Shown: one piece after another, positions 1-64,000 of the stretch | Numbering within the stretch: the first letter of the stretch is position 1 | How the letters are laid out: each line of letters opens with the position of its first letter | The notes under the pieces: model-generated | What the model saw: only the letters and a program-made list of their open reading frames with translations | The model's database searches: none | Told to the model about the DNA's origin: nothing | Assembly: GCA_004362315.1 (NCBI GenBank) | Contig: SNWL01000009.1 | Location: 480,357 to 544,356, forward strand | DNA from: Mycobacterium sp. BK086 | GTDB lineage: Bacteria; Actinomycetota; Actinomycetes; Mycobacteriales; Mycobacteriaceae | Direction of reading: 5' to 3' | Length of the DNA stretch: 64,000 bases | Program-made: the position numbers and the translations under genes

Positions 1-154
1 TGCTGGCCACCAGCACCTCGATGCCCAGCTTGAGGCCCTGCTGGATGGTCCGCGGTACGGCCTGGGGTATCGGCAATTGCCGGATGAACTTGGGCGCCTC
101 GTTGAACACGAGGTGCTCTGCGATCTTCTGGAACGTCCTCCACTGCGACGCCAT
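1..154 (-). CDS. Conserved hypothetical protein, N-terminal part (Rv2405-like), cut by window edge
   Basis: An open frame on the minus strand starts at ATG 154 and runs off the left edge, giving about 51 residues that begin [21 protein letters not shown] recognise it by its place, divergent from lepA, and by its opening as the mycobacterial protein next to lepA (Rv2405 in H37Rv). The function is unknown. Only 45 bp separate it from the lepA start, so the two promoters must be very compact. The rest of the protein is outside the window. Confidence 0.6.
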
Positions 155-199
155 TCTCGACAGCATAGGCGGAAGGCGGTCGGCTCGCGGCGCACGATT

Positions 200-2128
<1,929 letters not shown>

Positions 2129-2184
2129 GGGTCTGTATCAAACGCGACATTCCTGTCGTTCGGGGGCGATCGATAGTCGGTGCC

Positions 2185-2892
2185 GTGCTGGGCATCGCCA
2201 TGCTGACCGGTTGTACCAGCGTGGTCGACGGCGCGGCGCGGCACGAACCAGTCAGTCCGGTGCGTGATCTGGCCGCGGTTCTGCCCACGAGCATCGAAGC
2301 AGGCCAAGCCGCCGGAAACCCGCTGCCCGACACCGACTTTCCGGTAGTAGGCGGAATCGATGTGCTGCCCAACGGGATTCGTGACAGTACCGGTGCCGAT
2401 CCCATCGAGTGCCTCGGCCCGATCACCCCGTTCATGCGCGTGGTCTACGAGGCTGGCGACGTCCGCCGCGCCGCGTGGCAGGAATTCTCCAACTTCGGCG
2501 GCGGCCAGACGGTGTCCAGTGTGGATGCCGGTGTCGTTGAGTTCGGGTCCGAAACCGAAGCGCAACGGATGTTCGACGGCTTCGTCACCCGATGGAAGGC
2601 GTGCGAAGGCAAGACTGTGCGCACCCCGCTGCACAACCAGGCCGGCATCGAGCTGTTCCAGAGGATCACCGATGTGAAGGTGGACGGGCCGGTCCTGTCG
2701 GCGACGGTGGTCAACTCCGACAACCAGGGTGACGCGGCGTTTCCGACCGAACGTGCCGTCGGGCTGGCGGCCGACTGTGTCATCGACGTCGACGCCGCGG
2801 TCACCGGTGGCACCGCCGCGACCCAGCGGGCCTCGGGTCGGGCAATCAGCCTGGTCATGACGATGCGAGACAAGGTCACTCGGGGCCGCTAA
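2185..2892 (+). CDS. Lipoprotein with PknH-like sensor domain (LppR-like)
   Basis: This looks like an exported lipoprotein: a short hydrophobic stretch ends in the lipobox LTGC, followed by a low-complexity linker and a domain of about 190 residues resembling the extracellular sensor domain of PknH. That fold normally uses two disulfides. Here I see ECLG, KACEG and AADC but no clear fourth cysteine, so one pair may be missing. The neighbour position fits Rv2403c (lppR), downstream of lepA. The start is a problem: GTG 2185 leaves only nine residues before the lipid cysteine, while codons 2137-2184 read a plausible charged signal segment (IKRDIPVVRGRSIVGA) without ATG, GTG or TTG. The ligand is unknown. 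Confidence 0.75.
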   Translation: MLGIAMLTGCTSVVDGAARHEPVSPVRDLAAVLPTSIEAGQAAGNPLPDTDFPVVGGIDVLPNGIRDSTGADPIECLGPITPFMRVVYEAGDVRRAAWQEFSNFGGGQTVSSVDAGVVEFGSETEAQRMFDGFVTRWKACEGKTVRTPLHNQAGIELFQRITDVKVDGPVLSATVVNSDNQGDAAFPTERAVGLAADCVIDVDAAVTGGTAATQRASGRAISLVMTMRDKVTRGR

Positions 2893-2940
2893 TCGGCCGT
2901 TGATGCACAGGAAACTGCCAGCTGGGGGACAATATCGTCC

Positions 2941-3645
2941 GTGAACCGCTGCGCGCCGATGCTCTGTACCGCCGTCCTGGCCGGCGCGTTGCTGTCCGGA
3001 TGTGTGTCGACCGTCGGTGGCACCGCGCTGCGTGGTCAGGCCGGCGGACCCACATCCTCCACCGTGCCCACGCTCACCGAGTCTGATCTGGACGGGGTGC
3101 TGCTCAATGCCGGCCAAGTCAACGGGGTCATGGGAGCGACCGGGATTCGGGTGACCGCGTCCTCGCAGAGCATGAGCGACAACTCCGACGGGGTATCGGA
3201 CGTCGACTGTCTTGGCGCGATCTACGGCGCCGAGGAATTGGTCTACCACGGCAGTGACTGGACGGCCGTCCGCGACGAGGTGCTGCAGGAGCCCTCGACC
3301 GACAATGAACATTGGGTCGAACAGATCGCGGTGCTCTACCCGTCAGCGGAGAAGGCGCAGAAGTTCGTCGAGGCGTCCAGGACGTCCTGGGAGAAGTGTG
3401 GTGGCACGTCGATCGATATCGACAACTCCGACGTGCACTCCACCTGGAAGATCGACGAGGCCAACGTATCTGGCGACATCCTGACCCAGCAGTCCAATCA
3501 GCGCAACGCCGGCGGCTGGGGCTGTCAGCACGCGCTGACGTCGGCGGCCAATGTCGTCATCGAAGCGTGGGCGTGCAGCAACTCGATCGACGACGAAGCC
3601 CAGAGCATCGCGTCGGCGATGCTCGAGAACGCGGGCAAGAAGTAG
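2941..3645 (+). CDS. Lipoprotein with PknH-like sensor domain
   Basis: The 234-residue product has a signal peptide with lipobox LLSGC (lipid cysteine near residue 21), then a threonine/serine-rich linker and one PknH-type extracellular sensor domain. Four cysteines in the contexts DCLG, EKCGG, WGCQH and WACS match the two-disulfide pattern of that family. It follows the previous lipoprotein by 48 bp and is probably a diverged paralogue. GTG 2941 is preceded by GACAAT seven bases upstream, which could be a -10 element for a leaderless message. The domain family is thought to bind small ligands at the cell surface, but its ligands are not established. Confidence 0.8.
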   Translation: MNRCAPMLCTAVLAGALLSGCVSTVGGTALRGQAGGPTSSTVPTLTESDLDGVLLNAGQVNGVMGATGIRVTASSQSMSDNSDGVSDVDCLGAIYGAEELVYHGSDWTAVRDEVLQEPSTDNEHWVEQIAVLYPSAEKAQKFVEASRTSWEKCGGTSIDIDNSDVHSTWKIDEANVSGDILTQQSNQRNAGGWGCQHALTSAANVVIEAWACSNSIDDEAQSIASAMLENAGKK

Positions 3646-3651
3646 CATCCG

Positions 3652-3837
3652 TCAAAATCTCTGCAGGGCACCGACATTCGGATCGTAAAGATTGGCCCGT
3701 GTCGCGAGCAGATCCGCCCAGGCGGCGACTCGCTCAGCCTGATGGGGCACTGCGTCGTCAGGGGGACCCGCGATGGCCGCCAGTGCCCGTGCGATGCCGC
3801 CAAGGCCGATGCCGGTTCGATAGCTCATAGGCGTCAT
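3652..3837 (-). CDS. Small hypothetical protein, 61 aa
   Basis: A short minus-strand frame (ATG 3837, alternative ATG 3828) encodes a peptide with genome-like codon use and a hydrophilic alanine-rich helix after a glycine-rich start. Its stop lies 6 bp from the convergent lipoprotein gene, and its start lies 73 bp downstream of the end of the exporter gene on the same strand. I do not recognise a family. It could be a short mycobacterial conserved protein or the remnant of a longer gene. Confidence 0.4.
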   Translation of the reverse strand: MTPMSYRTGIGLGGIARALAAIAGPPDDAVPHQAERVAAWADLLATRANLYDPNVGALQRF

Positions 3838-3910
3838 GGTTCGTATCGCTACACCCTGGGACAAGATATCGAAGCACGGTGATTGCTTCTGCCGCTCGGG
3901 CGGCCGCTGG

Positions 3911-5128
3911 TCAGCTGACCCGCCGGCCCACCAGATACGCCGTCAGCGCCAGGACCGAGACCGCCACCATCACCACGGCCAGCGGCAGCGCGGTGTGCTC
4001 GCCGCCGAGGCCCACCAGCGGTGAGACCGCGGCGCCGAGCCCGAACTGCAAAGCGCCCAGGCCTGCCGAGCCGGATCCGGCCGCACGGGGGACAGCCGAC
4101 AACGCGAGCGCGGTGGCATTGCCGAGGATCAGGCCCTGGCACGCGACCGCCACAAAGATCGGAATCGTGATCAACCACACCGGAGCGCCAGTGAGCACCA
4201 GCGTGAGCAGAGTCAGCGTCGCCGCGACGGTCACCACCAACCCGACACCGAGAAGCCTGGCGCTGGAGACGGTTTGGGTCAGCCGTGAGGACACCGCGCT
4301 GACGGTGATCATGCCGAGTGCGTTGACGCCGAAGGCGATGCCGTACTGCATCGGCGTGAGCCCCACCATCACCTGGTAGACGAATGGTGAGGCCGAAATG
4401 TAGGCCATCATCACCGAGAAGCCGAAACCGAAGGCAAGCGTATTGGCGAGGTAGGTGCGCGACCGCAGCGCCGACCACGGCGAGATACCCTGTGCAGCAT
4501 CGGCTTTGAGTTGATCTCGTCGCTCGACGGGGTGCGACTCACGAACCACCACCACGATCGAGACCAGCATGGCCACCGCGATGGCGCAGACCACCCAGAG
4601 AATGCCGCGCCAGCCGAGCGGCTCGACCAGCAGCCCGCCGGCGAATGGTGCGATCACCGGCGCGACACCGCCGACGATCATCATCAGGCTGAACGCCCGC
4701 CCGGCCGTCTTTCCGCCGGTGAGGTCGGCGATAACGGCGCGGCCGATCACCATGCCCGCCGCGCCGGTGAAGCCCTGGGCGAACCGGGCCGCGATGAGGA
4801 TGCCGATATTCGGTGCGGTGGCCGCGACCACGCTGGCGACGACGCACAGCAGCGCGCCGACGAGCAGGGGGCGGCGCCGGCCGAGCCGGTCGGAGAGCGG
4901 GCCGAACGTCAGCTGTCCGAAGGTCAGTCCGAGCAGGAACGCCGTGAGCGTGAGCTGAACGGCGGTCGCGCTGCCCTGCAGTTCGGCAGTCATCTCCGGA
5001 AATGCCGGCAAGTAGAGATCGGTGGCCACCGGCGCGACCGCACTCAGCAGGGCGAGCACGACCAGCAGCCACGGCGAAATCGCGGCCTCGCGGTGTTGCG
5101 CCTCGGTGGGCTGGACGACGGTCGTCAT
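3911..5128 (-). CDS. Bcr/CflA-type multidrug efflux MFS transporter
   Basis: A 405-residue major facilitator with 12 predicted membrane segments. The segment 1 motif ATDLYLPAFPEM and the loop motif GPLSDRLGRRRPLLVG are characteristic of the Bcr/CflA drug:proton antiporter subfamily. The expected role is proton-driven export of small toxic compounds from the inner membrane; the substrate cannot be read from sequence. It is divergent from the MarR-family regulator at 5199, and the intergenic region holds an obvious palindromic operator, so derepression by a MarR ligand is the likely control. Confidence 0.9.
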   Translation of the reverse strand: MTTVVQPTEAQHREAAISPWLLVVLALLSAVAPVATDLYLPAFPEMTAELQGSATAVQLTLTAFLLGLTFGQLTFGPLSDRLGRRRPLLVGALLCVVASVVAATAPNIGILIAARFAQGFTGAAGMVIGRAVIADLTGGKTAGRAFSLMMIVGGVAPVIAPFAGGLLVEPLGWRGILWVVCAIAVAMLVSIVVVVRESHPVERRDQLKADAAQGISPWSALRSRTYLANTLAFGFGFSVMMAYISASPFVYQVMVGLTPMQYGIAFGVNALGMITVSAVSSRLTQTVSSARLLGVGLVVTVAATLTLLTLVLTGAPVWLITIPIFVAVACQGLILGNATALALSAVPRAAGSGSAGLGALQFGLGAAVSPLVGLGGEHTALPLAVVMVAVSVLALTAYLVGRRVS

Positions 5129-5144
5129 GAATGATCCTCGATCA

Positions 5145-5180
5145 GATAGTTATGAAAAAATAACTATCGAATCATAACTA
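5145..5180. promoter_or_regulatory. Probable MarR operator between exporter and regulator
   Basis: GATAGTTAT (5145-5153) and ATAACTATC (5160-5168) form a perfect 9-bp inverted repeat with a 6-bp A-rich spacer. A further half-site, TCATAACTA, lies at 5172-5180. The cluster sits between the divergent MFS and MarR genes in an AT-rich island, as expected for a MarR dimer site repressing both promoters. Confidence 0.75.
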
Positions 5181-5198
5181 GTGCGATACGATTTGTCC

Positions 5199-5627
5199 AT
5201 GGACAGTGCGCTGGCCGATCTGGCCGAGGCGATCATCGGGGTGAGTCGAGAGCTTCGGCTTCACCTCTACGCCGACGTCGTCGAGCTGACGGCGTCAGAA
5301 GCCCACGTGATGCGGCACATCGACCGCCACCCGGGTGTCACGCCCAGTGACCTGGCGCGGGCAACCGGTCTGCAGCGCAGCAACATGTCCACCGCGCTGC
5401 GGGCGCTGGAAGGCCGCGGTTTCGTCGAACGGCGCGCCGACCCGCACGACGCCAGGGGCATCAATCTGTTTCCGACCGATCGAGCCGCGGAGAATCTCAC
5501 GCGGCTCCGGCGGCAATGGGCACAGGCCTTGTCCAGCGCTCTGGGGGACGACGCGACGAACGCGGTGGCGGCCACGGCCCTGCTCGAGCGGGCCGAAGCG
5601 AAGCTGATGGCCGAGCGGCTCGGCTGA
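5199..5627 (+). CDS. MarR family transcriptional regulator
   Basis: A 142-residue winged-helix protein. The HTH region TPSDLARATGLQRSNMS is followed by the wing ERRADPHDARGINLF, the standard MarR arrangement (DxRxx signature as DPHDAR), and flanking helices form the dimer interface. I chose ATG 5199 over GTG 5181 because the latter would begin right beside the operator. It probably represses the divergent exporter and itself, with relief by a small ligand. Confidence 0.88.
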   Translation: MDSALADLAEAIIGVSRELRLHLYADVVELTASEAHVMRHIDRHPGVTPSDLARATGLQRSNMSTALRALEGRGFVERRADPHDARGINLFPTDRAAENLTRLRRQWAQALSSALGDDATNAVAATALLERAEAKLMAERLG

Positions 5628-5656
5628 TTACATCTGCCTATCGGTAGGCCATCCGC

Positions 5657-7672
5657 CTACATCGGTGCGTTGGCCGGCTGGAACACGCCGGTGCTGTCGG
5701 CCTCCTCTTCGGCGCGGATGACGTGCACGACGGCGTTGATCAACGCCAGGTGGGTGAACGCCTGCGGGAAGTTGCCCAGGTGGCGGCCGGTGCGCGGCTC
5801 GATCTCCTCGGCGTAGAGGTGCAGCGGGCTGGCGAAGGACAGCAGCCGTTCACACAGGTGCCGGGCGCGGCTGACCTCGCCGATCTCGACCAGCGCCGAC
5901 ACCAGCCAGAACGAGCAGATCGTGAAGCTGCCCTCCTCGCCGGACAGGCCGTCGTCGGTCTCGTCGACCCGATAGCGCAGCACCAGGCCGTCTTCGGTGA
6001 GTTCGTCGGCGATCGCGATGACGGTGGCCCGCACCCGCGGGTCGTCCGACGGCAGGAACCGCACCAGGGGGACCAGCAGCAGCGACGCGTCCAGCGCGTT
6101 GTCGCCGTAGCGCTGGGTGAGCACCCCGCGCTCGTCGACCCCGTGCGTCAGGATGTCGGCCTTGATCTCTTCGGCGATCGCGCGCCACTGCTGGGCGTAG
6201 CTCTTCTCGCCGACCAGTTCGGCCAGCTTGGAGCCGCGATCCAGCGCCACCCAGCACATCACCTTTGACGAGGTGAAATGTTGCGGCTCGCCGCGCACCT
6301 CCCAGATACCGCGGTCGGGTTCGCGCCAGTGCTTGATGGCCTCTTCGACTTGCTCCTTGAGCACCGGCCACAGCTGATCGGAGATCTGCTCGCGGGATTT
6401 GGCGTGCAGATACACCGAATCGAGCATCGTGCCCCAGATGTCGTGCTGCATCTGGTTGTAGGCACCGTTGCCGATGCGCACGGGACGGGCGTTGTCGTAG
6501 CCGGACAGGTGGTGGAGCTCTTCTTCGACCAGCTCGCGCTCCCCGCCGACGGCGTACATCACCTGCAGCGGGTGCCGTTCACCGTTATTGGCGCCGGACA
6601 CGTCGGCGATGAACGCGAAGAAGTCGTCGGCCTCGCGGTCCAGGCCGAGGGTGTAGAGGCCCCACAACGCGAACGTCGAGTCACGCACCCAGGCGTAGCG
6701 GTAGTCCCAGTTGCGTTCGCCCTGCGGCGTCTCGGGCAGTGATGTGGTCGAGGCGGCCAGCAGTGCGCCGGTCGGCGAATACGTCAGACCCTTGAGCGTG
6801 AGCGCGCTGCGCTGCAGGTAAGACCGCCACGGGTGGTCGGGGAAGTCCCCGATGTTGATCCACTGCCGCCACGCCTCGCTGGTCTGCCACATCTTGTCGG
6901 CGGCCTCTTCATAGGTCTGCGGCGACGGGTGCTTGGACCAGGACAGGGCGACGAAGACGTTGTCGCCCTCCTTGAGGCGGGTGCGGGCGCGGGCTTCGCG
7001 GCCCTCGAGACCGATACGCAGGTTGGTGGTCAGCCGCAGCGTGGGGTTGGCGTCAGGATCCTTCCTGGCCCGCGCGATCGCCTCACCGTAGGCGTTCGCC
7101 GAGTACTCCCAGGTGGCGTTGACCCGGCCGTAGTCGAAGGACGGCTCGCAGTTCATCACCACCTCGACGGTGCCGCTCACACAGCGCACGGTGCGCAGCA
7201 GGATGTGCTCGGCATCCCAGTCCATCGGCGTGCGTCGGTGCGTCCGGGACCGGGTGTCGATGTCGTGCCACGGCCCCATGACCAGGGCTTCGCGCACGAT
7301 CAGCCAGCCGGTGTGGGTCTGCCAGGTGGTCTCGAGGATCAGGCTGCCGGGCAGGTAGCGACGAGCGGCAGGCACCGAGACCCCGTAGGGCCCCAACCGG
7401 AAATGCCCGGCACCGCGGTCCAGGATCGCCCCGAACACGCTGGGGGAGTCCGGCCGCGGGACGCACAGCCACTCCACCGCACCCGCCGAGGAGATCAGGC
7501 AGGTGTTCTCGCAGTCGGAGAGAAACCCGTAGTCGGCGATCGGCGGAAAAGGGTTCCGCAGCGAAGCGGGCGAGGCGTACGGCACCGGGGCGGTTGCGGA
7601 CAGCGGCGGCGGGGCTGCGTTGAACGACACTTTTTCAGTGTCCTCGCCGGCCGGCTGGGCTTGCAGAACCAT
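5657..7672 (-). CDS. Glycoside hydrolase family 15 protein, probable trehalase
   Basis: This 671-residue protein has an N-terminal beta-sandwich (starting PIADYGFLSDCENTCLIS) and a C-terminal alpha/alpha barrel of the GH15 family. Diagnostic barrel segments are ERNWDYRYAWVRDS near residue 320 and EEGSFTICSFWLVSAL near residue 580, which carry the catalytic acid and base. The position between lppR and the sulfate operon fits Rv2402, and the M. smegmatis GH15 protein of this group has been characterised as a trehalase. The role would be cytosolic hydrolysis of trehalose to glucose. A glucoamylase-like specificity cannot be excluded from sequence alone. Confidence 0.85.
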   Translation of the reverse strand: MVLQAQPAGEDTEKVSFNAAPPPLSATAPVPYASPASLRNPFPPIADYGFLSDCENTCLISSAGAVEWLCVPRPDSPSVFGAILDRGAGHFRLGPYGVSVPAARRYLPGSLILETTWQTHTGWLIVREALVMGPWHDIDTRSRTHRRTPMDWDAEHILLRTVRCVSGTVEVVMNCEPSFDYGRVNATWEYSANAYGEAIARARKDPDANPTLRLTTNLRIGLEGREARARTRLKEGDNVFVALSWSKHPSPQTYEEAADKMWQTSEAWRQWINIGDFPDHPWRSYLQRSALTLKGLTYSPTGALLAASTTSLPETPQGERNWDYRYAWVRDSTFALWGLYTLGLDREADDFFAFIADVSGANNGERHPLQVMYAVGGERELVEEELHHLSGYDNARPVRIGNGAYNQMQHDIWGTMLDSVYLHAKSREQISDQLWPVLKEQVEEAIKHWREPDRGIWEVRGEPQHFTSSKVMCWVALDRGSKLAELVGEKSYAQQWRAIAEEIKADILTHGVDERGVLTQRYGDNALDASLLLVPLVRFLPSDDPRVRATVIAIADELTEDGLVLRYRVDETDDGLSGEEGSFTICSFWLVSALVEIGEVSRARHLCERLLSFASPLHLYAEEIEPRTGRHLGNFPQAFTHLALINAVVHVIRAEEEADSTGVFQPANAPM

Positions 7673-7782
7673 GGGGACATCATCGACCGCCCGGCTGCGT
7701 GGCGTCTACTTATGCACCGATCCGTGGCTTTGCTGTTACCGCCGGTGACAACGTGGTGACACGGGCGGCATACGCTGGTTGC

Positions 7783-7977
7783 GTGCAGGGGCTGTTGAGT
7801 TGGTGGGACGGTGTCGAACTGTGGCTCTCCGGGCTCGGTTTCGTCCTTCAGACGATCATCGTGATGCCCGTGGTTTTATTGCTCGCCTATGCCATCGCGA
7901 TGGTCATCGACGTGATCCTCGGCAACGGCATCCGGGTGTTGCGGCGCCTGCGCCACGCTGACCGGCGGATGCGGTGA
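7783..7977 (+). CDS. Small membrane protein, 64 aa (Rv2401A-like)
   Basis: GTG 7783 begins a 64-residue protein with one long hydrophobic segment (about residues 18-44) and a basic C-terminal tail RVLRRLRHADRRMR, suggesting a single-pass inner membrane protein with a cytoplasmic tail. TACGCT at 7771-7776 lies six bases before the GTG, an arrangement typical of leaderless mycobacterial mRNAs, which supports this start over the upstream one at 7699. The position matches Rv2401A in H37Rv. The function is unknown. Confidence 0.75.
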   Translation: MQGLLSWWDGVELWLSGLGFVLQTIIVMPVVLLLAYAIAMVIDVILGNGIRVLRRLRHADRRMR

Positions 7978-8060
7978 GTGGGATGCCGCGTTCACGCGTG
8001 ACGCTGGCGCTGGTGGCGCTGCTGCTCCTCGTCGTCGTGGTGTGGCTGATCAACCGCTGA
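7974..8060 (+). CDS. Predicted 28-aa single-pass membrane peptide
   Basis: The stop of the preceding 64-aa gene overlaps GTG 7974 as GTGA, opening a frame MSGMPRSRVTLALVALLLLV and on to a C-terminal NR. It has a short basic head, about 16 consecutive hydrophobic residues and a two-residue tail. Translational coupling and the clean membrane-helix composition make it a credible microprotein, partner to the 64-aa protein. ATG 7983 is an alternative start. The function is unknown. Confidence 0.5.
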   Translation: MSGMPRSRVTLALVALLLLVVVVWLINR

Positions 8061-8091
8061 TACCCCGGCTGGTTGTCGAAAAAATCTCTGT

Positions 8092-8097
8092 TAAGCT
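8092..8097 (+). promoter_or_regulatory. -10 element of leaderless Cys leader/sulfate operon
   Basis: TAAGCT fits the mycobacterial -10 consensus TANNNT. It stands seven bases before the ATG of the leader peptide at 8105, so transcription would start at or next to that ATG and the mRNA would be leaderless. Confidence 0.65.
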
Positions 8098-8104
8098 TCC
8101 CGCC

Positions 8105-8197
8105 ATGCATTCGGCGACCGGTTACGGCGAGGGCCATATCTTGGCCCTTATTGCCGTCGGTACATTGGCCGTTGCTGATGTTGCTTGTTGTCGCTGA
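8105..8197 (+). CDS. Polycysteine leader peptide of the sulfate uptake operon, 30 aa
   Basis: The 30-codon ORF starts at ATG 8105 and ends ...ADVACCR before TGA 8195-8197. It lies about 120 bp upstream of subI. Leaderless short ORFs with tandem Cys codons before sulfur operons are established cysteine-responsive attenuators in mycobacteria, including one before the subI operon of M. smegmatis. Ribosome stalling at the Cys codons when Cys-tRNA is scarce would change folding of the downstream RNA and raise subI-cysTWA expression. The peptide itself probably has no other role. Confidence 0.8.
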   Translation: MHSATGYGEGHILALIAVGTLAVADVACCR

Positions 8198-8205
8198 CAC
8201 CCCTG

Positions 8206-8277
8206 CCCGTCCGCGGTTTGGTGTCGGTGATGGTTCCTGCATTCGTTTGTCGAACATCGCCATTCCGTTGCGACGGG
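8206..8277 (+). promoter_or_regulatory. Leader RNA secondary structure between Cys leader and subI
   Basis: Two nested pairings can be drawn after the leader ORF. The outer one joins CCCGTCCGC (8206-8214) to GCGACGGG (8270-8277) with one bulge. The inner one joins GGTGATGGTTC (8226-8236) to GAACATCGCC (8252-8261) with one bulge and a G-U pair. This is a likely attenuation domain affected by ribosome position on the leader. Folding was judged by eye only. Confidence 0.45.
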
Positions 8278-8318
8278 GCTCGATTCGCCCGTAACCCCCG
8301 CAATGAGAAAGGCCAGCA

Positions 8319-9356
8319 ATGCCCAAGATCCACATCTCCGCTCGCCGGTGGAGCGCTGCAGTCGCGCTCGCGACGACCGCAACGGTGCTCGCTGCCTGCG
8401 GTGGTGGCTCGAGCGACGTCGCAGGCGGAGGCGACCAGCCGAAGGCTGACACCACTCTGACCCTGGTTGCCTATGCCGTGCCCGAGCCCGGCTGGAGCAA
8501 GATCATCCCGGCCTTCGCCGCCACCCCGGAAGGCAAGGGCGTCGCGGTGACGACCTCCTACGGCGCGTCCGGTGATCAGTCGCGCGGTGTGGTCGACGGC
8601 AAGCCCGCCGATATCGTCAACTTCTCGGTCGAGCCCGACGTCACCCGCTTGGTCAAGGCGAACAAGGTCGCCGCCGACTGGAACAAGTCCACCACCAAGG
8701 GCATCCCGTTCGGCTCGGTCGTCTCGCTGGTCGTCCGCAAGGGCAACCCGAAGAACATCAAGGACTGGGACGACCTGCTGCAGCCCGGTATCGAGGTCGT
8801 CACTCCGAGCCCGCTGAGCTCGGGATCGGCCAAATGGAATCTGCTCGCGCCGTACGCCGCGAAGAGCAACGGCGGTCAGGACGCCCAGGCCGGCCTGGAC
8901 TATGTCACCAAGCTGGTGACCGAGCACGTCAAGACCCGTCCGGGCTCCGGCCGGGAGGCTACCGACGTGTTCCTGCAGGGCACCGGTGACGTTCTGATCA
9001 GCTACGAGAACGAGGCCATCAACACCGAGCGGCAGGGCAAGCCGGTCGAGCACATCAACCCGCCGCAGACGTTCAAGATCGAGAATCCGGTGGCGGTGGT
9101 GACCACCGGCGCCCACGTGGACAAGGCGACCGCGCTGAACAACTACCTGTTCACCCCGGAGGGCCAGAAGATCTGGGCGCAGGCCGGGTTCCGTCCGGTC
9201 GATCCCGCGGTGGCCGCCGATTTCGCCACCGACTTCCCGACCCCGCAGAAGCTCTGGACTATCGCCGACCTCGGCGGATGGAGCACAGTGGATCCGGCGT
9301 TGTTCGACAAGGACAATGGTTCGATCACGAAGATCTACAAGCAGGCAACTGGATGA
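8319..9356 (+). CDS. subI: Sulfate-binding lipoprotein SubI
   Basis: The periplasm-side receptor of the sulfate/thiosulfate ABC importer. The 345-residue product has a lipoprotein signal peptide ending VLAAC (lipid cysteine at residue 27) and a type II periplasmic binding fold with TLVAYAVPEPGWSKI near the start and VTTSYGASGDQSR, the usual sulfate-binding segment. AGAAAGG upstream of ATG 8319 is the ribosome site. It heads an operon in which cysT, cysW and cysA follow with overlaps or short gaps, under the polycysteine leader. The anchor would be the outer face of the cytoplasmic membrane. Confidence 0.93.
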   Translation: MPKIHISARRWSAAVALATTATVLAACGGGSSDVAGGGDQPKADTTLTLVAYAVPEPGWSKIIPAFAATPEGKGVAVTTSYGASGDQSRGVVDGKPADIVNFSVEPDVTRLVKANKVAADWNKSTTKGIPFGSVVSLVVRKGNPKNIKDWDDLLQPGIEVVTPSPLSSGSAKWNLLAPYAAKSNGGQDAQAGLDYVTKLVTEHVKTRPGSGREATDVFLQGTGDVLISYENEAINTERQGKPVEHINPPQTFKIENPVAVVTTGAHVDKATALNNYLFTPEGQKIWAQAGFRPVDPAVAADFATDFPTPQKLWTIADLGGWSTVDPALFDKDNGSITKIYKQATG

Positions 9357-10234
9357 CAGCAGCTACCACGCCAAATCCGCAGGCGGTCCGGCCCGAGCTC
9401 ACCGGTGGTGACTCGGGCGGGCCGCCCGGTTTTGCGGCTCGCCGCCACGGCACCACCTCGCTTCGGGTTGGTGCCGCGTCGATCTGGTTGAGCGTCATCG
9501 TCCTGCTCCCGCTGGCCGCGATCGTGTGGCAGTCGGCCAAGGGCGGGTGGCACGCGTTCTGGTTGACGGTCACCTCCAACGCCGCACTCGAGTCGTTCCG
9601 GGTGACCCTGACGATCTCGATCGGCGTCACCCTGGTGAACGCGGTGTTCGGGCTGCTCGTGGCATGGGTGCTGACCCGCGACGACTTCGTGGGCAAGCGG
9701 TTGGTCGATGCCGTCATCGACCTGCCGTTCGCGTTGCCGACCATCGTGGCGAGCCTGGTCATGCTGGCGCTCTACGGACCCAACAGCCCGATCGACCTGC
9801 ATCTGCAACACACCAAATGGGGTGTGGGCGTGGCGCTTCTGTTCGTCACCCTGCCGTTCGTGGTTCGCTCCGTGCAGCCGGTGCTGCTCGAACTCGACCG
9901 TGAGGTCGAGGAGGCCGCGGCCTCGCTGGGGGCGACCAATTTCGTCATCTTCACCAAAGTGGTGCTGCCCGCATTGCTGCCGTCTCTGTTGTCCGGTGCG
10001 GGGCTGGCGTTTTCACGCGCGATCGGCGAGTTCGGTTCGGTGGTGCTGATCGGCGGTGCGGTGCCAGGCGAGACCGAGGTGTCTTCTCAGTGGATCCGGA
10101 CGTTGATCGAGAATGACGACCGGACCGGTGCCGCGGCGATTTCCATTGTGTTGCTGGTGCTCTCGTTCCTCGTGCTGCTGGTGTTGCGGGCGGTTGGTTC
10201 ACGCGCGGCCAAACGGGAGGAGCTGGAGAAATGA
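9353..10234 (+). CDS. cysT: Sulfate ABC transporter permease CysT
   Basis: One of the two membrane subunits of the sulfate importer. The 293-residue protein has a long hydrophilic N-terminus (about 45 residues), then six membrane segments. The binding-protein-dependent permease EAA loop is EEAAASLGATNFVIFTKVVLP, which docks to CysA. ATG 9353 overlaps the subI stop as ATGA, so the two are translationally coupled. The frame is open upstream, but those codons lie inside subI. It pairs with CysW encoded next. Confidence 0.93.
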   Translation: MTAATTPNPQAVRPELTGGDSGGPPGFAARRHGTTSLRVGAASIWLSVIVLLPLAAIVWQSAKGGWHAFWLTVTSNAALESFRVTLTISIGVTLVNAVFGLLVAWVLTRDDFVGKRLVDAVIDLPFALPTIVASLVMLALYGPNSPIDLHLQHTKWGVGVALLFVTLPFVVRSVQPVLLELDREVEEAAASLGATNFVIFTKVVLPALLPSLLSGAGLAFSRAIGEFGSVVLIGGAVPGETEVSSQWIRTLIENDDRTGAAAISIVLLVLSFLVLLVLRAVGSRAAKREELEK

Positions 10235-11043
10235 TCCTGTCGCCTGTCGTCCGCTACCTCACCCGCTACCTCGCACTGGCGTACATCGGGGTGCTGGTAC
10301 TCGTGCCCGTCGGCCTGATCCTGTGGCGTACGTTCGCGCCGGGGTTCGGTGCGTTCGTCGATTCGATCACCACACCGGCCGCGATCTCGGCGTTGCAACT
10401 GTCGCTGCTCGTCGTCGCGATCGTGGTGCCGCTCAACGTGATCTTCGGGGTTCCGACCGCATTGGTGCTGGCCCGCAACAGGTTCCGAGGCAAGTCCGCG
10501 CTGCAGGCTGTCATCGACCTGCCGTTTGCGGTGTCGCCGGTGGTCGTCGGTGTGGCACTGATCCTCTTGTGGGGCAGCGCCGGACTGTTCGGGTTCGTCG
10601 AGAACAGCCTCGGATTCAAAATCATCTTCGGGTTGCCGGGCATCGTACTGGCGAGCATCTTCGTCACCGTCCCGTTCGTGATCCGCGAGGTCGAGCCGGT
10701 TCTGCATGAGCTCGGCACCGACCAGGAACAGGCGGCCGCCACGCTGGGATCCAGTTGGTGGCAGACGTTCTGGCGGATCACCCTGCCGTCGATCCGCTGG
10801 GGCCTGACCTACGGCGTCGTGCTCACCATCGCTCGTACTCTCGGCGAGTACGGCGCGGTGATCATGGTGTCGTCCAATCTGCCCGGCACGTCTCAGACCC
10901 TGACGTTGCTGGTGTCCGACCGCTACAGCCGCGGCGCCGAATATGGCGCCTACGCCGTCTCGACGCTGTTGATGGTGGTTGCGGTGCTGGTGCTGGTTGT
11001 CCAGGTGATCCTGGACGCCCGCCGCGCCAAGGCCAGCGAGTAA
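10231..11043 (+). CDS. cysW: Sulfate ABC transporter permease CysW
   Basis: The second membrane subunit of the sulfate importer, 270 residues with six membrane segments. The EAA loop reads [21 protein letters not shown] near residue 175 and precedes the conserved segment [14 protein letters not shown]. Its ATG overlaps the cysT stop as ATGA. The heterodimer with CysT forms the channel energised by CysA. Confidence 0.93.
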
Positions 11044-11065
11044 TCCAACGAGGAGAACGACTCTC

Positions 11066-12088
11066 ATGACCAATGCCATCACCGTCACCGGCGCCAACAA
11101 GCGCTACGGCGAGTTCGCGGCCCTCGACAACGTCGATTTCGTGGTGCCCGCCGGGTCGTTGACCGCCCTGTTGGGGCCCAGTGGTTCGGGCAAGTCCACC
11201 CTGTTGCGCGCCATCGCCGGGCTGGACCAGCCTGACACCGGCACCATCACGATCAACGGTCGCGATGTCACCAATGTGCCGCCCCAGCGGCGCGGGATCG
11301 GCTTCGTCTTCCAGCATTACGCAGCCTTCAAGCACCTGACCGTCCGGGACAATGTGGCGTTCGGCCTCAAGATCCGCAAGAAGCCGAAGGCCGAGATCAA
11401 GGACAAGGTGGACAGTCTGCTCGAGGTCGTCGGCCTCGCCGGCTTCCAAACCCGTTATCCCAACCAGCTTTCCGGTGGTCAGCGCCAGCGGATGGCGCTG
11501 GCCCGCGCGCTGGCCGTGGACCCGGAGGTGCTCCTGCTCGACGAGCCGTTCGGTGCGCTGGACGCCAAGGTCCGCGAGGATCTGCGGGCGTGGCTGCGCC
11601 GGTTGCATGACGAAGTCCATGTCACGACTGTGCTCGTCACCCACGACCAGGCCGAGGCGCTGGACGTCGCCGATAGGATCGCCGTTCTCAACAAGGGGCG
11701 CGTCGAACAGGTCGGCTCACCGACCGACGTCTACGACAGCCCGGCCAACGCCTTCGTGATGTCCTTCCTCGGCACGGTGTCGGCGCTCAACGGAATCCTG
11801 GTGCGCCCGCACGACATTCGGGTCGGACGCAATCCGGAGATGGCGATCGCGGCCGGCGACGGCACGGCTGAGTCCACCGGTGTCACCCGGGCCACCATCG
11901 ACCGGGTCGTATATCTCGGCTTCGAGGTGCGGGTGGAATTGACCAGTGCCACCAACGGTGCGCCGTTCACCGCCCAGATCACCCGCGGCGACGCCGAGGC
12001 GTTGGGGCTGAAAGAGGGTGACTCCGTGTACGTTCGGGCCACCCGGGTACCGCCGATCGCCGGCGAACTTCAGGTCGCCGCGGGTTAG
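11066..12088 (+). CDS. cysA: Sulfate ABC transporter ATP-binding protein CysA
   Basis: The ATPase of the sulfate importer, 340 residues. Visible motifs are Walker [10 protein letters not shown] near residue 36, Q-loop FVFQHYAAF, signature [15 protein letters not shown], Walker [12 protein letters not shown] and switch histidine VTHDQ. The C-terminal 100 residues form a TOBE-like regulatory domain that starts near [15 protein letters not shown] lies 22 bp after cysW, just upstream of ATG 11066. The stop codon interlocks with the convergent che1 gene as TTAG at 12085-12088. It hydrolyses ATP on the cytoplasmic side to drive sulfate or thiosulfate uptake. Confidence 0.94.
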
Positions 12089-12792
12089 GCTGCCGCGGCC
12101 CGCGCGGCCACCGCCGCATCGAACCGGTCGAGCACCGTCTGGGCCACCAGCGGGTGCGCGCCCAGCGGGTCGACCATCGACATACCCTCGGCATCGGCAA
12201 TGGCCGCGACTCGGTCGGTGATCCGTCCGGGCGCAATGAACCACGGCGCCACGACGATTCGCCGGGCGCCCTGGCCGCGCAGGATCTCGGCGCCGTCACG
12301 CACCGACGGCGCCGGTCCGGTGGCGTAGGCCACCTGCACGCCGGACCACCGGGTGCCGCGAGCCAGCGTGTCCGCCAGCGCCGAGGTGCGAGCGTTGGCC
12401 GCGGGGTGCGAGGAGCCGACCGCGACGATCAGCACCCCAAGCCCGCGCTCGAAATTGTGGATCTGGTTCTGCGCCAATCGTTCCCGCATAACCGCGAGCA
12501 AGCGTGGATCCTCGCCCAGGGTGTCGGCCTGGATCACGTCGGCGCCGGCGTCGGCGATCATCGCCGGGATGTCGGTGCGGGCGTGATAGGCACTCGCGAG
12601 CAGCAGCGGGGTGACGACGGCGGGACCGTCCAGCGTGCGCAGAGCGTCAGCCAGATTCGGCGAGTTCTGCTCGCAGAACGCCACTCCCACATCCAGCCCC
12701 GGGCGCAGGGCGCGCACCTGATCGGCCACCGCGTGGGTGGTGGCCGCGGAACGCGGATCGGCGCTGCCGTGTGCGGTGAGGATCAGCCTCAC
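12085..12792 (-). CDS. che1: CbiX/SirB-like sirohydrochlorin chelatase (Che1-like)
   Basis: A 235-residue member of the CbiX/SirB chelatase family, starting [13 protein letters not shown] with the metal-binding histidine in AHG and a second repeat beginning [11 protein letters not shown]. The expected reaction is metal insertion into a tetrapyrrole. Since it is co-transcribed with cysH and the siroheme enzyme sirA, ferrochelation of sirohydrochlorin to siroheme is the natural inference. GTG 12792 overlaps the cysH stop as GTGA and aligns with homologues; ATG 12810 is an alternative. H37Rv has the same gene (Rv2393) at this place. Confidence 0.85.
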
Positions 12793-13502
12793 GAAACGTG
12801 GAGCCCGCATTCTGTCTTCGCCTGACCCTGCCAGCGTCCGCTGCGCGGGTCGGCGCCCTCGAGCGGCTTGGCCGTGCACGGCGCGCAGCCGATCGACGGA
12901 TAGCCTTCCTCGACAAGCGGATTCACCAGCACGCCGTTGGCCTGGATGTAGGCGTCCATGTCCTCGTCGCTCCACGCGGCCAGCGGATTGATCTTCACCA
13001 GCTTGAAGCCTTCGTCGAAGCTGATCAGCGGCGCGTTGGCGCGGGTCGGCGCCTCCACCCGGCGGATCCCGGTGACCCAGGCCGTGTAGCCCTGCAGCGC
13101 CTTGCTCAGCGGAGTCACCTTGCGCAGCCTGCAGCATTCACCCGGGTTGCTGGCGAACAGATCCTTACCCAGCAACTGGTCCTGCTCGGCCACGCTGTGC
13201 TCGGGTGTGACGTTCACGACATGAATGTCGTAGACCGCCTCGACCGCGTCGCGGGTGCCGATCGTCTCGGCGAAGTGGTAACCGGTATCGAGGAACAGCA
13301 CGTCCACGCCGGGGCGCACCTTCGCGGCCAAATCGACCAGCACCGCGTCCTGCATGTTGGAGGCCACGACATATTCGCCGCCGAAATGCTTTTCGGTCCA
13401 TGCCAGCAGCTCGACCGCGCTTGCGCCGTCCAGCTCGGCAGCGCCTTTCGCCGCCAGCTCCCGCAGCTCGGCCTCGGTCACTCGATCCACCCCAATGCTC
13501 AT
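12789..13502 (-). CDS. cysH: Adenylyl-sulfate (APS) reductase CysH
   Basis: Reduces adenylyl sulfate to sulfite with thioredoxin in assimilatory sulfate reduction. The 237-residue protein carries the [4Fe-4S] ligand set of APS reductases, CC at residues 123-124 and CxxC at 206-209, and the C-terminal catalytic cysteine in ECGLH (C232). The cluster cysteines mark it as APS-specific rather than PAPS-specific. ATG 13502 overlaps the sirA stop as ATGA, so expression is coupled to sirA and to the attenuator upstream. Confidence 0.93.
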   Translation of the reverse strand: MSIGVDRVTEAELRELAAKGAAELDGASAVELLAWTEKHFGGEYVVASNMQDAVLVDLAAKVRPGVDVLFLDTGYHFAETIGTRDAVEAVYDIHVVNVTPEHSVAEQDQLLGKDLFASNPGECCRLRKVTPLSKALQGYTAWVTGIRRVEAPTRANAPLISFDEGFKLVKINPLAAWSDEDMDAYIQANGVLVNPLVEEGYPSIGCAPCTAKPLEGADPRSGRWQGQAKTECGLHVS

Positions 13503-15166
13503 CGCAAGTCCTCTTCCTCTGCCCGTACAGCCCACTGGGCGAAACGCTCACCCTCGCTTCTTTGTTTCACGAAGTTTCGGACGACTCGCTCGATGTAGTC
13601 GCCGAGTTCGGTCGAGAGCACCTTGTGCTGGCGCAGCTTGCGGCCGAAGGCGCTGTCCAGACCCAGGCTTCCGCCGAGGTGAACCTGGAACCCCTCCTCG
13701 GGGCCGTTACCGTCGTCGACCATCTGGCCCTTGAACCCGATGTCGGCGACCTGGATGCGGGCGCATGAATTCGGGCAGCCGTTGATGTTGACGGTGATCG
13801 GTACGTCCAGCGTGGCGTTGAGGTCCTCGAGACGCTTCTCGAGGTCGGGCACCAGGCTCTGAGCCCGCACCCGAGTCTCGGCGAAGCTCAGCTTGCAGAA
13901 CTCAATGCCGGTGCAGGCCATCAGGTTTCGCCGCCAGTGCGAAGGCGTCGACGGCAAGCCGAGGGCATCCAGCCCGCTGCGCAGCTCCTCGACCTTGTCG
14001 TCGGGGACGTCGAGGACGATCAGCTTCTGGTACGGCGTGAACCGAACGCGATTGGAGCCGACGGACTCGGCCAGGTCGGCGACCTTGGTCAAGATCGTGC
14101 CCGACACCCGTCCGGCGATCGGTGCCACGCCAACGGCGTTGAGGCCGTTCTTGAGCTTCTGCACCCCGACGTGGTCGATCGGACGGGTCACCGGTGTGGG
14201 CGCGGGTCCGTCGATCAGGGGTCGCTTCAGGTACTCGGTCTCGAGAACTTCACGAAACTTCTCAACACCCCAGTCCTTGACCAAGAACTTCAGCCGCGCC
14301 TTGGCCCGCAGCCTGCGGTAGCCGTAGTCGCGGAACACGCTGACGACTGCCTCCCAGACGTCGGGCACCTCGTCGAGCGGCACCCAGGCGCCGACGCGCT
14401 GACCCAGCATCGGGTTGGTGGACAGTCCGCCGCCGACCCACAGGTCGAAACCGGGACCGTGCTCGGGGTGCTCGACGCCGATGAAGGCGACGTCATTGAC
14501 CTCATGCACGACGTCCTGCAGACCGGAGATGGCGGTCTTGAACTTGCGCGGGAGGTTCGAGTACTCCGGCTTGCCGATGTAGCGCTTGACGATCTCGTCG
14601 ATCGCCGGGGTGCCGTCGATGACCTCGTCGAGCGATTCGCCTGCCAACGGGGAACCCAGCACCACACGCGGGCAGTCGCCGCACGCCTCAGTGGTCTGCA
14701 GGCCGACCTCGTCGAGCCGGCGCCAGATCTCCGGCATGTCCTCGACCTGGATCCAGTGGTACTGCACGTTCTCGCGATCGCTGATGTCGGCGGTGTCGCG
14801 GGCGAACTCGGTGGAGATGCCGCCGAGCGTGCGCAGGGCGGCCGTGGTCAGCGCGCCGCCGTCACTGCGCACCCGGAGCATGAAGAACTCGTCTTCGAGC
14901 ATGTCGGTGTTCTCGTCACCGGTCCAGGTGCCGTCGTAGCCGGGCTTGCGCTGGGTGTACAGACCCCACCAGCGCATCCGGCCGCGCAGGTCGGTCTTGT
15001 CGATGCTCTCGAAGCCCTGCTTGGCGTAGATGTTCTCGATGCGGTCGCGGACGTTGAGCGCGTCGTCTTCCTTCTTGAACTGCTCATTGGGATTGAGCGG
15101 TTCGCGGTCGCCGAGGGCCCACTGGCCCTCATTGCGTGACTTGGCCGCCTTGGTCGGCTGACTCAT
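13499..15166 (-). CDS. sirA: Ferredoxin-dependent sulfite reductase SirA
   Basis: Catalyses six-electron reduction of sulfite to sulfide using siroheme and a [4Fe-4S] cluster. The 555-residue protein has the duplicated ferredoxin-like and siroheme-binding halves of the nitrite/sulfite reductase family. The cluster and siroheme cysteines are in CTGIEFCKLS and NGCPNSCA in the C-terminal third. It was once annotated as nitrite reductase (nirA) in mycobacteria, but its operon with cysH and its Cys-responsive leader point to sulfite. ATG 15166 is preceded by GAGGAG, which lies in a hairpin. Confidence 0.9.
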   Translation of the reverse strand: MSQPTKAAKSRNEGQWALGDREPLNPNEQFKKEDDALNVRDRIENIYAKQGFESIDKTDLRGRMRWWGLYTQRKPGYDGTWTGDENTDMLEDEFFMLRVRSDGGALTTAALRTLGGISTEFARDTADISDRENVQYHWIQVEDMPEIWRRLDEVGLQTTEACGDCPRVVLGSPLAGESLDEVIDGTPAIDEIVKRYIGKPEYSNLPRKFKTAISGLQDVVHEVNDVAFIGVEHPEHGPGFDLWVGGGLSTNPMLGQRVGAWVPLDEVPDVWEAVVSVFRDYGYRRLRAKARLKFLVKDWGVEKFREVLETEYLKRPLIDGPAPTPVTRPIDHVGVQKLKNGLNAVGVAPIAGRVSGTILTKVADLAESVGSNRVRFTPYQKLIVLDVPDDKVEELRSGLDALGLPSTPSHWRRNLMACTGIEFCKLSFAETRVRAQSLVPDLEKRLEDLNATLDVPITVNINGCPNSCARIQVADIGFKGQMVDDGNGPEEGFQVHLGGSLGLDSAFGRKLRQHKVLSTELGDYIERVVRNFVKQRSEGERFAQWAVRAEEEDLR

Positions 15167-15173
15167 GAAATGT

Positions 15174-15193
15174 GCTCCTCGATGTCAAGGAGC
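15174..15193 (-). promoter_or_regulatory. Hairpin sequestering the sirA ribosome binding site
   Basis: On the minus strand GCTCCT (15193-15188) and AGGAGC (15179-15174) form a perfect 6-bp stem with an 8-nt loop. The 3' arm contains the sirA Shine-Dalgarno sequence, seven bases before its ATG. Closing the stem would block initiation, and opening it would need a competing upstream pairing, which fits control by the Cys leader ORF. Confidence 0.6.
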
Positions 15194-15286
15194 TGGCGTT
15201 CGAATCGCGCGAATCCACCGGTGGGCTGTTTCCGGCGGCGCAGATCCGGTCGGCCAGCTGAAGTACAGGTGGGCGGGTCTACGGCG

Positions 15287-15379
15287 TCAAGCCAGACAAC
15301 AACAGGTACAGACGCGCTTGAAATCCACATGCCGCCGAGCCACCAGTGCCACACGGCGCAGGTTCTGGGGGGCAGACAT
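15287..15379 (-). CDS. Polycysteine leader peptide of the sirA-cysH-che1 operon, 30 aa
   Basis: A 30-codon ORF about 120 bp upstream of sirA ends RVCTCCCLA before its stop, so four of the last seven residues are cysteine. ATG 15379 is seven bases after CACAAT, a plausible -10, which makes the message leaderless; ATG 15388 is an in-frame alternative. Short Cys-rich leaderless ORFs are known cysteine-responsive attenuators before the equivalent M. smegmatis operon. Low Cys-tRNA would stall the ribosome here and free the sirA ribosome site. Confidence 0.82.
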   Translation of the reverse strand: MSAPQNLRRVALVARRHVDFKRVCTCCCLA

Positions 15380-15386
15380 GTCGGCC

Positions 15387-15392
15387 ATTGTG
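15387..15392 (-). promoter_or_regulatory. Probable -10 element for the sirA leader transcript
   Basis: CACAAT on the minus strand lies seven bases before ATG 15379, the spacing expected when transcription begins at the start codon. The match to TANNNT is imperfect at the first base. Confidence 0.4.
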
Positions 15393-15472
15393 CCACGAAC
15401 CGCGTCAATAGCTCTAACCGGGCCAAATTTCGGCTCGCGATGAGCGAAAGTCGGCTCTGGGACACTGGAGCG

Positions 15473-16645
15473 ATGTCGGTCCGTCCCGCGCAGGCCGCCC
15501 TGCCGGTGCTCGCCCTGACGCCCGGCACGGCGTTCGGCCTCTATGTCCATGTGCCGTTCTGCGCGACCCGCTGCGGCTACTGCGACTTCAACACCTATAC
15601 CGCCGCCGAGCTGGGTGGCGCGTCCCCGCAGGGCTGGCTGACCGCACTGCGCACCGAGCTCGAACTGGCCGCTGAGCGGGTGGGTCCGGTACCGGTCGAC
15701 ACGGTGTTCGTCGGTGGCGGCACCCCGTCGCTGCTCGGTGGGGCTGGGCTGGGCGAGGTGCTCGACGCGGTGCGTAGCAGTTTCACGCTGGCCCCGGGGG
15801 CGGAAGTGACCACCGAGGCCAACCCGGAGTCGACGTCGCCGGAGTTCTTCGACCAGATCCGCGGCGCGGGCTACACCCGGGTGTCGCTGGGCATGCAGTC
15901 CACTGCCCCGCGGGTACTGGCGGTGCTGGACCGGACACATTCCCCGGGCCGGGCGCTGCACGCCGCCGCCGAGGCGACCGAGGCCGGATTCGAGCACCTC
16001 AACATCGACCTCATCTATGGCACGCCGGGGGAGTCCGACGACGATCTGCTGCGCTCGGTCGACGCGGCGCTGTCCGCGGGCGTCGACCATGTGTCGGCCT
16101 ATGCGCTGGTGGTGGAAGACGGCACCGCGCTGGCCCGCCGGGTGCGCCGCGGCGAGATCGACGCACCCGACGACGACGTGCTCGCGCACCGCTACGAACT
16201 GCTCGACCAGCGGCTGTCTGCCGCCGGACTGAGCTGGTACGAGGTGTCGAACTGGAGCCGTCCCGGCGCCGAATGCCGGCACAACATCGGCTACTGGAAC
16301 GGCGGGCAGTGGTGGGGTGCGGGGCCCGGCGCGCACGCGTTCGTCGGCGACACCCGCTGGTGGAACGTCAAGCACCCCAGCGCCTACGCCGAGACATTGG
16401 CCGGTGGTCAGGTGCCGGTCGCGGAGTTCGAGCGCCTCGACGCCCACGCCCGCCACATCGAGAACGTGCTGCTGCAGATCCGGTTGCGCACGGGCCTGCC
16501 GCTCGCGGCGCTGACGGAATCCGAGCAACGGCGGGCCGACGATGCGGTGGCCGGTGGTCTGCTGATCCGCTCCGGTGACCGGCTGGTGCTCACCGACCGC
16601 GGGCGGTTGCTGGCCGACGCCGTGGTGCGCGACGTGCTCGATTAA
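15473..16645 (+). CDS. hemW: HemW, radical SAM heme chaperone (formerly HemN)
   Basis: A 390-residue radical SAM protein with the cluster motif CATRCGYCDF near residue 30 and a C-terminal HemW domain containing RHNIGYWNGG and WWGAGPGAH. Such proteins were annotated as oxygen-independent coproporphyrinogen oxidases, but this subclass lacks the full HemN substrate-site features and is regarded as a heme trafficking protein. H37Rv has it as Rv2388c. ATG 15473 was chosen because the conserved sequence starts soon after; ATG 15440 is in frame. The stop interlocks with the next gene as TTAA. Confidence 0.88.
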   Translation: MSVRPAQAALPVLALTPGTAFGLYVHVPFCATRCGYCDFNTYTAAELGGASPQGWLTALRTELELAAERVGPVPVDTVFVGGGTPSLLGGAGLGEVLDAVRSSFTLAPGAEVTTEANPESTSPEFFDQIRGAGYTRVSLGMQSTAPRVLAVLDRTHSPGRALHAAAEATEAGFEHLNIDLIYGTPGESDDDLLRSVDAALSAGVDHVSAYALVVEDGTALARRVRRGEIDAPDDDVLAHRYELLDQRLSAAGLSWYEVSNWSRPGAECRHNIGYWNGGQWWGAGPGAHAFVGDTRWWNVKHPSAYAETLAGGQVPVAEFERLDAHARHIENVLLQIRLRTGLPLAALTESEQRRADDAVAGGLLIRSGDRLVLTDRGRLLADAVVRDVLD

Positions 16646-16962
16646 CTCGGGTACTGGCCGTTGGTCTCGCCGTCCATGTCGAAGACCCGGGCGTGCAGCA
16701 CAGTGCGATTACGCAGGGCGGCGCGGACCGCCCGGTGCAGACCGTCTTCGAGGTAGACGACGCCACGCCACTTGACCGCATGCGGAAACAGATCGCCGTA
16801 GAAGGTCGAATCCTCCGAGAGCAGACGGTCCAACGCGAGCACCGTTGTCGTGGTGACCAATTCGTCGAGGCGGATCTGTCGCGGGGGGATTTGCGACCAG
16901 TCGCGGTAGGTCAGGCCATGCTCGGGATACGGCTTGCCCTCCCGAACGCCCTTGAAGATCAT
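16642..16962 (-). CDS. Conserved ParB/sulfiredoxin-like hypothetical protein (Rv2375-like)
   Basis: The 106-residue product ends in a segment (YLEDGLHRAVRAALRNRT, then an HARVFDM-like strand) that resembles the DGxHR loop of ParB/sulfiredoxin-type nucleotide-binding folds. Most of the protein would be this one domain. The H37Rv neighbour of hrcA, Rv2375, has the same size and place. No activity is established; the resemblance is from motif reading only. Confidence 0.7.
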   Translation of the reverse strand: MIFKGVREGKPYPEHGLTYRDWSQIPPRQIRLDELVTTTTVLALDRLLSEDSTFYGDLFPHAVKWRGVVYLEDGLHRAVRAALRNRTVLHARVFDMDGETNGQYPS

Positions 16963-17038
16963 CGGGTCGTAACCCCGCGCGCAGCCCCCCGACTCCGCAT
17001 CACCATTCGAGCAAGGCTAGTCCCTGGCGGCCCGAACG

Positions 17039-17065
17039 TCAGCACTCGGCGCGCGTGGGTGCTAA
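17039..17065. promoter_or_regulatory. CIRCE operator upstream of hrcA
   Basis: TCAGCACTC (17039-17047), nine bases, then GGGTGCTAA (17057-17065). The CIRCE consensus is TTAGCACTC-N9-GAGTGCTAA, so each arm has a single mismatch and the spacer length is exact. It lies 48 bp before the hrcA start, so HrcA very probably represses its own operon and releases it on heat shock. Confidence 0.85.
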
Positions 17066-17113
17066 GTGAGCTGATACTGACCGTAAAATGGAGCCGACTT
17101 GGAGGTGGATCAC

Positions 17114-18151
17114 ATGGGAAGTGCCGACGACCGTCGCTTCGAGGTGCTTCGTGCGATCGTCGCCGACTTCGTCGAGACCAAGGAGCCCATCGGCTCCAAG
17201 GCCCTCGTCGACCGTCACAACCTGGGCGTATCGAGTGCCACCGTGCGCAACGACATGGCCGTGCTGGAGGCGGAGGGCTACATCGCCCAGCCCCACACCA
17301 GCTCCGGACGAGTGCCCACCGAGAAGGGCTACCGGGAGTTCGTCAACCGCATCGACGACGTCAAGCCGCTGTCGTCCTCGGAACGTCGCGCGATCATGCA
17401 GTTCCTGGAGTCCGGGGTCGACCTCGACGACGTGCTTCGCCGCGCGGTGAAGCTGCTGGCCCAGCTGACCCGCCAGGTCGCGATCGTCCAGTACCCGACG
17501 CTTTCCACCTCGACCGTGCGCCACCTGGAGATCGTGGCGATCACGCCGGCCCGGCTGTTGATGGTCGTCATCACCGACTCCGGTCGGGTAGACCAGCGGA
17601 TGGTCGAACTGGGCGACACCATCGACGATCACCAGCTCTCGCAGCTGCGCGAACTGCTCGGGCAGGCGCTCGAGGGCAAGCGGCTCGCGGCGGCCTCGGC
17701 CGCGGTGGCCGACCTGGCCGCGCGGCTCGACGGCTCGGGCGGATTGGGTGACGCGGTCGGCCGCTCGGCGACCGTGCTGCTGGAGTCACTCGTCGAACAC
17801 AACGAGGAACGCCTCCTGATGGGCGGCACCGCCAACCTGACCCGCAACACCGCCGACTTCGGCGGGTCGCTGCGCTCGATCCTGGAAGCACTGGAGGAGC
17901 AGGTGGTGGTCCTTCGGCTGCTGGCCGCCCAGCAGGAAGCGGGTAAGGTCACGGTGCGGATCGGCCACGAGACCGAGGCCGAACAGATGGTCGGCACTTC
18001 GGTGGTGACCACGACCTACGGCAGCTCGGGCACCGTCTACGGCGGCATGGGTGTCTTGGGGCCGACCAGAATGGACTATCCGGGAACGATTGCCAATGTC
18101 GCGGCTGTTGCGATGTACATCGGCGATGTCCTAGGACACCGGGCCGGATAA
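17114..18151 (+). CDS. hrcA: Heat-inducible transcription repressor HrcA
   Basis: HrcA binds CIRCE elements and represses chaperonin genes when GroEL is free. The 345-residue protein has the N-terminal winged helix ([20 protein letters not shown]) and the HrcA regulatory domain, with [12 protein letters not shown] and the C-terminal [14 protein letters not shown] segment typical of the family. GGAGGT seven bases upstream fixes ATG 17114 rather than TTG 17099. It is followed by dnaJ2 and rsmE in an apparent operon behind a CIRCE site. Confidence 0.95.
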
Positions 18152-18176
18152 CCGGCAGGATTTCGAAAGGTCAAGT

Positions 18177-19319
18177 GTGGCACGGGATTACTACGGCTTA
18201 CTCGGGGTGAGCCACGGCGCCAGCGATCAGGAGATCAAGCGTGCCTACCGCAAGCTGGCCCGCGAGCTGCATCCCGACGTCAACCCCGACGAGGAAGCCC
18301 AGCACCGGTTCAAGGAGATCAGCGCCGCCTACGAAGTGCTGTCCGATCCGGAGAAGCGCCGCATCGTCGACCTCGGTGGCGACCCGCTGGAGAGCGCGGG
18401 CGCGGCCGGCAACGGATTCAGCGGATTCGGCGGTCTCGGCGACGTGTTCGAGGCTTTCTTCGGCGGTGGCGGCGGATCCCGCGGCCCCATCGGCCGGGTG
18501 CGCCCGGGTTCGGATTCGCTGCTGCGGATGCGGCTGGACCTGTCGGAGTGCGCGACCGGCGTGACCAAGCAGGTGACCGTCGACACCGCGGTGTTGTGCG
18601 ACCTCTGCCAGGGCAAGGGCACCCACGGCGATTCCGCGCCGACCGCCTGCGATACCTGCGGCGGCCGCGGCGAGGTGCAGACCGTGCAGCGCTCGCTGCT
18701 CGGCCAGGTGATGACCTCCCGCCCCTGCCCGACCTGCCGCGGCGTCGGCGAGGTCATCCCCGACCCGTGTCACCGGTGCGGTGGCGACGGCCGGGTGCGC
18801 GCCCGCCGTGACATCAGCGTGAAGATCCCCGCGGGTGTCGGCGACGGCATGCGGGTCCGGCTGGCCGCCCAGGGCGAGGTCGGCCCCGGCGGTGGCCCGG
18901 CCGGCGATCTGTACGTCGAGGTCCACGAGCAGCAGCACGACATCTTCATCCGCGACGGTGACGACCTGCACTGCACCGTCTCGGTGCCGATGGTCGATGC
19001 CGCGCTCGGCACGACGGTCACCGTCGACGCCATCCTCGACGGGCTGACCGAGATCACGATCGCGCCCGGCACGCAGCCAGGCTCGGTGACCACGTTGCGC
19101 GGACATGGCATGCCGCACTTGCGTTCCGGCGTGCGCGGCAACCTGCACGCGCACATCGAGGTGACGGTGCCCGGCAAGCTCGACGCGCGGGCCAAGGAAC
19201 TGCTCTCCGAATTCAAGACGCGAAGCCACGCCGAACCCGAGGTCAAGTCCACGCACGCCGCGGCGGGCAACACCGGCGGGATCTTCAGCCGGCTGCGCGA
19301 AACCTTCAGCGGCCGCTAG
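18177..19319 (+). CDS. dnaJ2: Chaperone protein DnaJ2
   Basis: A class A DnaJ co-chaperone of 380 residues. The J domain has ELHPDVNP, with the HPD tripeptide that stimulates DnaK. A Gly/Phe-rich linker follows, then four zinc-finger repeats of CxxCxGxG type ([32 protein letters not shown]), and the C-terminal substrate-binding beta domains. GTG 18177 follows AAAGG. Linkage to hrcA is the standard arrangement for the second dnaJ of mycobacteria. Confidence 0.95.
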
Positions 19320-19331
19320 GCCCCGGCTTCC

Positions 19332-20084
19332 GTGGCCGACACCCTGTTCTACGCCGACGCCATTGCGGCGGTCGGGGAGCGTGTCGTCGTCGAGGGTGAC
19401 GAGGGTTTTCACGCCGCCACCGTGCGGCGCATCCGGCCCGGTGAAGTGCTCGTGCTCTCCGACGGCGACGGGTCACTGGCCCGCTGCGAGGTCGAGGAGA
19501 CCAGCAAGCGCGGGTTCTCTGCCCGGGTGCTCGAATCCTGGACAGCGCCACGACCCAGCCCGACAGTGACTGTCGCACAAGGCATCCCCAAATCAGAACG
19601 CTCGGAACTGGCCATCGAACTGGCCACCGAGGCCGGCGCCGACGACTTCATCGCCTGGCAGGCCGACCGCTGCGTCGCGCGCTGGGACGGCGAGCGCGCC
19701 GAGAAAGGCTTGCGCCGCTGGCGTGCGGTGGCGCGCTCGGCCGCCCGGCAGTCGCGCCGCGCCTACATCCCGGAGATCGGCGGGCCGGTGGTGACCAAGG
19801 CGCTTGTCGCGCAGGTCGCCGACCGCGTGGGCGCCGGTGGGCTGGTGCTGGCGCTGCACGAATCCGCCGATCGGCCGCTGGCTGAACTGCCGGTGGCACA
19901 ATCGAATTCGATCCTATTGGTGGTGGGGCCGGAAGGCGGGATCAGCGACGGCGAGCTCGACGCGTTGATCGCAGCCGGTGCGAAAGCGGTGCGGCTGGGC
20001 CCGACGGTGCTGCGCACCACCACCGCCGCGGCGGTGGCGCTGGGGGCGCTGGGCGTGCTGACCGAACGCTGGTCGATCAGCTGA
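19332..20084 (+). CDS. rsmE: 16S rRNA (uracil-1498-N3)-methyltransferase RsmE
   Basis: RsmE methylates U1498 of 16S rRNA using S-adenosylmethionine. The 250-residue protein has an N-terminal PUA-like domain and a C-terminal SPOUT knot domain with [13 protein letters not shown] and [12 protein letters not shown], the cofactor-binding loops. GTG 19332 starts 12 bp after dnaJ2, and dnaJ-rsmE linkage is common in bacteria. It ends one base before the stop of the convergent regulator gene. Confidence 0.93.
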
Positions 20085-20085
20085 G

Positions 20086-21273
20086 TCAGGACGGATCGGG
20101 CCGGGCGGCCAACCGCGCGTAGATCGACGCTGCCTCGGCGCGGTTACTGGCATGCAGCTTCCGAAGTACCCTCTTCACATGGGATTTCACCGTGCCGGGG
20201 GTGATCACCAGTTCGTCGGCGATCTGCTGGTTGGTTCGTCCGTCAGCCATCAGCCGCAGCACCTCGGCCTCGCGGCGGGTCAGCATGTCGTGCACCCGCG
20301 ACTCGACCTCGGCCAGCCGGCGGCTGGCCGGGCTGCGTTCGGCGGGCTCTACTTTCCTCAGCTCCAAGTCCGCGTCCTGCAGCGCCTGGGCGGCCTGCTC
20401 GGCGGTGGCCAGCGCGCTGCGCACCTCGGCGTGCTGGCGGCGCATCCGTTCCATCAGCACGGTGCGCTCGAAGGCGTAGCCGAACCCTTCGGCGAACGCC
20501 CACACCGTATCTCGGTCGATCTCGTCGACGGTGCGTCCGGAGTACAGCCGGTCGGCGTGCAGGAAACCGATCACCTTGCCGGTCGGCATGACCGGGGCTG
20601 CGACATAGGAGTGGGTCAGTGAGAAGTCGATGATCGGGCGGTTGACCCGCGGATCGTTCTGGGCGTCACGCACGATTTCCGGTGCGTGCCTGCGGATCAT
20701 CTGCGTCTCGAGCAGCATGTGGTCCAACGGGGGAGCCACGGACTGGGCGAAGGCCACCATCTTCTCGGCGCCCTCGACGTCGTCGCCGAAGTAGGCCGCC
20801 TCCATCATCATTCGGCCCTCGTGCACCCGGAACAGTACCGCCCGGTCGAACCCGCACGATTCGACGAGTTCGCGCGGTGCCCGGTCGACGATCTTGGCGA
20901 CCTCGTCGATACCACGCAGCTTGGACAGGCCTTCCTGCACCCGCAGCAGCGCCAGCGTCCGGCGCCGGGCGGCGTCCTCGATGAGCTGGCGTTCCAACAG
21001 CGAGAGGTCGAGGACCGCTTCCAATGCGGCCAGTGCCTTCTCGTCGCCGAGGGCCTCGAGTGCCTCGCGGACCGCCGTGGCGTGCGCGTCGACGGTGTCG
21101 GCGACGGCCCGGATCGGGTCGTCGGCACGTTCGACGATGCCCAGCCGGCACGCCTCGTCATAGCGGCGGGTCACCGCACTGGTCGGCGGTGTCTTGGACG
21201 CCCAGCCGGGGTGGTTGCCGTCGATCAGGGCGGTCACGGGCAGGGCCTCGAGAGAGTCGGTGGTGGCGGTCAC
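20086..21273 (-). CDS. GAF domain LuxR-type transcriptional regulator
   Basis: The 395-residue protein has an N-terminal helical region, a GAF-like sensory domain from about residue 120 to 270 (ending in GFLHADRLYSGRTVDEID), a predicted coiled coil near 275-310, and a C-terminal LuxR helix-turn-helix (TRREAEVLRLMADGRTNQQI). The ligand of the GAF domain is unknown. It is divergent from the P450/SnoaL pair, so regulation of that pair is a reasonable inference, not shown. The start is GTG 21273. Confidence 0.85.
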   Translation of the reverse strand: MTATTDSLEALPVTALIDGNHPGWASKTPPTSAVTRRYDEACRLGIVERADDPIRAVADTVDAHATAVREALEALGDEKALAALEAVLDLSLLERQLIEDAARRRTLALLRVQEGLSKLRGIDEVAKIVDRAPRELVESCGFDRAVLFRVHEGRMMMEAAYFGDDVEGAEKMVAFAQSVAPPLDHMLLETQMIRRHAPEIVRDAQNDPRVNRPIIDFSLTHSYVAAPVMPTGKVIGFLHADRLYSGRTVDEIDRDTVWAFAEGFGYAFERTVLMERMRRQHAEVRSALATAEQAAQALQDADLELRKVEPAERSPASRRLAEVESRVHDMLTRREAEVLRLMADGRTNQQIADELVITPGTVKSHVKRVLRKLHASNRAEAASIYARLAARPDPS

Positions 21274-21391
21274 AGTGAGCCGATCGTCTCACCACAACCC
21301 GGGCTGTAGTGGCAAAACCGCCCGGTCGGGAGCGCAAGTGACCTCCAACGGGATATCGACCAGTGCCCCTGTCCGCACTGAGGCTGTTGGC

Positions 21392-22630
21392 ATGACCTCG
21401 ACCACCGCTTCTGCACTCCAACTGCTGACCACCCCGGAGGGGATCGCAAACCCCTATCCGCTCTTCGAGCAACTGCGGGACTCCTCACCGGTGGCGGGCT
21501 ACCAGGACTGGCCGCCGGGGACCGTGCCCGGCGCCGACGAGCCGGTGTCCGCCTGGGCGCTGTTCCGCTACGACCAGGTGCTGGCCGCCGCCCGTGACGG
21601 GGAGACGTTCTCCTCGCGCGACCCGATCCAGGAGGCGTCGTCGGCCCCGAGCCTGATGCTGGTCAACACCGACCCGCCCGCGCACACCGGCGAACGCAAG
21701 CTGGTCAGCCAGGCGTTCTCGCCGCGGCGCATCCGGAGACTCGAGAACTGGCTCGCCGATCTGGTGCCGGTGCTGCTCGCCGATTTCGATGCCCGCGCCC
21801 GCGACGGCGATCCCGATGTCATGGAGTTCGCCGACGAGGTACCCACCCGGGCGATGGTCCGGCTGCTGGGCCTGCCCGAGGGTGACCACGTCCGATTCAA
21901 GAACTGGGCCAACGCGTTCATGCTCTCCTCGACGATGACACCCGAGGAGCGGATGGCCAGCAACATGGAGATGGTGCAGGCGTTCACCGAACGCGTCATC
22001 GAAAAGGCCGCGCACGTTGATGATTCGCAAGACGTCGAGGATGCCGAGGATCTGATCTCGGCGCTGCTGCGTGCCGAGCTCGACGGTGTGCGGCTTACCC
22101 CGGAGCAGGTGGTGAGGTTCTGCGTGACGCTGGTGGTCGCCGGCAGCGAGACGACGACATATCTGATCGGCAGCGTCCTGCACGCCATGGCACGCGAGCC
22201 CGCGGTGACTGCCCGGCTGCGGGCCGACCGGTCGCTGTTGAACACGTTCATCGAGGAGGTCGCGCGGCTCACCGGGCCACAACGGTTGTTCCGCATCGCG
22301 ACTCGCGATGTCGAAATCGACGGAGCCCAGATCAAGAAGGGGGATTGGGTGGCATTGTTCTTCGGATCCGCCAACCACGATCCGGCGGTCTTCGAAGATC
22401 CCGAACGCCTGGACTTGGACCGGCCCAATATCCGTCAGCATCTGGCGTTCGGCCACGGCTTGCACTTCTGTCTAGGCGCGCCGTTGGCCCGCCTCGAGGT
22501 GTTCGCCGTCGTCAATGCGGTGCTGGACCGCTACTCGGTGATCGGGCTGTCCGAAGAGCCGGGTGTGCGCCAGACCGCCAGCCTGCTCACCCACGGCTTC
22601 GTCCGTCTCCCGCTGCAGCTGATCCGATGA
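21392..22630 (+). CDS. Cytochrome P450
   Basis: A 412-residue bacterial class I-type P450. The heme ligand loop FGHGLHFCLG is near residue 352, the I-helix oxygen-binding motif AGSETTT near 249, and the K-helix ExxR is in EEVARL. No membrane anchor is seen, so the protein is cytosolic and would need a ferredoxin and reductase from elsewhere. The substrate cannot be assigned. ATG 21392 was chosen because P450 similarity begins shortly after; the longer upstream frame is unlike the family. The stop overlaps the next start as ATGA, so it is co-translated with a SnoaL-like protein. Confidence 0.92.
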   Translation: MTSTTASALQLLTTPEGIANPYPLFEQLRDSSPVAGYQDWPPGTVPGADEPVSAWALFRYDQVLAAARDGETFSSRDPIQEASSAPSLMLVNTDPPAHTGERKLVSQAFSPRRIRRLENWLADLVPVLLADFDARARDGDPDVMEFADEVPTRAMVRLLGLPEGDHVRFKNWANAFMLSSTMTPEERMASNMEMVQAFTERVIEKAAHVDDSQDVEDAEDLISALLRAELDGVRLTPEQVVRFCVTLVVAGSETTTYLIGSVLHAMAREPAVTARLRADRSLLNTFIEEVARLTGPQRLFRIATRDVEIDGAQIKKGDWVALFFGSANHDPAVFEDPERLDLDRPNIRQHLAFGHGLHFCLGAPLARLEVFAVVNAVLDRYSVIGLSEEPGVRQTASLLTHGFVRLPLQLIR

Positions 22631-23031
22631 GCGAGAGCGCAAACATCGCCGCCACCAAAGCGATCTACGCCGCGGTGCCCGCCGGCGACCTGGAAACCGC
22701 ACTGAGCCATATGGATCCGGAGGTTCGGATCACCTACTACGGCAGCGACGCCATCCCGTATGCGGGGGATTACCGCGGTATCGAGGCGGCAATCGAGTTC
22801 TTCAGCATCGTCGGTGGCCACATCCAGATCACCGCGATGGAGCCCTGGCTGTTCATCGAAGACGGTGACAATCTGGCGGTCTGGGGTCACCAGACGTTTC
22901 TGCGGACGGCCACCGGTCACACCTGGGAGTCGGAGTTCGCGCACATCATCGCGCTGCGCGACGGAAAGTGGTTGCACTTCCGGGACTTCATGAACTCAGC
23001 TCTCACCCACGACGCGTTCACTCGCGGGTAG
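22627..23031 (+). CDS. SnoaL-like (NTF2-fold) protein
   Basis: A 134-residue single-domain protein of the NTF2/SnoaL superfamily, seen from the opening helix (NIAATKAIYAAVPAGDLETAL), the HMDPEVRITYYG strand and the ending KWLHFRDFMNS. Members include isomerases, cyclases and hydrolases acting on small lipophilic substrates. Coupling by ATGA to the P450 suggests action on the same substrate or product. Its 3' end overlaps the convergent gene by 36 bp. Confidence 0.8.
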   Translation: MSESANIAATKAIYAAVPAGDLETALSHMDPEVRITYYGSDAIPYAGDYRGIEAAIEFFSIVGGHIQITAMEPWLFIEDGDNLAVWGHQTFLRTATGHTWESEFAHIIALRDGKWLHFRDFMNSALTHDAFTRG

Positions 23032-23658
23032 CCGGGCACCTAGCGTCGCCACCCCGTCACCCTCGAGGTGAGCCAGCGCCGCGGGCCGGCCGGCCAGTAC
23101 CGACGCCAGATGCGCGGCCGACCCGGTGACGCGGGGTCCGGTGCCGTGCCGCCAGCCCGCGTCGCAGGCGTGCAAGGACAATCCGCGGGCACGAGATCGG
23201 GCCGGGATGAACGGATTAGGCACGCGCACTTGGGTTTCCAGGACCGCGATCAGGACTTCGGTGTCGACCTCCGACTCTCGCCCGATCGCCAGGGCGATGT
23301 CGAGTTCGTGGATCACGTGGTCACCGAGCAGTAGCCTCGGCGGGAACACCCGGCCGACGCCGCGGGGCATGTTCATCACCGCGGTGAGATCGTCGATCAG
23401 CTCGTCCGGCGTGTGGCGGGTGGCGAACTGACGGGCCAGTGCGCAGTTCGCCCGATCGAATGAGCCACGATGCCTGCCGATTTCGGCTGCCATGGCCACC
23501 GGCGGCGCTTGGTAGCCGTACACGACGTGGGCGAGCACGTCGTGGTTGGTCCATCCTGTGCACAGGCTGGCGTGCTGCCACTGCGCGGCGGACAGCGACC
23601 GCGCGAACGCGACGAATCTGAGGTCGTTGCGCCGCAACCGGTTACGCGTGTCCGACAT
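22996..23658 (-). CDS. Maleylpyruvate isomerase/DinB-like family protein
   Basis: The 220-residue product resembles the mycothiol-dependent maleylpyruvate isomerase N-terminal domain: an N-terminal helix bundle with CTGWTNHDVLAHVVYG, a mid-protein GDHVIHELDIALAIGR and a smaller C-terminal domain. The spaced histidines in these segments could bind a metal, as in DinB folds. The family is expanded in actinobacteria and mostly uncharacterised. It overlaps the hydrolase gene behind it by 17 bp, so the two are probably one operon. Confidence 0.75.
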   Translation of the reverse strand: MSDTRNRLRRNDLRFVAFARSLSAAQWQHASLCTGWTNHDVLAHVVYGYQAPPVAMAAEIGRHRGSFDRANCALARQFATRHTPDELIDDLTAVMNMPRGVGRVFPPRLLLGDHVIHELDIALAIGRESEVDTEVLIAVLETQVRVPNPFIPARSRARGLSLHACDAGWRHGTGPRVTGSAAHLASVLAGRPAALAHLEGDGVATLGARLPASERVVGES

Positions 23659-24544
23659 TGAGGTGCTTTCGCAGGAAGGCGGTCTGGTCAGCGAGGAGCT
23701 GCGCCAGTAGCGGTGGGTGATAGACGTCGAAATGGTCGGCGTCGTAATGACGGGCCTCGCCGCGCGGCGCGCGCCGCGCGATGTCCTCCGCGCGGTGCGG
23801 ATCCATCAATGTCTCGCGATCGCTGACGCACACCAACGTGGGAGCGGTGATCCGCGACGCCGTGCGGGTGGCGCTGGTGATCGCGATCTCGGCGACGTCG
23901 GAGGCGCCCACCCGGTTGTCGAACGAGCCGCCGGGGGAGACGGTCCCGTTCCACCCCTCCAGCGCGCCCGGCGCCGTCACCGCCGCTGCGCTGCCCGCCG
24001 GGCCGACGATCGGGACGTAATGCGGTGTCCGGCCCAGCACGCGCCGGGCGGCGTCGTTGAGGATCGCCGGGGTCTGGCGGACCATCGCGCTCAGCCCCAT
24101 CCGACGCACGACGGCGGGCCCGTCGACGATCGGGCATTGCACGACGACCGCGGCCACCTCGTCACGGGCGGCGGCGACCTGCAAGGCGTGCATCGCGCCC
24201 AGGCTGGTGCCCCACAGGCCGATCCGACCGGCGTCGATATCGGGTAGTCCGGCGAGGAACTGCAGTGCGGCGACCACGTCTTGGCGATGGCGGCGCAGGC
24301 TCAGCCGTTGGCGTGGAAAGCCGCCGGAGGCGCCCAGTCCCCGGTAGTCGAAGGCCAGGGTAGCGATTCCGGCCTGGCTGAAGTGGTGTTCGTACTGCTG
24401 CAGCGACATCGTGTGGTTGGCGCCGAAGCCGTGGACCAGCACCAGCCCGGGATGCGGACCCGGGCCGGCCGGTCGGGTGAGCCAGGCGGCGCAGGTGTCG
24501 CCTTTCGAGTCGAAGGTCAGCGCGGTGTGGGTGTCTGGTGGCAT
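23642..24544 (-). CDS. Alpha/beta hydrolase
   Basis: A 300-residue alpha/beta hydrolase of the dienelactone hydrolase/acylaminoacyl peptidase-like type. LVLVHGFGANHTMSL supplies the oxyanion region, GLWGTSLGAMHAL carries the nucleophile (GTSLG), and the histidine is probably in HYDADHFDVYH near the end. No signal peptide is seen. AGGAGGG precedes ATG 24544. It is divergent from a TetR regulator across tandem operators, which suggests substrate-induced expression. Confidence 0.85.
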   Translation of the reverse strand: MPPDTHTALTFDSKGDTCAAWLTRPAGPGPHPGLVLVHGFGANHTMSLQQYEHHFSQAGIATLAFDYRGLGASGGFPRQRLSLRRHRQDVVAALQFLAGLPDIDAGRIGLWGTSLGAMHALQVAAARDEVAAVVVQCPIVDGPAVVRRMGLSAMVRQTPAILNDAARRVLGRTPHYVPIVGPAGSAAAVTAPGALEGWNGTVSPGGSFDNRVGASDVAEIAITSATRTASRITAPTLVCVSDRETLMDPHRAEDIARRAPRGEARHYDADHFDVYHPPLLAQLLADQTAFLRKHLNVGHA

Positions 24545-24558
24545 GTGCCCTCCTGAAT

Positions 24559-24598
24559 ACGTACGGTGTACGTTTTCTATAACGCGTACGATGTACGT
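24559..24598. promoter_or_regulatory. Tandem TetR operators
   Basis: ACGTAC-GGT-GTACGT (24559-24573) is a perfect inverted repeat. GCGTAC-GAT-GTACGT (24584-24598) is a second copy with one mismatch, 25 bp further on. They fill the gap between the hydrolase and the TetR gene. Two dimers could bind on nearly the same face of the helix, shutting both divergent promoters. Confidence 0.75.
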
Positions 24599-24622
24599 GT
24601 CAAGAGGAGGGAGATCTCGCTG

Positions 24623-25297
24623 ATGCGGCCACGTTTCACGATCGACGAGATCCAGACCGCCGCGCTGCAGATCGTGGACCGCGACGGACTGGCCGGGCTG
24701 AGCATGCGGACATTGGCCGCCGCCCTGGGCACCGGTGCGATGACTCTCTACAACTACGTCCGCGACCGAGATCAGTTGGAGGAGTTGGTCGCTGAGGCGG
24801 TGATCGCCGGCGTCGAGCTGCCCGAGGCGAGCGCCGACTGGCTCGCGGATGTGCGGGCCATCGCGACCGCGATGTGGCAGAGCGTGCGGGCCCATCCCAA
24901 TGCCATTCCGCTGGTGCTGACCCGGCGCACCGTGTCACCGACGAGCTATGCCGCGGCCGAGGGCCTCGTCGGCGCACTGAGTCGCGGGGGCCTGGACGGC
25001 GCCGCGCTGCTGGGCGCCTTTCGCGCCGTGCTCAGCCTGGTCATGGGCAGTGCGCAGGTCGAGCTGGCCGGGCCGCTGGCCGGGGCCGGGCGCGAGGAAC
25101 AGCAGCGCCAGGTGGCCGCCCAGATCGGGGTGCTGGCCGCCGACCGGCACCACCGCCTGGCTGCCCTGGCCGAGGTGAGCCGGCAGTCGTCGGCGACGGC
25201 GGACTTCGAGTGCGCGCTCGACCTGCTGCTGACGGGCATACAGGCCAGCGCCCAGACGTTATCGACTTCACCGGGTCCAGACCCGGCGGTAGGATGA
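24623..25297 (+). CDS. TetR family transcriptional regulator
   Basis: A 224-residue regulator with an N-terminal HTH (LAGLSMRTLAAALGTGAMTLYNYV) and a C-terminal ligand domain with WQSVRAHPNAIPLVLTRR, similar to the TetR_C group of Tn10-like repressors. GGAGGG precedes ATG 24623. The frame is open upstream to 24566, but those codons fall within the operator palindromes, so the shorter start is preferred. It probably represses itself and the divergent hydrolase operon. Confidence 0.85.
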   Translation: MRPRFTIDEIQTAALQIVDRDGLAGLSMRTLAAALGTGAMTLYNYVRDRDQLEELVAEAVIAGVELPEASADWLADVRAIATAMWQSVRAHPNAIPLVLTRRTVSPTSYAAAEGLVGALSRGGLDGAALLGAFRAVLSLVMGSAQVELAGPLAGAGREEQQRQVAAQIGVLAADRHHRLAALAEVSRQSSATADFECALDLLLTGIQASAQTLSTSPGPDPAVG

Positions 25298-25347
25298 ACC
25301 AACCGGCAAACTCGCCCGACCACCAGGAAGCAGGCTTCGAAAACCAC

Positions 25348-26364
25348 GTGACGCCCCGCGAGACGACCGCTGCCTCGCAAGTGCGCAGCAGCATGACTGT
25401 TCCGCCCGACCTCGTCGTGGGCCTGCTGGGTTCCGCCGACGAAAACCTGCGCGCACTCGAACGCAGCCTGTCGGCCGATCTGCATGTCCGAGGAAACACC
25501 GTCACCCTGTCCGGTGAGGCCGCCGACGTGGCAATGGCCGAGCGGGTGATCTCCGAACTCATCGCCATCGTGGCCGGCGGCCAGACGTTGTCGCCCGACG
25601 CGGTGCGGCACAGCATCAACATGGTGGTGGGCGCCGACAACGAGTCACCCGCCGAGGTACTGACCCTGGACATTCTGTCCCGGCGCGGCAAGACAATTCG
25701 GCCCAAGACGCTGAATCAGAAGCGCTACGTCGACGCCATCGACGCCCACACCATCGTGTTCGGCATCGGCCCGGCGGGCACCGGCAAGACCTACCTGGCG
25801 ATGGCCAAGGCGGTCAACGCGCTGCAGACCAAGCAGGTCACCCGGATCATCCTCACCCGGCCCGCGGTGGAAGCCGGTGAGCGCCTTGGCTTTCTGCCCG
25901 GCACGCTGACCGAGAAGATCGACCCGTACCTGCGTCCGCTGTACGACGCGCTGCACGACATGATGGATCCCGCCGCGATCCCGAATCTGCTGGCATCCGG
26001 CGTGATCGAGGTCGCGCCACTGGCCTTCATGCGCGGCCGCAGCCTCAACGACGCGTTCATCATCCTCGACGAGGCGCAGAACACCACCGCCGAGCAGATG
26101 AAGATGTTCCTCACCCGCCTGGGCTTCGGATCCAAGATGGTGGTCACCGGTGACGTCACGCAGGTCGATCTTCCCGGCGGCGCCAAATCCGGTCTGCGCG
26201 CGGCGATGGACGTCCTCGACGGGATCGACGATATCCACTTCTCCGAACTCACCAGTGCCGACGTCGTGCGTCACCGGCTGGTCTCGGAGATCGTCGACGC
26301 CTATGCCAAGGCCGAGCAGCCCGCCCTGACGAACCGCAGCCAACGTCGTTCGACGCGACGTTAG
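25348..26364 (+). CDS. phoH: PhoH family protein (PhoH1), P-loop ATPase
   Basis: PhoH-like P-loop ATPase of 338 residues. It has an N-terminal KH-like region ([20 protein letters not shown]), Walker [14 protein letters not shown] near residue 137, Walker [12 protein letters not shown], and sensor GDVTQVDLP. Its gene neighbours ybeY and era are the standard partners and point to a role in RNA metabolism. GTG 25348 aligns with the start known for mycobacterial PhoH. ATG 25294, which overlaps the TetR stop as ATGA, is an in-frame alternative giving 356 residues. Confidence 0.88.
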
Positions 26365-26378
26365 GGGCCCGGGAGAAC

Positions 26379-26915
26379 ATGACTATCGAGGTATCCAACG
26401 AATCCGGCCTCGACGTTTCCGAAGAGGAACTGATCAGCGTCGCGCGCTTCGTGATTCGCCGTATGGACGTCAACCCCGCCGCCGAACTGTCGATGGTGCT
26501 GCTGGACGTCAACGCCATGGCCGATCTGCACATGCGCTGGATGGACCTGCCCGGTCCGACCGATGTGATGAGCTTCCCGATGGACGAGCTCGAGCCCGGC
26601 GGTCGTCCGGACGCGCCCGAGCCCGGCCCGTCGATGCTGGGCGACATCGTGCTGTGTCCGCAGTTCGCCGCCGATCAGGCCAAGTCCGCGGGGCACAGCC
26701 TCGGTCAGGAACTGGCCCTGTTGACGGTGCACGGTGTCCTGCACCTGCTCGGCTACGACCACGCCGAACCTGACGAGGAAAAAGAGATGTTCGACCTGCA
26801 GCGCACGCTGCTCGAGGAGTGGGTCGGCGAGCAGGTCGAGGCCTACCACCAGGATCGGCAGAACGAGAAGGATCGTCGGCTGCTCGACAAGTCACAGTAT
26901 TTCGACGAACCGTGA
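26379..26915 (+). CDS. ybeY: Endoribonuclease YbeY, rRNA maturation factor
   Basis: A 178-residue metal-dependent RNase of the UPF0054 family involved in 16S rRNA 3' maturation and ribosome quality control. The zinc motif [11 protein letters not shown] is near residue 118, with a conserved upstream SFPMDE segment. The C-terminal 25 residues are charged and exceed the minimal domain. It lies 14 bp after phoH and overlaps the next gene as GTGA. Confidence 0.94.
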
Positions 26916-28201
26916 CGGGCTGGAGTGCGTTACTCGGTGCGATCGCGCTGATTGCCCTGGGTGGTCTGTTCGCTGCGATCGACGCCGCCATCAGCACCGT
27001 GTCGATCGCGCGGGTCGAGGAGCTGGTGCGCGACGAGCGGCCGGGCGCGTTGCGCTTGGCCAGGATCATGGCCGAGCGTCCTCGCTACATCAATCTTGTT
27101 GTGCTGCTGCGTATCGCGTGCGAGGCGGCCGCGACGGTGCTGCTTGTCGCGTTCCTGTGGGATGACCTGGGCCTGAAATGGGGCCTGGTGGTGGCGGCCG
27201 CGATCATGACGGTCGCCAGCTTCGTCGCGATGGGTGTGGGGCCCCGCACCGTCGGCAGGCAGAACGCCTACACCATCGCGCTCGCGTCAGCGGTTCCGCT
27301 GCAGGCGATCTCGGTCCTGCTCACCCCGATCAGCCGGCTCCTGGTTTTGATCGGTAACGCGCTGACCCCGGGCCGCGGGTTCCGCAACGGCCCGTTCGCC
27401 TCCGAGATCGAACTGCGCGAGGTCGTGGACCTGGCTCAGCAGCGCGGTGTGGTGGCCGATGACGAACGCCGGATGATCCAGTCGGTGTTCGAGCTCGGCG
27501 ATACCGCGGCGCGCGAGGTGATGGTTCCGCGCACCGAGATGGTGTGGATCGAGAATGACAAGTCCGCCAGCCAGGCGACGTCACTGGCGGTGCGCAGCGG
27601 CTATTCGCGGATCCCGGTGATCGGGGAGAACGTCGACGACGTCGTCGGCGTCGTCTATCTCAAAGACCTTGTGCAGCGCACCTATTACTCGGCCGACAGC
27701 GGCCGCGGCACCAAGGTGGCCGACATCATGCGCCCGGCGGTGTTCGTCCCGGACTCCAAACCGCTCGACGAGCTGTTGCGGGAAATGCAGCGCGACCGCA
27801 ATCACATGGCCCTGCTTGTCGACGAATACGGCGGCATCGCCGGGTTGGTGACCATCGAGGACGTGCTGGAGGAGATCGTCGGAGAGATCGCCGACGAGTA
27901 CGACACCCGTGAGGTGGCACCGGTCGAGGAGTTGGGCGACAACAAGTTCCGGGTATCGGCCCGGCTGCCGATCGAGGATGTCGGCGAGCTCTACGACGTC
28001 GAGTTCGAGGATGACCTCGATGTCGACACCGTCGGTGGCCTGCTGGCCCTCGAGCTCGGCAGGATTCCGCTACCCGGCGCCGAGGTGGTGTCACACGGTC
28101 TTCGGCTGCAGGCCGAGGGCGGTCGCGATCACCGGGGCCGATTGCGCATCGGCACGGTGCTGGTGAGCCGTGAGCTGGAGGGAAACGACGAGGATGAGTG
28201 A
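26912..28201 (+). CDS. CNNM/CorC-type membrane protein with CBS domains
   Basis: A 429-residue protein with an N-terminal DUF21/CNNM transmembrane domain (four hydrophobic segments within about 170 residues), then a CBS pair ([16 protein letters not shown] and [14 protein letters not shown]) and a C-terminal CorC/HlyC domain with [15 protein letters not shown]. Proteins of this type are implicated in divalent cation (magnesium or cobalt) handling; the old hemolysin label is misleading. GTG 26912 overlaps the ybeY stop. H37Rv has the same gene, Rv2366c, between ybeY and era. Confidence 0.88.
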
Positions 28202-29096
28202 ATTCCGTTCCGGTTTCGTCTGTTTGGTGGGCAGGCCCAATACCGGCAAGTCGACACTGACCAATGCACTGGTCGGCACCAAGGTGGCCATCACCGCCAA
28301 CCAGCCGCAGACCACCCGGCACACGATCCGCGGCATCGTGCACCGCCCGGATTTCCAGATCGTGCTCGTCGACACCCCGGGCCTGCACCGGCCGCGCACC
28401 CTATTGGGCAAGCGGCTCAACGACCTGGTGCGCGACACCTACTCCGAAGTCGACGTCATCGGGCTCTGCATTCCCGCCGACGAGAACATCGGCCCTGGGG
28501 ACCGCTGGATCTACGAACAGATCCGCGAGGTGGCGCCCAGGACCACCCTCGTCGTGATCGTCACCAAGATCGACAAGGTGGCCAAGGACCGGGTGGCCGC
28601 TCAGCTGATCGCCGTGCATGAACTGGTGGGCGACACCGCGGCTGAGATCGTCCCGGTGTCGGCTACGCGTGGCGATCAGGTGGACGTTCTTACCGACGTG
28701 CTCGCCGCGCAGTTGCCGCCCGGGCCGGCGTTCTATCCCGATGGTGAACTCACCGACGAGCCCGAAGAGACGCTGATGGCCGAGCTCATTCGGGAGGCCG
28801 CCCTGGAAGGGGTGCGCGACGAGCTGCCGCACTCGTTGGCGGTGGTGATCGAGGAGATCGAGGAACGTCCCGATCGGGATGACCTGATCGATGTGCACGC
28901 CGTGCTCTACGTCGAGCGGGACAGCCAGAAGGGCATCGTGATCGGCAAAGGTGGGGCGCGGCTCAAAGAGGTTGGGACAGTGGCCCGTACGCAGATCGAG
29001 AAGCTGCTGGGCACCAAGGTGTACCTGGACCTGCGGGTCAAGATCGCCAAGAACTGGCAGCGTGACCCCAAACAGCTTGGCCGGCTGGGCTTTTAG
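28194..29096 (+). CDS. era: GTPase Era
   Basis: A ribosome assembly GTPase of 300 residues that binds the 3' end of 16S rRNA. G1 [10 protein letters not shown]3 DTPG, G4 TKID and the C-terminal KH domain with [11 protein letters not shown] are all visible. ATG 28194 overlaps the end of the CBS-protein gene by 8 bp. The stop interlocks with the convergent gene as TTAG. Linkage with ybeY supports a common 30S maturation role. Confidence 0.95.
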
Positions 29097-29485
29097 AGCT
29101 TGAATCCGCTCTGTCGTTCGAAATCGGCGAGATCGAAGTAGTCGCTGAACCGGACGATCTTGCCGTCGCGCACCTCGAACACGCCGTTGACCGGCAACAC
29201 GACCTTGCGGCCGTCGTTCATCGTGAAATAGTCGATGCGTTCGACGAGCACCAGGCCGGGCTCGGCGGCCAGTGTGACGATGTCGAGCTTGGATTCGGCG
29301 AACGCATCCAGGAACGCCTGGAAGATCGCGCGGATGCCTGCGATTCCGGTGATCGGGGCGACGGGCACGTTGTGATAGACCGCGTCGTCGGCGAAACAGC
29401 TGCAGATGACCTCGAGGTCTTGGTCCTCCCAGGACCCGAGAAAGTCGCGGACCAGCTTCTCACTGTCGTGCTTGGTATCGGTCAT
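29093..29485 (-). CDS. Limonene-1,2-epoxide hydrolase-like protein
   Basis: A 130-residue NTF2-fold protein of the limonene-1,2-epoxide hydrolase family. The catalytic Asp-Arg-Asp set is recognisable: Arg and Asp in VERIDYF, and Asp in RFSDYFD near the C-terminus. The family adds water to epoxides without a covalent intermediate. The natural substrate in mycobacteria may be a lipid or steroid epoxide. No signal peptide is seen. Confidence 0.8.
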   Translation of the reverse strand: MTDTKHDSEKLVRDFLGSWEDQDLEVICSCFADDAVYHNVPVAPITGIAGIRAIFQAFLDAFAESKLDIVTLAAEPGLVLVERIDYFTMNDGRKVVLPVNGVFEVRDGKIVRFSDYFDLADFERQSGFKL

Positions 29486-29537
29486 GAAGAAGTACTACCA
29501 ACGCGTTTTCGCTTGCACCATTACCCGTAATGGCTAT

Positions 29538-30992
29538 TTATTCGTGATCGGCGGATATCGGGGTGTTCCACCAGATCTCCGGCTGCTTGTCGGCCCAGCC
29601 GTTGAGCGCCTCCAGTTCGGCGGCCAGCGAGATCAGCAACGGCTCGCTGTTGGCGGGGCCCATCAGTTGGACGCCGATGGGCAGGCCGTCGGAGGTGAAG
29701 CCGGCGGGAACGTTGATCGAGGGCCAGCCCAGCACGTTCCACGGGAACGTGACCGGGCAGTCCGCGATGATCGCGCGATCGGTGGCCGTGGGGCCGAGAT
29801 CGTCGAATTTGCGTGCGTGCGGCGGCGGCTGGGCGGTGGTCGGTGCCAGAACGACGTCGACCGATCCGAAGATCGCCCCCACGCGGCGGTGCAGGATCGG
29901 TTCGCTGGCCTTGGCGCGGCGCAGCATGGTCCCCGACAGCAACCGGCCCATTCGCATGTTGGCCTCGGTCCTGGCGTCGAACATGACGTCGTCGCCGAGC
30001 CGGTCGGCCCACTCCAACAGCCCGGCAAGCGAGCGGGGGAGAAACGACAACGGCAGGCGCAGGCCGTAATTCGGGTTGCCCGCCATCACGGTGTGGCCCA
30101 GCATGCCGAGCTGGTCGGCGACCTCCGTCAGAGCCGCCCGGATCTCGGGGTGCAGCTTGGCAGGGAAGAACGTGAACGGAAACCGCGTCGAGAGCGCGAT
30201 CTTCAACGGACCGGGCGCGGCGCCGACATGATCGGACATCCGTGCCGCCGGCGGCTTGTGCGGGTCGTCGTCGACATTGCCCGAGGCGGCATCGAGCACC
30301 AGTGCGGCGTCGGCGACGGTGCGCGCCAGTACGCCGTTGACGGTGATGCCGTTGAACGGATCGCGGATCGGCCAGGTCGAGATGCGCCCGCGCTGCGGCT
30401 TGATCCCGACCAGATGGGTCCAGGCGGCGGGTACCCGGACGCTACCCGCGCCGTCGGAGCCGATGGCGGCGGCGACCAGGCCGGCGGCGACCGCCGCCGC
30501 GCTGCCGCCCGAGGATCCGCCCGGAGTGTGCTTGCGCGACCACGGATTTCGCGTGTGACCGAAGGCCGGTCCGCTGGTGAACGACCATTGGCCGAGCTCG
30601 CAGCAGTTCGTCTTGCCGACGATCACCGCGCCGGCCGCCCGCAGCCGGCGTACCACCTCGGCGTCCTGGATGGCCGGGCGGACCGGCCCGGCGGTGCCGA
30701 AGGCGGTCGGCACCCCGGCGATGTCCACGTCATCCTTGACCGCGATCGGGATGCCCAGCAGCGGGGCCTGCTCGCCGGCGGCGCGACGGCGGTCGGCGTC
30801 GGCGGCCTCGGCCAGCGCCGATTCGGTGAGCACCACCCGGAAGGCGTTGAGGGTGGACTGGCTGGCCGTGATCGCACGCAGGGACCGGCGGACCAGTTCG
30901 GTGGAGGTCACCGTCCCGCTGGCCAGTTGATAGAGCTGCTCGCCGATGGTGGGAAACCGCGGCGGCCTGCCCAAACTCGCGTGAGCTGTCAT
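29538..30992 (-). CDS. amiA2: Amidase (AmiA2-like)
   Basis: A 484-residue amidase-signature enzyme with the Ser-cis-Ser-Lys triad: lysine in VKDDVDIAG, serines in the Gly/Ser-rich GGSSGGSAAAVA and in GSDGAGSVRVPAA. It hydrolyses carboxamides to acid and ammonia; the substrate is not defined. It is divergent from recO, as amiA2 (Rv2363) is in H37Rv. No signal peptide is evident, so it is presumably cytosolic. Confidence 0.85.
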   Translation of the reverse strand: MTAHASLGRPPRFPTIGEQLYQLASGTVTSTELVRRSLRAITASQSTLNAFRVVLTESALAEAADADRRRAAGEQAPLLGIPIAVKDDVDIAGVPTAFGTAGPVRPAIQDAEVVRRLRAAGAVIVGKTNCCELGQWSFTSGPAFGHTRNPWSRKHTPGGSSGGSAAAVAAGLVAAAIGSDGAGSVRVPAAWTHLVGIKPQRGRISTWPIRDPFNGITVNGVLARTVADAALVLDAASGNVDDDPHKPPAARMSDHVGAAPGPLKIALSTRFPFTFFPAKLHPEIRAALTEVADQLGMLGHTVMAGNPNYGLRLPLSFLPRSLAGLLEWADRLGDDVMFDARTEANMRMGRLLSGTMLRRAKASEPILHRRVGAIFGSVDVVLAPTTAQPPPHARKFDDLGPTATDRAIIADCPVTFPWNVLGWPSINVPAGFTSDGLPIGVQLMGPANSEPLLISLAAELEALNGWADKQPEIWWNTPISADHE

Positions 30993-31056
30993 CGCGACGT
31001 CGAGACTAACGGCGCGCGTCCGCCGTTATGTCGCATTGCAGTGGGAAACTTCTCTG

Positions 31057-31878
31057 ATGCGGTTGTATCGGGATCGGGCTGTTGTGCTGCGCCAGCACAA
31101 GCTCGGCGAGGCGGACCGCATTGTCACCCTGCTGACCCGTGACCATGGTCTGGTCCGCGCGGTGGCCAAGGGGGTGCGTCGTACCCGCAGCAAGTTCGGC
31201 TCCCGGCTGGAGCCGTTCGCGCATATCGACGTCCAGCTGCACCCCGGCCGCAACCTCGACATCGTCACCCAGGTGGTGTCGATCGACGCCTTCGCCACCG
31301 ACATCGTCAGCGATTACGGCCGCTACACCAGCGCCTGCGCGGTCCTGGAGACCGCCGAGCGGCTCGCCGGTGAGGAGCGCGCCCCGGCGCCGGCACTGCA
31401 CCGGCTCACGGTCGGTGCGCTGCGCGCGGTGGCCGACGGGACGCGGCCGCGTGAGCTGGTGCTGGACGCCTACCTGCTGCGGGCCATGGGCATCGCCGGC
31501 TGGGCGCCGTCGCTGATCGAATGCGCCCGCTGCGCGGCGCCGGGCCCGCATCGCGCGTTCCACATCGCCGCTGGTGGCAGCGTCTGCATGCACTGCAGAC
31601 CGTCCGGCTCGACCACCCCGCCGCAGGCGGTGCTCGACCTGATGGCCGCGCTGCACGACGGCGACTGGGCGGCGGCCGAGGCGTCGTCGTCGGCGCACCG
31701 CAGCCACGCCAGCGGCCTGGTGGCCGCGCACCTGCAGTGGCACCTGGAACGCCAGCTGCGTACCTTGCCGCTGGTGGAGCGTGTCCACCGGCAGCCCACT
31801 GACCACGTCAAGGAGATGTTCAGGCAGGATGAGGCCCATGGCAATGAACCGGGTAACCAGCTCGTGGCGGGGGGCTGA
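31057..31878 (+). CDS. recO: DNA repair protein RecO
   Basis: RecO mediates loading of RecA onto SSB-coated single strands with RecR. The 273-residue protein has an N-terminal OB fold ([20 protein letters not shown]), a helical middle and a zinc finger with CARCAAPGP and VCMHC. ATG 31057 precedes the conserved [11 protein letters not shown] start. Its 3' end overlaps uppS by about 41 bp, so the two are co-transcribed. Confidence 0.94.
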
Positions 31879-32752
31879 GCGCAAGCGGAAAGACCACTTT
31901 CCGCAGCTGCCCCCGGCGCCCGACGACTACCCGGTCTTCCCCGACACCTCGGTGTGGCCGGTGGTGTTCCCTGAGCTGCCGCCGGCACCGGGCGGCGGAC
32001 CGCGCCGTCCACCGCAGCACACCTCCAAGGCCGTGCCGCCGGCGATTCCGGCTGACCAGATGCCCAAGCACGTCGCCGTGGTGATGGATGGCAACGGACG
32101 CTGGGCCACCCAGCGCGGCCTTGGTCGCACCGAAGGCCACAAAATGGGCGAGGCGGTGCTGATCGACATCACCTGCGGAGCCATCGAGATCGGCATCCAG
32201 CACTTGTCGGTGTACGCGTTCTCCACCGAGAACTGGCGCCGCAGCACCGAAGAGGTGCGGTTCCTGATGGGCTTCAACCGCGAGGTGGTGCGGCGGCGCC
32301 GCGAGAACCTGGACGCGATGGGCGTCAACATGCGCTGGGTCGGATCGCGGGCACGCATGTGGCGCAGCGTGATCAAGGAATTCGACATCGCCGAGAACAT
32401 GACCGTCGGCAATGACGTGATCACGGTCAACTACTGCGTCAACTATGGCGGCCGGGCCGAGATCGCCGAGGCGGCAAAGCAAATCGCCCGCGACGCGAAA
32501 GCCGGCCGGGTCGACCCGGAACGGGTGAATGAAGCCACGCTGGCCGAGCACTTACACCGGCCCGACATTCCCGACGTCGATCTGTTCATCAGGACATCGG
32601 GGGAGCAGCGGGCGAGCAACTTCATGCTGTGGCAGGCCGCGTACGCCGAATACGTGTTCCAGGACAAGCTTTGGCCCGACTACGACCGGCGGGATCTGTG
32701 GGCGGCGTGCGAGGAGTACGCCGAGCGGAACCGGCGCTTCGGCCGGGCCTGA
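31838..32752 (+). CDS. uppS: Decaprenyl diphosphate synthase (UppS)
   Basis: A cis-prenyltransferase of 304 residues that makes the decaprenyl carrier for peptidoglycan and arabinogalactan. Catalytic Asp is in [14 protein letters not shown] near residue 86, followed by FSTENWRR and [16 protein letters not shown] proline-rich N-terminal extension of about 70 residues ([17 protein letters not shown]) is shared with the H37Rv enzyme Rv2361c, which has decaprenyl specificity. ATG 31838 or ATG 31844 may be used. Confidence 0.93.
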
Positions 32753-32753
32753 C

Positions 32754-33140
32754 ATGGAACTGGCAGCCCGGCTGGCCGAGGAGCTGACGGCCGTTGTGCC
32801 CGTCGAGGTGGAATCCGATGGGGCGCTGACGGTCCGTTACGAGGGCACGTTCGCCTCGCTGCGGACGGTCACCATCGCCGAGGACATCGAAATGGTCTCG
32901 GTGACACAGGTTCTGGCGTGGGATCTGCCCGTCAACGCCGATCTGCGGAAACGGGTTGCGGCGCAAGCACAGTCGACGATGCTGGGCACCGTGACGTTCA
33001 TGGAGCAGTCCGGCAAGCGCGGGGATGTGATGCTGCGCTACAACTTTCCCGGCGAGGGCCTGTCCGACGGCGCGCTGCAGACGCTGGTGCTGATGGTGTT
33101 GGCCGGCGGGGCCGATGCCCGCCGCGCACTCGTCGACTAG
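32754..33140 (+). CDS. Conserved hypothetical protein (Rv2360c-like)
   Basis: A 128-residue protein starting one base after the uppS stop. It has alternating strands and helices of a compact alpha/beta domain, reminiscent of the YbjN/secretion-chaperone fold, but I cannot confirm that. There is no signal peptide or membrane segment. Synteny with Rv2360c supports it as a real gene. Its stop interlocks with the convergent MBL gene through CTAG at 33137-33140. Confidence 0.7.
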
Positions 33141-33925
33141 GTGGCGGTGGCCACGGCTTCGGCGAGCAGTGTCGGATCGTGTGCGGAGACCACGAGCAGG
33201 TCGGGTTCGCGACGGTTGTAGAGCTCGGCGAGCCGGGCGTGGTTGTCGCGCACCCGTTTCAGATCGAAGGCGATCAGGGTCTCGGACAGTTTGATGGTCA
33301 GCGGAACCGGCGTGCCGGTCAGGGTGCCGCGGAAGTAGAACGCGTCGCCGCAGTGCAGGATCCAGCGTGACCCGGTGTCGACGGCGACGCACGCGTGGCC
33401 CCGCGTGTGGCCGGGCAGCGACACCAGCGCCAGGCCGGGCGCGATCTCGGTGAGTTCTTTGGCGGCGGCGAACCCGCGCCACTTCTCCCCGTCGGGATCG
33501 TGTTCGACGATCTTGGGGCCGTGTGCCCATTGCACGGACCGGAACCGAATCCTCTCCCGCAGGCTCGGCGGCCGCATCGCGCCGAGCGCCTCGGCGGCGG
33601 TGACGTGGATCTGGGCATCGGGAAAGTCGGCGATCCCGCCGATGTGGTCGAAGTCGAAGTGCGTGGTGATGATGTGGCGGACGTCGTCGCGGCGGAAGCC
33701 GAGACGCTCGACCTGACGAGCCGCGGTCTCCTCGACGTCGAGGACCGGGCTCAGTAGGTGCCGTGACGGTCCGAGACGGGCAGGGTCGGCGCAGTCCTGA
33801 AGCCCGAATCCCGCGTCGACGAGTACCAACCCGTTGTCGGTCTCGATCAGCAGCACATGGCAGACCAGGGGCACCTTGGGCGACCCGAGGCTGCCGCAGT
33901 TGAGATGGTGGACTTTCATCGGCAC
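33137..33925 (-). CDS. MBL-fold metallo-hydrolase
   Basis: A 262-residue metallo-beta-lactamase-fold protein. The metal motif reads [10 protein letters not shown], with Asp where the canonical HxHxDH has its second His, a variant found in lactonase/glyoxalase-like subfamilies. Further ligands are in [11 protein letters not shown] and SAHDP near the end. The substrate is unknown; lactones or thioesters are possible. It overlaps the furB gene by 10 bp, so it is probably transcribed with the zinc regulators, and the metal-dependent enzyme may be part of that response. Confidence 0.8.
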
Positions 33926-34335
33926 TGCCTACAGGTGCCGAACAGCTCGATCGTGTGGCTCACATCCGAAAACCCGTGTTCGGTAGCCACTTCGGCGGCC
34001 CAGGCTTCGACTTCGCGTCCGCTGACCTCGACGGCCTTACCGCAGCTACGGCAGACCAGATGGTGGTGGTGGTCGTCGCCTTCGCAGCGCCGGTACATCG
34101 ATTCCCCGGTGTCGGTGCGCACCATGTCCACCAGATCGGCCGCCGACAGCGATTGCAGCGTCCGGTAGACGGTGGTGAGTCCGATGTTCTCGCCGCGGCG
34201 GCGCAGCTCGTCGTGCAACTCCTGGGCCGAACGGAACTCGTCGACGGTGTCGAGCAGCGCGATGATCGCCGCCCGCTGGCGGGTGGCGCGCACCCCTGTC
34301 GCGGCGGCGCGCGGCACGATCTCGGCTTCGGTCAC
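33916..34335 (-). CDS. furB: Zinc uptake regulator FurB/Zur
   Basis: A Fur-family repressor of 139 residues. The winged helix includes [15 protein letters not shown] and [13 protein letters not shown] His-rich stretch [10 protein letters not shown] and two CxxC pairs (CRSC, CRQC) form regulatory and structural zinc sites, as in mycobacterial FurB (Zur). It represses zinc uptake and alternative ribosomal protein genes in zinc-replete cells. GTG 34335 overlaps the smtB stop as GTGA. Confidence 0.92.
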
Positions 34336-34637
34336 GAATGCTCCTCACCGGCGTGACTGACCGCGGCGACGACGATCTCGGCCAGGTGGTCGTCCACCAG
34401 GCGGTACATCACCTCGCGCCCGGAGCGTTCGCCGGCCACCACGCCCGCGGCCTTCAGGATCCGCAGGTGCTGGCTGACCAGCGGCTGTGGGACGTCGAGG
34501 GCATCGACGAGCTCGTGCACGCAGCGCTGGGACTCGCGCAGTTGCAGGACGATGGCGATGCGCACCGGTGCCGCCAGCGCGCGCAACAGCTCACCGGCGT
34601 GTTCCAGAAGGGCGGCGTGATCGGTGGCGGTGGTCAT
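34332..34637 (-). CDS. smtB: ArsR/SmtB family zinc-responsive repressor SmtB
   Basis: A 101-residue ArsR/SmtB repressor. The recognition helix is [15 protein letters not shown]. The alpha-5 metal site is intact, with DxH in DDH and Hx2E in HAGE spaced by ten residues, the zinc-sensing pattern of SmtB. In mycobacteria SmtB represses the smtB-furB operon without zinc, so furB is switched on by zinc. GGGAGG precedes ATG 34637. Confidence 0.92.
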
Positions 34638-34649
34638 CCAGCACCTCCC

Positions 34650-34671
34650 ACGTTATTGGAAACGATTTCCA
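34650..34671 (-). promoter_or_regulatory. smtB-furB promoter with palindromic operator
   Basis: TGGAAA-CGA-TTTCCA at 34657-34671 is a perfect inverted repeat just upstream of TAACGT (minus strand, 34655-34650), a good -10 element for smtB. An additional TTTCCA lies at 34685-34690. The site could bind SmtB or FurB. Sequence alone does not decide which. Confidence 0.55.
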
Positions 34672-34782
34672 CTTGACGGCCACTTTTCCATGCACGATCA
34701 CGCATGTCAAAAGTTGGTTGGGCGGGTCGTTAGGCTGTATGCGCTGTTGCCCATCCCCAGACAACCAAGGAGTGGCACCCTC

Positions 34783-36165
34783 GTGGCGTCCGTCATCGAT
34801 TCCGTCGTCAATCTGGCCAAGCGACGTGGTTTGGTCTACCCAGCCGGCGAGATCTACGGCGGCACCAAGTCGGCCTGGGATTACGGGCCGCTGGGCGTCG
34901 AGCTCAAGGAGAACATCAAGCGGCAATGGTGGCGGTCGGTGGTGACCGGTCGCGACGACGTCGTCGGCCTGGACTCCTCGATCATCCTGCCGCGCGAGGT
35001 GTGGGTGGCCTCCGGTCACGTCGAGGTGTTCAACGATCCGTTGATCGAGTGCCTCAACTGCCACAAGCGTCATCGCCAGGACCATCTGCAAGAGGCCTAC
35101 GCGGAGAAGAAAGGCATCGCGGACCCCGAGTCGGTCGCGATGACCGAAATCGTCTGCCCCGATTGCGGCACCAAGGGCCAGTGGACCGAGCCGCGCGAAT
35201 TCAACATGATGCTCAAGACCTACCTCGGGCCGATCGAATCCGAGGAGGGCCTGCACTATCTGCGCCCGGAAACCGCGCAGGGCATCTTCGTGAACTTCGC
35301 CAATGTGGTGACGACGTCGCGCAAGAAGCCGCCGTTCGGTATCGGCCAGATCGGCAAGAGCTTCCGCAACGAGATCACCCCGGGCAACTTTATCTTCCGC
35401 ACCCGCGAGTTCGAGCAGATGGAGATGGAGTTCTTCGTCGAGCCCGATACCGCACCCGAGTGGCACAAGTATTGGATCGAGACGCGGCTGAAGTGGTACA
35501 CCGATCTCGGCATCAACCCCGAGAACCTGCGGCTCTTCGAACATCCCTTGGAGAAGCTGTCGCACTACTCGGCGGGCACCACCGATATCGAGTACAAGTT
35601 CGGCTTTCAGGGCAACCCGTGGGGTGAGCTCGAAGGCATCGCCAACCGCACGGATTTCGATCTCAAGACCCACTCGGAGCATTCGGGCACCGACCTGTCG
35701 TTCTACGACCAGGCGGCCGACACCCGCTACATCCCGTACGTCATCGAACCTGCAGCGGGACTTACCCGTTCATTCATGGCGTTCCTCGTGGACGCCTACG
35801 CCGAGGATGAGGCCCCGAACGCCAAGGGTGGGGTGGACAAGCGCACGGTGCTGCGGCTGGACCCCCGGCTGGCGCCGGTCAAGGCCGCGGTGCTGCCGCT
35901 GTCCCGGCACGCCGATCTCAGCCCGAAGGCCAAGGACTTGGCCGCTGAGTTGCGCAAGTACTGGAACATCGAGTTCGACGACGCCGGCGCGATCGGCCGG
36001 CGCTATCGCCGTCAGGACGAGATCGGCACACCGTACTGCGTGACAGTCGATTTCGATTCGCTCGAGGATCATGCGGTCACCGTGCGCGAGCGCGACGAGA
36101 TGACCCAGGAGCGCATCGGCATCGACTCGGTCGTCGACTACCTGGCGACGCGCCTCAAGGGTTAG
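34783..36165 (+). CDS. glyS: Glycyl-tRNA synthetase
   Basis: A class II aminoacyl-tRNA synthetase of the alpha2 (GlyQS-independent) type, 460 residues. Motif 2 is [14 protein letters not shown], the motif 1 region is near [12 protein letters not shown], and zinc-binding cysteines are in ECLNCHKR and CPDCG. The C-terminal anticodon domain begins near [15 protein letters not shown] 34783 follows AAGGAG. The stop interlocks with the convergent TPM gene as TTAG. The enzyme charges tRNA-Gly in the cytoplasm. Confidence 0.96.
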
Positions 36166-38192
36166 AAGCGGCCGCCGCCGCCGAGCATGCCGCCTCCGGA
36201 GGATCCACCCGAGGATCCACCGTAGCTGCTCGACGTCCACCCACCGCCGCCGCCGAAGCCACCGCCGAATCCGCCGCGCATGCCGCCGGACAGGATGTTG
36301 CCCAGGATGATCCCGCCGATCACCGCGCCCATGTTGGACGAACCGCCAACGCCGCCATAGTGATTCATGTAGGTGCGCTGTGCGGCCTGGACGTCGTTGT
36401 TGGCCAGCTGCTGCGCCTGCGCGGCCAGCATCGACGCGCCGTTGGCGTGGGCGATCGCCTCGGAGATATTGGACTTCTGCTTGGCCTGCGCGGCCTCCAA
36501 TTGGCGCACAGCCTCATTGAGCCGAGTCCGGGCCTCGGGGCCGACGCTGCCGCGGCGGGTGTCGATGTAGTCCGACACCGAGCGCACCCGCGACTGCGCG
36601 GTGAACAGTGCCTGGTCGAATGAACGGCCCAGCCGCTCAGCGGTTTCCCGCTCCTCGGCGACACCGGCCAGTAGCCGGTCGAGGTCCGCGTCGGCCTGGG
36701 TCAAGTGGGTGAACGCTCCCAACGGGTCTGCGGCCCCGTCCGTTTGGGCGGCGGTCACCGCCGCGACGGCGGCGTCGCGTGCCGTGGTCAGCTCGGCGGT
36801 GTTGGTCAGTCCGCCCTGCGTCAACTGGGCCACGGCCTGGTTGATGCCCTGCTGGGTGTCGGCGATCGCCGCGGGCAGGGTGGCGACCGCGCGGCGGATA
36901 TCGCTGGCCGCGCTGTCTATCGCGTCGAGCATCGAACTGGCTTGCTGTAGCGCCGATTCCGCGGCGCGCACGCAGTCGACCAGTTCGCCTTGCTCCCCGG
37001 CGACCGGCTTGGCCACCAACTCGCGGGCCCGGCTGATCGAGTGGTCGGCGAACTCCAGCCGTTCCTTGGCGGCATTCACGTTGCGCGACACCGACACCAG
37101 GGCGGATTCGGCGAACTCGCTGTGCAACTGCGTCAAGGTCGTCTGGGCGGGATCGATCCGGGCGCTGACGTCCACCATCTTCTGGGTCAACGTGTCGAGC
37201 CGGTCCGGGGCGTTGATGACCAGATCCCGCAGCTGGTGAAACGCTTCGGTCTGGGCATCCAGATCGCGGTTGGCCTGCGCCGCGGCGACCACCACCCGGG
37301 TCAGCAGATCGCGGCGCTGGGCCGGTGTTTCGGGAACCGCGTCGTCGAGCTGCTGGCGCACGTTGAACGCCTGCTGCAGCGTGACCTTGGCGTTCTCGAC
37401 CGACCGGTTGAACCGCTCGGTCTGCTGCTGTCCGAATTCCTCAGCGGCCATGGCCAATTCGTTGGAACTGGTTCGCACGGCGTTGTCGACGTCGACGACG
37501 ATCGACCGGGACAGCTCGTCGAGGGCATCGAGGGGGACCGAGGCCAGCGCGTTGGGGTCGGTCGGGTCCACCCGCTTGGCGGCCGCGACCTCGGCTTCGT
37601 GCCGCTGGTGCTTGCGCCGGCGGCTCCACAACAGCAGCAGTGCGATCGCCAGCCCGATGATCGCCACGATGATCAGCACGGGAACAAATGAGAATCCGCC
37701 GGAACTGCTGCTGGCGCCCATTGCGGCCAGCCCGTTGGCGGCCGCGACCGCCGCGCCCGCCCAGTCGTTGGCGTGCAGCGCGGGCTCGATCTTGTCGCGG
37801 CGCAGGCTGTCCACCCCCGCGGAGTCGCCGCCCGCCGCCGCCGACGGGACGAGGAAGGCATAGGAGCGCTGTGTGGTGGCGACGGCCAGGATGGCGTCCT
37901 GATCACCCAGATCGCTGGTGAGCCGGGTCTCCTCGGTCCAGCCCATCGCGGTCTTGGGTGCGAATGAGTCGACGTAGACCACCCAGAGCCGGATATGGCG
38001 GTCGCTGTACAGGGTGTCGACCGCACGCTGCACGCTGGCGAGCTGGCCGTCGCCGAGGGCGCCGGCGTTGTCGGTGACGTAGTCGGGGAGCCGGAATGGT
38101 GGCTCGGCCACCGCGGCGGGTGCCACCAGGGTGGCGGCGGTCAGGATGGCCGCGAGCAGGCTGAGCACACGAACGAGGCGCATGAGCGTCAA
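36162..38192 (-). CDS. TPM domain membrane protein with coiled coil (Rv2345-like)
   Basis: The 676-residue protein has a signal peptide (about residues 1-29), an extracytoplasmic TPM domain ([20 protein letters not shown] to about residue 150), one membrane segment near residues 172-190 followed by RRRKHQRH, then about 400 residues of alanine-rich, heptad-like helix and a glycine/serine-rich tail ending [11 protein letters not shown] domains occur in photosystem repair phosphatases and in membrane proteins of unknown role. The layout suggests an outside sensor or phosphatase and a long cytoplasmic coiled coil. H37Rv has Rv2345 beside the glyS/dgt region. Confidence 0.82.
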
Positions 38193-38226
38193 ATGTAGTA
38201 GGGCGGGGCTGGCAGACTATGCCTCG

Positions 38227-39495
38227 GTGACGACGAATCAGCACGGCCACTACGACGAGGCCGACCGTGAGCGGGTGGTGCACGAACCCCCGAAGACTGC
38301 CGGGCTACCCGGTACGTCGACGGAGCATCGCACCGATTTCGCCCGCGACCGCGCGCGCGTCCTGCATTGCGCTGCCCTCCGCCGGCTGGCCGACAAGACC
38401 CAGGTCGTCGGGCCGCGGGAGAGCGAGAACCCTCGGACCCGGCTGACTCACTCGTTGGAGGTCGCCCAGATCGGGCGGGGGATGGCGGTGCCGCTGGGCT
38501 GCGACCCGGACCTGGTGGACATGGCCGGACTGGCCCACGACATCGGTCACCCGCCCTACGGCCACAACGGCGAACGCGCGCTCGACGAGTTCGCGGTGTC
38601 GTGCGGCGGCTTCGAGGGCAACGCCCAGAACTTCCGGATCCTGACCCGGATCGAACCGAAAGTGCTTGACGGACAAGGTCGCAGCGTCGGGCTGAATCTG
38701 ACCCGGGCCGGGCTGGATGCGGTGACCAAGTACCCGTGGTTCCGTGGGGAGCGGGGCCGCAAGTTCGGTTTCTATGCCGATGACCGGGCGCTGGCCGAGT
38801 GGGTGCGCGGCGATAAACCGGCGCAGCGTCCGTGCCTGGAGTCCCAGGTGATGGACTGGGCCGACGATGTCGCGTATTCGGTGCACGATGTCGAGGACGG
38901 CGTGGTGTCGGGCCGTATCGACCTGCGCGTGCTGGCCGACGACGACGCCGCAGCGGCGCTGGGCCGGCTGGGGGAGTCCAGCGGGGTCAGCGCCGAGGAT
39001 CTGGAGGCCGCGGCGCACCGGCTGTCCCAGCTGCCGGTGGTGGCCGGCGTCGGCAAGTACGACGGGACCCTCGCGGCGTCGGTTGCACTGAAGCGGCTGA
39101 CCAGTGAACTGGTCGGCCGGTTCGCCTCGGCCGCCGTGCGCCTGACCCACGAGGTGGCAGGCCCGCAGCCGCTGGTCCGCTACGAGGCGGAATTGCAGGT
39201 TCCGGCAACCGTGCGCGCCGAGGTGGCCGTGCTCAAGACGCTCGCGCTGCAATTCATCATGTCCGACCCGGCGCATCTGGAACTGCAGGCCCGGCAGCGC
39301 TCACGCATCCACGAGGTCGCGCACTGGCTGCTCGACGGCGCGCCCGCGACGCTCGATCCGGTGTTCGCCCCGGAGTTCAACGCCGCGGCCGACGACGCGG
39401 CCCGGATGCGGGTGGTCGTGGATCAGATCGCGTCGTTCACCGAAGGCCGGCTGGAACGCATCGACGCGCACAACGCCGGTGCTCGTGAGTTCTAG
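38227..39495 (+). CDS. dgt: Deoxyguanosinetriphosphate triphosphohydrolase-like protein
   Basis: An HD-domain dNTPase of 422 residues that would cleave dGTP or other dNTPs to nucleoside and triphosphate. The metal site is RLTHSLEV and [16 protein letters not shown], with a further Asp in [16 protein letters not shown] 38227 follows GACTAT by six bases, which suggests a leaderless message, and is divergent from the TPM gene by 34 bp. It is followed 9 bp later by dnaG, as in H37Rv. Confidence 0.92.
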
Positions 39496-39498
39496 ACT
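39493..39498 (+). promoter_or_regulatory. -10 element for dnaG overlapping the dgt stop codon
   Basis: TAGACT fits TANNNT and contains the TAG stop of dgt. It lies six bases before ATG 39505, so dnaG may also be made from its own leaderless transcript in addition to read-through from dgt. Confidence 0.45.
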
Positions 39499-39504
39499 GT
39501 GCCG

Positions 39505-41430
39505 ATGACCGGTGCGGTGAGCGGGGGTGGCGACCGAAAAGGCCGCATCCCCGAACGGGATATCGCCGCCATCCGTGAACAGGTCCGCATCGAAGACGTG
39601 GTCGGCGACTACGTCCAGTTGCGCCGCGCGGGCGCCGACTCGATGAAGGGCCTGTGCCCGTTCCACGACGAGAAGTCACCGTCGTTCCACGTGCGGCCCA
39701 ACCACGGGCACTTCCACTGCTTCGGCTGCGGTGAGGGCGGCGACGTCTACGCCTTCATCCTGAAGATCGAACACGTCAGCTTCGTGGAAGCCGTGGAGAT
39801 GCTGGCCGACCGGATCGGCTACACGGTGACCTACAGCGGCGGGGGCACCAGTGTGCAGCGCGACCGCGGCAGCCGTAGCCGGCTGACCGCCGCGAACGCT
39901 GCCGCGCAGGAGTTCTACGCTGCCGCACTGGAATCCGAGGAAGCCGCACCGGCCCGCCAGTACCTCACCGAGCGCAATTTCGACGCCGCGGCGGCCCGCC
40001 AGTTCGGCTGCGGTTTCGCGCCGTCCGGCTGGGATGCGCTCACCAAGCATCTGATCCGAAAGGGCTTCGAGTTCAAGGAACTTGAGGCCGCCGGGCTGTC
40101 GCGGGAGGGCCAGCGCGGCCCCATCGACCGTTTCCACCGCAGGCTGCTGTGGCCGATCCGCAGCGCCAGCGGCGAGACCGTCGGCTTCGGCGCACGCCGG
40201 ATCTTCCCCGACGACCGGATCGAAGCCAAGTACGTCAACACCCCAGAGACGGTGCTGTACAAGAAGTCCAACGTCTTGTTCGGCATCGACCTGGCCAAGC
40301 GCGATATCGCCAAGGGGCATCAGGCGGTCGTCGTCGAGGGCTACACCGACGTGATGGCCATGCACCTGGCCGGGGTGACCACCGCGGTTGCGTCCTGCGG
40401 GACCGCCTTCGGCGACGAGCACCTCTCGATGCTGCGGCGATTGATGATGGACGACAAGTTCTTTCGCGGCGAGCTGATCTACGTCTTCGACGGCGACGCC
40501 GCCGGACGGGCGGCCGCGCTCAAGGCGTTCGCGGGCGAGCAGAACCTCGCGGGTCAGAGTTTCGTCGCTGTCGCCGCCGACGGGATGGACCCGTGCGACC
40601 TTCGGCTCGCGCAGGGCGACGGCGCGCTGCGCGATCTGGTGGCCCGGCGTACCCCGTTGTTCGAGTTCGCGATCCGCACCGCGCTGGCCGAGCACGACCT
40701 GGACGCGGCCGAAGGACGGGTGGCGGCTTTGCGGCGCTGCGTGCCGATGGTCGCTCAGATCAAGGATCCGACGCTGCGCGACGAGTACGCGCGTCAGCTG
40801 GCCGGCTGGGTCGGCTGGGATGACGTCGCGCAGGTGATCGCGCGGGTCCGTGAAGAGGCCGGGCACAAGCCCGGGGCCCGCGGTGACAACCGTCGTGCCG
40901 CGCCCAAGGCGGCGCCCGCAGACGGCGCGCGCCGGCCCGATCCGCGCGATCCGACGTTGTGGCCGCAGCGCGAAGCACTCAAGGCCGCGCTGCAGTACCC
41001 GGCGCTGGCCGGGCCGGTCTTCGACTCGCTGACCGTGGAGAGCTTCACTCACCCGGGGTACGCCGCGGTGCGGACCGCGATCGAGACGGCGGGCGGGACG
41101 TCGTCGGGGGTGACCGGCGCCGACTGGATCGACAAGGTGCGCGCGCAGACCGGGGCGACGGCGACGGCCGGCCTGATCACCGAACTCGGGGTCGAGGGCA
41201 TCCGGGTCGAGGACGAAGAGAAGATGCCCCGTTACATCGGGGGTGTGCTGGCCCGGCTGCAGGAAGTCTGGGTGGGCCGGCAGGTCGCCGAGGTCAAGTC
41301 CAAGCTGCAGCGGATGTCGCCGGTGGAGCAGGGAGACGAATATCACGCGCTGTTCGGCGACCTGGTGGCACTGGAGGCGTATCGGCGCAGCCTGCTGGAA
41401 CAGGCCAGCGGCGACGACCTCACTGCGTGA
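39505..41430 (+). CDS. dnaG: DNA primase DnaG
   Basis: Synthesises RNA primers at the replication fork. The 641-residue enzyme has an N-terminal CHC2 zinc finger (LCPFHDEKSPSFHV and CFGCGEGG), the TOPRIM catalytic core with VVVEGYTDVM and YVFDGDAAGRAAAL, and a C-terminal DnaB-binding domain ending LEQASGDDLTA. ATG 39505 is preferred to GTG 39499 because of the -10 spacing. The sequence is very close in layout to H37Rv DnaG. Confidence 0.96.
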   Translation: MTGAVSGGGDRKGRIPERDIAAIREQVRIEDVVGDYVQLRRAGADSMKGLCPFHDEKSPSFHVRPNHGHFHCFGCGEGGDVYAFILKIEHVSFVEAVEMLADRIGYTVTYSGGGTSVQRDRGSRSRLTAANAAAQEFYAAALESEEAAPARQYLTERNFDAAAARQFGCGFAPSGWDALTKHLIRKGFEFKELEAAGLSREGQRGPIDRFHRRLLWPIRSASGETVGFGARRIFPDDRIEAKYVNTPETVLYKKSNVLFGIDLAKRDIAKGHQAVVVEGYTDVMAMHLAGVTTAVASCGTAFGDEHLSMLRRLMMDDKFFRGELIYVFDGDAAGRAAALKAFAGEQNLAGQSFVAVAADGMDPCDLRLAQGDGALRDLVARRTPLFEFAIRTALAEHDLDAAEGRVAALRRCVPMVAQIKDPTLRDEYARQLAGWVGWDDVAQVIARVREEAGHKPGARGDNRRAAPKAAPADGARRPDPRDPTLWPQREALKAALQYPALAGPVFDSLTVESFTHPGYAAVRTAIETAGGTSSGVTGADWIDKVRAQTGATATAGLITELGVEGIRVEDEEKMPRYIGGVLARLQEVWVGRQVAEVKSKLQRMSPVEQGDEYHALFGDLVALEAYRRSLLEQASGDDLTA

Positions 41431-41485
41431 TGGCTCCGGGCACGTTATGGTTAACGAACTGCCTGTCCCCGGCGAAAGGTCAGAT

Positions 41486-41797
41486 ATGACTTCCGCGAAC
41501 ACCCGTGCCCGGCGTATCGCCGCTGCTGGCGCGATTGCTGTGGCTGCGGCCGCGGTGCCGGCTCTGGCTGAGATCACGGCTCCGACCGCGTCGGCCTCCC
41601 CGGGCGGCACCTGCCTGGCCTGGTTCGGCTCCCGTGGCGACGGCCAGTGCCTGAGCTACTCGAACAACAACGTCAGCGTCGGCACCCCGCAGTTCGGTGT
41701 CTACGGCCCCGACGCCGGCTCGATGCCCGGTGGCGGTATCGGCGTGACCACCGGCCCGCTGCTGCCGGGTCAGACCATCAGCATTCCGCTGGGCTAA
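41486..41797 (+). CDS. Small secreted protein, 103 aa
   Basis: ATG 41486 begins a Sec-type signal peptide (ANTRARRIAAAGAIAVAAAA, cleavage probably after ASAS near residue 38). The mature part is about 65 residues, rich in Gly, Ser and Pro, with two cysteines that may pair (GTCLAWFG and DGQCLSYS). GGCGAAAGG lies upstream. I do not recognise the family; the composition resembles small mycobacterial secreted proteins of unknown role. It is 55 bp after dnaG and may be transcribed separately. Confidence 0.65.
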   Translation: MTSANTRARRIAAAGAIAVAAAAVPALAEITAPTASASPGGTCLAWFGSRGDGQCLSYSNNNVSVGTPQFGVYGPDAGSMPGGGIGVTTGPLLPGQTISIPLG

Positions 41798-41872
41798 TTT
41801 CTCCCCGGTCGAGATCGACCTGAGGGCTGCATTTTCGCGTGATTGACGACCGTGAGGTCGATGTCGTCGTGC

Positions 41873-42121
41873 CTATTTCTCCGAAGCCTGCGGTTCCACC
41901 ACGGTGGTCTGCGCGTCGATCTCGGTCAGCGTGACCATCTTCGGATCGGGGTCGGGTGAGACCCGGTCGGCGAGCTTGCGGCGTCCGGCGTCGATGACGG
42001 TCTTGGTGGCGGGATTACCGGTCAGCGCTTTGTAGGTGCCGACGATCTGCTCATAGCGCTTACGGCCGGCCTTGGTGCCCAACACGTAGCCCACTCCAAG
42101 TGCCGCGAGAAACCGGATCAC
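41873..42121 (-). CDS. Conserved hypothetical YtxH-like small membrane protein (Rv2342-like)
   Basis: GTG 42121 gives 82 residues: an N-terminal hydrophobic helix (IRFLAALGVGYVLGTKAGRK), which has the glycine-rich GYVLGTKAGRK pattern of YtxH-like proteins, then a soluble basic and acidic tail. The frame is open to 42154, but the shorter start matches the H37Rv neighbour Rv2342. The function is unknown. Confidence 0.7.
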   Translation of the reverse strand: MIRFLAALGVGYVLGTKAGRKRYEQIVGTYKALTGNPATKTVIDAGRRKLADRVSPDPDPKMVTLTEIDAQTTVVEPQASEK

Positions 42122-42274
42122 TGCGCTCCCTCCATCGAAACCCCGCCCCACCATCCTGCCTGACGCGGCGAGGGTTGGCGCCCGCCCACCGGTTTGGCGT
42201 CGAGGGTGCCCAGTAAGCTAGAGTCACTCTCCGGCCCGCATCAGCGCAACTGCGCTTGCGCGGGAAGCAGATAG

Positions 42275-42347
42275 TCCCCTGTAGCTCAACTGGCAGAGCT
42301 TCCGACTGTTAATCGGACGGTTGATGGTTCGAGTCCATCCGGGGGAG
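42275..42347 (+). tRNA. tRNA-Asn (anticodon GTT)
   Basis: A complete 73-nt cloverleaf. Acceptor arms are TCCCCTG and CGGGGGA with one G-U pair, the D-arm is GCTC...GAGC, the anticodon loop is CTGTTAA with anticodon GTT, the T-arm is GATGG-TTCGAGT-CCATC, and the discriminator is G. CCA is not encoded. Confidence 0.95.
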
Positions 42348-42363
42348 CAGGATTTTCATCTGA

Positions 42364-42379
42364 TCCCTCTCGGGAGGGA
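42364..42379. terminator. Short hairpin between tRNA-Asn and the convergent gene
   Basis: TCCCTC-TCGG-GAGGGA is a perfect 6-bp stem with a tetraloop, placed 16 bp after the tRNA and 5 bp before the stop of the convergent gene. There is no T tract, which is usual for mycobacterial hairpin terminators. Confidence 0.5.
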
Positions 42380-42384
42380 ACCGT

Positions 42385-44802
42385 CTACTTCCAGGATTGG
42401 CTGACGGTTCCCTTGTATTGCAGGACCGCGGACCTCAGGGCCGAGTAGGCCGGGACGCTGCCGCCCTTCGCCACGTTGTCGAAGGCTTTCGCCGCATCGA
42501 TGTACGTGGCCTTGTCACCGTGCATCTGCCACGCCCAGAACGGGTTGTACCACCACTGGTCTGCGTAGCGCTTGTACGTAGACGTGACGACCCCGTAGGT
42601 CAGGTTTCTGGTCTCGTGCTGACCCGTTTGGGGTTGCTTGGTGAAGTCATGGACCACCGGATCCGCGTATGCCCCGATATCGATTTGCGGGTATTCGGTC
42701 GGGGGCCCGGAGATCAACGGTGCGGCATACAAGACGACCGCCGTCACGTTGAGCCCCAACTTCTGGGCCACGTTCTGGGCGTCGAGTCCGCCCTGGCTGT
42801 ATCCCACGAGCATCACCGGTGCGGTCGGATCTCCGCCGGCGGCGGTGAGAGCCCTCGCAATGACATTCCATTGATTCGGCTTCACCACGCCGTTGTACGA
42901 CGGGAGGTTGTTCGCCAGCGTTGCCTGGCGCGGGTCCAGCGATGTGGGAATCGTGCCGCCGAAATAGATGACGTAGCGAATGCCGTCCGACGCGTCGATC
43001 TTGTCGATCCAGATGCTGTTCGGTGCTGTGCCCGTCTTGTCCCTCAGCCGGTCGTACAACGCAGCAGTCGTGGTGGGTGACTGAGGCTTCTGAACCGGTG
43101 GCGCGACCGCCTGCCTGACTGCGAAGAGCGAGTTAGTAATCGCATTGGCCGCCCGTGAGAACGTCGTCTGAACCAGCGAGACGACACCGCGCCACACTTC
43201 CAGTGGCGTGGGTGTCGTCCGTCCCGACGGGAATTCGGCTTCCCCGAAGGGCCCCAACTCGGCCGGGCTGACAATGCCCGGAATATGGAACGATAGCGGC
43301 ACCGACGGGTCGATCACCGCGACAGTGCCAGCGGTGCCAACGTTGTTGACGGCGTACACCATTCCACTTGGCGCGACGATCATCTCGTTGACCCAGGCGG
43401 TCCCTCCCACGACAATCGGATCGGTGATGGTGCCGTTGAGAGTGTCGATCACTTGGACGGTGCCGAAAGACAGGCCGTTATAGAAAAGACCACCCACGTA
43501 GAGATAGCGGCCGTCAGCACTGACCGCAGTGATGTGAGGAGTGACCCGGGCGCTCCAATCAGCGCCCCAGACACCGCCGGTCGTAATGGATTTGACGGCT
43601 CCGGTTGTGGTGTCGACCACCGTGACGTGCCCAAGCGTGTCGTTGGGGAGATAGATATAACGTCCGTCCGGGCTGACGGTGAATGTGCCGGCGATCCTGC
43701 TGGTGTCGGGAATCGCGATTGTGTTGGCCAGCAAGGTGTTTGAAGCCGAGTCGATGATTCTGATTGCTACGCCGCGGTCAGAGACGTAGACGCGAGCGCC
43801 GTCGGGACTGATCACCAGTTCGGTCGCGCCCGCCACCGATATCGTCTTGCTGATCGTGTTGGTGGCGGTATCCAGTGCGAAAACACTGTTGCTCTCTTGG
43901 CTAGTGACGTAGAGAGTCTTGCCGTCGGGTGTCACGCGGAGATCGATGGGGTCTGGCACCGTGATCGGTGTGCCGACAACCGAATTGGCGCTGGTATCGA
44001 TGACCGATATCGAGTTGGCGTCCTCGTCCGTGACGTAGATGTAGCGGCCGTTGGGCGTCATCGCGATGACTGGCGCTCGACCGGCGTTGGTGCCGGTGAT
44101 GATCGGCGCGCCTGCCGTTCTGGTCGCAGTGTCAATCGCGACCACCGCCATGTGCGCGTTGTCCAGTGTCGTACCAGATACATAGACGCGCTGGCTGTCT
44201 GGGGTCACCACACTGAATATGGCTTGCACGCCCGTCGCGATCGGGTCACCCACGATCGTATTTGTGGCCGTGTCGATGACCGATACCGTGCCGCTCGAAT
44301 AATTCGCGACAAAGATGAATTTTCCGTCGGGGGTGGCCACCGCCGTCTCGGGATCCCCGTCGATCGGGATCGTCGCGACGACCGGGTTTGCAACGTCGGC
44401 GGCAGGCCGAGGTCCGGCGCTGGCCACGGCGCTCGCAGGCTTGACCCGTCCGACCGTCGCCACGGCGGGCACACCGCCGCTGAGCGCGTCGTGCAACTCG
44501 CGACCCGCCAAGGCCAGGACGTCAGGCAGAAGCGCAGCGCGTACCGGGGCTGCCGGCAGTTTGAGAGCCACACGGCGGGATGCGATCAGTGTTGGGTGAG
44601 GCGGGCGCTTTGGCGCCACCCGGGCAGGGCCGGCGCTTCCCTTGGTCGCTTGCCTGGTTGTGCTCGTCGACTTGTCCGACTGGCCAGTACCCGTACCAGT
44701 GTCGGCGTCCGCGGAGGCGACCCCCGCGCCGCTGGCCAACGCGGCTCCGATCCCGAGTGTGAGCGTCCCGGCACCCAGCCACACGCGATTGCCATGCTTC
44801 AT
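42385..44802 (-). CDS. Secreted YVTN-type beta-propeller fused to a PE-PPE serine hydrolase domain
   Basis: An 805-residue protein with a signal peptide (about residues 1-32), a Ser/Thr- and Pro-rich linker, then from about residue 140 to 510 a series of beta-propeller repeats of the VIDTATNTIVGDP type. From about residue 570 it has an alpha/beta hydrolase of the PE-PPE C-terminal (cutinase-like) kind, with DGIRYVIYFGGTIP and nucleophile GYSQGG near residue 690. PE-PPE domains process acylated cell-wall lipids such as acyltrehaloses in mycobacteria. Neither a PE nor a PPE N-terminal domain is present. The propeller may bind cell wall or protein partners. ATG 44802 follows GGGGGAG. Confidence 0.82.
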   Translation of the reverse strand: MKHGNRVWLGAGTLTLGIGAALASGAGVASADADTGTGTGQSDKSTSTTRQATKGSAGPARVAPKRPPHPTLIASRRVALKLPAAPVRAALLPDVLALAGRELHDALSGGVPAVATVGRVKPASAVASAGPRPAADVANPVVATIPIDGDPETAVATPDGKFIFVANYSSGTVSVIDTATNTIVGDPIATGVQAIFSVVTPDSQRVYVSGTTLDNAHMAVVAIDTATRTAGAPIITGTNAGRAPVIAMTPNGRYIYVTDEDANSISVIDTSANSVVGTPITVPDPIDLRVTPDGKTLYVTSQESNSVFALDTATNTISKTISVAGATELVISPDGARVYVSDRGVAIRIIDSASNTLLANTIAIPDTSRIAGTFTVSPDGRYIYLPNDTLGHVTVVDTTTGAVKSITTGGVWGADWSARVTPHITAVSADGRYLYVGGLFYNGLSFGTVQVIDTLNGTITDPIVVGGTAWVNEMIVAPSGMVYAVNNVGTAGTVAVIDPSVPLSFHIPGIVSPAELGPFGEAEFPSGRTTPTPLEVWRGVVSLVQTTFSRAANAITNSLFAVRQAVAPPVQKPQSPTTTAALYDRLRDKTGTAPNSIWIDKIDASDGIRYVIYFGGTIPTSLDPRQATLANNLPSYNGVVKPNQWNVIARALTAAGGDPTAPVMLVGYSQGGLDAQNVAQKLGLNVTAVVLYAAPLISGPPTEYPQIDIGAYADPVVHDFTKQPQTGQHETRNLTYGVVTSTYKRYADQWWYNPFWAWQMHGDKATYIDAAKAFDNVAKGGSVPAYSALRSAVLQYKGTVSQSWK

Positions 44803-44951
44803 GAACAGAAACTCCCCCGAGTAGGCAGATCCAGCAAATTTGACCTCGTCGGCAATTCAATCACGTGCAGGCGATAGCCGCCGGAGGCTTCGCCAGAGCT
44901 ACCCGCTGCAGCCACACTTTTTCGCGGGTTTGGAGCGGACACGGTCAGCTG

Positions 44952-45215
44952 TCACAGCCAGAGATAAAGCCCCGACAGCAGCGCCCACAACGCCACGCAG
45001 TACACCTCGAAGATCGCCCGCAAGGGGATCGGGGCGTGCCGCAGTTCCATGAAATCCAGGCCCACCAGCCGCACCTTGAACGCGGCGATCGCCAGTACGC
45101 CGACCGCGATCAGTGACCCGGTGCCGTGATCGGCACCCAAGACGAACGACGCCAGCGTCAAGACCACCAGGATCAGCCAGCTCACGCCGGCGCGGTTACG
45201 CATCAAGGTCAACAT
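44952..45215 (-). CDS. Cytochrome c oxidase subunit IV-like membrane protein
   Basis: An 87-residue protein with three hydrophobic segments, the second containing AFKVRLVGLDFMELRHAP, which matches the prokaryotic subunit IV/CyoD-NorF type. ATG 45215 shares its A with the stop of the subunit III-like gene (TGATG). It would sit in the inner membrane as an accessory subunit. No catalytic subunit I lies in the window, so its partner is unknown. Confidence 0.75.
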   Translation of the reverse strand: MLTLMRNRAGVSWLILVVLTLASFVLGADHGTGSLIAVGVLAIAAFKVRLVGLDFMELRHAPIPLRAIFEVYCVALWALLSGLYLWL

Positions 45216-45796
45216 CAGCTCACCAAGTACAGGAGTGGGAACAGGACGATCCACAGCAGGTCGACCAGATGCCAGAAGCAGCCGCCGCCCTCGATGACCG
45301 CGAGCCGGTTGGCCGACAGCTCGATGCGCCGCGTCTGGGTGAGCATCAGCACCAGCACCAGGATCCCGATGCAGACGTGCAGCAGGTGCAGCCCGGTCAG
45401 GATGAAGTAGTACAGGTAGAAGTGGTTGGCGCCCGGCCCGTGTCCGGCGGTGCCCAGCAGGATGTACTCGGTGACCTTCAGCGCCACGAACACCACGCCG
45501 CAGCCTGCCGCGATCACCAGCGCCCTGGCCGCAATGGGACGTTGGCCGGTCCGGATGGCGCCCATCGCGGCCACCACGAACAGCGAACTGGTCAGCAGCA
45601 CCAACGTGTTGACCAGGCCGATGTTGACGTGCAGAGTCTTGCGTGCCGCGTCGAAAACCTCTGGTGCCTTGGATCTTTCGACCATGAACGTGGCGAAGAA
45701 CACCGCGAACACCAGCATGTCGCCGAACAGGAATACCCAGGTGCCCTGTTCGCCGGGGATGCGGCGGCTGACGGCGGAAGTCGAACCCGCCGTCAT
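45215..45796 (-). CDS. Heme-copper oxidase subunit III family protein (NorE/CyoC-like)
   Basis: A 193-residue protein of the COX3 family with five membrane segments: PGEQGTWVFLFGDMLVF at the start, FYLYYFILTGLHLLHVCIG in the fourth and EGGGCFWHLVDLLWIVLF in the last. The short length and pairing with a small subunit IV-like protein resemble NorE-NorF rather than the main aa3 oxidase. ATG 45796 overlaps the upstream gene as ATGA, so the three genes are coupled. Confidence 0.8.
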   Translation of the reverse strand: MTAGSTSAVSRRIPGEQGTWVFLFGDMLVFAVFFATFMVERSKAPEVFDAARKTLHVNIGLVNTLVLLTSSLFVVAAMGAIRTGQRPIAARALVIAAGCGVVFVALKVTEYILLGTAGHGPGANHFYLYYFILTGLHLLHVCIGILVLVLMLTQTRRIELSANRLAVIEGGGCFWHLVDLLWIVLFPLLYLVS

Positions 45797-46494
45797 TGCG
45801 CTTCGGCGCGCTGCTGAGCCTTGATGCCCCGGTTCAGCACGTACGTCGTCGAGAACAGCCAGATCGTCAGCGCTGCGCCGGGAATGTAGAACGCGAACAC
45901 CCCGTGCCAGGCCAGCGGTCCGTCGTTGAACACCACGACCACGCACCCGGGCAGCGACAGCAGTGCCACCCACAGATTGAGGTAGCCGTACCAGCGCGGG
46001 AACGTCTGCGGCTCGGTCTTGTCGATGAACGACGCGATCGCCAGCGTGATGTTCTGCACGATGATCGTTCCGACGATGCCGATGAACATCAGCCAGAAGA
46101 CGTCGTTGAGCGCTTGGGTGATGTCGGGTGGCCTGCTCTCGGGGCGAAACGCCGCGGCCGCCATGATCAGGAACGGAAACAGCAGGGCGGGAACGAAAAT
46201 CGTGGCGGCGAACAGCTGCGTGATCGACAGCATGCCCCACTGGCCTTCGATCCGCCGGATGCGCAGCACGATGGTGGCCAGGAACGGGAGGGCGATCACC
46301 GACGTCAACAGACACCCCGCGACGCCGATCCGGATCCAGATCTTGTGGTCGACGTAAAACTCGGCGATCTCCTCGGGCGAGGCAACGGGCGACAGCGGCG
46401 GGAACATCCGCGCTATCCCCGAAAGGCTCGTTCCGTACAGAATGATCATGATCGTCCCGCACCACGCACCGATGCGTTGCAGCGTCAATTCCAC
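45793..46494 (-). CDS. Polytopic membrane protein, first gene of the oxidase-like trio
   Basis: A 233-residue protein with about six hydrophobic segments and a conserved-looking loop after the first (SPVASPEEIAEFYVDHKIW). I do not recognise a family. It starts at GTG 46494 and its stop overlaps the subunit III-like gene. The context suggests a role with a respiratory or nitric-oxide-related complex, but nothing in the sequence shows heme or copper ligands clearly. Confidence 0.65.
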   Translation of the reverse strand: MELTLQRIGAWCGTIMIILYGTSLSGIARMFPPLSPVASPEEIAEFYVDHKIWIRIGVAGCLLTSVIALPFLATIVLRIRRIEGQWGMLSITQLFAATIFVPALLFPFLIMAAAAFRPESRPPDITQALNDVFWLMFIGIVGTIIVQNITLAIASFIDKTEPQTFPRWYGYLNLWVALLSLPGCVVVVFNDGPLAWHGVFAFYIPGAALTIWLFSTTYVLNRGIKAQQRAEAQ

Positions 46495-46547
46495 GGCGGC
46501 GACGTTACCGGGTCACCCCTGATGTTTTGTCAAAATTGTCAAAACGC

Positions 46548-48458
46548 CTAGTCGATGTTCTCCGGGTGCAGCATCTCGGCGTAGCGCAGTTGCTCGGGCA
46601 CCCCGAAACCGTCGACCAGCAATTCGGCGTGCGGCCGCAAGGCGCGGCACCGTTCGTTGATGCCGCGGGTGACGGCCTTGGCCCGCTCGGTGGACAGGAA
46701 GCGGTGCTCGATGAACCACGCCTTGTCGTCCTCGATCACCGACAGCGCGTACACATCGCACACCAGACCCAGAATCTCGCGGGCTTCCTCGTCCTCGCAG
46801 GCGTCGATGCCGGCGACGAACGCCTCGAGCACGATCCGGTCGATGTGCGCCTGTGCGGTGTGCAGCACGTGATCCTGCACGGCATTGAACGCGTCGAACG
46901 CTGACATCTCCTTGGACTTGCTCTGCAGACGGCGCGCCACCGAGGCGAGCAGATACTCCTCGCGGTCCTCGAACATCTTGACCTGGGTGCCGCGGTTGAA
47001 GAGGCTGCCTTCCTCCTCGCTGTCCTGGCGCGCGTCGATGATCCTCTGCATGATCGTCTCGGCCGCAGTCCTTTTCAGCACCCGATCGCCGGCGAAGTTG
47101 GCGGCGAAGCGAACCCATTCCACCGGGCTCATGCCCTTGATGTCGTCGGCGTAGGCGGTCAGCAGTTCCTTGGCCACCAGCTGAGTCAGCACATGGTTGT
47201 CGCCCTCGAAGGTGGTGAACACGTCTGTGTCGGCGCGCAGTGCGATCAGCCGGTTCTCGGCGAGATAGCCTGCGCCGCCGCAGGCTTCGCGAGCCTCCTG
47301 GATCGCGGCGCTGGCGTGCCAGGTGTTGGCCGCCTTCAGCCCAGCGGCGCGTGATTCCAGCTCACGCTGTTCCTCGGTGTCGGTGGTGTCCGAGGTCTGC
47401 ACATCGTGCAGCTTGGCCACCAGCTCGTTCTGGGCGAACTGCAGCGCATACGAGCGGGCGATCAGCGGGAACAGCCGGCGCTGATGCACCAGGTAATCCA
47501 TGATCAGCACCTCGTCGCCGTCCGGGGCGCTGAATTGCTTGCGCTGCAAGGCATATCGAACGGCGATGTCGAGTGCCACCCGCGCCGCGGCGGCCGCACT
47601 GCCGCCGACGGTGACCCGCCCCCGGATCAGGGTGCCCAGCATGGTGAAGAACCGCCGGTTCGGGTTCTCGATCGGCGAGGAGTAGGTGCCGTCCTCGGCG
47701 ACGTCGGCGTACTTGTTGAGCAGGTTCTCCCGCGGAATCCGGACGTTGTCGAACATGATGCGGCCGTTGTCGACACCGGGCAGGCCACCCTTGTACAGAC
47801 AGTCCGAGGTGGTGACACCCGGCAGGTCGTTGCCGTCGTCATCGCGTAGCGGCACCACGAAGCAGTGCACCCCGTGCGATTCGCCGCCGGTGATCAGCTG
47901 AGCGAAAACCGCTGACACCCGCGCTGTTTCGGCGGCACCGCCGATGTAGTCCTTGCGCGACGTCGGGGTGGGGGAGTTGATCACGAACTCTTGAGTCGCC
48001 GGATCGTAGGTGGCCGTGGTCTCCAGGGACTGCACATCACTGCCGTGCCCGGTCTCGGTCATCCCGAAGCAGCCGACCAGATCCAGGTCGATGATGCGCT
48101 GGACGTAGGCCTTGTGGTGGCGTTCGGTGCCCAGGTTCTCGATGGCACCGCCGAACAGACCCCACTGCACCCCGGCTTTCACCATCAGCGACAGGTCGGA
48201 CATCGCCAGCATCTCGATGCGGACGACCGCCGCACCCACGTCGCCGTTGCCACCGTGCTCTTTGCGGAAACCATCTTCGGCGGCGCCCTTGGCCGCCATG
48301 ATCTTCAGCTGCTCAGCCACCTTCGCCCGCGCGATCGCGGTGTTGGGCGTGTAGTGCGGCCGGAATACCTCGGTGGACAATTCGGCGCGTACGGCGTTCT
48401 TGACGTCACGCCAGCGGCCGTCGAGGGCGTTACGCAAATGCTCCGCAGTGGTGGTCAT
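46548..48458 (-). CDS. Acyl-CoA dehydrogenase/acyl-CoA oxidase family protein
   Basis: A 636-residue FAD-dependent enzyme, longer than simple acyl-CoA dehydrogenases and closer to the acyl-CoA oxidase layout. CFGMTETGHGSDVQSLETTA is the flavin/substrate segment, KDYIGGA follows, and EACGGAGYLAENRLI near residue 410 is a C-terminal flavin motif. The long C-terminal helical domain ends NID. Expected reaction: alpha,beta-oxidation of an acyl-CoA. ATG 48458 is used; upstream codons are not family-like. It is divergent from the VIT gene. Confidence 0.88.
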   Translation of the reverse strand: MTTTAEHLRNALDGRWRDVKNAVRAELSTEVFRPHYTPNTAIARAKVAEQLKIMAAKGAAEDGFRKEHGGNGDVGAAVVRIEMLAMSDLSLMVKAGVQWGLFGGAIENLGTERHHKAYVQRIIDLDLVGCFGMTETGHGSDVQSLETTATYDPATQEFVINSPTPTSRKDYIGGAAETARVSAVFAQLITGGESHGVHCFVVPLRDDDGNDLPGVTTSDCLYKGGLPGVDNGRIMFDNVRIPRENLLNKYADVAEDGTYSSPIENPNRRFFTMLGTLIRGRVTVGGSAAAAARVALDIAVRYALQRKQFSAPDGDEVLIMDYLVHQRRLFPLIARSYALQFAQNELVAKLHDVQTSDTTDTEEQRELESRAAGLKAANTWHASAAIQEAREACGGAGYLAENRLIALRADTDVFTTFEGDNHVLTQLVAKELLTAYADDIKGMSPVEWVRFAANFAGDRVLKRTAAETIMQRIIDARQDSEEEGSLFNRGTQVKMFEDREEYLLASVARRLQSKSKEMSAFDAFNAVQDHVLHTAQAHIDRIVLEAFVAGIDACEDEEAREILGLVCDVYALSVIEDDKAWFIEHRFLSTERAKAVTRGINERCRALRPHAELLVDGFGVPEQLRYAEMLHPENID

Positions 48459-48559
48459 CCCCCGAAAGTATCCCCGGGGACCTTTCCATAAACGCGGTTG
48501 TGGCAAACACAGGCAAACCTGAGTGGGTGTGAGCCGACGGGCGGGCGTTCAATGGCGCG

Positions 48560-49285
48560 ATGGCGGAGTCCGACGGGGACCATAGACCGCAGTTGCCGCA
48601 CGACATCGACCACTCCCACGCCGACGTCAGCGGTGGCTGGCTGCGTGCGGCGACGTTCGGTGCGATGGATGGATTGGTCAGTAATTCGGCGCTGATCGCC
48701 GGGGTCGCGGCGGGAGCCGGTGCGCACACCGTGGTGCTCAGCGGCGTGGCCGGGCTGCTCGCCGGTGCGTTCTCGATGGCGCTGGGCGAATATACGTCCG
48801 TCACGACGGCCAACGAGCAGATCGACTCCGAGGTTCGCGTCGAACGCCGCTCGTTCAAGCGTCATCCCCAGGCCGAACGGATCGAGCTGGTGGCGATGCT
48901 GATGGAGATGGGCATGACGGAGGTGACCGCCCGAACGGCCACCGACGAGATCCACCGTGACGAGGACCGCGCGGTGAACTTCCATCTCGTCCAGGAGCTG
49001 GGCGTGGATCCGCGGGAGAAGCCGTCGCCGGTGCTGGCCGCGGTGTCGTCGTTCCTGATGTTCGCGCTGGGCGCGGTCATTCCGCTGCTGCCGTATCTCC
49101 TTGGGTCGCACTCGCTGTGGGCCGGTCTGGCGTGCAGCGCGGTCGGGCTGCTGGTCGCCGGAGCGGTGGCCGCCAAGTTCACCAAGGGCTCGACGTGGTT
49201 CGGGGCCGGACGACAGCTCGCCTTCGGGGCCGTCGCGATCGCCGCGACGTATGCGGTGGGAAATCTCGTCGAAGCCGTTCTCTGA
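48560..49285 (+). CDS. VIT1/CCC1 transporter family protein
   Basis: A 241-residue membrane protein with the VIT1 pattern: GAMDGLVSNSALIAGVA in segment 1, GAFSMALGEYTSV in segment 2, a cytoplasmic helical region with repeated acidic residues (MTEVTARTATDEIHRDEDRA), then three more segments. The acidic region binds metal in plant VIT1. The expected role is iron or manganese movement across the inner membrane. It is followed 25 bp later by the bestrophin gene. Confidence 0.87.
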   Translation: MAESDGDHRPQLPHDIDHSHADVSGGWLRAATFGAMDGLVSNSALIAGVAAGAGAHTVVLSGVAGLLAGAFSMALGEYTSVTTANEQIDSEVRVERRSFKRHPQAERIELVAMLMEMGMTEVTARTATDEIHRDEDRAVNFHLVQELGVDPREKPSPVLAAVSSFLMFALGAVIPLLPYLLGSHSLWAGLACSAVGLLVAGAVAAKFTKGSTWFGAGRQLAFGAVAIAATYAVGNLVEAVL

Positions 49286-49310
49286 GGCGGTCAGGTAATA
49301 CGCTGGCGCG

Positions 49311-50198
49311 GTGATTCGCAGCGTCGGGAAGCTCGGCCCGCTCAAGGTGACGGGCCTGGTGTGGTGGCAGATGCGGTGGGATCTGCTGGCGATCATCGTG
49401 GTGGCCGCGATCCTGATCCCGATTCCCGATCCCACCCAGATCGACTACGCCTCGGCTGTGCTGTCCGTGCTCGGTATCGGTGCCTCGGTGTTCATCGGCT
49501 TCCGCAACACCACTGCCTACAACCGGTGGTGGGAGGCCCGGACGTTGTGGGGCAACGTCATCATCAATTCCCGGGCCACCCACAACACCCTGTGCTCGGT
49601 GGACTCCGGAACTCCGCAGATGGCCGCCGTTCTGGATCGCATGCGGCGCCGTCAGGTCCGCTACGCCTGGCAGCTCGCCGCGGACCTACGCGGAATTCCG
49701 GCACTGCCCGGGGTCCGCGAGCTGACGCCGGAAGACCCCGATGACGCCAGCGCCGTCGACTTGATGACCGACCAGGCCATCGACATCCAGAAGCTCTCCG
49801 CCGACGGCCTGATCGACAATCAGGCCCGCGTGATGCTTATGAGCGTCAATACCGCACTGGTGACGGCCCAGAGCGGTCTGGAACGCATTCGCAACGAGCC
49901 GATCCCGCTGCAGTACGAGATCTTCATCCGCGCGCTGGCCTGGTTTTTCGCGATCATGGCGTTCAGCCGGCTCGATGGTTCGTCGCACCCGTTCGCCGGT
50001 GTGATCATCGGCCTGCTGCTGATGACCGTGTTCATCGGTGCCGAACGGCTCGGGCATTTCATCGAGCAGCCGATGAGCAACGGGATCTTCGACATCGCGA
50101 TGTACCGGTTCTGCAGCGTAATCACCGGCAACCTGTTGGGTGCCGGCCATCCGCTGGCTCAGCCCAGGGAAGGACCGAAGGCCACGATCTGGATGTGA
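49311..50198 (+). CDS. Bestrophin family ion channel protein
   Basis: A 295-residue member of the bestrophin/UPF0187 family with GFRNTTAYNRWWEARTLWGN near residue 62 as the clearest signature and four membrane helices. Bacterial bestrophins form pentameric channels; some conduct cations and others anions. TACGCT (49299-49304) lies six bases before GTG 49311, consistent with a leaderless start and an own promoter. It ends 4 bp from the convergent gene. Confidence 0.9.
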   Translation: MIRSVGKLGPLKVTGLVWWQMRWDLLAIIVVAAILIPIPDPTQIDYASAVLSVLGIGASVFIGFRNTTAYNRWWEARTLWGNVIINSRATHNTLCSVDSGTPQMAAVLDRMRRRQVRYAWQLAADLRGIPALPGVRELTPEDPDDASAVDLMTDQAIDIQKLSADGLIDNQARVMLMSVNTALVTAQSGLERIRNEPIPLQYEIFIRALAWFFAIMAFSRLDGSSHPFAGVIIGLLLMTVFIGAERLGHFIEQPMSNGIFDIAMYRFCSVITGNLLGAGHPLAQPREGPKATIWM

Positions 50199-50202
50199 GT
50201 GC

Positions 50203-51075
50203 TCAACGGCACTTGGCGACAACGGTTTCGGCGAACTTCTCGATCGGCGCGCGGTAGCGCTCGACGTCGGTGCCGGTCGCCACGCCTGCGTCGGTCATCC
50301 ACGGCGCACACATCACCGCCGTGATGCCGATGTCCTCGGCCCGCTTGTAGAGATCTGGTGACGGGGGATCGATGAGCGCCAGCATGATCTCGAAAGGTTC
50401 GTCCGCGCGGCCGAATTCGCAGCGCAACACATCCAGCTTGGTGACGTATTCCGCGGCGCCGTCGAGCGTGTACGCGGTGCCGATCCAGCCGTCGCACAAC
50501 GATGCGGCGCGGCGCAGCGCCGCCTCGGATTCGCCGCCGCACAGGATCGGCACCGGAGCTGGGGGATGAGGTTCGATCATCATCTCGGGCACCTGGTAGT
50601 GCTCGCCGCTCCACGACACCCAGCCGCCCTGCCACAGCGCCCGCAGTGCGGGGATCATCTCGTCGAGGCGTCTGCCGCGATTGCTGAACTCCTGGCCCAA
50701 CAGCTCGTATTCCTCACGCATCCAACCGATTCCGACGCCCAGCGAGACGCGCCCCTCGGATATCGACGCCGCCGTCGCCACCTGTTTGGCGACCTCGATC
50801 AGGGGGCGAGCCGGCGCGACGTAGACGGCGTTGGAGAACCGCAGCTGAGTGGTCACCGCGGCCATCGCCCCGGTCATCACCCAGGTGTCCGGCCACGCGG
50901 TCTCCGGTTCCCAGCCCGGCTTGCCCGACGGCGAGGGATACGGCGAGCGCAGATCCCGCGGGTAGATCAGGTGATCGGCGCAGATCATGCCGTGATAGCC
51001 GGCCTCGTCGACCATGCGCGCCACCGCGATGGATTCGGACGTCTTCATGAACGGGGTGCCGCACCAGAACTGCAT
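50203..51075 (-). CDS. LLM class F420-dependent oxidoreductase
   Basis: A 290-residue luciferase-like monooxygenase-fold enzyme. FSNAVYVAPARPLIEVAKQV and GRVSLGVGIGWMREEYELLG are the classic segments of the F420-dependent branch found in mycobacteria. Such enzymes use F420H2 or F420 to oxidise or reduce small organics; the substrate is not predictable. GGAGAACG precedes ATG 51075. Confidence 0.87.
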   Translation of the reverse strand: MQFWCGTPFMKTSESIAVARMVDEAGYHGMICADHLIYPRDLRSPYPSPSGKPGWEPETAWPDTWVMTGAMAAVTTQLRFSNAVYVAPARPLIEVAKQVATAASISEGRVSLGVGIGWMREEYELLGQEFSNRGRRLDEMIPALRALWQGGWVSWSGEHYQVPEMMIEPHPPAPVPILCGGESEAALRRAASLCDGWIGTAYTLDGAAEYVTKLDVLRCEFGRADEPFEIMLALIDPPSPDLYKRAEDIGITAVMCAPWMTDAGVATGTDVERYRAPIEKFAETVVAKCR

Positions 51076-51103
51076 CGTTCTCCTCGGGGTCGGCCCCCGG
51101 GTG

Positions 51104-52303
51104 TCAGCTATCGCTGCCGACGGTCACCGCGGTGGCCTGCTCGAGCTCATCATGCTCTGTGTCAATAGCGCTCAGATGCCGGCTCGTCAACGCCAGCACA
51201 CCGGCGCCGGCCAGCACCGCACCCGCACCCACCCAGAACGGCAGGTGCACACTGACCCGCTCACCGAGAACACCTGCCAGCCAGGGTGCGACAGCAGCGC
51301 CACCGAAGCGCATGAAGCTGTAGGCCGCCGAGGCCACCCCACGTTCGACAGGCGCCGCCTTCATCACGGTCTCGGTGATCAGGGTGTTGTTGATGCCGAT
51401 GAACAGACCCGCCACCACCACGCACGCCGCGAGGACGGCCTTGTTGTCGGTGGCCACGGCCATCACCACCATCAGCGCCGAAAAGCACAGCAGGTTGATC
51501 ACCAGCACGCGCACCGTGCCGAACCGGTGCTGCAGGCGCGGCGCGACAACCACCGAGGTGAACGCCAGGCACAGGCCCCAGCCGAAGAAGATCAGGCCGA
51601 TCTCGTGGGCGCCCATGTCGAGCGGGAACGGTGTGAACGCCAGCAGCGTGAAGAACCCAAAGTTGTACAGCAGAGCCGTGATTGCGACGCCGAGCAGTCC
51701 CCGGTGCCGCAGCGCGCGGAACGGGTCGGCCAATGTCGTCGTGCGTTGTGGGCGTGGCGTTTCCGGCAGCAGCAGCGCGGTCACCACCAGTGCGACGGCC
51801 ATGAGTGCTGACACCCCGAAAAACGGCCCGCGCCAAGAGATTCCGCCCAGCACGCCGCCGACCAGCGGGCCGACGGCGATGCCAAGTCCCAGTGCCGCCT
51901 CGTAGAGGATGATCGCCTGGGCCACCGAGCCGCGCGCGGAGTTGACGATGGTGGCCAGGGCTGTCGCGATGAACAGCGCGTTGCCCAGGCCCCACAGTGC
52001 GCGCCAGCCGACGATGCCCATCACGGTGTCGCTCATGCCGGCCAGTCCGGCGCCGGCGATGATGATCACCAGGCCAACCAGCAGTGTGCGTTTCGGTCCG
52101 ATGCGGCTGGACACCACACCGGTGATCAGCATCGCCACGCCCATCACCGCCATGTAGCTGGTGAACAGCAGCGACACCTGTGATGGTGTGGCATTGAGAT
52201 TGTCGGCGATGGGTTTCAGGATCGGGTCGACGAGCCCGATGCCCATGAACGCGACGACGGATGCGAACGCGACGGCCCAGACCGCCTTGGGTTGACGCCA
52301 CAT
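51104..52303 (-). CDS. MFS transporter (DHA1-like)
   Basis: A 399-residue 12-segment major facilitator. The start AVAFASVVAFMGIGLVDPIL and the loop SSRIGPKRTLLVGL are typical of drug:proton antiporters. GAGGAGTGAG precedes ATG 52303. It lies 17 bp after the MarR regulator gene and is probably in its operon, so export of a MarR ligand is the likely role. A short hydrophilic C-terminus follows the last segment. Confidence 0.86.
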   Translation of the reverse strand: MWRQPKAVWAVAFASVVAFMGIGLVDPILKPIADNLNATPSQVSLLFTSYMAVMGVAMLITGVVSSRIGPKRTLLVGLVIIIAGAGLAGMSDTVMGIVGWRALWGLGNALFIATALATIVNSARGSVAQAIILYEAALGLGIAVGPLVGGVLGGISWRGPFFGVSALMAVALVVTALLLPETPRPQRTTTLADPFRALRHRGLLGVAITALLYNFGFFTLLAFTPFPLDMGAHEIGLIFFGWGLCLAFTSVVVAPRLQHRFGTVRVLVINLLCFSALMVVMAVATDNKAVLAACVVVAGLFIGINNTLITETVMKAAPVERGVASAAYSFMRFGGAAVAPWLAGVLGERVSVHLPFWVGAGAVLAGAGVLALTSRHLSAIDTEHDELEQATAVTVGSDS

Positions 52304-52320
52304 GAGTGGCTCACTCCTCA

Positions 52321-52794
52321 CTACTTCGGTGACGTGTCGAGGTCGTCGAGCAGGCGATGCAATGCTCCGACGGCGGTCGACAGAATTTCGCGGTCCTCGT
52401 CGGACAGCCGCGCGATGCGCGGGTCGATGACCGCGGCGCGGTCGGCACGGACCTGAGCCAGGATCGTCTGGCCCTTGGGGGTGATGCGGATGCGGACGGC
52501 ACGCGCATCGTCGGGATCGGGGGTGCGGGCCACCAGGCCGGCGTCCTCCAGGCGGCGGACCTGAGTGGTCATCGTCGGCTGAGAGCAGTGGTCGAGTTCG
52601 GCCAGGTCCGAGATCCGGGCTTCGCCCTGATCGTCGATGGTGCCCAGCAGCCGGGCCTGCGCCCAGGGCAGCGGGAGCCGGATGCGCTGAGTGGCCAGCC
52701 GGTTGAGCCGTGCGATGACGCCGAGCAGCTCGGAGCCCAGCGCGGGTGAGGCGCCGGGGAGTTCCTGGGTGGGCGTCGGACTCATATGTCCCAT
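52321..52794 (-). CDS. MarR family transcriptional regulator
   Basis: A 157-residue MarR protein: [23 protein letters not shown], wing [17 protein letters not shown] (signature DPDDAR) and terminal dimerisation helices. ATG 52794 or ATG 52785 may start it. The palindrome at 52799-52815 sits directly before the start, so autoregulation together with the following MFS gene is likely. Confidence 0.86.
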
Positions 52795-52798
52795 AATT

Positions 52799-52815
52799 AC
52801 ATAGAAATACTATGT
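52799..52815. promoter_or_regulatory. Probable MarR operator
   Basis: ACATAG-AAATA-CTATGT is a perfect 6-bp inverted repeat in an AT-rich spot between the MarR gene and the divergent ECF transporter gene. The repeat abuts the MarR start codon. Confidence 0.6.
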
Positions 52816-52920
52816 TGTCGCCCAGGTGTCCGGTGGCCTACCTCACAGGATGTCCACAGACGGCCAGGCGGCGGCAGGTCGGAGCGACTGCCCCGTCGCA
52901 ACGGCTGGCAGAATCGGGTG

Positions 52921-54969
52921 ATGACCGCGACGAGACCGGAGGCGCCTGCACAGCCGTCCGCCGGGTCGATCGATCGCCGTCGAGGTCGCTCACTGTCACC
53001 GGTGGAGATGGCCCAGGCCTCGGTGATGGCCGCACTGGCCGCCGCACTGTCCATCATCTCCGTCGTCGTCCCGTTCGCCGGGGGACTGTCACTGCTGACG
53101 ACTGTCCCGATGGGACTGCTCGGCTACCGCTACCGCTTGCGGGTGCTGGTGGCCGCCACGTTCGCCGCGAGTGTCGTCGCGTTCCTGATCGCCGGCGTCA
53201 GCGGCTTGATGGTGGTCGTCAACTGTGCCTACGTGGGTGGGCTGGCCGGCATCATGAAACGTCGCGGGCGCGGCACCCCGACCGTCATCGCGGTGGGCCT
53301 GGTCGCCGGTGTGGTCTTCGGGCTGTTCATCATCGCCGCGCTGACCGTTCTGGTGCGGCTGCGCTCGCTGACATTCGCGGCGATGACGGCCAACTTCGAC
53401 GGCGTCGTCTCGGTGGTGTCGCATTTCGAGCCGTTCCGCCCGGCCGCCCAGGATGCCAGGCACCTCTTCGGCATCGCCCTGCAGTACTGGCCGCTGCTGT
53501 TGATGGTCTACGCGATGTTCTCGATCATGGTCGTGACCCTGGTTGGGTGGTGGGCCCTGTCACGGGTGCTGGATCGCCTCAGCGGCATCCCCGATGTGCA
53601 CAAGCTCGAGACGCCCGACGAATCCGGGCCCGCCGCACCGGTTCCCGTGCGGCTGGTGGATGCGCGGTTCCGGTACCCCAACGCCACGCACGACGCGCTG
53701 GCGCCGTTGAACCTGACCGTGGACGCCGGCGAGGACGTCGCGATCACCGGCGCCAACGGCTCCGGCAAGACCACGCTGATGCTGCTGCTGTCCGGGCGGG
53801 CACCCACCTCCGGCTCGATCGAACGCCCCGGCGCGGTCGGGCTGGGTCAGCTGGGCGGGACGGCCGTCGTCATGCAGCACCCCGAAAGTCAGGTGCTGGG
53901 AACGCGAGTCGCCGACGACGTCGTGTGGGGTCTGCCGCCGGGAACGGACACCGATGTGGCAGGGCTGCTCAATGAGGTCGGCCTGGCCGGTATGGAGGAG
54001 CGCGACACCGGCGGGCTGTCCGGCGGTGAGCTGCAGCGGCTGGCGGTCGCGGCCGCGCTGGCGCGTCGGCCCTCGCTGCTGATCGCCGACGAGGTCACCA
54101 GCATGGTTGACCAGCGTGGGCGGGAGGCGCTGCTGAGTGTGTTGTCCGGATTGACCGAACGGCGCCGGATGGCGCTGGTGCAGATCACCCACTACAACAA
54201 CGAGGCCGACACCGCCGACCGCATCGTGAAGCTCAGCGAGTCGCAGGACAACGCACACATGGTCGAGAGCACGGCGGCGCCGACTGCCTCGGTGAGCGCC
54301 GCCCCCCGTGCGGCCGAACCGGTGCTGCAGCTCGAGCACGTCGGCCACGAATATGCCAGTGGCACACCGTGGGCCAAGCCCGCATTGCGTGACGTCGGGT
54401 TCACGATTCACGACGGCGAGGGTGTGCTGATCCACGGCGGCAACGGGTCCGGGAAATCCACCCTGGCCTGGATCATGGCGGGGCTCACCACACCGACCAC
54501 CGGCTCGTGCCTGGTGCGGGGACGGCCCGCGTCCGAATGCGTCGGCGAGGTGGCGATCGCGTTCCAGGCTGCTCGGCTGCAACTGATGCGCAGCCGCGTC
54601 GACCTGGAAGTTGCTTCGGCAGCTGGGTTTTCCTACCACGACCGCGCGCGGGTGATCGCTGCGCTGGCGAAGGTCGGTTTGGACGCGTCGCTGGTGGGAC
54701 GCCGCATCGACCAGCTGTCGGGCGGGCAGATGCGCCGGGTGGTGATCGCCGGACTGCTGGCCCGCTCACCGCAGGCGCTGATCCTCGACGAACCGCTGGC
54801 GGGACTCGACGCCGCCAGTCAGCGCGGCCTGCTGCGGCTGCTCATCGATCTGCGCCGCAACAGTGGACTGACCGTCGTGGTGATCTCGCACGACTTCGTC
54901 GGCCTGGAAGAGCTGTGCCCCCGCACGCTGCATCTGCGCGATGGCGTGCTGACGGAGGGGCCGTCATGA
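52921..54969 (+). CDS. ECF-type transporter fusion: membrane domain plus two ATPase domains (Rv2326c-like)
   Basis: A 682-residue fusion. An N-terminal membrane domain of about 210 residues with five or six segments ([20 protein letters not shown] at its start) resembles DUF2232/S-component-like proteins. Two ABC ATPase domains follow: [21 protein letters not shown] and LLIADEVTS in the first; [22 protein letters not shown] and [11 protein letters not shown] in the second. With the EcfT gene that follows it forms a complete energy-coupling-factor importer. Substrates of this class are vitamins or metals; the one here is unknown. The start is ATG 52921. Confidence 0.87.
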
Positions 54970-55787
54970 CGACACGTCAGGCCCGCCCGGTGGTGCTGCT
55001 GCGTCCGGTGCCCGGGACGTCGCCGATCCACGAGCTGTGGGCGGGCACCAAATTGATTGTCGTCCTCGCCTTTTCGGCCCTGCTGGCGTTCTACCCGGAT
55101 TGGGTGCCGCTGGCGTTGGTGACGATCCTCATCGGCATCGCGATCCGGATGGCGCGCATCCCGCGCGGTGTCGTTCCGTCGGTGCCGATATGGCTGTGGC
55201 TTCTGCTGCTGGTCGGGTGTGTCACCGCGACGCTGGGCGGTGGAGAACCGTTCGTGCACCTCGGGTCTGTCGAGATCGCGCTGGGCGGGCTGATGAAGTT
55301 CGTGCGCGTCACGGTGGTGGCGGTCGTGCTGCTGGCGCTGGGGATGTTGGTGTCGTGGACGACGAACGTCGCCGACGTCGCGCCTGCAGTGGCGAAACTG
55401 GGCCGGCCGTTCAAGGCGTTGCGGTTTCCCGTCGACGACTGGGCGGTGGCGCTTGCCTTGTCGCTGCGGGCCTTTCCGATGCTGCTCGAGGAGTTCCGGC
55501 TGCTGTACGCGGCGCGGCGGTTGCGTCCGCGGCCGGTGCTGACCAGCCGCCGGGCCCGGCGGCGGCGCTGGGCGATCGAGATGGTCGACCTGATGGCGGC
55601 CGGGATCACGGTGGCGCTGCGGCGTGCCGACGAGATGGGCGACGCGATCACCGCGCGCGGTGGGACGGGCCTGATCTCGGCTGCGCCGTCCGGCCCACGA
55701 CGGGCCGACTGGGTGGTGATGACGATCTCGTTCGTGGTGATTGTCGTGTCGGTGGTGCTGCAGGCAACGGTGCTCGCGGGTATCTAG
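54966..55787 (+). CDS. ECF transporter transmembrane protein EcfT (Rv2325c-like)
   Basis: A 273-residue EcfT-type protein with five or six membrane segments and the coupling helices AARRLRPRP and [17 protein letters not shown], which contact the ATPases. ATG 54966 overlaps the preceding stop as ATGA. It is the energy-coupling scaffold for the fusion protein upstream. Confidence 0.87.
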
Positions 55788-55797
55788 CGCTGCCGAG

Positions 55798-55847
55798 TGT
55801 GCGCCTTATGCACCGATATCACTGAATTTCCGTGCACAGGGCGCACA
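55798..55847. terminator. Long inverted repeat between convergent ecfT and uspC
   Basis: TGTGCGCCTTATGCAC (55798-55813) and GTGCACAGGGCGCACA (55832-55847) pair over 14 of 16 positions with an 18-nt loop. Placed between two convergent genes, it can act as a bidirectional terminator. Confidence 0.6.
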
Positions 55848-55857
55848 GTCGCGATCC

Positions 55858-57132
55858 CTACCGCGAAGCGGCCGCGTTGGCGGCGTTCTGCGCGGCGCGC
55901 AGCGCGTCGGTCACCGGCGTTCTGCCGAGGAACATCTCGTCGAAGTACGGCTTGATCGCCTGATAGCCGGCAGCGAAACCGGCCCCGCCCGGCGCAGGAA
56001 TCCGTGGCCCGTCGAGCACCGTAAAGAACGGCCGAACGTCCACGCCCTTGGCCGACCAGTAGTCGAAGTACACCTGCTGAGCAGGCAGCACCGCGGGGAT
56101 GGCCGCGCCGGCGCGACCGACGTACTCGTTGCCCCGGGTGCTACCCAGCCAGTCCAGCACCTCCCGCACTGCCTCGGGATGGCGGCTGGCCGGATTGCCC
56201 GCGGCCACAATGCCGTTGGTGACGCTCACCCGCCCGGCCGGTCCGGTCGGCAGCATCGCCACACCCCAGCGGAACGTCGCGTGCTCGGCCACCTGGGCCA
56301 GGTTGTAGGTGCCCGACTGGAACAACGCCATCCGCCCGGACAGGAACTGGTTGCGGGAGAAGTCGCCGTTGTCGTTTGTGTCCGATGCGGGCGGCGAGAC
56401 CTGGTCGCTGTTGATCAGCCCGATGACGTATTCGAACGCGGTGACGGCCTGCGGGTTGTCGAAGGCGAACCGGTCGCCGTCGTTGAACACCCCGCCCGCC
56501 GAGCCGATGTAGTTGAGGTAGATGGCTTGTAAGTCGTTGGCGGCGTTGTATCCCCACTGCCTGCCGTGGGTGAGCCGCTTGAGCAGTGGCCGCAGGGTGT
56601 CGACGCCCGGGTCGGGATCCCAGCGCAGCGTGTCGAGCTCGGCGGGGCCCACCCTCTCAGCCGCAAGCAGGTCGGCGTTGTAGTACAGCGCGATTCCGGC
56701 GTCCGTCAGCTGCGGAACACCCCACAGCGTGCCGTCGCGGGTGAACTGCGCGACCACCGACCGATCCCAGTCGGCGCTGGGCTCGACGGCCATCAGCCGG
56801 TTGTTGTCGGCGTATTCGGCGAAGTTGGCGTTGTTGATCCAGAAGATGTCGTCGGCCCCGCCGCCGGCCACATCGGTGCGCAGGGTGTCGAAGTAACTGG
56901 CATAGGCGACGACGTCGGTGCGCACCTCGATGTCGGGATGGGCGCGCATGAACTCCGCGAACGACTCGGCGTACGCGGCGGCCACCGCACGGTCCCACAG
57001 CCGCACGGTGACAACGGTTTTCCCCGACGGATCACCACTGCGGCCCAGCACCAGCGCCCCGGCGACCAGCAGCAGCGCGACGGTGATCAGCCCGGCCAGC
57101 ATGCGAGTCGAGAACCGTGGCGGCCAGCTCAT
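55858..57132 (-). CDS. uspC: ABC sugar transporter substrate-binding protein UspC
   Basis: The 424-residue extracellular receptor of the UspABC importer, whose M. tuberculosis orthologue binds amino-sugar compounds. It has an N-terminal hydrophobic segment (LAGLITVALLLVAGALVLG) but no cysteine after it, so it is anchored or cleaved, not lipidated. The solute-binding fold follows, from VVTVRLWDRAVAAAY, with ISLE-like conserved NNANFAEYADNN and DAGIALYYNADLL. ATG 57132 overlaps the stop of the 31-codon mini-ORF as ATGA. Confidence 0.88.
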   Translation of the reverse strand: MSWPPRFSTRMLAGLITVALLLVAGALVLGRSGDPSGKTVVTVRLWDRAVAAAYAESFAEFMRAHPDIEVRTDVVAYASYFDTLRTDVAGGGADDIFWINNANFAEYADNNRLMAVEPSADWDRSVVAQFTRDGTLWGVPQLTDAGIALYYNADLLAAERVGPAELDTLRWDPDPGVDTLRPLLKRLTHGRQWGYNAANDLQAIYLNYIGSAGGVFNDGDRFAFDNPQAVTAFEYVIGLINSDQVSPPASDTNDNGDFSRNQFLSGRMALFQSGTYNLAQVAEHATFRWGVAMLPTGPAGRVSVTNGIVAAGNPASRHPEAVREVLDWLGSTRGNEYVGRAGAAIPAVLPAQQVYFDYWSAKGVDVRPFFTVLDGPRIPAPGGAGFAAGYQAIKPYFDEMFLGRTPVTDALRAAQNAANAAASR

Positions 57133-57226
57133 TTCGCCGTCCGTTCGTCGAGAACGACATCAGGGTCGTGAATTTCGCGAGACCACAGCCATGGCGTCGA
57201 TCTCGGTGCACCCGGCCAGCTCATTT
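57121..57226. repeat. 14-bp direct repeat around the uspB/uspC junction
   Basis: CGGCCAGCTCATTT occurs at 57121-57134 and again at 57213-57226, 92 bp apart. One copy holds the uspC start and the other the uspB stop. On the coding strand both read AAATGAGCTGGCCG, that is, an ATGA overlap followed by SWP codons. Confidence 0.85.
57129..57224 (-). CDS. 31-aa mini-ORF linking uspB to uspC
   Basis: ATG 57224 overlaps the uspB stop as ATGA and the frame ends in a TGA that overlaps the uspC ATG in the same way. The peptide starts MSWPGAPRSTPW, sharing MSWP with UspC, and ends VVLDERTAK. It has no membrane segment or recognised motif. It may be a coupling ORF created by insertion into an older direct uspB-uspC overlap, or a small accessory peptide. 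Confidence 0.45.
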   Translation of the reverse strand: MSWPGAPRSTPWLWSREIHDPDVVLDERTAK

Positions 57227-58033
57227 GAGCCCCGTCACGACGATCGAGCGGACGATCTGACGCTGGAACACCAGGAACAGCGCGATCAAGGGCACGATCG
57301 CCACCGTCGTCGCCGCCATCACCAGCGTCCACTGCGCGTTGTACTGCGTCTGCAGGCCGGCCGTCGCCACGGTCAGCACCCGCCAGCTGCCACCGCTGGT
57401 GATCACCAGCGGCCACATGAACGAATTCCATTGACTGACAACGGTGATCAACGTCAGTGTCACCAGGATCGGCTTGCTGGCCGGTAACACCACATGCACG
57501 ATCACATCCAGGGTGTTGGCCCCATCCAGGCGGGCGGCGTTGATCAGGTCTGCGGGAATGCCGCGAAAGTACTCGCGCAGCAGGAAGATCGCATACGGCG
57601 AGCCGAACAGGAACGGCAACACCAACGCCCAGAAGGTGTTCCGCAGCCCGAGCTCGGCCATCATCAGATACAACGGAACTACGGTCACAGTGCCCGGCAC
57701 CATCAGGGTGGCGACGTACACCCAGAACAACGCGTCGCGGCCGCGGAACTCCAGCCGCGCGAACGCGTAGCCTGCCAGCACCGAGAACGTCAGCTGCGCC
57801 AGCGTGATCATCGCCGTCATCAGCGCGGTGATCGCCAGCGCCCGGCCGAATCCGGCGTCGCCGAGGCCGGCGTAGTTGGCCAGTGTCGGCGGGTTGGGCA
57901 GCGACAGTGGGCTGCCGGTGGCGAACTGCTGCGCGGACGTGAACGACGTCAGCAGCCCGAGCCCGAACGGGGCCAGGGTGATCAGCGCACCGGCCAGCAG
58001 CCCGAGATAGATCAGTGCGTTACGTGAGGTCAT
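57221..58033 (-). CDS. uspB: ABC sugar transporter permease UspB
   Basis: A 270-residue MalG-type permease with six membrane segments and the EAA loop DLINAARLDGANTLDVIVHV near residue 170. It pairs with UspA. ATG 58033 lies inside the end of uspA (14-bp overlap). It matches the size and order of H37Rv Rv2317. Confidence 0.9.
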   Translation of the reverse strand: MTSRNALIYLGLLAGALITLAPFGLGLLTSFTSAQQFATGSPLSLPNPPTLANYAGLGDAGFGRALAITALMTAMITLAQLTFSVLAGYAFARLEFRGRDALFWVYVATLMVPGTVTVVPLYLMMAELGLRNTFWALVLPFLFGSPYAIFLLREYFRGIPADLINAARLDGANTLDVIVHVVLPASKPILVTLTLITVVSQWNSFMWPLVITSGGSWRVLTVATAGLQTQYNAQWTLVMAATTVAIVPLIALFLVFQRQIVRSIVVTGLK

Positions 58034-58901
58034 AGCTGATCCGTCGCCGGAAGTAGAGGTGCTGGACGATGGTCGCGCCGACCAGGATGACGAACAGCAC
58101 CAGCGCCATCACCGCCGCACGCCCGATCGCCGCGGCGCCGAATGCCTCGGCGTAAATGCGGTGTGCCACCAGATCGGTGCGCCCGGCCGGACCGCCGCCG
58201 GTCAGCGCGTAGACGGTGTCGAACACCTGCGCCGCGCTGACGATGCCGGTGACCGAGACGAAGAACAGCGTCGGGCGCAGCATCGGCAGCGTGATGTGCC
58301 AGAACCGCTGCCAGCTGGTCGCGCCGTCGAGACGGGCTGCGGCGTGAATCTGCGGCGGGATCGCCAGGATGCCGGCCAGGAAGAACAGCGTCACGTAACC
58401 GACGTTCATCCACACCGTCACCGCCGACACCACCGGCAGGGCCAGCCCCGGATCGGTGAGCCATTCGATGCGCCGATCCAGCAGGGTGCTCACCGCGCCG
58501 TCGGTGGGCGCCAGAATCCAGTGCCACAGCACCCCGACTGCCAGCGGCGAGCACACCCACGGCAGCACGTAGAGGGTGCGGAACACTCCGCTTCCTGGCA
58601 GTTCCCAGGCCAGTAGCGCGGCCGCTGCCAAACCGAGCACGATCTGCGCGGGCACCACGATCGCGATGAACGCCAGAGTCACCGCCAACGAGTTGCCGAA
58701 GCTGGCGTCGGTCAGCACCGAGCGCCAATTGTCCAGCCCCACATAACGGATCGGGCCCAGTAGATCCCAACGGTGCAGGCTCAGCCACAGCACCACCAGC
58801 ATCGGCAGCAGCAGGAAGCACACCACCCCGAACAGGCTCGGCGCCAACAGCGCGTACCCGAGCAGGGGGGAACGCGCACGCCGAGTGGTCACGTTCGCCA
58901 T
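58020..58901 (-). CDS. uspA: ABC sugar transporter permease UspA
   Basis: A 293-residue MalF-type permease with six membrane segments; the EAA loop is IHAAARLDGATSWQRFWHIT near residue 195. It is the first gene of the uspABC operon, divergent from the TldD gene by 25 bp. No ATPase gene is in the operon, so a shared ATPase such as an MsiK/SugC-type protein must energise it, as proposed for other mycobacterial sugar importers. Confidence 0.9.
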   Translation of the reverse strand: MANVTTRRARSPLLGYALLAPSLFGVVCFLLLPMLVVLWLSLHRWDLLGPIRYVGLDNWRSVLTDASFGNSLAVTLAFIAIVVPAQIVLGLAAAALLAWELPGSGVFRTLYVLPWVCSPLAVGVLWHWILAPTDGAVSTLLDRRIEWLTDPGLALPVVSAVTVWMNVGYVTLFFLAGILAIPPQIHAAARLDGATSWQRFWHITLPMLRPTLFFVSVTGIVSAAQVFDTVYALTGGGPAGRTDLVAHRIYAEAFGAAAIGRAAVMALVLFVILVGATIVQHLYFRRRISYDLT

Positions 58902-58926
58902 TAAAGCGCCCGTTACGGTGTAGCAC

Positions 58927-60441
58927 GTGAGCCCACGCGATGTTGACGCCGACTTCCTGGCCCTGCCACGGCATGCGCTCGCCGACGCCGCCCTGTCGGC
59001 GGCCCTGGCCGCCGGCGCGAGTTATGCCGACCTGCGTATCCACGGCGTCACCAATGAGGTGGTCCAGCTGCGCGACGGCGAGCTGCAGAGCGCCGTCACC
59101 GACCGCGAGATCGGTCTGGCGGTGCGGGTGATCGTCGACGGCACGTGGGGCTTCGCCTCGCACGCCGAGCTGGCTCCGGAGGTGGCCGCAGATACCGCGC
59201 GGCGCGCGGTGGAGGTGGCGACCTCGCTGGCGGCGCTCAACGCCGAGCGCATCGAGCTGGCGGCCGAGCCCGTCTACGCCGACGTGACCTGGGTGTCGAA
59301 CTACGCCATCGACCCGTTCACGGTGTCGACGGCCGACAAGATCGCGGTGCTCGGGGAGTACTCCGGGCGGCTGCTGGCCTCCGACGGGGTCGACCATGTC
59401 TCGGCGATGGTCAACACTGTCAAGGAGCAGGTGTTCTACGCCGACACCTTCGGTTCCTCGATCACCCAGCAGCGGGTGCGGGTGATGCCGGCGCTGGAAG
59501 CGGTGGCCGTCGACGCCGCCGCGGGCAGCTTCGAATCCATGCGCACGCTGGCGCCGCCGATGGCGCGCGGTTGGGAGGTGCTGGCCGGCAACGACGTGTG
59601 GGACTGGAGCGCCGAGCTGGCCGAGCTGCCAATCCTGTTGGCGGACAAGACCAAGGCGCCGACAGTGGTTGCCGGCCCGACCGACCTGGTGATCGACCCG
59701 ACCAACCTGTGGCTGACGATCCACGAATCCATCGGGCACGCCACCGAATACGACCGCGCGATCGGGTACGAAGCGGCCTACGCGGGCACCTCGTTCGCCA
59801 CCCCGGACAAGCTGAACACCATGCGCTACGGCTCGCCGGTGATGAACGTGACGGCCGACCGCACCGTCGAATACGGCTTGGCCACAATCGGATACGACGA
59901 CGAAGGGGTGGCGGCCCAGAGCTGGGATCTGGTGCGCGACGGTATCTTCGTTGGCTACCAACTCGACCGGGTGTTCGCACCCCGGCTCGGGCAGTCCCGC
60001 TCCAACGGATGCTCGTATGCCGATTCCGCGCATCATGTGCCGATCCAGCGGATGGCGAACGTGTCACTGCAGCCGGGCGCCGAGGATCTGAGCACCGACG
60101 ACCTGATCGCCCGCGTCGACGACGGCATCTATGTCGTCGGCGACAAATCCTGGTCGATTGACATGCAGCGCTACAACTTCCAGTTCACCGGGCAGCGGTT
60201 CTACAAGATCAGCCACGGCCGCTTGGAGGGTCAGGTTCGCGATGTCGCCTACCAGGCCACCACCACCGACTTCTGGAATTCGATGGAAGCCGTTGGCGGG
60301 CCATCGACGTGGCGTCTCGGTGGGGCGTTCAACTGCGGCAAGGCCCAGCCGGGGCAGGTCGCCGCGGTCAGTCACGGCTGCCCGTCGGCGTTGTTCCGCG
60401 GTGTGAATGTGCTGAATACGCGTGAGGAGTCCGGTCGATGA
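58927..60441 (+). CDS. tldD: TldD family metalloprotease
   Basis: A 504-residue TldD-type protein with the zinc motif HESIGH in TIHESIGHATEYDR near residue 263. TldD/TldE complexes degrade unstructured peptides and process modified peptides and antitoxins in other bacteria. GTG 58927 lies seven bases after TACGGT (58914-58919), so the message is probably leaderless. It overlaps tldE as ATGA. H37Rv counterpart: Rv2315c. Confidence 0.9.
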   Translation: MSPRDVDADFLALPRHALADAALSAALAAGASYADLRIHGVTNEVVQLRDGELQSAVTDREIGLAVRVIVDGTWGFASHAELAPEVAADTARRAVEVATSLAALNAERIELAAEPVYADVTWVSNYAIDPFTVSTADKIAVLGEYSGRLLASDGVDHVSAMVNTVKEQVFYADTFGSSITQQRVRVMPALEAVAVDAAAGSFESMRTLAPPMARGWEVLAGNDVWDWSAELAELPILLADKTKAPTVVAGPTDLVIDPTNLWLTIHESIGHATEYDRAIGYEAAYAGTSFATPDKLNTMRYGSPVMNVTADRTVEYGLATIGYDDEGVAAQSWDLVRDGIFVGYQLDRVFAPRLGQSRSNGCSYADSAHHVPIQRMANVSLQPGAEDLSTDDLIARVDDGIYVVGDKSWSIDMQRYNFQFTGQRFYKISHGRLEGQVRDVAYQATTTDFWNSMEAVGGPSTWRLGGAFNCGKAQPGQVAAVSHGCPSALFRGVNVLNTREESGR

Positions 60442-61799
60442 TCCCCGCACAGCAGGTGGTCGAACTGGCGCTGGCCGCCGCAACCGTCGACGAGACCATC
60501 GTGATCGTCACCGACCGGGCTGATGCCTCGCTGCGGTGGGCCGGCAACTCGATGACCACCAACGGTGTCTCCACCACCCGGTCGACGACCGTGATTTCCA
60601 TTGTCCGCAAAGGCGATACGTCGCACACCGGTGCGGTGCGCAGCAGCGACGTCAACCCTGCCGCGATCCCGGTGTTGGTGGCCGCCGCCGAACACGCCGC
60701 GCACGGGGCTCCCGAGGCCCGCGACAGCGCACCCCTGCTGACCGGCGACGGCACTCCCGACGACTGGAACGAGGCCGTGCCCGAGACCGGCGCCGCGGTC
60801 TTCGCCGATGTCGCCGATGCGTTGTCGCGTGGATTCGGGCGTACCGACCGGCTGTACGGGTTCGCCCACCACATCGTCGAGACGACGTTCCTGGCCACCT
60901 CCACGGGGATCCGCAGGCGCTTCACCCAGCCGACCGGAACGGTGGAAGTCAATGCCAAACGCGACGGCGCGAGCGCATGGGCGGGAGTGAGCACGCCATG
61001 GTTCGCCGATGTGCAGACCGATGCGCTGCTCGACGATCTGGCGCTGCGGCTGGGCTGGGCGCAGCGGACCGTCGAGCTGCCCGCGGGCCGCTACGAGACG
61101 CTGATGCCGCCGTCGACGGTGGCGGACATGATGATCTACCTGGGCTGGTCGATGGACGGCCGCGGTGCCGAAGAGGGCCGCAGCGCATTGTCGGCTCCCG
61201 GCGGCGGAACCCGGGTGGGGGAGAAGCTCACCGATCTGCCGCTGACGATGTATTCCGATCCGTTCGCGGCGGGCCTGCAGTGCGCGCCGTTCGTCGCGGC
61301 GGCCAGCGGTTCGGAGACGGTCTCGGTGTTCGACAACGGGATGGACATCGGGCGGGTGGACTGGATCCGCGACGGTGTTATCAACGCGCTGGCCTATCCG
61401 CGCGCGGCGGCCACCGAGTTCGGGACGTCGGTGGCGGTCCCGGCCGACAACCTGCTGATGACCGGTGGCAGCGCCGAGTTGGCCGACATGGTGGCGGCCA
61501 CCGAGCGGGGCCTGCTGCTGACCACGCTGTGGTACATCCGCACCGTCGATCCGACCACGCTGCTGCTGACCGGGCTGACCCGCGACGGCGTCTACCTGAT
61601 CGAAGACGGCGAAGTCACCGCGGCGGTCAACAACTTCCGGTTCAACGAAAGCCCGCTGGATCTGCTCCGGCGGGCCACCGAGGCAGGTGTCGCCGAGCCG
61701 ACCCTGCCCCGCGAATGGGGTGACTGGGCGACCCGCGCGGTCATGCCGACACTGCGAATCCCCGACTTCCACATGTCCTCGGTGAGCCAAGCGCAATAA
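60438..61799 (+). CDS. tldE: TldE/PmbA family protein
   Basis: A 453-residue partner of TldD without a metal motif. PmbA-like segments include TSTGIRRRFTQPTGTVEVNAK in the middle and MGGS-like MTGGSAELADMV near the end. It forms the heterodimer that gives access to the TldD active site. ATG 60438 overlaps the tldD stop, which should ensure balanced synthesis. Confidence 0.88.
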   Translation: MIPAQQVVELALAAATVDETIVIVTDRADASLRWAGNSMTTNGVSTTRSTTVISIVRKGDTSHTGAVRSSDVNPAAIPVLVAAAEHAAHGAPEARDSAPLLTGDGTPDDWNEAVPETGAAVFADVADALSRGFGRTDRLYGFAHHIVETTFLATSTGIRRRFTQPTGTVEVNAKRDGASAWAGVSTPWFADVQTDALLDDLALRLGWAQRTVELPAGRYETLMPPSTVADMMIYLGWSMDGRGAEEGRSALSAPGGGTRVGEKLTDLPLTMYSDPFAAGLQCAPFVAAASGSETVSVFDNGMDIGRVDWIRDGVINALAYPRAAATEFGTSVAVPADNLLMTGGSAELADMVAATERGLLLTTLWYIRTVDPTTLLLTGLTRDGVYLIEDGEVTAAVNNFRFNESPLDLLRRATEAGVAEPTLPREWGDWATRAVMPTLRIPDFHMSSVSQAQ

Positions 61800-61806
61800 T
61801 CGGCTG

Positions 61807-62655
61807 ATGGCCGATGATCTTGACGCAGTACTGACTCAGCTGGTGGTGCAGTCGCCGGCTGATCAGCAGCGGTTGGTGGGACTGATCCGCACGACGTGCG
61901 GCGAGACGCTGTCGTTGACCCCGCTGCCTGCGCAGACTCCGGTGCGTGCGCCGGAGTCGGACGCCGAGAAGGTGGTGGCCGAGTTCGCCGAGCAGTTCAG
62001 CGTCGACGTGTCGGCAATCTCCGATCACCAGCGCGAGGCGCTGACCACCGCGCTGGGCGCGGGGAGCTTCGGGGCTGTCGCGCAGATGTTCTTCGCCGAC
62101 TTCCTGCCCCGGGTGCGCAACGGGCTGGAGGTGCTCGGCCTGCCGGTGCACTGGGTGCCGGCGGATCCGGTGTGGGACCCGAGCATCGACGCGGCCGACG
62201 TGCTGTTCAACCAGCTGCTGCCCGGCGTGGCCCGGCTCAAGTCGCTGGACCCGGTGACCACCGAGGTGGTCCGGCTGCGCGGGGCGGTTGCGCACAACTG
62301 CCGGCTGTGCAAGTCGCTGCGCGAGGGCACGGCTCTGGACGCCGGTGGCAGCGAGTCGATGTACGACGACATCGAGCACTTCGAATCCTCCGAGCTGCTC
62401 TCCGATGCGCACAAGGCGGCGCTGCGCTACGCCGACGCGCTGATCTGGTCGCCGGCGCGAATCAGCTCCGGCGTGGCTTCCGGTGTGCGGGAACACTTCT
62501 CGCACGAGCAGGCGCGCGAGCTGACACTGGACGTGATGCGAAACGCGAGCAACAAGATCGCGGTGTCGCTGAAGGCGGACCAAGCGCGCGTCGCCGAGGG
62601 TACCGATCGCTACGTCATCGACGCGGACGGCCAGACGGTCTTCGCCGAGCTCTAA
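61807..62655 (+). CDS. AhpD-like/carboxymuconolactone decarboxylase family protein (Rv2313c-like)
   Basis: A 282-residue all-helical protein with an AhpD-like redox motif AHNCRLCKSLREG (CxxC) near residue 158. The family includes peroxidases and decarboxylases; the CxxC pair suggests thiol peroxidase or disulfide reductase activity, which is unproven. It begins 7 bp after tldE and is probably in its operon; H37Rv has the same order with Rv2313c. Confidence 0.78.
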   Translation: MADDLDAVLTQLVVQSPADQQRLVGLIRTTCGETLSLTPLPAQTPVRAPESDAEKVVAEFAEQFSVDVSAISDHQREALTTALGAGSFGAVAQMFFADFLPRVRNGLEVLGLPVHWVPADPVWDPSIDAADVLFNQLLPGVARLKSLDPVTTEVVRLRGAVAHNCRLCKSLREGTALDAGGSESMYDDIEHFESSELLSDAHKAALRYADALIWSPARISSGVASGVREHFSHEQARELTLDVMRNASNKIAVSLKADQARVAEGTDRYVIDADGQTVFAEL

Positions 62656-62664
62656 TTTATTGCG

Positions 62665-62726
62665 CGCGAGCGTGCGTGAACGGACCGCCGTGGCGGCGTG
62701 TCACTGTACAGACGCGCACGCTCGCG
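62665..62726. terminator. Long inverted repeat between convergent genes
   Basis: CGCGAGCGTGCG (62665-62676) and CGCACGCTCGCG (62715-62726) are perfect 12-bp arms. A smaller hairpin CCGCC-GT-GGCGG (62685-62696) sits inside. It occupies nearly all of the 74-bp gap between two convergent genes and is probably a bidirectional terminator. Confidence 0.6.
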
Positions 62727-62729
62727 ACG

Positions 62730-63776
62730 TCAGATGATGCGATCTTGGCCGTGGGCGAGTGCCCGCAGTGCGGCGTCGACGTCGTCGTCGGTGGTGGCCC
62801 ACGAACAGACGAACCTTACCGCCGGCTTGTGCGGGTCGGGCGCGTGGACGGCGAACTGTTCCCGGACTGCGGCGAGGGCCTCGGTCGGGAGGTCGACGAA
62901 CACCTCGTTGGCTTCGGTCGGGGCGCTCAGGTGCAGCCCGAGGGTGGTGATGCCGGTGCTGAGCCGGGCGGCCATGGTGTTGGCGTGGGCGGCGGCTTGC
63001 AGCCAGGTGCCGTCGGCGAGCATGGCGTCGAATTGCGCTGAGACATAACGGTGTTTGCTGGCCAGGTGGCCGATCTGCTTCTGGACGAACTCGATCCCGG
63101 TGAAGTGCTCGGGGCGGCGCACCAGGATCGCGTCGCCGAACAGCATGCCGTTCTTGGTGCCGCCGATGGTGACGATGTCGGCGTCGCCGACCGCTTGGGC
63201 GGGCGGGACATCAAGGGCAGCAATCGCATTGGCGACGCGGGAGCCGTCGACGTGGACCAGCAGGTCGAGATCGTGGGCGTGGTCGATGAATTCGGCGAGG
63301 GCATCAGGCTGCCAGAGTCGGCCGTTCTCGGTGGACTGGGTGATGGTGACGATGCGAGGCTGGGAGTGGTGCACGTCGCCGCGACGGGTGATGCGGTGAG
63401 TGAGCAGGGCGGGGTCGATGAGGCCGTCGTCGCTGGGCAGGGTGTGCAGGCTGGCGCCGGAGACGAGGGTGGGGCCGCCGGCCTCGTCGAGCAGGGAATG
63501 GGCGATGTCGCTGCAGAGGATCTCGTGGAAGGGCCGCACGGCGGAGGCGAGGGCAATGATGTTGGCCCCGGTGCCGGTGAAGGCGAACAGGACGTCGGCG
63601 CCGGGGGAGTCGAAGACCTCTTTGACCAGCTCGGCGGCGCGCTCGGTGATCGGGTCGCCGCCGTAGGACGTGGTGGTTCCGTCGTTGGCGGCAAGGATCG
63701 CGTCGAGGGCCTTCGGGTGTGCGGGGGCGGCGTTGTCGGAGGCGAAAGCGCTGGACACGGCGGGCACCCTATCCAT
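62730..63776 (-). CDS. Threonine aldolase-like PLP enzyme
   Basis: A 348-residue fold type I PLP enzyme of the low-specificity L-threonine aldolase/beta-eliminating lyase family. The N-terminus SSAFASDNAAPAHPKAL, the ring-stacking region FTGTGANIIAL, the PLP Asp in VHVDGSRVANAI and the Schiff-base lysine in IGGTKNGMLFG are clear. It would split L-threonine or L-allo-threonine to glycine and acetaldehyde. ATG 63776 was chosen since the longer frame adds non-conserved residues. Confidence 0.87.
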   Translation of the reverse strand: MDRVPAVSSAFASDNAAPAHPKALDAILAANDGTTTSYGGDPITERAAELVKEVFDSPGADVLFAFTGTGANIIALASAVRPFHEILCSDIAHSLLDEAGGPTLVSGASLHTLPSDDGLIDPALLTHRITRRGDVHHSQPRIVTITQSTENGRLWQPDALAEFIDHAHDLDLLVHVDGSRVANAIAALDVPPAQAVGDADIVTIGGTKNGMLFGDAILVRRPEHFTGIEFVQKQIGHLASKHRYVSAQFDAMLADGTWLQAAAHANTMAARLSTGITTLGLHLSAPTEANEVFVDLPTEALAAVREQFAVHAPDPHKPAVRFVCSWATTDDDVDAALRALAHGQDRII

Positions 63777-63824
63777 GATGTCACTTGCGCGGCATGGGAC
63801 CATGGTGGCCGCGATAAGCGCTCA

Positions 63825-63898
63825 GGGGCGGTAGCTCAGTTGGTTAGAGCCGGGGACTCATAATCCCTTGGTCGCGGGTTCGAGCCCCGCCCGCCCTA
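63825..63898 (+). tRNA. tRNA with CAT anticodon (tRNA-Met, or tRNA-Ile2)
   Basis: A complete 74-nt cloverleaf. Acceptor arms are GGGGCGG and CCGCCCT, with a terminal G-U pair; the D-arm is GCTC...GAGC, the anticodon loop is CTCATAA, the T-arm is GCGGG-TTCGAGC-CCCGC, and the discriminator is A. It is not an initiator because base 1 pairs. Elongator Met is the default reading, but CAT is also the gene anticodon of lysidine-modified tRNA-Ile2, and the variable loop TGGTC resembles that class. Confidence 0.85.
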
Positions 63899-63916
63899 CT
63901 CCAGACGTGTACGACC

Positions 63917-64000
63917 TCGGCTGATGCTTGACGTTTGGTCTTCGGTTGATGGGCGACAGTGTTTCGGCTGTTGCTTTACGCCTACTTCGGTTGATCCTTG
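63917..64000. repeat. Degenerate short tandem repeat at the right edge
   Basis: Four imperfect copies of TCGGYTGWTGCTT-like sequence occur at about 63917, 63942, 63964 and 63987, spaced 22-25 bp, and the last runs to the window edge. No ORF of note covers them. The nature of the element is not clear. Confidence 0.4.

Follow-up and report, generated by a model that had tools for sequence, protein, structure and literature searches.

Upstream of the sulfite-reduction operon sirA-cysH-che1 of Mycobacterium sp. BK086 lies a short open reading frame (ORF) that ends in a cluster of cysteine codons, and the question it raises is what selection holds constant there: the position of a ribosome on those codons, the peptide that is made, or both. 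The DNA analysed, referred to here as the window, is a stretch of 64,000 nucleotides that also carries a second short leader with a cysteine-rich end. The ORF before sirA is in all likelihood a leaderless cysteine-sensing leader of the Ms4527A family that tunes sirA-cysH-che1, and a ribosome running short of cysteine on this leader most likely switches the sulfite-reductase operon on. The features concerned are collected in Table 1.

Table 1. Features of the sirA leader locus and of the second leader, with positions counted from the first nucleotide of the window.
Feature	Position	Strand	Basis
Leader ORF (Ms4527A family Cys-rich leader peptide)	15287..15379	minus	30 codons and TGA; NF042936 match
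Extended -10 TGGCACAAT, predicted promoter of leaderless transcript	15387..15395	minus	7 nt before ATG 15379
17-residue module LVARRHVDFKRVCTCCC (leader residues 12-28)	15296..15346	minus	peptide-level selection; strict pattern in 40/60 outside genus
Cys of module position 17, TGT, proposed sensor codon	15296..15298	minus	TGT 105/105 and 40/40; 0 parsimony changes
Remaining Cys tract TGT-ACC-TGT-TGT, module positions 13-16	15299..15310	minus	Cys at 13, 15, 16 rare beyond Mycobacteriaceae and near relatives
Conserved untranslated spacer element CAGCTGGCCG..CGGATCTGCGCCGCCGG..CAGC..CCGGTG..GCGC	15205..15260	minus	alignment and folding; limits approximate
Hairpin GCTCCT-(8 nt)-AGGAGC enclosing sirA Shine-Dalgarno (AGGAG 15179-15175)	15174..15193	minus	sequence
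sirA/nirA-type sulfite (nitrite) reductase	13499..15166	minus	nearest NCBIfam models all below cut-off
cysH, (phospho)adenylyl-sulfate reductase	12789..13535	minus	NF002537 273.5 bits, cut-off 154
Longest ORF with che1-like sirohydrochlorin chelatase	12085..13137	minus	chelatase models from residue 118 on, below cut-off
Other leader, Ms4533A family, 30 codons	8105..8197	plus	NF042937 52.6 bits, cut-off 31

The leader peptide is MSAPQNLRRVALVARRHVDFKRVCTCCCLA, translated from the minus strand from 15379 to 15287; read on the plus strand, the same bases give SSQTTTGTD... The first-pass annotation, which had put an ORF of 30 codons about 120 bp before sirA, gave the coordinates correctly; the ORF lies on the minus strand and 120 nt separate its stop from the sirA ATG (15166). 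The true start of the che1-like gene at the far end of the operon is probably further in than the start of the longest ORF. A single copy of the codon pattern TGY-NNN-TGY-TGY-TGY is present in the window where 0.12 would be expected; 11 of 100 shuffles reach this count, and the rarity of the pattern, taken alone, is modest against chance.

Polycysteine leaderless attenuators were reportedly described by Canestrari and colleagues in 2020, as elements in which mRNA structure covers the ribosome-binding site of the following gene until a paused ribosome relieves it. Since a small ORF upstream of nirA/Msmeg_4527 in M. tuberculosis and M. smegmatis is already in print, in a figure legend that covers RNA-seq and ribosome profiling of M. 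smegmatis at this ORF (PMC4633059, Fig 7 legend), the element itself is known. Passages in two further papers treat the Cys leaders of M. smegmatis as cysteine-dependent attenuators (PMC9031893, PMC13236596), one of them describing a downstream ribosome-binding site that is masked by mRNA structure and freed by the paused ribosome (PMC13236596), and a passage in a third, where the M. smegmatis leaders are presented likewise, gives six such leaders as predicted for M. tuberculosis (PMC9094748). In an NCBIfam profile search the sirA leader scores 49.3 bits against the Ms4527A family model (NF042936, cut-off 45), and it has the same placement on the strand of sirA/nirA, the Cys-rich C-terminus and the predicted leaderless start of that family. 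No essential difference separates it from the family; the copy of the window's species carries CTCCC with all four Cys codons TGT. NF042934 (putative leader peptide, cis_reg_atten) has the same motif over 19 positions and matches the leader weakly, at 18.2 bits (E 0.0014) and thus below its cut-off of 27. When the phylum was searched with this model, 11 of 149 genomes matched at E 0.01, seven of them above the cut-off.

Of 118 genomes of the genus 115 contain sirA, and 30 of these loci were used together with a further 80, the best 80 of at least 588 confirmed places in named genomes, so that the set of 110 loci includes Mycobacterium, Mycolicibacterium, Mycobacteroides, Rhodococcus, Prescottella and Nocardia. 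A six-residue motif served to locate the leaders, which are present at 108 of the 110 loci, with no locus of sufficient sequence missed; the remaining two lie on contigs that reach 130 and 63 nt beyond the match on its upstream side, and these were dropped for having too little upstream sequence. Removal of two identical duplicates left 106 distinct loci, near-duplicates still among them. At all 108 leader loci TGGCA[CG]A[AC]T stands before an in-frame RTG (ATG/GTG), at a distance of 7 nt in 77, 6 nt in 30 and 8 nt in one, and 6-8 nt is the spacing expected for a putative leaderless promoter of this kind; a generic sigma-70 scan called no promoter at the sirA leader. The length of 30 codons is not self-evident, because a second in-frame ATG lies at 15388, 9 nt upstream of ATG 15379. 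The latter is nevertheless likely to be the start, since ATG 15388 sits inside the conserved extended -10 and an in-frame ATG is kept at the equivalent place in only 47 of the 106 distinct loci, the other 59 having none, and the upstream codon is disfavoured on both counts.

Both leaders of the window do have 30 codons, but their identical length, which had been taken as a signal of selection, is a property of this pair only. Across the 108 loci the sirA leaders range from 26 to 36 aa (30 aa in 38, 31 aa in 47); the Ms4533A leaders measure 30 aa in 29 of the 30 loci examined, these being 30 of 36 matches. Because the sirA leaders vary to this extent, equal length was rejected as such a signal, and the shared value of 30 is, on this comparison, a coincidence. 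The conclusion that had been drawn from it, namely that a ribosome position is selected and not a peptide, is contradicted by the codons as well as by the variable length. In pooled pairwise counts, made without tree correction, RRHVDFKRVC has a pN of 0.050 and a pS of 0.574 over the 108 loci (pN/pS 0.087) compared with a pN/pS of 0.309 for 51 sirA codons, and in the 53 leaders of the commonest N-terminal length the N-terminal codons reach 1.051 where LVxRRHVDFKRVC of the same loci stays at 0.118. These ratios point to strong peptide-level selection on RRHVDFKRVC, stricter than that on sirA. In the Ms4533A leader pN/pS is 0.254 for codons 11-29 and 0.961 for codons 2-10 (30 loci), and judged by these values the peptide sequence is under selection in both leaders of the window. 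The nearly constant use of AGC for Ser14 was set aside as a sign of selection on the nucleotides, as TCN and AGY codons lie two steps apart and the constancy may be inertia.

The conserved part of the leader extends well beyond the mycobacteria. A survey of the class found sirA in 103 of 138 genomes, and 60 outside the genus were chosen to spread over families; two of the 60 belong to the window's own family (upstream DNA of 64 nt only at L188 and of 405 nt at L184). To look for the module LVxRRHVDLxRxxSxxC, a strict pattern was used, L-x-x-R-[RL]-H-[VI]-D-[LFY]-x-R-x5-C close to a stop. It matches the sirA strand of 40 of the 60 upstream regions, leaving 20 without it, and the opposite strand of three; 20 mononucleotide shuffles of the 60 gave no match. 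A looser search gave 42 of 60. The modules opposite to the sirA strand, of the form LVARLHVDLQRV..VC at loci L186, L191 and L192, apparently lead divergent operons, and L191 has modules on both strands. Class-wide pN/pS amounts to 0.41 for positions 1-12 and 1.04 for positions 13-16, figures that are biased by the leaders having been found by motif. From the module to the stop there is one Cys in 23 of the 40 class-wide leaders, two in 14 and three in three, with a Cys at position 13 in three leaders, at 15 in none and at 16 in two; in alignment, the single class-wide Cys at position 17 corresponds to the final Cys of the CxCCC that is common in mycobacteria. The single-Cys leaders among them suggest that several cysteines in a row are not needed.

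The module also precedes genes other than sirA. The claim that the two leaders lack similarity outside their Cys end is true for the pair in the window, yet the module of the sirA leader recurs in a leader elsewhere in the same genome (L111/L274, contig C2) and in leaders of other genera that stand before cysM-like, SsuA-family and SfnG genes. The former, LTKRRAVDLCRVAGCCCCCCSC, belongs to the Ms5788A family (NF042933, 52.9 bits, cut-off 45); it has RR.VDL.R and TGT at position 17 in common with the sirA leader and differs from it by a longer Cys tract and a Cys at position 10. It lies 592 nt upstream of an ORF named by eye as sulfurtransferase-like. With sirA matches and weak matches excluded, 23 module leaders before other operons were collected. 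The genes that follow them comprise two SfnG and one SsuA-family gene above cut-off, six sulfurtransferase-like and three cysM-like genes recognised by eye, two NMT1-type binding proteins (one weakly SsuA-like), one luciferase-like monooxygenase below cut-off, and three that are not obviously connected with sulfur, a 2OG oxygenase, a dicarboxylate-type symporter and a family 5 binding protein; for five of the 23, naming by NCBIfam and by eye gave no identity. The modules before the luciferase-like monooxygenase, the 2OG oxygenase, the symporter and the family 5 binding protein (L121, L124, L133 and L136) hint at sulfur roles of these genes that have gone unrecognised. Among the papers listed by a literature search on motif and codon there was no earlier account of the module and its codon choice, the database family NF042934 aside, although the 2020 work of Canestrari may cover part of it. 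What appears to be new here is the combination of a peptide module with one exact Cys codon, conserved well beyond the mycobacteria.

That codon is the TGT of module position 17, which is used by every one of the 105 loci with a Cys there among the 106 distinct loci and by all 40 leaders of the class set. On the SirA tree it shows no change, compared with 26 changes for H6, 22 for D8, 17 for C13, 20 for C16 and four for C15. The Cys codons of sirA itself are TGC 653 times and TGT 48 times, and of 68 conserved two-fold sites in sirA nine are without change and none is fixed for T. This comparison overstates the effect in mycobacteria, because T is more frequent at third positions throughout the leader (47/106 at H6, 52/106 at C13, 42/88 at C16 and 83/88 at C15), and the leader itself is the fair baseline; against that baseline position 17 still stands out. 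The other Cys codons between module and stop in the 40 class-wide leaders are TGT six times and TGC 14 times, and of the 23 leaders before other operons 22 have TGT at position 17, with TGC for nine of the ten Cys at position 10. Exceptions are L126, a leader before a sulfurtransferase-like gene with TGC at position 17, and L102, a sirA leader from Rhodococcus that has Pro at 17 and confines its Cys to 13 and 15. The genome contains 47 tRNA genes, and both of its tRNA-Cys genes have the anticodon GCA; TGT is therefore read by G:U wobble, and it may be inferred that this wobble codon is the first to pause.

The second leader of the window encodes MHSATGYGEGHILALIAVGTLAVADVACCR and precedes a gene for a sulfate-binding protein. 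Like the sirA leader it combines a leaderless-type -10 (TAAGCT, 7 nt upstream), a downstream sulfur gene, TGT Cys codons before the stop and a conserved peptide, but this peptide, LALIAVG..AVADV.CC, is unrelated and its length is nearly constant. In a search that allowed some freedom, all 30 Ms4533A leaders examined showed TANNNT at a distance of 6-8 nt upstream of an in-frame start. TGT fills both position 28 and position 29 in all 30 leaders and position 27 in nine of ten, and TGC occupies position 21 in 11 of 12 and position 30 in five of five.

For the RNA downstream of the leader, loci L009 and L103 were omitted on account of a doubtful sirA start, and 14 of the remaining 104 (Rhodococcus, Nocardia and Prescottella) were left unaligned, which gave 90 aligned mycobacterial spacers. 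The spacer element is highly conserved among these and can form a strong hairpin on folding; its covariation is weak, the paired cells amounting to 91.0% (shuffles 90.4%) and the double-change pairs to four (shuffles 2.3) over 55 sequences. Rfam covariance models at gathering score found only two tRNAs in the window, with no match to a riboswitch, a T-box or the spacer. A Shine-Dalgarno sequence (SD) of the GGAGC type occurs in 65 of the 90 spacers and another type in 25, and in the 55 of the 65 kept after thinning 91.3% of the cells of the SD helix are paired. Folding was carried out on 86 of the 90 aligned transcripts, four in which the script did not find the SD having been dropped. Within 45 nt before the ATG the SD is paired with a mean probability of 0.70 in 62 GGAGC-type transcripts and 0.13 in 24 others. 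When the RNA was masked as far as a ribosome standing at position 17, SD accessibility moved from 0.21 to 0.23 in the former and from 0.43 to 0.48 in the latter, the same as with the ribosome at the leader stop (0.24 and 0.49); for all 86 loci and all ribosome positions but the last it stayed at 0.25-0.32, and for the window's own copy at 0.00-0.05. The opening of the sirA SD by a paused ribosome was thus not reproduced by folding of these 86 transcripts. Pair maps set the Cys codons against a long hairpin in the spacer, the 3' arm of which reaches into the anti-SD, and suggest that the codons may compete with this hairpin. L057, L065, L068, L070, L075, L082, L094 and L098 are among the 25 mycobacterial loci that lack the GGAGC-type SD hairpin, and since there are such loci the downstream part of the mechanism may vary from clade to clade.

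The view of the earlier annotation amounts to plain codon counting, whereby only the Cys codons and the ribosome position matter and the peptide is irrelevant. In its favour, 60 of the 106 distinct loci carry four Cys between module and stop, the N-terminal part is neutral and TGT is fixed at position 17, but this view accounts neither for a RRHVDFKRVC under stricter constraint than sirA nor for a peptide module that recurs class-wide, mostly with a single Cys before the stop, and it is considered unlikely. Conservation of the peptide could also mean that the leader encodes a small functional protein acting in trans, placed before sirA merely for co-expression. Such a protein would not require TGT at one position, nor would it be expected to precede several different genes with its conserved part at a fixed distance from the position-17 Cys and ending near the stop, and this explanation is very improbable.

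Two further alternatives concern the RNA. The TGT of position 17 might be fixed by pairing of its U with an A and not by decoding, as the mycobacterial GUCU of codons 17-18 can pair with an AGAC after the leader stop and a 5-nt window with a forced U:A pair finds a downstream partner in 82 of 104 loci, a count made without shuffle control. The 6-nt window around position 17, however, pairs downstream in 20 of 40 class-wide leaders against 17.2 in shuffles and in 39 of 104 mycobacterial ones against 60.7, which is fewer; forced U:A pairing is available in only 16 of the 40 class-wide leaders, yet all 40 have TGT, and the unrelated Ms4533A leader makes the same choice. As pairing of the position-17 window does not exceed that of shuffles, base pairing was rejected as the cause of TGT and is regarded as quite unlikely. 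Control could alternatively be exerted on transcription, by a terminator or Rho, in place of the Shine-Dalgarno sequence; the strong conserved spacer hairpin and the lack of support for an SD switch from folding would be in keeping with this, but a simple consensus scan of the minus strand from 15050 to 15520 returned no terminator-like site of the kind a trp-type attenuator would have, and transcription attenuation is held to be improbable.

The preferred, and likely, reading is that the leader is an attenuator that responds to cysteine through a single sensor codon, probably with help from the nascent peptide. Transcription would begin at ATG 15379, as the conserved -10 indicates, and a ribosome would translate the leader directly; on a shortage of Cys-tRNA it would pause in the Cys codons, chiefly at the TGT of module position 17, while the conserved peptide LVARRHVDFKRV.., for which selection acts on residues and codon alike, would occupy the exit tunnel. 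The paused ribosome would then allow sirA to be translated from a Shine-Dalgarno sequence otherwise closed by GCTCCT/AGGAGC. As folding did not reproduce the opening and covariation is weak, this downstream half is inferred: the hairpin is present in the sequence, and its opening is carried over from published work on the family. The negative terminator scan of 15050-15520 speaks for this reading. The original proposal of a Cys leader before the sulfite-reduction operon that acts through ribosome position fits that work and the selection on the codon, and needs correction where it set position in place of the peptide. In arrest peptides such as TnaC, conserved nascent residues precede the pause codon. 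The residues ahead of a pause at position 17 would act alike.

On a broader scale, the poly-Cys leader may have been elaborated in mycobacteria from an older sulfur regulator that is spread through the Actinomycetes, a nascent-peptide pause module with one wobble-read TGT sensor that stands before sirA, cysM-like, sulfurtransferase-like, sulfonate-uptake and dimethylsulfone genes; this is offered tentatively, as a possibility that falls a little short of an even chance. On this reading a single Cys codon together with a peptide in the tunnel would be enough to read the level of Cys-tRNA. A known mycobacterial device is turned into a testable rule on the codon and the residues through which a ribosome comes to sense cysteine, and the invariant TGT makes a one-base experiment possible. 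It is this module with one invariant TGT codon, spread through the Actinomycetes, that is worth following, and it may serve as a signature for finding sulfur-responsive operons across the class.
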